A stretch of DNA of 32,475 bases, taken from a virus. The translations under genes were made by a program, and so were the position numbers. Each line of letters opens with the position of its first letter. The first letter of the stretch is position 1. The stretch lies in IMG/VR virus record IMGVR_UViG_3300011934_000016, positions 1 through 32,475 of that record. One strand, written 5' to 3'. The notes under the pieces are model-generated. The model had not been told where the DNA came from, did no database searches, and was given only the letters and a program-made list of their open reading frames with translations. This document shows positions 1-32,475 of the stretch, in pieces.

Positions 1-48
1 GTCGTCCTGCTGAGGTGTCCACGGCTGGCGGTATGGCTGGCGGCTCAC
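1..48 (-). CDS. Partial leftward gene running off the left edge, unknown
   Basis: Sixteen codons are open from a GTG at 48 to the window edge (reads VSRQPYRQPWTPQQDD). The GTG follows the stop of the 88-residue gene by 3 nt and has a purine-rich GGGGGT about 6 nt upstream, so it looks like the next gene of the leftward operon. The W-T-P-x-x-D-D stretch resembles the start of Myb/SANT-like HTH domains found in small phage proteins, but 16 residues cannot settle this. The rest is outside the window. Confidence 0.35.
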   Translation of the reverse strand, partial: MSRQPYRQPWTPQQDD

Positions 49-51
49 GGC

Positions 52-318
52 TTACCCCCTGGATTCCAACAGGCGCGGCAACTTGTGGAGGCTGCCCACT
101 TCTGCACGGAACTTCTCGGCATCCAGCGCTGTTCTGGCATTCGCCACGATTTCTTTGCTCACGCTGGTGACCGACTGGGCCCGCTTCATTTCCTGTTCCA
201 GCTTGTCGCCAGCCAGCTCCGGATCGTTCAGGCGGTCCAGCTGGTCGAATAGTGCGCCGTTCAGCTTTTCCAGGGCGCTTGGCTGGTGGTCTTTTGTGGT
301 TGCGTTCTTGTCAGTCAT
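52..318 (-). CDS. Conserved-type phage hypothetical protein, 88 aa
   Basis: The start is the ATG at 318, preceded by AAGGAG and overlapping the 3' end of the csrA-like gene by 8 nt. An in-frame ATG further upstream (444) lies inside csrA and has no such ribosome site. The protein is charged and probably all-helical; its LNGALFDQLDRLNDPEL core (residues 16-32) resembles a small helical family (LND-LFxQLDRL) often seen in the regulatory arms of temperate phages of gammaproteobacteria. No catalytic motif or membrane segment is visible. Function unknown. It is translationally coupled to csrA, so the two are probably co-expressed from the leftward promoter near 1350. Confidence 0.75.
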   Translation of the reverse strand: MTDKNATTKDHQPSALEKLNGALFDQLDRLNDPELAGDKLEQEMKRAQSVTSVSKEIVANARTALDAEKFRAEVGSLHKLPRLLESRG

Positions 319-499
319 TGGAGGACTCCTTATTTCTCTTCCGGTCAATCTCTTCGCGATCAATCCGCACACTTTGCGGTGCGCTGACCCCCACGCTCGT
401 GCGACCTGCTTGGCAGCGCAGCACCGTGAATTCGATTCGCTCACCGCGGGCGGTGGTGGCCACGATGGTTTCGCCTGGCTGGCGGCTTAATGACAGCAT
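311..499 (-). CDS. csrA: CsrA/RsmA-family RNA-binding regulator
   Basis: This 62-residue protein aligns over its whole length with CsrA, the homodimeric regulator that binds GGA motifs in mRNA leaders and changes translation or stability. Visible family features are the start MLSLSRQPGET (L4, R6, G9, E10 kept), the VGVSAPQSVRI strand and DREEI, whose Arg48 corresponds to the essential Arg44 of E. coli CsrA. About four extra residues sit in the loop between the first two strands (TTARGE). The gene overlaps its neighbours on both sides (shared base at 499, 8 nt at 311-318), so it is an integral member of the phage operon and not a host gene. Its targets cannot be read from the sequence; they may be host mRNAs or the phage's own. 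The assignment to the family is strong; the biological role in the phage is inference. Confidence 0.88.
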   Translation of the reverse strand: MLSLSRQPGETIVATTARGERIEFTVLRCQAGRTSVGVSAPQSVRIDREEIDRKRNKESSND

Positions 500-729
500 C
501 AGAACGACCCCTCCCAGCGCTCAGCGCCTTCGTATTCATCACCGCCTGTGGCGTGCCACCATTCGCCCTGCTCGTCGTAAGCGATGCAGCCGGGCATCCA
601 GCCCTGGGCGGTTTCGTTGGTCAGGTGGCGAGTCCACCCGGCGATTTCGTAGTGAAAAACGATCACGTAGCCGCCTTCGAAGCCTTCGTTTTCCCGGTAG
701 GCCTGCACTCTGTCTTTCAGACGCTTCAT
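499..729 (-). CDS. Small hypothetical protein, 76 aa, aromatic-rich
   Basis: An ATG at 729 follows GAGGTGGCAGC and overlaps the stop of the upstream gene by four bases (ATGA). The protein has a basic N-terminus (MKRLKDRVQAYR) and an aromatic, acidic C-terminal half with many Trp/Tyr (W32, W44, WW57-58, W72) and two or three probable beta strands (GYVIVFHYEIAGW). I do not recognise the family. The aromatic content suggests a small folded beta domain. It lies between the LuxR-like gene and csrA in one transcription unit. Confidence 0.65.
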   Translation of the reverse strand: MKRLKDRVQAYRENEGFEGGYVIVFHYEIAGWTRHLTNETAQGWMPGCIAYDEQGEWWHATGGDEYEGAERWEGSF

Positions 730-908
730 GCTGCCACCTCACTGCCAAGCCACTGCTGGCGGCGCTTGCGGTTACCTGGTGCAAGCTGGTGGTCTTTCGG
801 CAGCTCATGCAGCAAGGGCTGATTCATGCGCCGCCGGCGTTCGTTCTGGTGCTCGATGACTTCGATCACGCTACCCGGCGAAGCGCCGCGCTTTTTCTTC
901 AGGAACAT
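726..908 (-). CDS. Small basic hypothetical protein, 60 aa
   Basis: The start is placed at the ATG at 908 (MFLKKKRGASPG) because GAGGAG lies about 6 nt upstream; a longer reading from 923 would start within that ribosome site. The protein is Arg/Lys-rich (KKKRG, NERRRR, GNRKRRQQW) with a short helix, and could bind nucleic acid. No known domain is recognised. It is coupled by ATGA overlap to the 76-residue gene downstream and lies 11 nt after the stop of the LuxR-like gene. Confidence 0.55.
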   Translation of the reverse strand: MFLKKKRGASPGSVIEVIEHQNERRRRMNQPLLHELPKDHQLAPGNRKRRQQWLGSEVAA

Positions 909-919
909 GGCGTAACTCC

Positions 920-1309
920 TCACGAATAGGTGGCCCGCACAGCGGTGCGGCCAATGGTGGTGCGTACAACGGGTGGGCGTGTGCCGTTAACGGGCCGGGG
1001 GTGGCTCCGCATGGCTGGCGCCACAGCGCACAGCATCAGCACGAAAGCCAGCGCGCGGGCTTTGAACAGCCCATGCATCCAGCCTTGTGATATGAGATCT
1101 ACCCGGTTGTGGGCGTGTAGCTGCGCCTGCGCTTCTTCGAGGTGAGATGAAACCGTTCCCGGCGAAATGCCCAACTTTCTGGCGATCTCTTTGGTGGATA
1201 GCCCCATGGCTGCCAGGCGGACCACTTCGGCGCGACGGGCTGGCATTAGGTGTTGCTCCGCCAGCTCAAGCTCCATGCGTGGATAGGTGGTTTTTGCTCT
1301 GCGACCCAT
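920..1309 (-). CDS. LuxR/GerE-type HTH protein with a C-terminal hydrophobic segment
   Basis: This is the first gene of the leftward operon. Residues 22-75 form a LuxR-type DNA-binding domain: GLSTKEIARKLGISPGTVSS followed by the recognition-helix tail HLEEAQAQLHAHNRVDL is the canonical pattern. No receiver or autoinducer domain precedes it; only about 25 basic residues do. Residues 84-97 (KARALAFVLMLCAVAPAM region) are hydrophobic enough for a membrane segment or a buried helix, and the rest is Pro/Arg-rich. Start ATG at 1309 with GGGAG about 8 nt upstream. The likely role is transcriptional control of phage or host genes, possibly the lysogeny programme, since the promoter carries the same operator-like motifs as the cI/cro region. 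The target is unknown. Confidence 0.8.
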   Translation of the reverse strand: MGRRAKTTYPRMELELAEQHLMPARRAEVVRLAAMGLSTKEIARKLGISPGTVSSHLEEAQAQLHAHNRVDLISQGWMHGLFKARALAFVLMLCAVAPAMRSHPRPVNGTRPPVVRTTIGRTAVRATYS

Positions 1310-1334
1310 TGTGTTGTCTCCCTGATCAACGTGT

Positions 1335-1432
1335 ATGGATACAGAGTATACGCGGTGTATCTACTCGTCAATACGTTTTGTATCTTTATTGGATACAAAA
1401 TGGCTCGGGTATAACAAGTTTATGTATCCAAA
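1335..1432. promoter_or_regulatory. Leftward promoter with clustered repressor-like operator motifs
   Basis: On the minus strand TATACT (1350-1345) is a good -10 with TTGACG at 1371-1366 as a -35 (15-nt spacer, short). The segment is dense in GGATAC/GTATCC motifs: GGATACA at 1337-1343, TGTATC at 1356-1361, an inverted repeat TTTTGTATC/GATACAAAA at 1376-1384 and 1392-1400, and TGTATCCA at 1423-1430. The block around the -10 (GTATACTCTGTATC) nearly repeats the one in front of cI (GTATACTTCTGTATC). The straightforward reading is that the phage CI repressor, or its Cro partner, binds here and controls the LuxR/CsrA operon. Confidence 0.65.
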
Positions 1433-1466
1433 GGGAAACTTGGGGGGAATTATTTTGCCGGCGGGC

Positions 1467-1494
1467 ACAAAAAAGCCCGCTCGGTGGCGGGCTC
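1467..1494 (-). terminator. Intrinsic terminator of the cI operon
   Basis: GCCCGC (1475-1480) and GCGGGC (1487-1492) form a GC-only stem with a 6-nt loop. Read on the minus strand the stem is followed by six T residues (complement of 1469-1474). It lies about 30 bp past the last gene of the cI operon and separates that operon from the LuxR/CsrA promoter. Confidence 0.85.
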
Positions 1495-1524
1495 TTATCT
1501 TTATCTGGCGAATAACTCGTGCTG

Positions 1525-1749
1525 TCAGCTTCCGGAAAAGCGCATGATGGCAAATACCAGCCCGCCCATCGCGATGATGGTGCCAACGCTCCACATGATC
1601 TGCTGGCGCAGCAGGGAGTGCACCTCCGCTTTCAGCTCAAGCACATCGGCCTTGGTAGCCATAGAGGTGTCCAGCGTGCTTTGCATATGCTGAAGGGTTC
1701 CTTTCACAGAGACCATATCTTGCTCAAGGTGCCTGATTCTCTCTTCCAT
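1525..1749 (-). CDS. Small coiled-coil protein with one C-terminal membrane segment
   Basis: The 74-residue product has a predicted coiled coil over residues 1-46 (MEERIRHLEQDMVSVKGTLQ and on, heptad-like L/M/V spacing) and a single membrane segment at about 50-70 (IMWSVGTIIAMGGLVFAIM), ending in a short tail. The fold resembles small XhlA/DUF1640-like phage membrane proteins. ATG at 1749 has GGAGG 5 nt upstream. It overlaps the preceding gene by 46 bp in another frame. The same frame is open upstream to 1815 and encodes a Gly/Asn-rich stretch without a start codon (see findings). Because it is the last gene of the cI operon it should be made in the lysogen, so a role at the inner membrane such as superinfection exclusion is possible but unproven. 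Confidence 0.7.
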   Translation of the reverse strand: MEERIRHLEQDMVSVKGTLQHMQSTLDTSMATKADVLELKAEVHSLLRQQIMWSVGTIIAMGGLVFAIMRFSGS

Positions 1750-1982
1750 ACCGCCTCCGGATCCGTTTCCACCATCATTGTGGCCGCCGCCGGCAACATT
1801 ACTGGTGCGGGTACATCACCCAGAACATCGAGCGTGAAGTTATCGTTTTGACAAACTTCACAGATTGCCTGTTCCCATCCCGTCCTCTTCAGGAAGGCAT
1901 GAATATCGGAAAGCTTAATATCCAGGCTACTGGCAAACGCCTTTAACCTTTCTTCAGGGATGTCTGGAAAAGAATCGCCCAC
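1704..1982 (-). CDS. Hypothetical protein with a single C-x-x-C pair, 92 aa
   Basis: GTG start at 1982, 5 nt after the DUF4124 gene. The N-terminal half is helical (IPEERLKAFASSLDIKLSDI), followed by AICEVCQNDNFTLDVLGDVP, where CEVC looks like the first half of a zinc ribbon. A second Cys pair, which zinc-ribbon proteins of this size usually have, is absent. The C-terminus (from about residue 66) runs into the overlap with the next gene and may be divergent or frameshifted. I do not recognise a named family. It sits in the repressor operon and so is probably expressed in the lysogen. Confidence 0.55.
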   Translation of the reverse strand: MGDSFPDIPEERLKAFASSLDIKLSDIHAFLKRTGWEQAICEVCQNDNFTLDVLGDVPAPVMLPAAATMMVETDPEAVWKRESGTLSKIWSL

Positions 1983-1987
1983 GGTGT

Positions 1988-2614
1988 TTATCCCTCTTGC
2001 TCACAGGCTTGAACTTCTTCCAGAGCTTCCGGAAAGCCCCGTGCTGTCATCTCGCCTGAATCGTATGTTTCATCATATGGCCAGAAACGAAGCCTTACTT
2101 TGAAGTAGTCAGCTTGGCGCAGCTCCTCCACGATCTGGCCGGAGGTGTTCGGCTCAAAGCCCACAAAATAGCTTCCGTGGCTCAACTGGAACTCTCTGAA
2201 CTCAGACTCTCCTACCTTCAGGCCCAGGCCGTCTATGTTGTTATGTATGGATGGCGCCCTACTGCCTGCTGAAGGTTCACTGCGGACCCCTGCAACGTAA
2301 CCCACGTCCGACGTGACCACTCGCAAAGTTGCGAACAATGGGTCGGATCCGTCCATTCCAAGGTAAAGCGTCGGAGACATGGCCACACAGGAGGTCGTGC
2401 CAGTCATGTCATCTTCAGAGCGCTGCACATGCCACCCTTTGCTTTTTGGCTTGGAGCGCTTGCTCTCGTTGCGGATCTCGACCTTCTCAGCAGTCTGCCC
2501 GCAGGGCTGATCAGAGAACACGGTTTGGCCGCCCTCTTCACACTTGTAAACAGCGGCATGAGCGCTGGCGGAAAGGGCAAAGGTAGCGGTAAGGGCAAAT
2601 TTGAAGAGTTTCAC
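1988..2614 (-). CDS. Exported DUF4124-type protein, lysogenic-conversion candidate
   Basis: The 208-residue protein starts with a classic Sec signal peptide (MKLFKFALTATFALSASAHA, cleavage after residue 20), so the mature part acts in the periplasm or beyond. It is followed by the DUF4124 signature: VYKCEEGGQTVFSDQPCGQ, with the paired Cys of that domain. The remaining 150 residues are a beta-rich domain with no motif I recognise; further Cys at about 76 and 204 could form a second disulfide. GTG start at 2614 with AAGGA upstream, only 24 nt after cI, so it is co-transcribed with the repressor. A secreted protein made from the repressor transcript fits a moron that alters the host envelope, for instance excluding other phages. 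The function is inferred. Confidence 0.8.
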   Translation of the reverse strand: MKLFKFALTATFALSASAHAAVYKCEEGGQTVFSDQPCGQTAEKVEIRNESKRSKPKSKGWHVQRSEDDMTGTTSCVAMSPTLYLGMDGSDPLFATLRVVTSDVGYVAGVRSEPSAGSRAPSIHNNIDGLGLKVGESEFREFQLSHGSYFVGFEPNTSGQIVEELRQADYFKVRLRFWPYDETYDSGEMTARGFPEALEEVQACEQEG

Positions 2615-2638
2615 GGCATCATCCTTGAGTTTCTGGGT

Positions 2639-3454
2639 TTATCGGAGGACTGACCACCAGAATACACGGCCAATCACGTTAACGTGTTGCGCCATTTCCT
2701 CGGCGTCCAGCTGTTCCACTGGGTGCTCGGCACTATTTTGGCTCACGATCTTGATGCCACCACCTGGCCGGCGGTGGAGGTACTTCACGCGGAGCATGCC
2801 GCCGTGGTCTATGGCGTAGATCTCGCCATCACGAATGGACTTGTCGGCCGTATTCACCCCTACGCAGGTGCCGTCTGGCATAACCGGCTCCATAGAGTTG
2901 CCCCGCACAAAGGCACAAGCAGCGGCCTCTGCCGGCACCCTGGCTCGGCTTAAAGTGGACTTGGCAAAGCGCAGCTTGGCACCTTGGTTCTCTATTACCT
3001 GTGTGGCGCCACCTCCGGCCGCCAGTTCGACTTCCCTAAACAATGGCAACTCCACTTCGTCTTCATCTAATGGCGTGCTGCTATCCCATGCATCCATGTG
3101 GCCGAAGAATTCAAGCTCATCCCTGAACATATCAGGTGTAGGGTCTTCCGCTACCGAAGGGGGAGCCTTGGCCGCATTTGTTGGCTCGGTGTACACGATT
3201 TCCTCGGAATGGCTCTGCTCTGGACTTTCAAGCTCAAACAGGGGGCTCTTACCCTCTCCCCGGATCAACCATTCGAGCCGGACTCCAAGGTGATTGGCCA
3301 AGTCAGTCAACTGCTGTATCGATAGCTCTCTTCTACCGCTCAAATAATGCCCAACAGCGCCTCGCGTAGAAACGCCAAGCACAGACTTCAGGGATTCCTG
3401 AGTGATTTTGTTTTCTTTCATTACCGCTTTCGCGCGGCTCTGCCATGTTTCCAT
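2639..3454 (-). CDS. CI-type phage repressor (HTH plus S24 self-cleavage domain)
   Basis: This 271-residue protein has an N-terminal lambda-repressor-like HTH (about 5-66, SLKSVLGVSTRGAVGHYLSG) and a C-terminal S24/LexA-like peptidase domain. Catalytic Ser187 lies in GNSMEPVMPDG and Lys224 in LRVKYL; the probable autocleavage site is Ala146-Gly147 in VELAAGGG. It should therefore hold the prophage silent and be inactivated by RecA after DNA damage. The linker (about 70-135) is acidic and long. The start is taken at the ATG at 3454, as it begins the HTH domain; no strong ribosome site precedes it. An in-frame ATG at 3535 would begin inside the operators. It is divergent from the Cro-like gene and heads an operon with three cargo genes. 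Confidence 0.92.
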   Translation of the reverse strand: METWQSRAKAVMKENKITQESLKSVLGVSTRGAVGHYLSGRRELSIQQLTDLANHLGVRLEWLIRGEGKSPLFELESPEQSHSEEIVYTEPTNAAKAPPSVAEDPTPDMFRDELEFFGHMDAWDSSTPLDEDEVELPLFREVELAAGGGATQVIENQGAKLRFAKSTLSRARVPAEAAACAFVRGNSMEPVMPDGTCVGVNTADKSIRDGEIYAIDHGGMLRVKYLHRRPGGGIKIVSQNSAEHPVEQLDAEEMAQHVNVIGRVFWWSVLR

Positions 3455-3496
3455 ATTGGCAATGGTACGCAATGTACCCGACTTGGCAACGACACT

Positions 3497-3547
3497 TTTC
3501 GTATCCAACGCTTGACTCGATACAGAAGTATACATATCGTACCTACT
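3497..3547. promoter_or_regulatory. cI/cro divergent promoters and operators
   Basis: Rightward: TTGACT at 3512-3517 and TATCGT at 3535-3540 with 17-nt spacing place the transcript start within a base or two of the cro ATG. Leftward: TATACT at 3532-3527 is a -10 for cI. Operator-like elements are GTATCCA at 3501-3507, GATACAGA at 3519-3526 and GTATAC at 3528-3533, the same sequence words as in the LuxR/CsrA promoter. Confidence 0.7.
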
Positions 3548-3787
3548 ATGAACATTCAGACCTACATTAAGCAGGTAGGACTGGAAAATGCCGCACGCAC
3601 CTTGGGCGTTTCCGTTCCTGCAGTTAAGCACTATCGAAACGGCATCCGGCGCGTTGCTCCGGCGAGCGCTCTTTCTGTGTGCGCGGCAACTGGCTGGCAA
3701 GTAACCCCTCACGAACTCCGGCCAGACATTTACCCGAACCAGACAGACGGCCTGCCCGCTGATAAGCATGGAGGCACGGCCGCCTGA
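3548..3787 (+). CDS. Cro/YdaS-family transcriptional regulator
   Basis: The 79-residue protein has the YdaS-like Cro pattern: MNIQTYIKQVGLENAARTLG then VSVPAVKHYRNGIRRV and the characteristic tail ATGWQVTPHELRPDIYP. Proteins of this type act as the lytic counterpart of CI at shared operators. It is the first rightward gene, divergent from cI. The ATG is placed at 3548 because the HTH begins there; there is no Shine-Dalgarno sequence, and the predicted transcript starts essentially at the ATG, suggesting a leaderless message. Confidence 0.87.
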   Translation: MNIQTYIKQVGLENAARTLGVSVPAVKHYRNGIRRVAPASALSVCAATGWQVTPHELRPDIYPNQTDGLPADKHGGTAA

Positions 3788-3837
3788 TGGTTCCATTAAA
3801 CCGCATTTGGGCTGGCGGAATACCCACCTGATAACCG

Positions 3838-4149
3838 GTGGATATCCATACAGCAGCGCCCAGGCCAGTGGCGCGATCAGTAACTGGCGCGACCCAGCTG
3901 CAGGTGGTCGGTATATGCAACCCGGATTTAGTGGCCCTGGCCAGAGAAAACAGCAGCAGCGCGGCATTGCAGGTCAATCAGTTGCAAATCCGCCGCCACA
4001 AGGGCCGCGCCGTAGGGCTCACGAGACGAGCCATCACCCGAAAGCGCTTTGCTGCAGAGTTCTTTCGGGTGCTACCGCACCAACGCAATGGCAATTGCGA
4101 ACTTGTCCACTTACCGGAGTGGCTAAACACCGGGAGCTGCCACCGGTAG
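3838..4149 (+). CDS. Possible small hypothetical gene, 103 aa
   Basis: A GTG-started frame from 3838 (or an internal GTG) is the only frame here with GC-rich third positions like the neighbours, and it ends just before a terminator. The product is basic (HKGRAVGLTRRAITRKRFAA, about 53-72) and ends HLPEWLNTGSCHR. No family is recognised and no clear ribosome site is seen; a competing frame, 3768-4178, exists. In lambda-like layouts this slot holds a CII-type or other early regulator, but no clear HTH is visible. Stretch 3788-3837 holds nothing I can name. Confidence 0.35.
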   Translation: MDIHTAAPRPVARSVTGATQLQVVGICNPDLVALARENSSSAALQVNQLQIRRHKGRAVGLTRRAITRKRFAAEFFRVLPHQRNGNCELVHLPEWLNTGSCHR

Positions 4150-4189
4150 GCGGCATGGCGGAAGGCGACCGCCGATAAACAAACGTTAC

Positions 4190-4222
4190 GGCGGTGATAC
4201 CGGATAACCCGCCAGCTTTTTT
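4190..4222 (+). terminator. Intrinsic terminator before rusA
   Basis: GGCGG (4190-4194) pairs with CCGCC (4209-4213) across a 14-nt loop, followed three bases later by six T (4217-4222). Its place between the cro region and the replication/recombination genes matches tR1-type terminators of lambdoid phages, which limit early transcription. Confidence 0.5.
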
Positions 4223-4224
4223 AA

Positions 4225-4238
4225 CGTGACATGTCACG
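4225..4238. promoter_or_regulatory. Perfect 14-bp palindrome, operator candidate
   Basis: CGTGACATGTCACG is self-complementary over all 14 bases and lies between the terminator and the rusA ribosome site. It does not resemble the GGATAC operators, so it would be recognised by a different dimeric protein. Confidence 0.45.
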
Positions 4239-4262
4239 ACAAGCAAAAAGGGACAACAGGGA

Positions 4263-4637
4263 ATGCCGGAACCGAAAACTATTGAGCTGCCCTTCCCTCC
4301 TTCGGTGAACCATTACTGGAGGAGTGTGGTTGTTAAGAACCGCCCTCGCGTTCTCATCAGCAAAAAGGGGCGGGAGTACCGGGCTTCTGTTCGCCGCTTT
4401 GTTGGCCTTGGCCATAAACCCATGGCCGGCCGGCTATCGGTTTCAGTGGAGGTGTTCCCTCCGGATCGTCGCAAGCGTGACCTGGACAACATGTTGAAGG
4501 CCCTGCTCGACAGCATGACCCATGCCGGGCTCTGGCTTGACGACGATCAGATCGATGATGTCCGGATTGTTCGAAGGGGTGCCACTGCTGGCGGATTGAT
4601 GCGGGTGGTGGTGTCGGAGATTGGGCCAGAGGCCTGA
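4263..4637 (+). CDS. rusA: RusA-family Holliday junction resolvase
   Basis: At 124 residues this has the size of RusA, the phage-derived dimeric endonuclease that cuts four-way DNA junctions during recombination and before packaging. The family signatures are PFPPSVNHYWR (10-20) and RRKRDLDNMLKALLDSM (69-85): Asp73, Asp75 and Asp94 match the spacing of the three catalytic Asp of E. coli RusA (70, 72, 91), and Lys79 matches Lys76. The tail LWLDDDQIDDVRI is also typical. AAGGGA lies about 9 nt before the ATG. It is the first gene after the tR1-like terminator and palindrome. Confidence 0.93.
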   Translation: MPEPKTIELPFPPSVNHYWRSVVVKNRPRVLISKKGREYRASVRRFVGLGHKPMAGRLSVSVEVFPPDRRKRDLDNMLKALLDSMTHAGLWLDDDQIDDVRIVRRGATAGGLMRVVVSEIGPEA

Positions 4638-4647
4638 GAAATGAAAA

Positions 4648-4683
4648 GCCCGGCTCAAACGGTGTGGGGACACCTCGCCGGGC
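4648..4683. other. Nested stem-loop between rusA and rha
   Basis: GCCCGGC (4648-4654) pairs with GCCGGGC (4677-4683), and inside it GGTGT (4661-4665) pairs with ACACC (4670-4674). On the plus strand no T run follows; on the minus strand the stem is followed by TTTTC. It may protect or attenuate the early message, or end antisense transcription. Confidence 0.5.
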
Positions 4684-4705
4684 AATCAATCAAGAGGTAC
4701 AGATT

Positions 4706-5440
4706 ATGTCTGATTTAACCCTTCAAGTGAATACCCAGTCGCTCATGATGAGCAGCCGGGAGATCGCCCAGGTGGTGGAGTCTCGCCACGACAGCGTTAA
4801 GCGAACAATGGAAACGCTGGTAGCCAAGGGCCTGATTGCTTTTACACAGACGGTGGAAAAGACCAGCGGGCGGCCTGCATCCATCTTCTGGGTTGGAAAG
4901 CGTGACAGTTACGTGGTGGTTGCTCAGCTTTCCCCTGAATTCACTGCGCGCCTGGTCGATCGTTGGCAGGAGCTCGAAGAAAGCGCGGCATTACCAGCAT
5001 GGGCCCGAAACCTTAGCCAGGCTGCCCGCATTGCATTGGAAGACCTCAATTCTCAAGTCGATCACTACAAGGGCGAGACCGCACGCCTGAACACCGTCTG
5101 CAACGACCTCGCGCAGAACCTGAAGGACGGAATCACCCCTGTGGAATTCTGCCGGATGCTGAACGGTGTGCACCTGAATCGCGTTCAGCCGGACCTGGTG
5201 GAGCGAAAACGCCTTCTAAAGACCGATCATGGTTACCGCACCCCCGCCGCCTACCGTGGTGACCTGTTCGTTGAGCGCCGCTATTTCAACAAGGAAGGCC
5301 GGCTCTGCGAAAAGGTAATCCTCACCCAGAAAGGCGCCAAGTGGCTGTATGCCGAGTACGAGAAAGGCCACCTGACCATGAAACAGGACTGGGACGGAAA
5401 CTTCAGCCACCTGGTGTTTGAAAGCGGGGTGGCGGCATGA
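4706..5440 (+). CDS. rha: Rha-family phage regulatory protein / antirepressor
   Basis: The 244-residue protein begins with the Rha domain (MMSSREIAQVVESRHDSVKR, about 11-30; then a winged-helix body through GKRDSYVVVAQLSPEFTARL and VDRWQELE). A central helical segment (about 105-145) leads into a C-terminal KilAC/ANT-like domain (GITPVEFCRMLNGVHLNRVQ and RGDLFVERRYFNKEGRL). This two-domain build is common in phage antirepressors and early regulators. The start ATG at 4706 follows GAGGTACAGATT; an upstream in-frame ATG lies inside the stem-loop and is less likely. It overlaps the next gene by four bases. Which repressor it counters, if any, is unknown. Confidence 0.85.
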   Translation: MSDLTLQVNTQSLMMSSREIAQVVESRHDSVKRTMETLVAKGLIAFTQTVEKTSGRPASIFWVGKRDSYVVVAQLSPEFTARLVDRWQELEESAALPAWARNLSQAARIALEDLNSQVDHYKGETARLNTVCNDLAQNLKDGITPVEFCRMLNGVHLNRVQPDLVERKRLLKTDHGYRTPAAYRGDLFVERRYFNKEGRLCEKVILTQKGAKWLYAEYEKGHLTMKQDWDGNFSHLVFESGVAA

Positions 5441-5757
5441 CCCAGGCAAGCAACTCAGAGCACTGTGCCCCGCTCAGCTCCCTCATTGATCTTGCCGAAG
5501 AGGCTGCGGCCTACCTGCAAGCGAAAGACGAAGCCCGGCAAAAGAAACAGCGGTACCGGGAGTGCCGTGAACAGTTCTTCCGCCAGCACCCCATGGAGAG
5601 CAAGCCGTGGGCCGACTGGCTGGAGGATCGGGCTTTCCAGCTGGCCACCAGGAAGCCGCACCGTGAGTACAAGCAGGCCCGCCAGCAACAAAAAAACGCC
5701 GAGCGCCGCATGGAGCGCCGTTACCGCAAACTGATTCGTGAAGGGGTTGTAGCGTGA
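5437..5757 (+). CDS. Highly basic helical hypothetical protein
   Basis: ATGA overlap with rha and GTGAG-type overlap with the replication gene place this 106-residue ORF firmly in the early operon. It is rich in Arg/Lys/Gln and predicted helical (ARQKKQRYRECREQFFRQH, QARQQQKNAERRMERRYRKL), so nucleic-acid binding is plausible. I do not recognise a family. Its position just upstream of the replication initiator hints at a replication or recombination accessory role, which is inference. Confidence 0.7.
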   Translation: MTQASNSEHCAPLSSLIDLAEEAAAYLQAKDEARQKKQRYRECREQFFRQHPMESKPWADWLEDRAFQLATRKPHREYKQARQQQKNAERRMERRYRKLIREGVVA

Positions 5758-6722
5758 GAGCAAGAAATATCAAACCTGGATTCTGGAAAAACGAAGACCT
5801 GGTGGAGGTGCCGTTCGAGTACCGGCTACTGTTCATCGGCCTGTGGATGCTGGCGGACCGTGAAGGCCGGCTGGAAGACCGCCCGAAGCGAATCAAAATG
5901 GAGTTGTTCCCGGCGGATAACGTGGACGTGAAGGAGGGCCTGGACGATCTGTGCGAGCTGGGTTTACTGGAGCGTTACGAAGCCGAGGGTGTGAATGTCC
6001 TGCTGATTACGAAATTCGCTGACCACCAAAGCCCGCACCACTCGGAAAAACGCAGTGAACTTCCGGGGAAAGACGGTTACGCCACCGATAAAGCACCGAA
6101 GAAGGCAAGCTCTCAGACGGTTAAAGGAAAGGCCGAACCACGTAAACCTACACAGCCAGAACCAGAGACTAACGGTAACGACAACGAAGACCCACAAGAG
6201 ATTCACGGTGAACCTACCGTAGGTTCACGCAACTCTAACGGTGGAAATCGCCCTGATTCTCTGAATCCTGATTCACTGAATCCTGAATCCATAAACACAC
6301 TTGGCCCATCGGCAAGCGATGAGCCCACACAGGCTGAGCCAGCAAAGCCGGACAGCGCTGAGAAAAAACCAGCATACCCCCATGAGTTCGAGCTGGCTTG
6401 GCAAAAATACCCGAAGCGCCCAGGCAGCAACCCGAAGCGCAAGGCCTACCAGGCATGGCATGCCCGGGCCAAGGAAGGTTACGACCCCGCCCAGATGCTG
6501 GCTGGCGTTATCCGCTACGCGAAGTTCTGCGCCACCACCGGCAAGGCGAACACCGAGTACGTGATGCAAGCTCAACGGTTTTTCGGCCCCTCAGCGGAGT
6601 TTGAAAACGAGTGGTCACCGCCTGAGCAGTTCCCCGATCGGCCCCGCCACACCGGTTTCATCGAAATCGATTACAGCCAAGGCTTGAAGCAGGAGGTGCC
6701 CGATGGCGTCGCCAATTTCTGA
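5754..6722 (+). CDS. Phage replication initiator (O-like)
   Basis: GTG start at 5754, overlapping the previous stop. Residues 1-85 are a winged-helix replication domain common in phage replisome organizers (IKPGFWKNEDLVEVPFEYRL, LFIGLWMLADREGRLEDRPK). Residues 90-205 are a low-complexity acidic/Pro/Asn linker. The C-terminal domain, about 206-300 (YPHEFELAWQKYPKRPGSNP, and the Tyr/Phe-rich AQRFFGP), resembles helicase-recruiting or ssDNA-binding domains of such proteins. It is followed at once by a DnaC-like loader, the usual O/P pairing. The linker-coding DNA contains palindromes and direct repeats, as the lambda O gene does at the origin. Confidence 0.82.
   Translation: MRARNIKPGFWKNEDLVEVPFEYRLLFIGLWMLADREGRLEDRPKRIKMELFPADNVDVKEGLDDLCELGLLERYEAEGVNVLLITKFADHQSPHHSEKRSELPGKDGYATDKAPKKASSQTVKGKAEPRKPTQPEPETNGNDNEDPQEIHGEPTVGSRNSNGGNRPDSLNPDSLNPESINTLGPSASDEPTQAEPAKPDSAEKKPAYPHEFELAWQKYPKRPGSNPKRKAYQAWHARAKEGYDPAQMLAGVIRYAKFCATTGKANTEYVMQAQRFFGPSAEFENEWSPPEQFPDRPRHTGFIEIDYSQGLKQEVPDGVANF
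6202..6290. repeat. Palindromes and direct repeats inside the replication gene, origin candidate
   Basis: Three elements cluster. TTCAC-g-GTGAA (6202-6212) overlaps a 10-bp-arm inverted repeat GTGAACCTAC-c-GTAGGTTCAC (6208-6228). Then a 15-bp unit, CTGATTCTCTGAATC (6253-6267), is repeated with one mismatch at 6268-6282, with a partial third copy at 6283-6290. The repeats lie in the linker-coding part of the initiator gene, the same position as the lambda O iterons. A markedly AT-rich unwinding element is not obvious, so origin function is likely but not certain. Confidence 0.55.
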
Positions 6723-7530
6723 AATGCTTGGCCAGGAGAACGGCCGGATGGATCACCTGCTGGGTGTGGATGATCGGCGTGAAGGCCTCTGCGAACAGCA
6801 CGGCAATTTCATCGACGTACACCACAGCGGCAAGGGCAAGATTTCCGAGGGCTGGCGGGGCTGCCCTGAGTGCGAGGCCGACCGCCACCGCGAACGCATG
6901 GCCGAAGAAGAGCGCCAGCACCAGATGCAAATGCTCCGCAAGCGCGCCGAACGCTTTGTGGCCAGCAGCGGCATTCCCAAGCGGTTCATGGGCAAGAGCT
7001 TTGATAACTACCAGCCCGTTAACGGCAAAGCCTCAACCATCCTGCGCAAGATTCGCGACTATGGCGACACCCTGGCCAGCGGTGATCACGAAGGCCGCTC
7101 ACTGATCATGCTGGGCAACGTGGGCAACGGTAAAACGCACCTGGGCTGCGCGCTGCTGGCGGACACGATTCTTCGCACCTGCAAGCCAGGCCGGTATGTG
7201 ACGTTCGCCGAGATTGTGCGTGATGTGAAAGGCAGCTGGCGGAAAGATGCCGGTTACACCGAGCAGGACGTGTACGACCGTTTCGCCAAGCCGGCACTGG
7301 TGGTGCTGGACGAAGTGGGCATGCAGAACTTCACAGACTTTGAGCAAACCGTGGCCTATGAAGCAATCAATGCCCGCTACCTGGAAGAAAAGCCCACCGT
7401 GGTTATCACCAACCTGCCGGCCACTGAGCTTTCGGCCTGCCTGGGTGAGCGCGTGGTGGATCGCCTGCGCGAGAACGGCGGCAAAGCACTGGATTTTGAC
7501 TGGAACTCATATCGGAACGGAGCAAATTGA
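6703..7530 (+). CDS. dnaC: DnaC-like AAA+ helicase loader
   Basis: The 275-residue protein has a Walker A motif GNVGNGKT (138-145) and Walker B LVVLDE (199-204), followed by ITNLPATEL (sensor-I-like, 235-243) and VVDRLREN with the arginine-finger region. This matches DnaC/DnaI-family loaders that place the replicative helicase at the origin. The N-terminus holds Cys30, His33, Cys54 and Cys57, a probable zinc-binding helicase-contact module. AGGAGGTG lies just before the ATG at 6703, so the start overlaps the initiator gene by 20 bp. It works with the initiator upstream. Confidence 0.92.
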   Translation: MASPISEMLGQENGRMDHLLGVDDRREGLCEQHGNFIDVHHSGKGKISEGWRGCPECEADRHRERMAEEERQHQMQMLRKRAERFVASSGIPKRFMGKSFDNYQPVNGKASTILRKIRDYGDTLASGDHEGRSLIMLGNVGNGKTHLGCALLADTILRTCKPGRYVTFAEIVRDVKGSWRKDAGYTEQDVYDRFAKPALVVLDEVGMQNFTDFEQTVAYEAINARYLEEKPTVVITNLPATELSACLGERVVDRLRENGGKALDFDWNSYRNGAN

Positions 7531-7898
7531 TGGTTGATCACCTGGAGAAGATGCGAGCCCGCAAAGCGGCACAGGACTACATGGCGGGCGTGCCAATCCG
7601 CCAGCAGGCCGATGAGCTGTCAGTGAAGAGGCTGGCCGCAAAGTTCGCCTGCACCGTCTACGCGATCAACCGCGCCCTTGAGAACCTGCCGGCGCCCGGC
7701 CTCACCTATGAAGACGGCAAGCTGATTCGAGAATGCAATGCCGAGCACCTGCGGCTGTCCGCCCAGGCCCAACGGCTCACCCTGAATGCGCTGGCCAGGC
7801 ATTACGGGATCACCGTTGGCGCCATCCAGGTGGAGCTGGATCTGGCCGGGTTCGTTAACCCCATGCGCAAGGCGCCTGACCGAGTGGTGCCGGCATGA
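7530..7898 (+). CDS. Small HTH-like hypothetical protein, 122 aa
   Basis: The start is the ATG at 7530, overlapping the dnaC stop (TGATG). Two helix-turn-helix-like stretches are visible: SVKRLAAKFACTVYAINRAL (32-51) and TLNALARHYGITVGAIQVEL (84-103), the latter with a good A-x(3)-G spacing. The protein may be a tandem HTH DNA-binding regulator of the early operon. No named family is recognised. It overlaps the next gene by four bases. Confidence 0.65.
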   Translation: MVDHLEKMRARKAAQDYMAGVPIRQQADELSVKRLAAKFACTVYAINRALENLPAPGLTYEDGKLIRECNAEHLRLSAQAQRLTLNALARHYGITVGAIQVELDLAGFVNPMRKAPDRVVPA

Positions 7899-8206
7899 CA
7901 AAACGATCAGGCCCGGAGCTCAGCCTGCAGAAGCGCCCCCTGAAGCGCTGCCCAGAGTGCAACGGTAGCCGGGTAGTAAAGCCTATGTTTCACCAGATGA
8001 TATGCGCTCGCTGTAACGGCCTGGGTGGCGTTGATTACAACACCGGCGAAACCCTGAGCCCAGACAACGTAATCGTTCAGTTGCATATCCGATATATGGA
8101 GAAGCTTGAATCTGAGCGAGCATTACGCCGCCAGCTGGCGGACATAAAGAGCGAATCCGCCGGCCGTGGGTATGGCCCCGGCGGCGCACGGTACCACGGA
8201 GATTGA
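7895..8206 (+). CDS. Small zinc-finger protein with DnaJ-type Cys pairs
   Basis: Residues 19-43 contain CPECNGS and, 14 residues on, CARCNGLG: two C-x-x-C-x-G units as in DnaJ zinc fingers, enough for one Zn site. The remainder is a helical, basic C-terminus (YMEKLESERALRRQLADIKS). Small proteins with this finger are frequent between replication and late-control genes in phages of gammaproteobacteria; their role is not established. Overlap with the previous gene indicates co-translation. Confidence 0.65.
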   Translation: MTKRSGPELSLQKRPLKRCPECNGSRVVKPMFHQMICARCNGLGGVDYNTGETLSPDNVIVQLHIRYMEKLESERALRRQLADIKSESAGRGYGPGGARYHGD

Positions 8207-8209
8207 GCA

Positions 8210-8608
8210 GTGCAGCAGACACCACTGAAACGGAAAACACCCCTGCAGGCTAAAGCGTCCATGAGGCGCGTAGGGCCGAGCACATCCGCCAGCCCAAAGG
8301 CCCGGAAGCCAAAGCAAACAGCCATTCGCCGGAGTGCGCGCGGCCAGCAGTGCCAGGTGCGAGTGCCGGGTGTATGCAACCACAACCCTGAAACCGTCGT
8401 GCTGGCTCACATAAACGGGGCCGGCATGGGCGCCAAAGCGGCTGACCATGAAGCGGCTTACGCCTGCAGCGAATGCCATGCCTGGCTGGATGGCGGATAT
8501 GTGCGCACAGGCAACACCCGAGACGACCGGGATCTGGCGCACCTGTTCGGGGTTATCCGCACGCAGCGGGTTTTGATTCAGTTGGGGCTTATCGAGGTGG
8601 CGGCTTGA
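8210..8608 (+). CDS. YbcO/DUF1364-type nuclease-like protein
   Basis: After a basic, Ser/Pro/Lys-rich N-terminus, residues 40-132 follow the E. coli DLP12 YbcO pattern closely: SARGQQCQVRVPGVCNHNPE, TVVLAHINGAGMG, then YACSECHAWLDGGYVRT and a C-terminal helix. Cys48, Cys56, Cys83 and Cys86 would form the zinc site, and His67 and His87 resemble the HNH-like catalytic environment proposed for this family. YbcO-like proteins occupy the nin-like region of lambdoid phages and are thought to act on recombination intermediates. GTG start at 8210 with GGAG upstream; an ATG at codon 18 is an alternative. Confidence 0.8.
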   Translation: MQQTPLKRKTPLQAKASMRRVGPSTSASPKARKPKQTAIRRSARGQQCQVRVPGVCNHNPETVVLAHINGAGMGAKAADHEAAYACSECHAWLDGGYVRTGNTRDDRDLAHLFGVIRTQRVLIQLGLIEVAA

Positions 8609-8820
8609 GGCCTGAGCACGTAGCCGCGAACAAACTGGTGGACATAGCGCTCACCGGTGACCGGCAGGCCTATAAAGACCGGCTGGCGGAGTTAAAGCAG
8701 GAATTCAGGCCAGTGATGTGCGAGACCATAACGCGGCTGGCGGCGATGCAGTACCGGATGGAGACTCGAGACAATCGGTACACCGGCTGGCGGGCTGACT
8801 GGCTGGAAGCGCAGAAATAG
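8605..8820 (+). CDS. Small hypothetical protein, TTG start, 71 aa
   Basis: The downstream part of a longer open frame is the real gene. A TTG at 8605 overlaps the YbcO stop (TTGA) and has GAGGTGG about 5 nt upstream; reading from further upstream would lie antiphase inside the YbcO gene. The product is helical and amphipathic (GDRQAYKDRLAELKQEF, TRLAAMQYRMETRDNRY, ending GWRADWLEAQK). No family is recognised. It lies directly before the antiterminator-like gene. Confidence 0.5.
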   Translation: MRPEHVAANKLVDIALTGDRQAYKDRLAELKQEFRPVMCETITRLAAMQYRMETRDNRYTGWRADWLEAQK

Positions 8821-8829
8821 GAGCAACCA

Positions 8830-9330
8830 ATGGCAAACCGGAAACGAACCAGAGAGGAAGAGATTATGCGGAACAAGGCCCAGGTGGTGGTAGACCGTTT
8901 TCTGGAAGTGCTGCTGAGTGCAGACAGTGACGCCGGATGGGAAGGCGGTTGTCTGATCGGCAGGTTGGTGGACTTTAAGGGCGAACTGCCCCGCTCTTCC
9001 GGTTTCTCTGGGTTCTCCAAAGTCTACGAACAATCAAAGCTCTTGCGCGAATGGAGCGAGCCTTACTCCGTTGCCTGCCAAATGATGCGCCAGCTCAGCG
9101 ACCGTCAGTGCGAAGCTCTATGTTTTGACCGCGCCTACCGTGGCCGCACCAAAGTGGCCGTGGACCCCTTTACCCCTGACCAGCGCGTTGAAATCTTCTG
9201 GGATGACAACGCCTGCGCCCAGCTGCTGCGGTGCAACATCGGCACCTTCCGCCGGCGTGTCCATGACGGTTATCGCTCGCTGGAACAGGAGCTGGCGGAG
9301 ATGCAGGAGAAAGAATCGCTGGCGGTTTGA
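8830..9330 (+). CDS. Q-like late antiterminator / late regulator
   Basis: The 166-residue protein carries WSEPYSVACQMMRQLSDRQC then EALCFDRAYRGR, and near the C-terminus AQLLRCNIGTFRRRVHDGYR with SLEQEL, a sigma-factor-like HTH as found in phage antitermination Q proteins. Residues 40-60 are Gly/Ser-rich. The position is the strongest evidence: the stop codon lies inside the -35 of a strong promoter, and a terminator lies 55 bp beyond, as with lambda Q, PR' and tR'. ATG at 8830 follows AGGAGC. Sequence similarity alone leaves room for another sigma-like regulator. Confidence 0.6.
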   Translation: MANRKRTREEEIMRNKAQVVVDRFLEVLLSADSDAGWEGGCLIGRLVDFKGELPRSSGFSGFSKVYEQSKLLREWSEPYSVACQMMRQLSDRQCEALCFDRAYRGRTKVAVDPFTPDQRVEIFWDDNACAQLLRCNIGTFRRRVHDGYRSLEQELAEMQEKESLAV

Positions 9331-9354
9331 CAATTTCTCATTACTGGATACACT
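9327..9354 (+). promoter_or_regulatory. Late promoter (PR'-like)
   Basis: A perfect -35 TTGACA (9327-9332) and TACACT (9349-9354) are separated by 16 nt. The -35 overlaps the stop codon of the Q-like gene. The expected start is near 9361, only about 20 nt before an intrinsic terminator. The -10 also overlaps TGGATACA (9345-9352), one of the words of the repressor operators, which may be chance. Confidence 0.8.
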
Positions 9355-9381
9355 TACAGCTAATTGGTCGAACTGACCCCG

Positions 9382-9414
9382 AAAACCGCCCTCACCCGAG
9401 CTGGCGGTTTTTTT
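9382..9414 (+). terminator. Early terminator of the late transcript (tR'-like)
   Basis: AAAACCGCC (9382-9390) pairs with GGCGGTTTT (9403-9411), with T continuing to 9414; CTC/GAG within the loop can extend the stem. It stops late-promoter transcripts before the lysis genes unless an antiterminator acts. Confidence 0.88.
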
Positions 9415-9488
9415 GTGCCCGAAATATGACCCTGGCCTCTTGGCTCTCGCAGCCTACGCCGGGGTTTTTTATTGCCTGGAGATTTGTC

Positions 9489-9914
9489 GTGCGCGAGATC
9501 AAGTACCTGGTTGTCCATATCAGCGACAGCCCAGCAGACCGTGGCGACACTGCAGAAGACATTCACCAGTGGCACCAGCAGCGAGGATGGGATGGCATCG
9601 GGTATAACGCTGTCATCAATGGCTATGCCGCTCTTGAGCCTGCCCGCCCCGACTACTGGCAGGGCGCCCATGTGAGGGACTTTGACGCTGATGGTGAAGG
9701 TGACAACTCTGACAGCCTTGGCATCTGCATCATTACCGACACAGCGCCGGACGATGACCAGCTCCGCACCCTTGAGGGCTGGCTGCACTCGAAACTGATT
9801 GATCATCCAGACGCAGAGGTTGTCGGCCACCGGGATCTCGACTCACGCAAAACCTGCCCCAACATGGATATTCCTGCATGGTGGGCCAGCCGAAAAAAGT
9901 ATCTGATCGACTGA
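9489..9914 (+). CDS. Endolysin, N-acetylmuramoyl-L-alanine amidase (T7 lysozyme-like)
   Basis: The start is the GTG at 9489 with GGAG 7 nt upstream; the open frame continues upstream through the terminator, so the longer reading is rejected. The 141-residue protein has the amidase_2 fold motifs: VVHISDS with His10, GYNAVI with Tyr39, and GHRDLDSRKTCP with His114, Lys121 and Cys123. These match the Zn ligands (His17, His122, Cys130) and catalytic Tyr46/Lys128 of T7 lysozyme. It cuts the amide bond between muramic acid and the stem peptide. No signal peptide is present, so release depends on the holins encoded next. Confidence 0.92.
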   Translation: MREIKYLVVHISDSPADRGDTAEDIHQWHQQRGWDGIGYNAVINGYAALEPARPDYWQGAHVRDFDADGEGDNSDSLGICIITDTAPDDDQLRTLEGWLHSKLIDHPDAEVVGHRDLDSRKTCPNMDIPAWWASRKKYLID

Positions 9915-9925
9915 GGAGCAATAGC

Positions 9926-10549
9926 ATGGACTGGGGAGGACTCGGTAAGAAAATCGCCAGCACAGGCGCAACACTCCTCGGCACTGCGATCGGTGGCGGA
10001 GCTGGCGGCTCGCTACTCGGCGGAATGGTTGCTGACGTTCTCGGAGTTGAAAACGATCCTGATGAGATATCGAAAGCCATCGACCGAGACCCAGAAGCAG
10101 CGGTTAAGCTTCAGAAGATCCAGAGCGATGAGCGGGTTCGTCTTCGTGAAATAGCCAGCAAACAGGCTATTGCAGAGATCGATGCCGAAACCGAGCAACA
10201 CCGCACAGTAAACGAAACAATGCGGGCAGAGCTTAAGGCTGACAGCGGGTACCGAGCTGGGTGGCGCCCAATGTTCGGTTACATCATGGCGTTCAACATG
10301 GCCGTTATTTCTCTGGCATTTGCAGCGGGGATTGCAGCCATCATTTATGAACCATCTAACGCTGGCGACATTTCGGATGGATTCGCGGCAATGCTCGCTT
10401 CATTCGTAACCATTTTCTCTATCGGCCTGGGTGTGCTTGGTGTTCAGGTACACAAGCGGAGCAAGGACAAAGAGCTGGCCGCTGGTGTCAAAAGGCCTGG
10501 CGCTCTGCAGCGCATCGGTGCCGCTCTCAGTAGTAGCCAGGCCAAATGA
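9926..10549 (+). CDS. 3TM-type holin
   Basis: The 207-residue product matches the layout of holins of the three-membrane-segment type, also found in gene-transfer agents. A Gly-rich hydrophobic N-terminal part (STGATLLGTAIGGGAGGSLL, about 11-30) leads to a long charged helix (about 50-100), and then two membrane segments: FGYIMAFNMAVISLAFAAGI (about 116-135) and FAAMLASFVTIFSIGLGVLG (about 152-171). The family hallmark YRAGWRPMFGY precedes the first of these. GGAGCAATAGC lies before the ATG at 9926. It would form the lesion that lets the amidase reach the cell wall. Confidence 0.8.
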   Translation: MDWGGLGKKIASTGATLLGTAIGGGAGGSLLGGMVADVLGVENDPDEISKAIDRDPEAAVKLQKIQSDERVRLREIASKQAIAEIDAETEQHRTVNETMRAELKADSGYRAGWRPMFGYIMAFNMAVISLAFAAGIAAIIYEPSNAGDISDGFAAMLASFVTIFSIGLGVLGVQVHKRSKDKELAAGVKRPGALQRIGAALSSSQAK

Positions 10550-10824
10550 GACTCCAAGACACCTACCACCACCTCGCAGACACATTGAGCATGAAGGCCG
10601 AATCAATGCCTGCTGCAGCCAGCTACACCGCAAATGGAACCGCGATCGTGTATGGCACGCTCAGCTTAAATGAGTGGTTGGCGTTGTTAGGCGCCATTCT
10701 GGGTGTTCTTACGTTCTTTCTGAATATGCGGTATCAGCGCCGGCGTGAAGAGCGAGAACGTGAGTTGCATCGCCTCAAGGTTATGAATGAAAAGGCGGCG
10801 CTCAACCAGGCCGATGGTAAGTAA
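10546..10824 (+). CDS. HP1-type small holin / lysis membrane protein
   Basis: ATGA overlap with the previous gene. The 92-residue protein has a Tyr/Ala/Gly-rich N-terminal stretch (AASYTANGTAIVYG), then a membrane segment (EWLALLGAILGVLTFFLNM, about 43-61) and a strongly charged cytoplasmic tail (RYQRRREERERELHRL). This is the pattern of HP1-family class II holins (SW..LG...G.LT...N..Y..R...R). A role as an accessory holin or inner-membrane spanin is possible. No separate Rz/Rz1 pair is visible. Confidence 0.7.
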   Translation: MRLQDTYHHLADTLSMKAESMPAAASYTANGTAIVYGTLSLNEWLALLGAILGVLTFFLNMRYQRRREERERELHRLKVMNEKAALNQADGK

Positions 10825-10826
10825 TC

Positions 10827-11210
10827 GTGCCCCGAAGACCCATGAAACCCTGCGCGGCTGCTGGCTGCAGTGAACTCGTGCGAGGGCAGGCCTACTGCAG
10901 CAAGCACCAGCCAGCCCCGAGGCAGTACAACCGAGCCAAGGAAAGAGAGCGCGGGAACAGTACGCAGCGCGGTTATGGGTACAAATGGCGGCAAGCCAGG
11001 CACGATTGGCTCATGGCAAACCCGCTATGTGCAGAGTGCAAGAAGCAAGGCCGAATCACACCGGCCACTAATGTTGACCACATCATCCCTCACAGAGGCG
11101 ATCTGAAGCTGTTCTGGCGGCGTTCCAACTGGCAGTCGCTCTGCCATCCCTGCCACTCGCGAAAGACTGCGAGAGAGGACGGTGGGTTCGGCAACAGTCG
11201 CGAGCGCTGA
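10827..11210 (+). CDS. HNH endonuclease next to terminase
   Basis: GTG start at 10827. The N-terminus has one Cys cluster (CAAAGCSELV, YCSKHQ), followed by a Gly/Arg-rich joiner and the HNH core: CAECKKQGRITPATNVDHII with the Asp-His of the first catalytic motif, then NWQSLCHPCHSRKT supplying the second Zn pair and the final His. HNH proteins adjacent to TerS are needed in several HK97-like phages (for example HK97 gp74) for cos cleavage and head assembly together with the terminase. The position between lysis genes and terS, beside a cos-like site, fits this. Confidence 0.92.
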   Translation: MPRRPMKPCAAAGCSELVRGQAYCSKHQPAPRQYNRAKERERGNSTQRGYGYKWRQARHDWLMANPLCAECKKQGRITPATNVDHIIPHRGDLKLFWRRSNWQSLCHPCHSRKTAREDGGFGNSRER

Positions 11211-11250
11211 CCCCGGGGGTGGTCAAATCCCTATGGCTCTTTCGACCTCG
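11211..11250. other. Candidate cos site
   Basis: CCCCGGGGGTGGTC (11211-11224) followed by AAATCCCTATGG lies in the only gap (11211-11312) between the HNH gene and terS. A G-run followed by GGTCAAATC immediately upstream of P27-type small terminase genes is a pattern I associate with cos ends of HK97-like phages. The cut positions cannot be read from one sequence. Confidence 0.4.
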
Positions 11251-11312
11251 ACCGCGCGCCTTAGCCAGATTTTTATACACGAGAAATAACGAAACTTTTT
11301 TCGGAGGCCCAG

Positions 11313-11762
11313 GTGAACAACAACGCCCCGGTTCGCGCCTCCGGCGGAGGGCGGAAAAGGAAATCTTCAGGCATACAGAAAAGCTCATTCACCCGAATCA
11401 ACCCGCCCGAGGAATTGATGGGTGAAGCCGCCCGCCGAATCTGGAAGCAACAATCAAGAGTTCTGATTGATCGCGGAACCTTTGAAGTTGAAGACGCCCC
11501 GCTACTCCAAGCCTACTGCAATGCCTGGCAGATGATGCTTGATGCTGAAGTACGAATCGCGAAAGAGGGATTCACACTGCCAACCGCAGACGGCAGCGAG
11601 AAGATGCACCCGGTCATTAACGTGCGAGACAAGTCAGTACAGCAACTCTCGAGGCTTGGCTCTTTGCTGGGTCTGGACCCGCTTACCCGCCTTCGGATGC
11701 TTGGCGGTGATGGTGCTGGCGACAGCGATCAAAACGAGGTCAACGAATTCGCCGAGTTCTAA
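11313..11762 (+). CDS. terS: Terminase small subunit, P27 family
   Basis: GTG start with CGGAGG about 6 nt upstream. The basic N-terminus (RASGGGRKRKSSGIQ) is followed by PPEELMGEAARRIWKQQSRV, VEDAPLLQAYCNAWQMMLDA and a C-terminal LSRLGSLLGLDPLTRLRM. All three are standard blocks of P27-family small terminases, which recognise the packaging site and regulate the large subunit. It lies directly upstream of terL with a 3-nt gap and downstream of the cos candidate. Confidence 0.9.
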   Translation: MNNNAPVRASGGGRKRKSSGIQKSSFTRINPPEELMGEAARRIWKQQSRVLIDRGTFEVEDAPLLQAYCNAWQMMLDAEVRIAKEGFTLPTADGSEKMHPVINVRDKSVQQLSRLGSLLGLDPLTRLRMLGGDGAGDSDQNEVNEFAEF

Positions 11763-11765
11763 CCT

Positions 11766-13484
11766 ATGAGCGCCTACCCGAATGTGAACGCGGCGCAGAA
11801 GTACGCCCGCGACGTGGTAGGTGGCCGGATCGTCGCCTGCAGCTACGTGAAGGCAGCTTGTGCCCGTCACCTGAATGACCTGAAAGCCGCAAAGGCCAAA
11901 AGCTACCCCTACCGATTTGATCGGGATTTGGCAGAGCGAGCCTGTAAGTTCGTTCAGCTGCTGCCTCACACGAAGGGCGAATGGGCCCGAGGCAATAAGC
12001 GCATCGTCCTGGAGCCCTGGCAGCTGTTCAGCTTCGCGATGGTGTTCGGGTGGGTCCGGAAAAAAGACAGGCTCCGGAGGTTTCGGGAGGTCTACGAAGA
12101 GGTTCCCCGGAAAAACGGCAAATCAATCAAAGTTGCCGGCGCCGGCCTTTACTCATTCTGTGCAGATAACGAATACGGCGCTGAGGTTTTCTGCGGAGCC
12201 ACCAGCGAGAAGCAGGCCTGGGAGGTTTTCCGCCCTGCTCTCAAAATGGCAAAAAAACTGCCCAACCTACGTAAGCGGTTTGGCATTGTCCCCTGGGCAA
12301 AGAAGCTGGAAAGAGCTGACGGTTCCGTGTTCGAGCCAGTCATCGGTGACCCAGGCGACGGTTCAAGCCCCTCGATGTCGATCGTGGATGAATACCACGA
12401 GCACCCAGACTCTCGGCTATACGACACGATGATCACCGGCATGGGCGCACGGTCTCAGCCGCTTATGTGGGTGATTACAACTGCCGGTTTTGACATCGCG
12501 GGCCCCTGCTACGAAATGCGGGAACGCGCCATCGAAATGTTGGAAGGCACCAGCCAGGATGATGAGCTGTTCGCCATCATCTACACCATCGACCCAGGCG
12601 ACGACTGGACCACCGACGAGGCCATACTCAAAGCGAACCCCAACGCCGGCGTTTCAGTAAAGCTCGACTACCTCCGTAGTCAGCGAGACAAGGCCGTGGC
12701 CCGGGCCAGGCTGGCCAACAAGTACAAAACCAAGCACCTCAATGTGTGGGTTTCCTCGAAAGAGGGATTCTTCAACATGGAGGACTGGAAGGAATGCGAA
12801 GACCGCACCCTGACGGTGGATCAATTCAGGGGTGAAGAATGCGTTCTGGCCTTCGACCTAGCCCGAAAGCTGGACATGAACTCGATGGCCCGAGTGTTCA
12901 CCCGCGTTATTGATGGCAAAACCCATTACTACAGCGTGGCCCCAAAATTCTGGGTACCGGAAGACACCGCATTCGACACCGAAGACCGGCGAATCTCCGA
13001 GCGGTATCAGGGCTGGATTGAGTCAAAACACCTCGAGGCCACCGACGGCAGCGAGGTGGATTACCGGGAAATCCTCGAAAGCGCGAAAGAGGCAAGCCTC
13101 GAAACGCCGGCCAGGGAGTGCCCCATTGATCCACACGGCGCGACCAATCTTTCGCACCAGCTGGACGACGAAGGGCTGACCCCGATCACCATCGTCCAGA
13201 ACTACACCAACATGTCGGACCCGATGAAAGAGCTGGAAGCGGCCATCGTATCCGGCCGGTTCCACCACGACGGCAACCCGATCATGACCTGGTGCATCGG
13301 CAACGTGGTCGGCAAGTTCCTGCCCGGCAACGACGACGTGGTTCGGCCAATCAAGCAAGGCGATCACAACAAAATCGACGGCGCAGTGGCCCTGATCATG
13401 GCCATCGGCCGCGCGCTTGCTCACGCCCAAGTGGGTGAAAGCGTACTCGACACCCTCTCCGACGACGACATTCTGGTGATGTGA
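11766..13484 (+). CDS. terL: Terminase large subunit, HK97/P27 type
   Basis: The 572-residue packaging motor has a Walker A-like PRKNGKS (114-120), Walker B SMSIVDE (203-209) with catalytic Glu209, and the coupling motif ITTAG (about 238). The C-terminal RNase H-like nuclease has acidic sites at [10 protein letters not shown] (near 364) and at [11 protein letters not shown] (near 538). ATP hydrolysis drives DNA into the prohead, and the nuclease makes the genome ends. Full length for the family and intact. It follows terS by 3 nt. Confidence 0.96.
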
Positions 13485-13682
13485 ATGCGCAACCTATTCC
13501 TGGACATCCTGGGCCTTATTGGCTTCGGGCTTCTGAACTATGGCCTGTACCTGCGTTTCGGCCTGGCTGACGCACTGATAAGCGCTGGCTGTCTGCTGCT
13601 GGTTATGGCTCTGGTAAGCGCCCGAGCTGCCAAGCGAACCCAGATTTCTGGCCAACCCACGAACCCGCCAAAACGGCCATAA
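13485..13682 (+). CDS. Small two-segment membrane protein
   Basis: The ATG follows the terL stop directly. The 65-residue product has two hydrophobic segments (FLDILGLIGFGLLNYGLYL, 5-23, and LADALISAGCLLLVMALVSA, 27-46) and a basic Pro-rich tail. Similar tiny membrane proteins often sit between terL and portal in HK97-like prophages. Function unknown. Confidence 0.65.
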   Translation: MRNLFLDILGLIGFGLLNYGLYLRFGLADALISAGCLLLVMALVSARAAKRTQISGQPTNPPKRP

Positions 13683-13691
13683 GGGGAACGC

Positions 13692-14936
13692 ATGATTCTG
13701 GAAAGCATGTTCTCGCCAGCGACCACCCGGTCTTCCGTTGAAGACCCGAGCACCCCGCTGACCGGTCAGAATCTGGCTGACTACCTGGATGCTGACACCG
13801 GCATCGCGGTAAACAACCAGTCGGCAATGACCCTATCCGCCGTTTACTCCTGCATTTACGTGCTGTCTTCCTCCATTGGGCAGTTGCCCCTGCACGTAAT
13901 GCGCAAGCAAGGCAACAAAATTGAGGCGGCCAAGGACCACCCGGCTTACTGGCTACTGCATGACGAGCCCAACACCTGGCAAACCAGCTACAAGTGGCGG
14001 GAAACCAAACAGGCTCACGTTCTGGGCTGGGGTAACGGCTACACCCAGGTTGTTCGCAGCCCACGCGGAGAACTCCGGGAGCTGGTGGCCCGCCGCCCCT
14101 GGGAAACCCAGCTGGTTAAGAATGGCAACCGCTGGCTGTTCGCGGTTAATGAAGAAGACGAGGGGAGCCGGGCGGTAGCGTTGGAAGACATGATCCACGT
14201 TCGTGCCCTGGGGTCCGATGGCCGAACCGGCAAAAGCGTGATCCGCCAGCACGCTGAAACCATTGGCCTCGGGCTGGCGGCACAACGGTACGGCAAGGAT
14301 TTCTTCACTGGCGGCGGCCGGCCTACCGGCCTGGTAACAGTAAAAAACCAGCTCCAGAAAGACAGCTGGCTACGCCTAAAAGAGGCGTGGAATGGCGCTG
14401 TATCTCGACTGAAAGCCAGCGAAAACAAAACGCTGATGCTGCCGGCGGATCTCGACTACAAATCAATCACCATTCCGCCTGAAGATGCGCAGTTCCTCGA
14501 AACCCGAAAGCTCAACCGCTCCGAAGTGGCGGGTATCTTCAACGTCCCGGCTCACATGATTAACGATCTGGACAAGGCCACCTTCTCCAACATCAGCGAG
14601 CAAGCCATCCAGTTCGTGCGGCACACCATGATGCCTTGGATCGTGAACTGGGAGCAGGAAATCAATCGCCGCGTTTTCACCCGGGCCGAACGTGCCGCCG
14701 GCTACTACGCCAAATTCAATCTGGCTGGCCTGCTGCGCGGTACCGCCAAAGAGCGCGCCGAGTTCTACCACTACGCAATCACAGACGGCTGGATGGATCG
14801 CAACGAAGCCCGGGTACTGGAAGACATGAACCCGCGCGACGGCCTCGACCAGATGCTGATCAGCGTCAACGCCCAGCCCATGAGCAGCCTGAACAAATCC
14901 GACAACCCCAACGATGACGAGGATCCAACCTCATGA
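13692..14936 (+). CDS. HK97-family portal protein
   Basis: The 414-residue protein has typical HK97 portal blocks: TLSAVYSCIYVLSSSIGQLP (about 47-66), WLLHDEPNTWQTSYKWRE, DMIHVRALGSDGRTGKSVIR and, late, LNRSEVAGIFNVPAHMINDL followed by the QFVRHTMMPWIVNWEQEINR region. Portals form the dodecameric ring at one capsid vertex through which DNA enters. AAGGGGA precedes the ATG, and the gene overlaps the protease by four bases. Confidence 0.95.
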   Translation: MILESMFSPATTRSSVEDPSTPLTGQNLADYLDADTGIAVNNQSAMTLSAVYSCIYVLSSSIGQLPLHVMRKQGNKIEAAKDHPAYWLLHDEPNTWQTSYKWRETKQAHVLGWGNGYTQVVRSPRGELRELVARRPWETQLVKNGNRWLFAVNEEDEGSRAVALEDMIHVRALGSDGRTGKSVIRQHAETIGLGLAAQRYGKDFFTGGGRPTGLVTVKNQLQKDSWLRLKEAWNGAVSRLKASENKTLMLPADLDYKSITIPPEDAQFLETRKLNRSEVAGIFNVPAHMINDLDKATFSNISEQAIQFVRHTMMPWIVNWEQEINRRVFTRAERAAGYYAKFNLAGLLRGTAKERAEFYHYAITDGWMDRNEARVLEDMNPRDGLDQMLISVNAQPMSSLNKSDNPNDDEDPTS

Positions 14937-15535
14937 GCGAAATCGAGAAGCGCGCCCTTCTGTGTGAAGTGCGGGCCGAAGAAACCGAGGAAGGACGCCC
15001 TGCCCGCATCGTCGGGCACGGTGCCGTCTTCAACAAACGCAGTGAAATGATCCTAGGAATGTTCAAAGAAGAAATCGCCCCCGGCGCCTTCGATGACGTT
15101 CTCGGTGACGACGTTCGTGCACTGTTCAACCACGACCCAAACTTTGTGTTGGGCCGAACTGTCAGCGGCACCCTCGAATTGTCCGTTGATTCAGAAGGGC
15201 TGCGCTACGACATCGACCCACCGGATACCCAGTCCGTTCGGGATCTGGTTCTCTCGCCGCTCTCCCGAGGCGACATTACCGGCTCCAGCTTCGCCTTCCG
15301 GGTTGCCCCAGATGGCGACGAATGGCGCGAAGATGATGACGGCATGATCGTGCGGACCATCCACCGATTCAGCCGGTTACTCGACGTTTCACCGGTCACC
15401 TATCCAGCTTACCCAGATGCGGGCGCTGCCCAGCGCTCCCTAGAAGCTCGCTGTAACGAGATCCAGGGTCTTGCTCAGCGAGCGATAAACCAACGCCGCG
15501 CCCGCGAGCGCTTCCTTCAACTCATCCACGCCTGA
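14933..15535 (+). CDS. HK97-type prohead maturation protease
   Basis: Two hundred residues, ATGA overlap with portal. The family signature is clear: GHGAVFNKRSE (about 28-38), a catalytic His in ALFNHDPNFVLGR, Ser in ITGSSFAFRV (about 115-124), and LLDVSPVTYPAYPDA near the C-terminus. The enzyme cleaves the capsid N-terminal scaffold domain and itself. The next gene encodes its substrate, the capsid protein. Confidence 0.95.
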   Translation: MSEIEKRALLCEVRAEETEEGRPARIVGHGAVFNKRSEMILGMFKEEIAPGAFDDVLGDDVRALFNHDPNFVLGRTVSGTLELSVDSEGLRYDIDPPDTQSVRDLVLSPLSRGDITGSSFAFRVAPDGDEWREDDDGMIVRTIHRFSRLLDVSPVTYPAYPDAGAAQRSLEARCNEIQGLAQRAINQRRARERFLQLIHA

Positions 15536-15564
15536 AACCAATCACCGCCCCGGAGGGCCACACC

Positions 15565-16791
15565 ATGAAACTCCACGAACTGAAGCAAGCCTATAACGAA
15601 GTTGCCCGCAACATGCGGTCACTTCACGACAACATTGGTGACACCGCCTGGTCTGATGAGCAGCGCAGCCAATGGACCGACATGAAGAAGAGGCTGGACG
15701 GCTTTGACGAGCAGATCCAGCGCGAAGAAGCCCTGCGCGATGCAGATCAGCGCTTCATCGAAGAAAACGAAGAAGAGCTGCGCAACAACCTCGATGGCGA
15801 AGAGCGCGGCACCCAGAATCCTGACGAACAACGCGCTGCAGCATTTGACGCCTTCCTGCGCCAAGGCATGAGCGAAATGTCCTCCGAGCAGCGCCAATTG
15901 CTGCGAGAAATGCGCGCCAACGCCACCAGCCCGGGCGAAAAAGGTGGTTACACCATCCCGACCCAGATGCTGAACATGGTTTATGAGTCCATGAAGGACT
16001 ACGGCGGCGTGGCCAGCGTGGCGCAGCTTATGACCACCGATGGCGGCAACCCGATCGAATGGCCAACCAGCGACGGCACCGCCGAAGAAGGCGTCCTGTT
16101 GGGTGAGAACCAAGACGCCGGTGAAGATGATGTCGAGTTCGGCATGAAGACTATGGGCGCGAAGAAGCTCACCTCCAAGGTGATCCGCGTGTCCAACGAA
16201 CTGTTGAACGACTCCGGCGTTAACATCGAAGCCTTCCTGGCTAACCGCATCGGCCAGCGTCTGGGCCGTGGTGAAGCCAAGTACCTGGTACAGGGTACTG
16301 GCACCGGCACCCCGGAGCAGCCGACCGGCCTGCAAACCGCCGTAACCGGCGTCACCAATGCGGCTGCCAATAACGAATTCACCTGGCAGGAAGTGCTGGC
16401 ACTGATTCACTCCATCGATCCGGCCTACCGCCGCGCCAACGGTTTCCGCATCGGCTTCAACGACAACACCCTGAAGCTGATGACCGAGATGGAAGACAAC
16501 CAGGGCCGCCCGCTGTGGCTACCGGCAGTAGCTGGTGCCGCTCCGGCCACCATTCTGGGCCGCCAGTATTTTGTGGACCAGGGCATTTCCGACATCGCCG
16601 ACAACGCCAAGTTCATGTTCGCCGGCGACTTCCAGCAATTCATCATCCGCCGCGTTCGCTACATGGTGCTGAAGCGCCTGGTTGAGCGTTATGCCGAGTT
16701 CGACCAGACCGGCTTCCTGGCATTCCACCGCTTCGATTGCGTGCTGCAGGACACAGCCGCCATCAAGGCACTGGCAGGCCCAACCGTTTAA
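15565..16791 (+). CDS. HK97-fold major capsid protein
   Basis: The 408-residue protein begins with a coiled-coil scaffold (delta) domain of about 110 residues (LHELKQAYNEVARNMRSLHD, later EEALRDADQRFIEENEEELR). The fold proper starts around GGYTIPTQMLNMVYESMKDY (about 129-148). The N-arm/E-loop and P-domain blocks follow: GGNPIEWPTSDGTAEE, SKVIRVSNELLNDS, FLANRIGQRLGRGEAKYLVQ and the C-terminal FMFAGDFQQFIIRRV. Protease cleavage is expected between the delta domain and about residue 115-128. CGGAGGG precedes the ATG. Confidence 0.96.
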   Translation: MKLHELKQAYNEVARNMRSLHDNIGDTAWSDEQRSQWTDMKKRLDGFDEQIQREEALRDADQRFIEENEEELRNNLDGEERGTQNPDEQRAAAFDAFLRQGMSEMSSEQRQLLREMRANATSPGEKGGYTIPTQMLNMVYESMKDYGGVASVAQLMTTDGGNPIEWPTSDGTAEEGVLLGENQDAGEDDVEFGMKTMGAKKLTSKVIRVSNELLNDSGVNIEAFLANRIGQRLGRGEAKYLVQGTGTGTPEQPTGLQTAVTGVTNAAANNEFTWQEVLALIHSIDPAYRRANGFRIGFNDNTLKLMTEMEDNQGRPLWLPAVAGAAPATILGRQYFVDQGISDIADNAKFMFAGDFQQFIIRRVRYMVLKRLVERYAEFDQTGFLAFHRFDCVLQDTAAIKALAGPTV

Positions 16792-16810
16792 TCGGCTGGC
16801 GAACTTAACC

Positions 16811-16836
16811 GGCTGGCCTGCCACGGTAGGCCAGCC
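16811..16836. other. Stem-loop after the capsid gene
   Basis: GGCTGGCCT (16811-16819) and AGGCCAGCC (16828-16836) form a perfect 9-bp stem with an 8-nt loop in the 63-bp gap after the capsid gene. No T run follows, so it more likely stabilises the highly used capsid message or partly attenuates the distal genes than terminates fully. Confidence 0.6.
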
Positions 16837-16854
16837 ATTAACTGAGGCGGTTAC

Positions 16855-17202
16855 ATGCTCGAGCTGGACATCATCAAGCAGCACATCCGAATGGAGCTGG
16901 ACTTCGACGAAGAAGACCTGCTGCTCGAAACCTATGCCACCGCAGCGCAGCGCTACGTCGAGAACCATATCGGCCGCAACCTGTACGCCACCGCTGAAGA
17001 AATCCCCAAGGATTCCGAAACCGGCGAGCCAACAGACGACCATGCCCTGGTGCTCGATGACGACATCACAGCGGCAATGCTGCTCTTGATTGGGCACTGG
17101 TATGTCAATCGCGAGAGCGTAGTGATCGGATCAATCACCGCTGAAGTGCCCATGGCAGTGGATGCTCTGATCTGCCCTTACCGCCATTTTCACTTTGGTT
17201 AA
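16855..17202 (+). CDS. Head-tail connector (HK97 gp6-like)
   Basis: The 115-residue protein fits the phage gp6-like connector family: IIKQHIRMELDFDEEDLLLE (about 5-24), YATAAQRYVENHIGRNLY, and a C-terminal ITAAMLLLIGHWYVNRESVV followed by a Pro-Tyr end (ALICPYRHFHFG). Such proteins form a ring under the portal. The gene order capsid-connector-stopper supports it. Confidence 0.85.
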   Translation: MLELDIIKQHIRMELDFDEEDLLLETYATAAQRYVENHIGRNLYATAEEIPKDSETGEPTDDHALVLDDDITAAMLLLIGHWYVNRESVVIGSITAEVPMAVDALICPYRHFHFG

Positions 17203-17214
17203 GAGGAAACAACC

Positions 17215-17619
17215 ATGCCCCGCAAAAGCCAGAATGCCGAACCGGTAGAGAAAAAAGAAGAATCAACCGAAGTCCAGGAGCAGGACAACGCTGCACAACC
17301 TGAGCAGCCGGCCCCCTCCGAAAAAACAGAACAACCTGAACAGCAGGAAAACACCGGAGATCAGGAGCAACAGAATCCAGATCCAGACCCAGACCCAGAC
17401 CCAGACCCAGACCCAGAGCAGTCTGGCGATTCGGAACAACCCGAACAACAAGCCCAGGCTGCAGCCGGTAAAACGGGCGCTAAAACCACTGGCGGCTACG
17501 TGGAAGCCAAACTGAAAGCCCGCCACTGCAGCGGTGGCCGCTGCAAAGAGAAAGGCGAAACCATGCGCATGACCCGCGGCGAATACGAACGCCTGAAAAA
17601 GCATGACCGGGTAGAGTGA
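17215..17619 (+). CDS. Low-complexity structural-region protein with Asp-Pro repeat
   Basis: Residues 1-90 are disordered and rich in Glu, Gln, Pro and Lys, containing an uninterrupted (Asp-Pro)6 run (about 55-66). Only the C-terminal 40 residues look folded: VEAKLKARHCSGGRCKEKGE and MRMTRGEYERLKKHDRV, with a CSGGRC pair that could bind metal. That C-terminal block looks like the conserved core of small proteins found in this slot of HK97-like phages. AGAGGAAA precedes the ATG. Role unknown, possibly a head or neck accessory. Confidence 0.65.
   Translation: MPRKSQNAEPVEKKEESTEVQEQDNAAQPEQPAPSEKTEQPEQQENTGDQEQQNPDPDPDPDPDPDPEQSGDSEQPEQQAQAAAGKTGAKTTGGYVEAKLKARHCSGGRCKEKGETMRMTRGEYERLKKHDRVE
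17377..17418 (+). repeat. In-frame hexanucleotide repeat, CCAGAY x7
   Basis: Seven consecutive 6-bp units (one CCAGAT, five CCAGAC, one CCAGAG) encode the Asp-Pro run. Unit gain or loss would change protein length without a frameshift. Confidence 0.9.
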
Positions 17620-17620
17620 A

Positions 17621-18142
17621 ATGAGAGCCGGCCACCTTCGAACACGCCTGCGCATTCTCGATGCCGGAACCGAAGTGGGCAAAGTCTGGGCCGATGTTCG
17701 CCCGCCTACCGAGTCAGGCGACTCAAAAGGCCTTCGCGAATCGGCACCGACCAAAGTCATTATCCGCCCACGTTCCGGCATCCGTCCCGGCCTGGTTCTG
17801 ACCGGTCAGGGCTATGTCCTGGTAGTCGAGGCGGCCGGCGATCATCTCGCGCGGGGCCGTGACTTACACATCACCTGCACCCGCCTCATCGGCATGCAGG
17901 CCACCTACGTGCAGGCAGATGGCACCGAAACCCAGGTGCTGGCCCATTTGTCAGTGAACACCCCCCACATCGGCCTGAACGGCCAGCTGATGGATTTCCG
18001 GTACCGGATCGAAATACCCAGCCACCAGGCCCCCGGCTACTGGCAGCCCGGTGACAAAATCACCGCTGGCGGTGCCGAGTACATCCTCACCGGCGTGGCC
18101 GAAGACGGCGACGACGGCATTGTCATGGCGTACACCGCATGA
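17621..18142 (+). CDS. Head closure / head-tail joining protein
   Basis: The N-terminal about 85 residues follow the head-tail joining family: MRAGHLRTRLRILDAGTEVG, WADVRPPTESG, then the beta strands VIIRPRSGIRPG and VLVVEAAGDHLARGRDLHITC. A C-terminal extension (about 90-173) has a second beta-rich unit with a W-x-P-G-D-K-I turn. This makes it longer than the usual 110-residue stoppers, suggesting a fused domain. It starts one base after the upstream gene and overlaps the neck gene by four bases. Confidence 0.72.
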   Translation: MRAGHLRTRLRILDAGTEVGKVWADVRPPTESGDSKGLRESAPTKVIIRPRSGIRPGLVLTGQGYVLVVEAAGDHLARGRDLHITCTRLIGMQATYVQADGTETQVLAHLSVNTPHIGLNGQLMDFRYRIEIPSHQAPGYWQPGDKITAGGAEYILTGVAEDGDDGIVMAYTA

Positions 18143-18693
18143 GCTACACACTGCAAACCCAAGGCGCAGACCGGCTGGCCAAACTGCTGGGCTCACTGCC
18201 CAAAGAAACCGAACGCGCCCAGCGCAACGCCCTGAACACCGGGGCAACCGAATTCAAGCGCAGCTTTGTAGACGACATCAGCGCCGGTACCGGCCTGAAA
18301 AAGAAACTGGTACGCGGCCGCATCCGTGTCAGCCGTGCCAAGGGTTCCGATGGCGAAGCCCGAGTCATACCCGACAGCCGAGGCCTGCCCATCACCGAAT
18401 ACACCTGGCGCCCCGAACCGGCCGGCCATCCCACCCGGGCCCGGGTACTGGTGCGCTGGTTCGGTGGCTGGAAAGTGGCCGCCGGGTTCGTTAACCCCGA
18501 AGCCGACCGCCCGTTGCCCATGAAAACCATCACCAGCCGTGGCCGCCTGAGACGCCCCGTACTGGCCCACGGTTTCAGCGTGGCCCTGGCGTTCAAGCAT
18601 GTGCGCGACGATGGCCGGCTGGACCGCTACGCCGCTCGGCTGGCGGAAATCTTTGAAGAAAAACTCGAAGACCAAATCAACCGGAGAGCCTGA
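18139..18693 (+). CDS. Neck / tail completion protein (lambda Z- or gp10-like)
   Basis: The 184-residue product resembles minor tail protein Z: ADRLAKLLGSLPKETERAQR (10-29), ALNTGATEFKRSF, followed by beta strands and the late LPMKTITSRGRLRRPVL block, with a C-terminal amphipathic helix (AARLAEIFEEKLEDQI). Such proteins act at the head-proximal end of the tail. Position between head closure and tail terminator agrees. Confidence 0.78.
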   Translation: MSYTLQTQGADRLAKLLGSLPKETERAQRNALNTGATEFKRSFVDDISAGTGLKKKLVRGRIRVSRAKGSDGEARVIPDSRGLPITEYTWRPEPAGHPTRARVLVRWFGGWKVAAGFVNPEADRPLPMKTITSRGRLRRPVLAHGFSVALAFKHVRDDGRLDRYAARLAEIFEEKLEDQINRRA

Positions 18694-18695
18694 CC

Positions 18696-19157
18696 ATGGC
18701 AGAGCCCAAATCGCTCAGAGTTGTGAAAGCCGTACAAGCCGCGCTCGAGCAAATCCAGGCCCCTGAATACAACACAGACGCCGGCACCCGAATAAGCCGC
18801 GGCCGCAAGCGAATCAGCAACAGCGAAACCTTCCCGCTGCTCATCATCCACGAGGGTGAAGAAGAAGTGATCAAGCGCTCGGGTGTGGATCAAGTTCAAA
18901 ACCGCCTCAACGTCACCATTGAAGGTTGGATCGAGGCGGATCCCCTCAATCCGCTTGATGATGCCCACCTGCTGCTGGCGGACATCAAGAAATCCCTGTT
19001 TCCGGCCCTCGAAAGCCGAAACAACCCCGGGCTGATTGTCCAGGTGAACTACCTGGGGCGCGTAATAGACCCGCCCGAAGACGGCTCCCGCTCCTGTTCT
19101 GTCTCTGTCCTGCTCGAAATTGACTGGACAGAACGCCTCACCGACCCCACGAAATAA
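18696..19157 (+). CDS. Tail terminator protein (lambda U-like)
   Basis: The 153-residue protein starts with a helix (RVVKAVQAALEQI), then strand FPLLIIHEGEEEV, then RLNVTIEGWIEAD, a helix PLDDAHLLLADIKKSLFPAL and a final beta hairpin ending CSVSVLLEIDWTERLTDP. This is the alpha/beta order of siphovirus tail terminators that cap the tube. The gene immediately precedes the tail tube gene. Confidence 0.78.
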   Translation: MAEPKSLRVVKAVQAALEQIQAPEYNTDAGTRISRGRKRISNSETFPLLIIHEGEEEVIKRSGVDQVQNRLNVTIEGWIEADPLNPLDDAHLLLADIKKSLFPALESRNNPGLIVQVNYLGRVIDPPEDGSRSCSVSVLLEIDWTERLTDPTK

Positions 19158-19169
19158 GAGGAATACCCC

Positions 19170-19904
19170 ATGGCTGAGCAAATCAACGAAGCCTATATCG
19201 GCTCCGGCATCGTTTACATCAACGGCCGCGACGTCGGCAACTGCTCCAACGTGAACTTCGCGATCGAGCAGGAAACCCAATCCCAGCGAAACTACCGCGG
19301 TGGTGGCGGCAACTTCGCCTCCGTAACCACCGTCAGTGCCGTGAACCTGTCCATGGAGCTGGCCAACTTCAGCAACGCCAACCTGGCCCTGGCCCTGCGT
19401 GGCATGGTTGAAAGCGTAGTGGCCGGTACCGTGGAAAACGAAAAAGTCATCGCAGTGGCTGGCGGCCTGGCTGAAACCGCCAAAATGATTGATCTGGAAG
19501 ATACCGCCACCACCGTGACAGTCACCGATGGCGCTGACACCAGCCCGGTTACCTACGTAGAGGGTACCGACTACGAAGTCACCGCCGCCGGCCTGAGAAT
19601 CCTGTCTGGTGGCAGCATCACCGATGAACAAGAGCTGGACGTCAGCTACAACAACCAGGGCACCAACGTGCTGCAAGCACTGGTCGATTCCGGCAAAGAA
19701 GTGCGCGTAGTGCTCGACGGCATCAACGACGCCACCGGCAAGCCGGTGACCGTGAAAGTGCACCGCTGGAAGCCGTCCCCAACTTCCGGCCTGGGCCTCA
19801 TCTCCGACGACTTCTCCACCTTCACCATCGAAGGCGAAGTGCTGGCGGACGAATCCATCCAGGCAACTGGCAAGTCCAAGTTCTTCACCCGCGCTGCAGC
19901 GTAA
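19170..19904 (+). CDS. Major tail tube protein
   Basis: At 244 residues and beta-rich throughout, it follows the tail terminator and precedes the tape measure, the invariable place of the tube gene. The opening block, EAYIGSGIVYINGRDVGNCS, and the end, FSTFTIEGEVLADESI then GKSKFFTRA, resemble tube proteins of siphoviruses. A Thr/Val-rich insertion (about 110-150) may be a surface domain. AAGAGGAA lies upstream of the ATG. Confidence 0.85.
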   Translation: MAEQINEAYIGSGIVYINGRDVGNCSNVNFAIEQETQSQRNYRGGGGNFASVTTVSAVNLSMELANFSNANLALALRGMVESVVAGTVENEKVIAVAGGLAETAKMIDLEDTATTVTVTDGADTSPVTYVEGTDYEVTAAGLRILSGGSITDEQELDVSYNNQGTNVLQALVDSGKEVRVVLDGINDATGKPVTVKVHRWKPSPTSGLGLISDDFSTFTIEGEVLADESIQATGKSKFFTRAAA

Positions 19905-19916
19905 GCGCACCAACCC

Positions 19917-19944
19917 GGTGGGGCCGCCCGGCCCCGCCCGTTTT
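19917..19944 (+). terminator. Terminator-like hairpin after the tail tube gene
   Basis: GGTGGGGCC (19917-19925) can pair with GGCCCCGCC (19930-19938) with one G-U pair, followed by CGTTTT. It probably gives partial termination, raising tube protein output over the tape measure. Confidence 0.5.
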
Positions 19945-19974
19945 ATCTCCGAATAATCACTGCAGGTAACCCCG

Positions 19975-22900
19975 ATGGCGTTGAAAGACTCAATCATCAA
20001 TCTGGTGCTTAAAGGTAAAGACCTAATCAGCCCCGCCACGGAATCTGCATCTGACAGCGTTGGCAAGCTGCAAGAGCGCAGCGACGAACTTAACGCTGCC
20101 CTGGGCAAGCTCAACAACACCCAGAAGAACATCAAAGAATTTAAACGCCTTGGCAACGAAACCGACCGGCTCGAGAAGAACTGGCGCGATGCCGAGGCGG
20201 AAGTCACCCGGCTGAAAAAGGCCTTCCAGTCTACCCAGAAGCCCACCAAAGCCATGGCCCGGGAACTGGACAAGGCGGAAAAATCCGCCAATGGCGCGAA
20301 GACTGCTTGGCTGCGAAACCGCGAAGCCATAGACCGCCTCAGCCCGCGCCTGAAAGCCGCCGGCGTAAACATGCGCAACCTGGACCAGGCACAGGACAAC
20401 CTCGAACAATCCTCCCGCCGCCTGCGCACCGATTTGGCCGGCGTAGACACCCAACTGAAGAAACAGAAAACCAGCGCCAAAGGCTCCGGCAAGGCCATGG
20501 ATGAAGCCAGCACCGCTGCTGGCGGCTTCACCACCAAAATGAAAGCCGCAGCCGCCGGCCTCGTGGCCTTCGTTGGTGCCGCCGTAGGCCTGCAGAAAAT
20601 CCGCCAGGGCTTCATTGCCATTCTGCAAACCGGCGACCGCTTCGAAAAGCTGGACGACCAGCTCACCCAGGTATTCAACAGCGTTGAAAAAGGTGAAGAA
20701 GCCAGCCAGTGGATACAGAAATTTACCGCTGAAACACCGCTCCAGCTGGAGCAAGTGTCTCAGGCCTTCATCCGCCTGAAGAACTTCGGCATTGACCCCA
20801 CCAACGGCACCCTTCAGGCCCTGGTAGACCAGAACGAAGCCATGGGCGGCAGCTATCAGGATCTGGAAGGCATCATCAATGCCGTTGGCCAGGCATGGGC
20901 CAAACAGAAATTGCAGGGTGAAGAAATCCTGCAGCTGATCGAACGCGGTGTGCCGGTGTGGGAACTGCTGGCGGAAGCCACCGGCAAGAACGTCACCGAA
21001 CTGCAGGAAATGTCCTCCGCCGGTGAGCTGGGCCGGGAAACCATCGCCGCTCTCACCCAAGAGATCGGCAAGGCCAGCCAGGGCGCCGCTGCTGAAAGCA
21101 TGGGCCGGCTTTCTGGCCTTGTGTCCAACCTGAAAGACCAGTGGGACCAGTTCCTGAACCTGATTGCCGAATCCGGCTCGCTGGACTACGTGAAAGGCCA
21201 GCTGCAGGAACTGCTCACCACCATTGTTGAGCTCCGCCAGAACGGCACCCTTGAGCGCTGGGCGCAGAACATCAGCGATGCCATTGTCTCCATCGGCAAA
21301 GCCGTCCGGAGCAGCGTTTCCACCGTTGCCGAATACAAAGACGAACTTCTGCTGCTCGGCAAAGCTTTCGTGGCCCTCAAAGTGGCCGGAGCGGTAAAGG
21401 CTCTGGGCGCATGGACAATGGCCCTTCGGGCGTCCCGCGCCGAAATGATGGCCGCCAGCGCCCAGGCCGCCGCCACATCCAAAGGCTTCAGCGCCCTTGG
21501 CCGCGTGGCTATGGGCCTGGCAAAGCCCATTCCCATTACGCTGGCCATCATCGGCCTGAGTGCTGCCGCCAAAGGGCTGGACACCATCACCGCGAAGATC
21601 CGCGGCGTCGAGGATGCGCAGCGCCGGCTGGCCCTGCAAGAAAAGGAAATCGAACTCCAGCGCCTGCGCGAAATCAACCAGCTCAAACGCAAAGCCCAGG
21701 CCCTGCAAGATTACGCCGATGCCACAGTGCGCACCGGTGCCGAAGTAGCAGACATGAGCCAGGAACAGCGCCAGGCCTATGCAGACCAACTGTCCAACGC
21801 GCGGGAATACTACGAGTACGCCATTGATGCCCTCGAGCGCCAGACCGCCATGGGGCAAGACGTCACCACGGAACTGGCGAACATGCGCGGAGAGCTGCAG
21901 CAGGTTAACCAGTCGCTGAAGACCGTCTCTGATGAATCCATCCGAGCCGGTGAAGCCCTGCGCATGGGCATCACCAAAGAGGCACTGGACGCCCTCACCG
22001 CTTTCACCAATTTGAAAGCCGAAGGCCTGGCCACCACAGATGCTCTGCAAAAATCCTTCGACAACCTAGACCTGCGCACCCCCGAGGGCGTCACCTCCAT
22101 GGCCCAGGCACTGGCCAGCCTGGTACGCACGGCCCAAGTCAGTGGCCAGGAAATCAAGGACGGCCTGCTTCAACCCCTCGAGCAAATCAGCAACAGCGGT
22201 CTGTCCCAACTGCAGCGCAAATTTGCCGAAACCATGAACGGCGCCCAAGCAGATGCCAAGCGCACCGGCCAGGTCATGGACAGCGTTCTGGGTGAAGCCT
22301 TCTCTCGCCTGGGAGCCGACCTCACCAAAGCCCAAACCGGCATTACCGAAACCGGACAATCAGCCATTGATGCGTTCGGCGTGGTGGTAGAAAACCTCGA
22401 CGTTGCCGGCCGATCTGCCAAAGAAAACGCGGCGATCCTCGAAGAATCGTTCACCGGTGCGCTGCAAAACATATCCACCGAGAAAGGCCTGAAAGAGCTG
22501 CTAAAGCAGCTGAAAGAAGCCCAGGCCAACGGCATTGATACCAGCGCAGCACTGGCGCAGGTGCGGGATCGGTTGCGCGAGATTCGCCAGGAACAGGATG
22601 ACGACAACAACGACATAAGCAAGCCGCTCAAAGAAGGCAAGGACGCTGCTGAAGACGCGAAGGAAGAAATCACCCGCCTCTCCCAGACCCTGGGTAACAC
22701 TGGCGAAGAAGCCCAGCAGTTCAAACAAAAATGGCAAGACGCCTGGGGCGGCGCCTTCGGCAAAGCCATTTCACAGGCCCGCCAAAAGGTAACCGACCTC
22801 TCCACCGCCGCCCGCAACCTCTTTGAAATGAAAATTGGCGGCAACGCCTTCGTCAAAGAAAGCGAGTCAGCCGACGAAGCCCTGCAGCGCGCCACCCAGC

Positions 22901-23646
22901 GAGTCCACGAACTGGCCAGCGCCCGCCGGCGGCTGATGAACAGCTCCCTCGGTGCCTGGTTTGCCGACACCGCCTTGCGTGCTGCAGAGGTGGAACAGAA
23001 GTTCTGGGCGCAAGCCAAGGCCATGGAAAACCTCACCGAAAAGGTTAACAACGGCTCTTACTCCATGAGCCAGCTCAACAGCCTGAGCGATCGCGCCGCC
23101 AACAAATTTGACCTGCTCGACAGCCAACAACTCAACGGCCTGCAGCAAGCCATAGACAGCGCCCGGCAAAAGCTCGACAGCCTCAACTCCAGCGCAGACA
23201 GCACCCTCAACAGCCTGCAGCAACGGCTGGCGGACATCCGAGGCGACACCGAAGAAGCCCAGCGAATCCAGTACGAAGCCGAACGCGAACGCCTGCAGGC
23301 TCAACTTGAACAGGCCCGCAAAGCCGGTGCCACTGACGCGGCTGCAGACTACCAGCGTTCACTGGACACACTCGAAAAGATCTACGCCATCGAACAGAAG
23401 AACCGCCGGGAAGAGCAAAACGAACGCGAGAAACAGGCCGCCGATCGGGCGCGCGAGCAAGAAATGGCCGAGCTCGAACGCCAGCGCTCCCAACGCGAGC
23501 AAACCCAGAACAACACCCGGCAGCAAACCACCCAGCCCGTGAAAACCGTGAACGTCAACCTGGGTGGCGAAACCTTCCGAGTGCTTGCAGACGATGAAAA
23601 CGCCTTTCTCAAGGCCCTCGAAAGCGCCAAAGGAACCGCCGCATGA
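19975..23646 (+). CDS. Tape measure protein
   Basis: This is the longest gene, 1223 residues. It begins with a helical region (LQERSDELNAALGKLNNTQK), then contains the conserved tape-measure domain (about 220-395: FEKLDDQLTQVFNSVEKGEE, WIQKFTAETPLQLEQVSQAF, VPVWELLAEATGKN, LKDQWDQFLNLI). Hydrophobic stretches near 183-204, 458-490 and 515-532 could span a membrane. The last 250 residues are strongly coiled-coil (Gln/Arg/Glu-rich). It sets tail length and is ejected with DNA; at about 1.5 angstrom per residue the tail would be near 180 nm. It overlaps the next gene by four bases. No tail-chaperone pair lies in the 70 bp upstream. Confidence 0.96.
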   Translation: MALKDSIINLVLKGKDLISPATESASDSVGKLQERSDELNAALGKLNNTQKNIKEFKRLGNETDRLEKNWRDAEAEVTRLKKAFQSTQKPTKAMARELDKAEKSANGAKTAWLRNREAIDRLSPRLKAAGVNMRNLDQAQDNLEQSSRRLRTDLAGVDTQLKKQKTSAKGSGKAMDEASTAAGGFTTKMKAAAAGLVAFVGAAVGLQKIRQGFIAILQTGDRFEKLDDQLTQVFNSVEKGEEASQWIQKFTAETPLQLEQVSQAFIRLKNFGIDPTNGTLQALVDQNEAMGGSYQDLEGIINAVGQAWAKQKLQGEEILQLIERGVPVWELLAEATGKNVTELQEMSSAGELGRETIAALTQEIGKASQGAAAESMGRLSGLVSNLKDQWDQFLNLIAESGSLDYVKGQLQELLTTIVELRQNGTLERWAQNISDAIVSIGKAVRSSVSTVAEYKDELLLLGKAFVALKVAGAVKALGAWTMALRASRAEMMAASAQAAATSKGFSALGRVAMGLAKPIPITLAIIGLSAAAKGLDTITAKIRGVEDAQRRLALQEKEIELQRLREINQLKRKAQALQDYADATVRTGAEVADMSQEQRQAYADQLSNAREYYEYAIDALERQTAMGQDVTTELANMRGELQQVNQSLKTVSDESIRAGEALRMGITKEALDALTAFTNLKAEGLATTDALQKSFDNLDLRTPEGVTSMAQALASLVRTAQVSGQEIKDGLLQPLEQISNSGLSQLQRKFAETMNGAQADAKRTGQVMDSVLGEAFSRLGADLTKAQTGITETGQSAIDAFGVVVENLDVAGRSAKENAAILEESFTGALQNISTEKGLKELLKQLKEAQANGIDTSAALAQVRDRLREIRQEQDDDNNDISKPLKEGKDAAEDAKEEITRLSQTLGNTGEEAQQFKQKWQDAWGGAFGKAISQARQKVTDLSTAARNLFEMKIGGNAFVKESESADEALQRATQRVHELASARRRLMNSSLGAWFADTALRAAEVEQKFWAQAKAMENLTEKVNNGSYSMSQLNSLSDRAANKFDLLDSQQLNGLQQAIDSARQKLDSLNSSADSTLNSLQQRLADIRGDTEEAQRIQYEAERERLQAQLEQARKAGATDAAADYQRSLDTLEKIYAIEQKNRREEQNEREKQAADRAREQEMAELERQRSQREQTQNNTRQQTTQPVKTVNVNLGGETFRVLADDENAFLKALESAKGTAA

Positions 23647-24050
23647 TCACTCTCACAGACGGCACCAACACCGTAGAACTGCCCGAAGACCTCAACTGGT
23701 CAGACCGCCACTGGTCACCCGTAGCCCAGGCTTTCACCAGGTCAGTTACCGGCAAAGCCATCATCCAGGAAGCAGCCAGCCAACAGGGCCGCCCGATCAC
23801 CCTGGAGCCACCAACCGGCGGCGGCTGGATGCTGGCCACAAACGAGCCGCAAATCATCGCCTGGCACAACACCCCCGGCCAAACGCTCACGCTGGACTAC
23901 CACGGCGAAACCCACGCCGTGCAGTTCCGCCACCACAGCGGCCAAGGCTACGAAAGCACCCCCAGGCAATACGTGATCAAGCCAGTGGCTGAGGCAGACC
24001 CAGACTACACCGTCATCCCGACATTCCGATTCATCACCGTGGAGCCATAA
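23643..24050 (+). CDS. Minor tail protein, probable distal-tail component
   Basis: The 135-residue beta-rich protein starts MITLTDGTNTVELPEDLNWS and includes GRPITLEPPTGGGWML and QTLTLDYHGETHAVQFRH, strands like those of small distal-tail (Dit-like) or tip-attachment proteins. Overlap with the tape measure stop (ATGA) and position just downstream fit a component that joins tube to tip. Named family not certain. Confidence 0.65.
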   Translation: MITLTDGTNTVELPEDLNWSDRHWSPVAQAFTRSVTGKAIIQEAASQQGRPITLEPPTGGGWMLATNEPQIIAWHNTPGQTLTLDYHGETHAVQFRHHSGQGYESTPRQYVIKPVAEADPDYTVIPTFRFITVEP

Positions 24051-24053
24051 AGC

Positions 24054-27000
24054 ATGAGCGGTATCCAAGAAGACAACATCAAGTTTTTGGCCAGCCAGGT
24101 CATGGACGACGTCCCCGAAGGCGGGGGCGCCGCCACCGGTAACGAGATCCCCGACGGCGAAATGAACAACGTCTTCGAGGACATCTCAGACCTGGACCGG
24201 GCGATGGGCCGGTTCAATTTGAGAAAGCTCTTTCTGGCGGTTCGCACCCTAAGCACCGATCTGTTCGGCGGCGCGAAAACCGTGGTCACCGCACTGCCCG
24301 AAGACCCCGCCATCGGCTACACCCTGTTCACCACCGATGACCCGTTCGACACCCGCGAGCAGGCCGCCAACCGCGTGGAAGCCTATCTGTTCAAGGGGCC
24401 GATGTGGCACGGCGCGCTGTTTGAAAACCACATCGAGGGCATGCGCCAGATTCGGATTATCCAGCGGGATGAAACCACCGCACTGCCACCGCGCGGGAAA
24501 ACGCTTTGCCTGGTGCAACACGAGGGCGAGCCAGGCGAGCGGGAACAGTACGTGCGCATCACCGATGTCAGTGCAGAAATGCAGACATTCACGGATGACC
24601 AGGGCAACCCCTATCAGCGCCTGATTGTCTCCCTCGATTTGTCCGACGCCCTGCGCTTCAACTTCACCGGCCACCAGGTCAACGAATACGACAACTACAA
24701 TTACAGCACCGGCGCCCGCCTGCGAGACACCACCGTTGCAGATGCCACCCGCTACTACGGCGCCCAATACCTGCAGACAGCCGCTGCCATTGGCGACTAT
24801 TCCGTGCGCGCCCAATCCATGTTTACCCAACTGGTACCGGCAGCGCAGAGTGAAGAACCGGTCACCAACCAGGCCCTGAACCCCGAAATCCTCCGCACGA
24901 TCAACGCCGGCACCCGGGACGTCGAAGTGCCACAGCAGGCCCATAGCTGGGCGCGCATGATCACACCCGAGAATCGCTCCCGGAACATCGTACAAACGCT
25001 ATCCCCGATCCCGGCACCGGGCAGCCTGAATTTCTCCTTCATGGCCCAGGGCAACTTCTACACCCTGACCGATAACGGCGAGGGGCAGATCTCAGGCAGC
25101 GACCCATCCATCGGGGTAGGCACCATCGATTACACCACCGGCGCGGTCAGCGTCACTATGGGTGCCCTGCCAGACGCGGGCAGCAGCGTAATCATGATTT
25201 TTGCCAGCCCGGTGCATTTTGAACCGCTGGCGGGCCATGCCGACATCGACACCACCATAACCATAGAGCAGAGCGTGGGCGAACCCATGCGGCCGGGCAG
25301 CCTGGTGATCACCTGGCTGGTGGATGGCATTACCAAAACCGCCACAGCCGCAACCAACGGCACCATCAGTGGAGACGCCACCGGCTACGCCAGCCATGTA
25401 GCTGGTGAGTTCTTCCTGGAACTGACCACCCCGCCGGACCCACAAACTAAGCTGGGCGTGGACTACGAGCGGCAGACTGCCGAAACCGTCATATTCGATG
25501 GCGTATCCGAAACGGATGGGATGGTGTCGCTGAACCTGGGTGTAGCCGTGGAGCCTGGGACTGTTGGAGCTGAGTGGTATGCCGAATCCATTAAAAAGCG
25601 GGATTCTAAAATAATACATAAACGCTTTAACAGCCCCACGAAAACAATCGAGAATTCCAGCTCAACCACCCGGCGTTATCTTTACGCTGTTAGTGACAAT
25701 GGCTCCGGGAGCTGGCCCAACAACCAGGGAGCCGTTGATTATCAAAGCGGAGCCATGACGCTGGCGGTCTTGCCCGCAGAAATCGAGAGTCACTGGACTG
25801 ATTATCGAGATAACGGCATTGGCAAACAGGCGACCGATTGGGACAAATCGGGCAGCAACACCACCCGCTTCGCCACCGGCACCGTCACTATCCATTATGT
25901 GCCCGCCGGCGCCACAGCCACCGCCGTGTCTACCGAGCTGGACTTACCCCCGCTGCAAATCCGCGTACTCCCGCGCCTGCTCGATATCCTCACAGTCCAG
26001 GGATCGCTGGAATTCACCTGGAACGGCAAAACCTACATCGACCGCCAGGGCATCATCTACACCGACATCCAAAGCAACGGCAGCGGCACCCCAGTCGGCG
26101 AAATCGACTACCTGAGCGGCATCGTCACGCTGGACTATTACGACACCGGCAGTGGCGCCGTAAGCGTCACCAGCTTGCTGGGCGTCTATGGCGATTGGTT
26201 CACCGCAGAAACGTTCTTCCGCGCCCCGTCCGCGCCGATGGTGCCGCAGAGCCTACAGGTACTGGCCACCACCATCGAAGGCGAACAGATCAACGCCAGC
26301 TCCGATGAAGACGGCAACATCGTAGGCACCAACGCGCGCGGGTACATCAACTACCAGTACGGCACCGCTGAAATCGAATTCGGCCAGATGGTGGATGACA
26401 GCACCCTGACCGACGACGAAAAAGCCGAAGACTGGTACGACCCCGCCAACGTGGACGGCAGCGGGATGATCTGGAAGCCCACATTCGTGCAGCCCAGCAC
26501 CATGCGCTACAACGCAGTCTCTGTCAGCTACATCCCCCTGGACGCCGACATCGTGGGCATCGACGCGGTGCGCCTACCCAGCGACGGCCGTGTGCCCATC
26601 TACCGCCCCGGCGATGTGGTCATGGTCATGCACCCGCAAGACACCGCCCCGCAGACCGTGAGCACCGGCGACACCATCGCCACCCGCCCGCGCGTGGGCT
26701 GGATTCGGGTGCTGGACGCCAACGGCGATCCGGTTGCCGACGGCTACAGCCTGGACCGGGCCACCGGCACCGTCACGATTGACGACACCACCGGCATGGC
26801 CATGCCCATCACGGTACGCCACACGGTCGGGGATTTGCGCCTGGTCACCGACGTACAGATCACCGGCGACATCACCCTCAGCCGTGAGCTGACCCACGAC
26901 TACCCAGCCGGCGAAACCATCGTCGCGAGTTGCTTGATTCACGGCGACCGGCGCGCGCGCGTGGCCCAAACGTTGGACGAGGCAAGCTGGAACGGAACCT

Positions 27001-27437
27001 GGAAAGACAGCCGCGAAGGCAGCGAGGCCACGGCAACGCTGAACCTGATCGACCACCCCATCACCGTCACCAACGAGGGCTGCGACACCGACCGCTGGAT
27101 CTTCCGATGCACCAACGCCAACAGCAACGCCTGGGAACTGATTAGCGAAAAGCGCGGCCTGGTGTGGTCCGGCACCTACACCCAGGGCGGAGACGACATC
27201 GCCCCCATCAACCCCCGCACCCGGGGCGAAGACGGCGCCGGGGGTGTGCCCTACATGACCATCCCCGCAGCAGCAAACGGGGGCGGGTGGAGTACCGGCA
27301 ACGTGATCCGCATCAACACCGTGGGCGCCATCGCCGATTTCTGGATTGCCCGCGCCATACAGCAATCAGACGAGCCGCTGGACGACGGCGCCGACGGCTG
27401 CGAAATCTACGCCCTCGGCAACATCGACCGGCCATAA
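24054..27437 (+). CDS. Large distal tail protein with recurring beta-strand motifs
   Basis: The 1127-residue protein is predominantly beta. After a helical N-terminus (LDRAMGRFNLRKLFLAVRTL, about 43-62) it repeats a motif of the form G-x-I/V-D-Y-x-x-G-x-V/M-x-V/L at about residues 355 (GTIDYTTGAVSV), 558 (GAVDYQSGAMTL), 682 (GEIDYLSGIVTL), 763 (GYINYQYGTAEI) and 899 (YSLDRATGTVTI). This suggests five related domains in a row, a fibre- or tip-like build. The part at about 505-600, coded by 25560-25850, is more AT-rich than the rest. No enzymatic motif is visible. Its place between the tape measure and hub genes points to a structural part of the tail tip, perhaps the baseplate shell or a side fibre. 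Confidence 0.72.
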   Translation: MSGIQEDNIKFLASQVMDDVPEGGGAATGNEIPDGEMNNVFEDISDLDRAMGRFNLRKLFLAVRTLSTDLFGGAKTVVTALPEDPAIGYTLFTTDDPFDTREQAANRVEAYLFKGPMWHGALFENHIEGMRQIRIIQRDETTALPPRGKTLCLVQHEGEPGEREQYVRITDVSAEMQTFTDDQGNPYQRLIVSLDLSDALRFNFTGHQVNEYDNYNYSTGARLRDTTVADATRYYGAQYLQTAAAIGDYSVRAQSMFTQLVPAAQSEEPVTNQALNPEILRTINAGTRDVEVPQQAHSWARMITPENRSRNIVQTLSPIPAPGSLNFSFMAQGNFYTLTDNGEGQISGSDPSIGVGTIDYTTGAVSVTMGALPDAGSSVIMIFASPVHFEPLAGHADIDTTITIEQSVGEPMRPGSLVITWLVDGITKTATAATNGTISGDATGYASHVAGEFFLELTTPPDPQTKLGVDYERQTAETVIFDGVSETDGMVSLNLGVAVEPGTVGAEWYAESIKKRDSKIIHKRFNSPTKTIENSSSTTRRYLYAVSDNGSGSWPNNQGAVDYQSGAMTLAVLPAEIESHWTDYRDNGIGKQATDWDKSGSNTTRFATGTVTIHYVPAGATATAVSTELDLPPLQIRVLPRLLDILTVQGSLEFTWNGKTYIDRQGIIYTDIQSNGSGTPVGEIDYLSGIVTLDYYDTGSGAVSVTSLLGVYGDWFTAETFFRAPSAPMVPQSLQVLATTIEGEQINASSDEDGNIVGTNARGYINYQYGTAEIEFGQMVDDSTLTDDEKAEDWYDPANVDGSGMIWKPTFVQPSTMRYNAVSVSYIPLDADIVGIDAVRLPSDGRVPIYRPGDVVMVMHPQDTAPQTVSTGDTIATRPRVGWIRVLDANGDPVADGYSLDRATGTVTIDDTTGMAMPITVRHTVGDLRLVTDVQITGDITLSRELTHDYPAGETIVASCLIHGDRRARVAQTLDEASWNGTWKDSREGSEATATLNLIDHPITVTNEGCDTDRWIFRCTNANSNAWELISEKRGLVWSGTYTQGGDDIAPINPRTRGEDGAGGVPYMTIPAAANGGGWSTGNVIRINTVGAIADFWIARAIQQSDEPLDDGADGCEIYALGNIDRP

Positions 27438-27447
27438 AGGAGAAAGC

Positions 27448-27927
27448 ATGGACATTTCACCGGCACACGAGGCCGCCGTTTTGGAAGCCACCCGGCTGCC
27501 CGCCTTGCAGGCCAGCCTTGGAAAGCTCCAACAGACAGACCCGGAATCCACCAACCGGGCCAGCATCAGCCTGTACGGCGGCATCCGGCCAGCCGCTGGC
27601 GACCCGCCACCGAGCGCACCCATCGTCACCATGCTGGCCACCGCCAACGCCGGCACAATTGACGAGCAGCTATTCCAGATTGCGCTGGACGCCCCGATGG
27701 AAGGGCAGATCACCGGCGCCGATCCCGACACCGGCACCATCCCAAAATGGGCGCGCATCTTCGACCCAGCCGCCGGCTGGTGGGCGGACGTTTCGGTGTC
27801 CGTGGAAGGCGACGGCGGGGAGATCCAGATGGTGGCCACCGGCACCGAAGGCGACCCGGCAGAGCCAGTGGTTCGGCTTTTTAACGGCGCGTTTGCGCGA
27901 CTTTCTTCAGCGGTTTTTCAGGGGTAA
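27448..27927 (+). CDS. Hypothetical tail protein, 159 aa
   Basis: ATG at 27448 follows AAAGGAGAAAGC; an upstream in-frame ATG lies inside the previous gene. The N-terminal helix (SPAHEAAVLEATRLPALQAS) is followed by a beta-rich part (SISLYGGIRPAAG, FQIALDAPMEGQITG, WWADVSVSVEGDGG) that ends FNGAFARLSSAVFQG. I do not recognise the family. The context says tail tip. Confidence 0.65.
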   Translation: MDISPAHEAAVLEATRLPALQASLGKLQQTDPESTNRASISLYGGIRPAAGDPPPSAPIVTMLATANAGTIDEQLFQIALDAPMEGQITGADPDTGTIPKWARIFDPAAGWWADVSVSVEGDGGEIQMVATGTEGDPAEPVVRLFNGAFARLSSAVFQG

Positions 27928-27932
27928 ATATT

Positions 27933-29327
27933 ATGGCTTTAACAAGTATTTTGGCTTTCAGCGGCTACAGCGATGTGCTTGAGTGGTCGATTGGGCCAAT
28001 GTTCAATGTAAAGAACCAACTGGACTCCTACACTTATAATTCTGAAGGCATGGATTTTTCCCCTGACGGCACTATGCTTGCCGTTATAAGTGACGGGAAG
28101 TTGCACGTTTACGACGTAGGAACCAAGGGCGAGATCGCCAGCCTTTCGCTACCGAGCACTTCCGCAAAAGAGTGCGCATTCTCCCCAGACGGCTCAATGC
28201 TGGCGGCAGCTCACTCCTCCGGAGATTATGTCTCTGTTTTTGACACGGGGACATGGCAAAAAATAACCAGCGTACCGGCGGCTGGCGGTAATGGTCGTGG
28301 ATGCGCCTTTTCTCCGGACGGTTCTATTCTGGCTATTGGCCATTACTCGTCGCCTTACTTGACACTGATTGACACAGCAGCATGGCAGGTTATGTCCGGG
28401 CCTACAGCGATCCCAGGGAACTGCTGGAGCTGTGATTTTTCACATGATGGCGAATTGCTGGGGCTTGGTCACGACGGCGGCTCTGGTTACACGGTTTTGC
28501 GCATGACCGACTTCGCTAATGTTACGCCAGCAGGCACCAGTGTGAGTGCAGGCGAGGCCGTAGAGTTTTCGGGCGATGGGCGTTTTTTTGCTGCATGTGG
28601 CAATGGAGTCACAATTTTCACTGTTGAGGGATGGGCAGAAGCACATACACTATCACTGCCAAGTACAGCTTACGGATGCAGTTTCGGCGAAAATTCGCAA
28701 CTGTTGGCAGTGGCCCACAATGGCGCCCCATACCTGACGTTAGTCAATACAACAGACTGGACGATTAAAGCCGGAACGCCTGCACCTAAAGAGCCAGGAA
28801 ATTTAAGGGGCTGCGCCTTTAGCCCATCAATAAACCTACCATCCCGGCAGCTTGAAGTCCGCGATGCTAACGGAGATCCCGCAGCATCAAAGCTAATGAT
28901 TTATAACGCAGAGGATGGCGGCTTTCTTTGGGAGCTTGAATCCGAAAATGGCGAGTTTGAGGTCATTAACACCCAAGACTCCAGACTTTGGGGGCTTGCC
29001 CCAAACCCTGATCCAGCATCACAGAGCGACCAGTTCGCCACAATCAAATTGGACCATGAATCAGAGAGCTTACCGCCAATAGCGCTGTTCAGAGACTACA
29101 CTGGAAGCAAGGCCACCATCTCCAGCAACCTCACCACCCAATCCGGCGCCCCGGGCGATGAGGTCGTGATCCGCAACTGGACCACCCGGGAACTGGTGGC
29201 CAAGGTGATCCCGGACGCCAACGGCGACTGGTCGGCAGACGTACCCCCGGGCACTTATGACGTCAGTTACATCGCCGAGAATTGCGCGCCGGTGATTCAT
29301 GGACCGTACACCGTCGAACTGCCGTAA
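27933..29327 (+). CDS. WD40-type beta-propeller tail protein
   Basis: The 464-residue protein carries six to seven propeller blades at about 40-45-residue spacing, each marked by FSPDG or a variant: MDFSPDGTMLAV, CAFSPDGSMLAA, CAFSPDGSILAI, CDFSHDGELLGL, VEFSGDGRFFAA, CSFGENSQLLAV and a remnant CAFSPSINLP. After about residue 305 comes a linker, then (about 400-464) a small beta-sandwich like carboxypeptidase-regulatory domains (DEVVIRNWTTRELVAKVIPD, DVPPGTYDVSYIAE). DNA from about 27950 to 29090 is visibly more AT-rich than the C-terminal part and the flanking genes. A propeller on the tail tip could bind a receptor; that is inference. No catalytic residues are recognisable. The stop overlaps the hub ATG by one base. 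Confidence 0.82.
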   Translation: MALTSILAFSGYSDVLEWSIGPMFNVKNQLDSYTYNSEGMDFSPDGTMLAVISDGKLHVYDVGTKGEIASLSLPSTSAKECAFSPDGSMLAAAHSSGDYVSVFDTGTWQKITSVPAAGGNGRGCAFSPDGSILAIGHYSSPYLTLIDTAAWQVMSGPTAIPGNCWSCDFSHDGELLGLGHDGGSGYTVLRMTDFANVTPAGTSVSAGEAVEFSGDGRFFAACGNGVTIFTVEGWAEAHTLSLPSTAYGCSFGENSQLLAVAHNGAPYLTLVNTTDWTIKAGTPAPKEPGNLRGCAFSPSINLPSRQLEVRDANGDPAASKLMIYNAEDGGFLWELESENGEFEVINTQDSRLWGLAPNPDPASQSDQFATIKLDHESESLPPIALFRDYTGSKATISSNLTTQSGAPGDEVVIRNWTTRELVAKVIPDANGDWSADVPPGTYDVSYIAENCAPVIHGPYTVELP

Positions 29328-31891
29328 TGGCCTACCAGCCGCCGGAATACACAACGCCGATCACCCTCACGGTCGGCCATAAACCCCCGGGGATCTACCA
29401 GCCCCGGGTGTTGTCCGACGACTACCAGCCGCCAACGCTGGGCGATCCGTTGCGCCTGTCCGAAATCTATCAGGCCCCGGAACTGGCAGACCCGCAAACC
29501 CTGCTGACGCACTACCAGCCGCCGGCCTTTGTGCCGGTGATTCTGGATACCCGGTATTCGGCGCCGGAGGGTTTCGAGGCGGTCACCCTCCGCACCCCGT
29601 ATGAGCCGCCCCGGGTAGGCAAGGCCACGGTCATCACCGAGGGCTACAAGGCCCCGAACCTGAGCCAGCCCCAGACACTGACAGAAGGCTACACCACCCC
29701 GGCCATCACCGCCGGCGTTACCCTGGCCGATCCCTACACCCCGCCGGGCATCGGCCAGCCGCTGGAACTGACCAACGGCATCGAAGATCAGGGCGGGGCA
29801 CCGGCAACGGACGCGGAAGGCCACCTGCTGGCGAGCTTGCCAAGCGCCATCCCGCCGCTGACATTTGCCGCCTTCGGGGCGCAAGACACCACGTACAACC
29901 CGCCGCCGCTATTCAGCGATGTGATCCTGCGCGTGGGCTACGCCATGCCGCCGCTGGATTCGCCGGTGGAAGTCAGCGAACAGATCGAGCCGGAAAGCTC
30001 CATCTATGGCAACCTGGCTGCCACTCTGCCGCCGGCACCACGGCAGGGCCTGAGCGTAACCGCCACCGCCAACGTGAACCCGGCCGGCACAATCACGGCA
30101 ACGCTGCCCAGCTACCGGCGATCGCTGGAACTGACCGCCTCTATGGCAACCGTCGGCACCGGCGCCGCCACGGCATTGCTGCCAGCGCCCCAGCTAAACG
30201 CCTTTACCTTGGCAGGCGAAGCCAAACAGATTATCGACCTGCCCGACAACGGCAACGCCAGCACCCGCCCCAGGCACCGGAGCAAATACCCGGAGCAGGT
30301 CATCGGGCTGGCGGCCAAGCAACAAAACAGCCAGCGCACCGCCCTCCCGGCCAACCTGGAACAGCAGCACGGCATCGACCGCCGCACCCGGCTGGAAACC
30401 CGACAAGCCGAAATGATCCGGTTCCAGCGCCCCATCGGGCAGGCGCACCAACACGGCCTCGACCTGGGCGGGCACACCACCATGCCCCATGCCGAAGCGA
30501 TACGCACACGCAGCAGCACCCGGGAAGCGCACCAGCACGGCATCGATCGCCACGGCAACACCGGCATCCCCCATGCCGAAACCATCAAGCGGCGCCCATC
30601 GGTGCGGCTGGCGGAACAGCAGGCGATACCGACGGCCAAGGGCCTAAGCATTGGCAACCACGACGCCTGGCCCGCCGGCACCCGGCTGGAAGTGCGCTGG
30701 ACCAAAGCGGACCACCCAGCGCCGGGCTATTGGTGGCCCATCTACCAGCCCCCGGGCCTGCGGGCGGTCATACCCTGCGACGACTACCAGCCGCCGGCAT
30801 TGCGCTGCCCGGTCCTGCTGGGCATGGACTACCCCCAGCAACCTGACTGCCCGGCAGAGCCAGAGCCGCCGCACGAAACCATCATCATCCCAACCCGGGA
30901 GGAATATCGCGTGATTAACACCCTGACCGTCACCGAACTGGACGGCACCCCACTGCCGGCGGAGGATTTCAGCGCCAGCATCGACGCAGATAGTTGGACA
31001 TGGAGCTGGAACACCCGCATCCCGGCCAGCGCCATGCCCCAGGTGCGCCCGGACAGCACCACCCGCGTGGAGCTAATCGCCACCATCAACGGCGAACCGC
31101 TGCGCGTATTGGTAGAGAATATCCAGCGGGAGCGCAAGTTCGGCGAAGCCTGGCTGCGCGTTTCAGGGCGCGGCCGCGCGGCGTTTTTGGCCGACCCCCT
31201 GGCGCCGGTCACTCAATACACCAACGACACCGCCATGACCGCCCAGCAGGCCCTGAACGACGCGATGACCACCAACGGCGTCCCCATCGGCTGGACACTG
31301 GACTGGCAAATCGAAGACTGGCAGATCCCGGCCGGCATCTGGTCCCATTCCGGCACCTGGATCGACGCCGCCAAACGAATCGCCGTGGCCGGCGGGGCGT
31401 ATGTCCAGAGCCACGACACCGACCAGACCCTGCGGATTCTGCCGAAGTACCCGACCGCCCCCTGGAACTGGCACACCACCACCCCGGACATTTCACTGCC
31501 CGAGGATGTGGTGGAAGTGGAAGGCATCGAGTGGCAGGAAAAGCCGGGCTATAACGCCGTCTGGGTTCACGGCGGGGAGCAAGGCCGGGCAGACCGCATC
31601 ATCATCGGAAGCACCGGCGGTACCAACCCAGCCCCAACCATCGTGGATGAATTGGCCACCGACCCGGCCATGACCCGACAGCGTGGCCTGGCGCTTTTGG
31701 GCGACACCGGCAAGCAAGCCGACATCAGCCTGCGCCTGCCGGTCCTGCCCGAAACCGGCATGATCCGCCCCGGCACCCTGGTGGAATACCACGAACAGGG
31801 CAAAGCCCACCGGGGGCTGGTCCGAAGTTTGAGCATCAGCCACAAATGGCCAGAGCTATGGCAGACCATCGGAGTGGAAACCCATGAGTAA
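29327..31891 (+). CDS. Baseplate-hub-like tail protein with N-terminal tandem repeats
   Basis: The ATG at 29327 overlaps the previous stop (TAATG). Residues 3-151 are ten 15-residue repeats built on Y-x-P-P (YQPPTLGDPLRLSEI, YKAPNLSQPQTLTEG, YTPPGIGQPLELTNG), with related units near 191 and 206. Residues 345-440 contain a 28-residue repeat with QHGID. Two more YQPP units lie near 478-500. From about 523, the C-terminus is a hub-like domain (NTLTVTELDGTPLPAEDFSA, WTWSWNTRIPAS, RVELIATINGEPLRVLVENI, VGLVRSLSISH-like end), resembling gp27/gp44-type tail hub proteins. The 854-residue protein is therefore probably the central tip or hub, with a long repetitive N-terminal arm. Confidence 0.72.
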   Translation: MAYQPPEYTTPITLTVGHKPPGIYQPRVLSDDYQPPTLGDPLRLSEIYQAPELADPQTLLTHYQPPAFVPVILDTRYSAPEGFEAVTLRTPYEPPRVGKATVITEGYKAPNLSQPQTLTEGYTTPAITAGVTLADPYTPPGIGQPLELTNGIEDQGGAPATDAEGHLLASLPSAIPPLTFAAFGAQDTTYNPPPLFSDVILRVGYAMPPLDSPVEVSEQIEPESSIYGNLAATLPPAPRQGLSVTATANVNPAGTITATLPSYRRSLELTASMATVGTGAATALLPAPQLNAFTLAGEAKQIIDLPDNGNASTRPRHRSKYPEQVIGLAAKQQNSQRTALPANLEQQHGIDRRTRLETRQAEMIRFQRPIGQAHQHGLDLGGHTTMPHAEAIRTRSSTREAHQHGIDRHGNTGIPHAETIKRRPSVRLAEQQAIPTAKGLSIGNHDAWPAGTRLEVRWTKADHPAPGYWWPIYQPPGLRAVIPCDDYQPPALRCPVLLGMDYPQQPDCPAEPEPPHETIIIPTREEYRVINTLTVTELDGTPLPAEDFSASIDADSWTWSWNTRIPASAMPQVRPDSTTRVELIATINGEPLRVLVENIQRERKFGEAWLRVSGRGRAAFLADPLAPVTQYTNDTAMTAQQALNDAMTTNGVPIGWTLDWQIEDWQIPAGIWSHSGTWIDAAKRIAVAGGAYVQSHDTDQTLRILPKYPTAPWNWHTTTPDISLPEDVVEVEGIEWQEKPGYNAVWVHGGEQGRADRIIIGSTGGTNPAPTIVDELATDPAMTRQRGLALLGDTGKQADISLRLPVLPETGMIRPGTLVEYHEQGKAHRGLVRSLSISHKWPELWQTIGVETHE
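29333..29779 (+). repeat. Ten tandem 15-codon repeats (Y-x-P-P units)
   Basis: Consecutive units begin with Tyr (the second with a variant KPPGIYQP unit), have Pro at position 4, a small hydrophobic near 6, and a V/L-x-L strand near 11-13. The DNA copies have diverged, so the pattern is conserved at the protein level. Confidence 0.85.
30356..30643 (+). repeat. 28-codon (84-bp) repeat rich in His/Arg
   Basis: The motif A/E-x-Q-H-G-I/L-D recurs at residues 345, 373 and 401, with a degenerate copy at 429, an exact 28-residue period. PHAE-x-I-x-x-R is also shared by the second and third copies. Confidence 0.8.
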
Positions 31892-32105
31892 TTTATACAA
31901 GCGCCTGCTGGCGGTCCTGCCCAGCGAGCCGAGAGACAAAGGGGCCGTTGTAGCCACCACCCCGGACGGCGCCATCGTGGAGCTGGTCACCGGCGCGCGG
32001 GTGCGCGTCAGGGGGCAAGCCCAGGTGGGGGATCACGTATTCATTCGGGGAAAGCAAATTGAAGGGCCGGCGCCAGCGCTGAGCGGCGTGGATCAAACAA
32101 TCTGA
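31884..32105 (+). CDS. Small beta-barrel-like tail tip protein, 73 aa
   Basis: The ATG overlaps the end of the hub gene by 8 bases. The 73-residue protein has strands GAVVATTPDGAIVELVTG, ARVRVRGQAQVGDHVFIRG, giving an OB-like small barrel with a G-D-x-V-x-I turn. Small proteins of this kind close the tail cluster behind the hub gene in several siphophages. Function not known. This is the last gene of the late operon. Confidence 0.65.
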   Translation: MSNLYKRLLAVLPSEPRDKGAVVATTPDGAIVELVTGARVRVRGQAQVGDHVFIRGKQIEGPAPALSGVDQTI

Positions 32106-32397
32106 GGGGAATAGAACCAGACCTCTCCCTGGAGTCACACCACTGGGCAGGTGTCGCATCCGCTAGGCAATCCATGCTTTAAGCATCCATGCGAGCGGAA
32201 TGGTGATTATGTCCTGCCCTTCTTGCCCTGGAGTATCAGTTAGTGCCGACAATCTGTGCGCGAAATCTCTTACACGGATACGTTGGGCAGCACATAGGAT
32301 CATGCTGAACATTGTGGGCATTTTGCGGGCAACGTATTTTTATCGTTACGCATTGTCCGGCAGTTGTGGGCGAGGGCGTCCGGCTCTGCTATAGTTA
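32106..32397. other. Non-coding right end of the prophage
   Basis: No credible gene is seen in these about 290 bases. The AT content is higher than in the late genes, and a small inverted repeat ATGCTT-t-AAGCAT lies at 32174-32186. No clear intrinsic terminator follows the last late gene. The position next to the tRNA fragment suggests attachment-site arm DNA. Confidence 0.6.
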
Positions 32398-32410
32398 AAT
32401 CAAAGGGTTA
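32398..32410 (+). promoter_or_regulatory. IHF-binding consensus match
   Basis: AATCAAAGGGTTA fits the IHF consensus WATCAANNNNTTR at every defined position and ends 10 bp before the tRNA fragment, as expected for an attachment-site arm. Confidence 0.6.
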
Positions 32411-32420
32411 TAGAAGCTGG

Positions 32421-32470
32421 CAGCACTCATAATGCTGGGGTCGGCGGTTCGACTCCGCCCCTTGCTACCA
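32421..32470 (+). tRNA. 3' half of a CAT-anticodon (Met-type) tRNA, probable attR core
   Basis: CAGCA-CTCATAA-TGCTG (32421-32437) is an anticodon arm with anticodon CAT, followed by a variable loop GGGTC, a T arm GGCGG-TTCGACT-CCGCC (32443-32459), a 3' acceptor strand CCTTGCT and ACCA (to 32470). The 5' acceptor strand (AGCAAGG expected) and the D arm are absent from the upstream bases, so this is a tRNA fragment and not a working gene. Phages that integrate into tRNA genes carry such 3' halves at one end. The intact tRNA should lie beyond the other end. Confidence 0.75.
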
Positions 32471-32475
32471 GTATT

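Follow-up and report, generated by a model that had tools for sequence, protein, structure and literature searches.

The window, a 32,475-base virus record without host flanks, very probably carries a lambda-type two-promoter immunity switch in which CI and Cro recognise the palindrome RTAC-N5-GTAY and CI silences both PR and PL until induction. The luxR/csrA unit at its left end reads as the early-left (PL) operon of the phage, since the palindromes over its promoter match those of each phage's own cI-cro gap. It is what one would expect as the early-left operon in a switch of the lambda kind, rather than an unexpected distant target. A reading made from the window's letters alone (the sequence-only reading) had proposed that CI represses, or Cro redirects, two separate leftward operons, making the luxR/csrA unit part of the immunity regulon, and this is supported by the finding that luxR-promoter palindromes track the CI DNA-binding domain. 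Because CI relatives in named genomes are chiefly from Marinobacter, the phage host is most likely Marinobacter or a near relative.

The cI and cro genes are divergent, with common operators located between them (coordinates are those of the window; classes refer to CI DNA-binding domains, see below):

2639 to 3454, minus strand: cI, with an N-terminal HTH domain (PF01381, 1.7e-8) and an S24 peptidase domain (PF00717, 2.5e-21)
3548 to 3787, plus strand: cro, encoding a YdaS-type HTH protein (Pfam PF15943, 1.8e-9; phrog_35, 2e-20)
3462 to 3489, minus strand: predicted PRM, TTGCCA-N16-TACCAT, the -10 ending 7 nt before the cI ATG
3512 to 3540, plus strand: predicted PR, TTGACT-N17-TATCGT, the -10 ending 7 nt before the cro ATG
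3465 to 3477, no strand assigned: OR3-like operator GTACGCAATGTAC, overlapping the PRM -10 TACCAT and conserved in class 1 relatives
3530 to 3542, no strand assigned: OR1-like operator ATACATATCGTAC, covering the PR -10 TATCGT and conserved in class 1 relatives
3501 to 3524, no strand assigned: half-sites flanking the PR -35, GTATCC (3501) and GATACA (3519)

CI combines an HTH with an S24 self-cleavage domain, as identified by Pfam, and its cleavage is predicted from the presence of the latter. A sequence search against solved structures gave no match for CI, while Cro proteins were matched weakly by the window Cro. The minus-strand TATACT at 3532-3527 had been read as a -10 element; this is probably not the case, with the TTGCCA/TACCAT pair at 3489-3462 offering a better PRM whose -10 to ATG spacing is similar in relatives. 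The half-sites at 3501-3524 represent a possible OR2, but their spacing varies in relatives and a clean OR2 was not seen. As this spacing is not kept, GTATC-N7-GATAC and GTATC-N13-GATAC were set aside as operator candidates. A Rha/Ant-type antirepressor-like gene (4679-5437) is located downstream of cro and is conserved in most relatives.

Both cI and cro look leaderless, a prediction based on comparison of window positions 3454-3548 with the corresponding gaps of L003, L010, L012, L016, L018, L019, L020 and L054. A -10 hexamer ending 7 nt before the cro ATG scores a mean of 3.8 out of 6 matches, with no other distance exceeding 2.5. On the cI side, the -10 hexamer ends 6 or 7 nt ahead of the ATG in most loci compared. 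In none of the 11 loci checked was a Shine-Dalgarno word found ahead of cro. The class 2 phages differ in this respect, their cro being preceded by a leader that carries a GGAG-type word.

The second operator set lies ~2.2 kb to the left, over the promoter of the luxR/csrA operon:

1345 to 1371, minus strand: PL core, predicted from sequence, with TTGACG (1371-1366), a 15-nt spacer and TATACT (1350-1345)
1348 to 1360, minus strand: candidate OL site ATACACCGCGTAT (RTAC-N5-GTAY) over the PL spacer and -10, in the same position over PL in relatives
1371 to 1383, minus strand: candidate OL site ATACAAAACGTAT (RTAC-N5-GTAY) adjoining the PL -35
1337 to 1343, plus strand: additional half-site, immediately downstream of the PL -10
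1376 to 1400, no strand assigned: 25-bp inverted repeat TTTTGTATC-N7-GATACAAAA, extending upstream from the OL site at the -35, which it partly overlaps
1469 to 1493, minus strand: intrinsic terminator separating the cI operon from PL, a 10-pair hairpin followed by a T-run
920 to 1309, minus strand: luxR, first gene of PL, encoding a LuxR-type (GerE) HTH protein (Pfam PF00196, 6.5e-14)
726 to 923, minus strand: small gene matching no family
499 to 729, minus strand: small gene conserved in several relatives (44-52%)
311 to 499, minus strand: csrA-like gene (Pfam PF02599, 5.9e-12), downstream of luxR in many relatives
52 to 318, minus strand: further gene of the operon (phrog_2044), conserved in several relatives

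The hairpin and T-run at 1493-1469 terminate the cI transcription unit ahead of PL, so that the two leftward units are probably separate. The two OL sites have centres 23 bp apart, their counterparts in relatives being 24-26 bp apart, and palindrome pairs 23-26 bp apart are found at the PL -35 and -10 in classes 1, 2, 3 and 5. The TTGAC beside the first PL palindrome is conserved across classes; the 15-nt spacer of the window is short, with 16 nt found in L003 and L005. In classes 1, 2 and 4, a third half-site comparable to that at 1337-1343 lies beyond the second OL palindrome. The extra half-sites and the 25-bp inverted repeat are not accounted for by the simple palindrome, and the latter possibly corresponds to an auxiliary site or half-sites.

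The window LuxR-type protein is 46-65% identical to the relatives compared. By eye, a hydrophobic segment comes after its HTH and the protein ends in a short tail, as also seen in relatives; it might be membrane-attached. We know of no established role for phage csrA genes. In Marinobacter genomes, the PL strand continues with HNH endonuclease and DHH-family genes (L032:8787-14324) or with a C-5 cytosine methylase gene (L035:10551-14155).

Dense clusters of GGATACA/TGTATCC had been described at both promoter regions. Three copies are indeed present at 1337-1429 (1337-1343 and 1391-1397, plus strand; 1423-1429, minus strand), and the remainder of the window has only two others (9346 and 20711). 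The GATAC/GTATC core occurs five times across ~92 bp (1338-1428), compared to a maximum of three in any 92-bp span among 300 first-order Markov sequences. In contrast, an exact-word check found no copy of the 7-mer at 3501-3533, and the term dense cluster applies to the left region only, since the right has just the shorter cores GTATCC (3501-3506) and CGATACA (3518-3524). The 14-15-bp block reported as nearly identical in both regions was confirmed: minus-strand GTATACTCTGTATC (1351-1338), to which the half-site at 1337-1343 contributes, differs from GTATACTTCTGTATC (3533-3519) by one inserted base.

On the window's sequence, the better-defined common unit is RTAC-N5-GTAY rather than GGATACA, and it is likely to be the site read by CI and Cro. 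Five copies occur in the window (1348-1360, 1371-1383, 3465-3477, 3530-3542 and 21807-21819) compared to a Markov expectation of 0.26, although this count is not an independent test, the pattern having been derived from the window together with class 1 relatives. The reversed control pattern has no match in the window. Four of the five copies are split evenly between the luxR promoter and the cI-cro gap, the 3465-3477 copy being the second in the gap and outside the 3501-3533 cluster. The fifth is located within a long ORF (19975-23646) and probably reflects chance. Independent tests of operator sharing thus come from the other classes and from comparisons between classes.

CI relatives were collected from 26 viral loci, with further ones from genomes and a profile search. 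Two related prophage loci, L029 and L030, are in Marinobacter nauticus DSM 50418. Searches of viral contigs with the LuxR protein as query yielded no confirmed relatives, and a nucleotide search of phage records returned short matches only (among those listed, mostly Rha-like and other genes), with no relative of the switch region. The CI protease domain is 78-91% identical to that of the window in a 14-member alignment, while several classes can be distinguished by the N-terminal HTH, their representatives being 12-48% identical. At least seven unrelated DNA-binding domains are joined to the same protease domain in Marinobacter and viral contigs. The cI-cro gap was compared with the luxR promoter in 23 loci containing both genes, a few of them close relatives. 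Each class has its own operator in both places: GATAC-type sites in class 1, AACAAC-N4-GTTGTT in class 2, ATACG-N4-CGTAT in class 3, TTACC-N4-GGTAA in class 4, ATAGC-N4-GCTAT in class 5 and TAAAC-type sites in classes 6/7. The second early promoter beyond cI therefore carries the same operators as the gap.

It had been recognised that a motif equally common elsewhere would count against a shared operator; this is not seen in the window, in L005 or in ten records of four other classes. All four RTAC-N5-GTAY copies in L005 (class 1) are located in the same two places, and in the ten records each class's own palindrome is restricted to the cI-cro gap and the luxR promoter, the controls giving zero hits. 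Hence, in classes 1 to 5, palindromes are confined to both regions with the exception of the coding copy in the window. These scans covered the whole records of the window and the relatives.

The clearest natural swap is seen in three loci, L003 (class 1), L010 (class 3) and L028 (class 5), whose LuxR proteins are 98-99% identical. The upstream DNA (-400 to -101) is 94-96% identical and the stretch from leader through luxR 95-97% identical, while the ~75 bp promoter/operator cassette is only 61-65% alike and matches the respective CI in each case. The HTH domains representing these three classes are 23-48% identical. In L003, the conserved upstream DNA carries an ORF divergent from luxR (6653-7423), placing the cassette between two conserved stretches. 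For L011/L012, L019/L023 and L019/L020, homology begins only near the luxR leader, suggesting the exchanged stretch is longer. L011 and L012 again combine 97% identical LuxR proteins with different palindromes, each fitting its own CI class. Since exchange of the CI DNA-binding domain is accompanied by a change in luxR-promoter palindromes, the promoter appears tied to CI and/or Cro rather than to LuxR itself. The swap may be considered the comparative equivalent of a CI-binding experiment on the 1335-1432 segment.

Chance similarity between promoters, arising simply because their DNA is A+T-rich in an otherwise G+C-rich phage, is a negligible prospect. TTGAC and TATA-like words do occur in both regions, but chance predicts equal sharing in mismatched pairs, whereas the cI-cro gap and luxR promoter share a mean of 12.4 7-mers for matched classes and 2.75 for mismatched ones, and the palindromes are nearly absent from the remainder of each record. 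When the class labels were permuted, the matched assignment was the best of 5,040 provided that classes 6 and 7 were treated as one, a merger decided on with the first result already known. The unmerged eight-class test is not uniquely best, with 3 of 40,320 permutations reaching the observed value at k=7 and 7 of 40,320 at k=6 (observed included), as classes 6 and 7 (HTH 44% identical) have one operator type. Word sharing is weaker in classes 4, 6/7 and 8, and weakest in class 8 (L059).

Location directly upstream of a DNA-binding protein gene could also indicate that the repeats are autoregulatory sites for the LuxR HTH, resembling CI operators by chance. This is highly improbable, and already contradicted by the three-locus and L011/L012 sets, where near-identical LuxR proteins are preceded by different palindromes that follow CI class. 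As to which protein reads the sites, CI and Cro are not separable by the comparison, because both change together between classes; their co-change is also compatible with only one of the two acting at the luxR promoter. We nevertheless regard such exclusive action as unlikely: palindrome type and promoter overlap are alike at PR, PRM and PL, and in lambda both CI and Cro bind PL. Reporter assays for CP-933P furthermore revealed repression of all three promoters by both proteins (PMC8630535). The shared CI/Cro switch is therefore preferred, with sites, promoter overlap, near-absence elsewhere and co-change with the CI DNA-binding domain all read from sequence.

In the proposed mechanism, CI in the lysogen would occupy PR, PRM and the luxR promoter (PL) 2.2 kb leftward, keeping both cro and the luxR-to-csrA operon off. 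DNA damage would trigger CI self-cleavage via the S24 domain, upon which PR and PL would fire together, and Cro would then shut down cI through the site over PRM. The LuxR-like and CsrA-like genes would remain off until induction, given that the repressor most likely uses the same words at the second promoter. We infer binding and repression at these sites, SOS induction, the action of Cro and looping between the operator sets. A possible but rather speculative extension is that immunity specificity shifts by paired exchange of two separate islands, the cI N-terminus/cro block and the PL operator cassette of ~75 bp, with the CI protease domain, luxR and flanks left in place; release of PL would then deploy a LuxR-type plus CsrA-type takeover module replacing lambda's N.

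The lambda PL operon begins with the N antiterminator. In the window, the first PL gene instead encodes a GerE/LuxR-type HTH protein, followed by a csrA-like gene, and the phage is for this reason not filed as lambdoid. It resembles lambda in its divergent cI/cro, its operators over PR, PRM and PL, its S24-type repressor and leaderless cI. It differs in the operator, RTAC-N5-GTAY, in a cro that also looks leaderless, and in having two clear palindromes at PL. The cI-cro gap likewise shows two clear palindromes, and half-sites accompany them in both regions. The two lambda sets of three operators lie about 2.3 kbp apart (PMC5880393), similar to the distance in the window.

A further parallel is the PaaR2/YdaS system of CP-933P from E. 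coli O157:H7. Its CI-like repressor and YdaS-type Cro use common operators between cI and cro, and in reporter assays both repress PRM, PR and the additional promoter PL933P (PMC8630535); the window Cro is likewise of the YdaS family. CP-933P differs in having a toxin-antitoxin operon with the repressor, PL933P genes of unknown function and the inverted-repeat consensus GTTTAGTAA. Leaderless mRNAs for both cI and cro are known from PY54 (PMC4488713). The telomere phages N15, phiKO2 and PY54 are, however, linear plasmid prophages, and the N15 OL sites are upstream of repA, not luxR/csrA. In Cluster A mycobacteriophages, binding-site motifs also co-vary with the repressor from phage to phage (PMC6550527), but those stoperators are asymmetric and spread over the genome, whereas the palindromes of the window are confined to two promoter regions.

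No literature on Marinobacter prophages or a LuxR/CsrA phage operon was found that describes the window's arrangement. A survey has recorded csrA genes in phages (PMC7366521), and the one in the window is placed here under likely prophage repressor control. The natural swap reveals a repressor DNA-binding domain and a distant operator cassette that change together. Compared to the known systems, the switch differs in its operator sequence and in starting the PL operon with a LuxR-type gene. It extends the two-promoter design of lambda to phages of the Marinobacter type, among which at least seven immunity specificities are represented.
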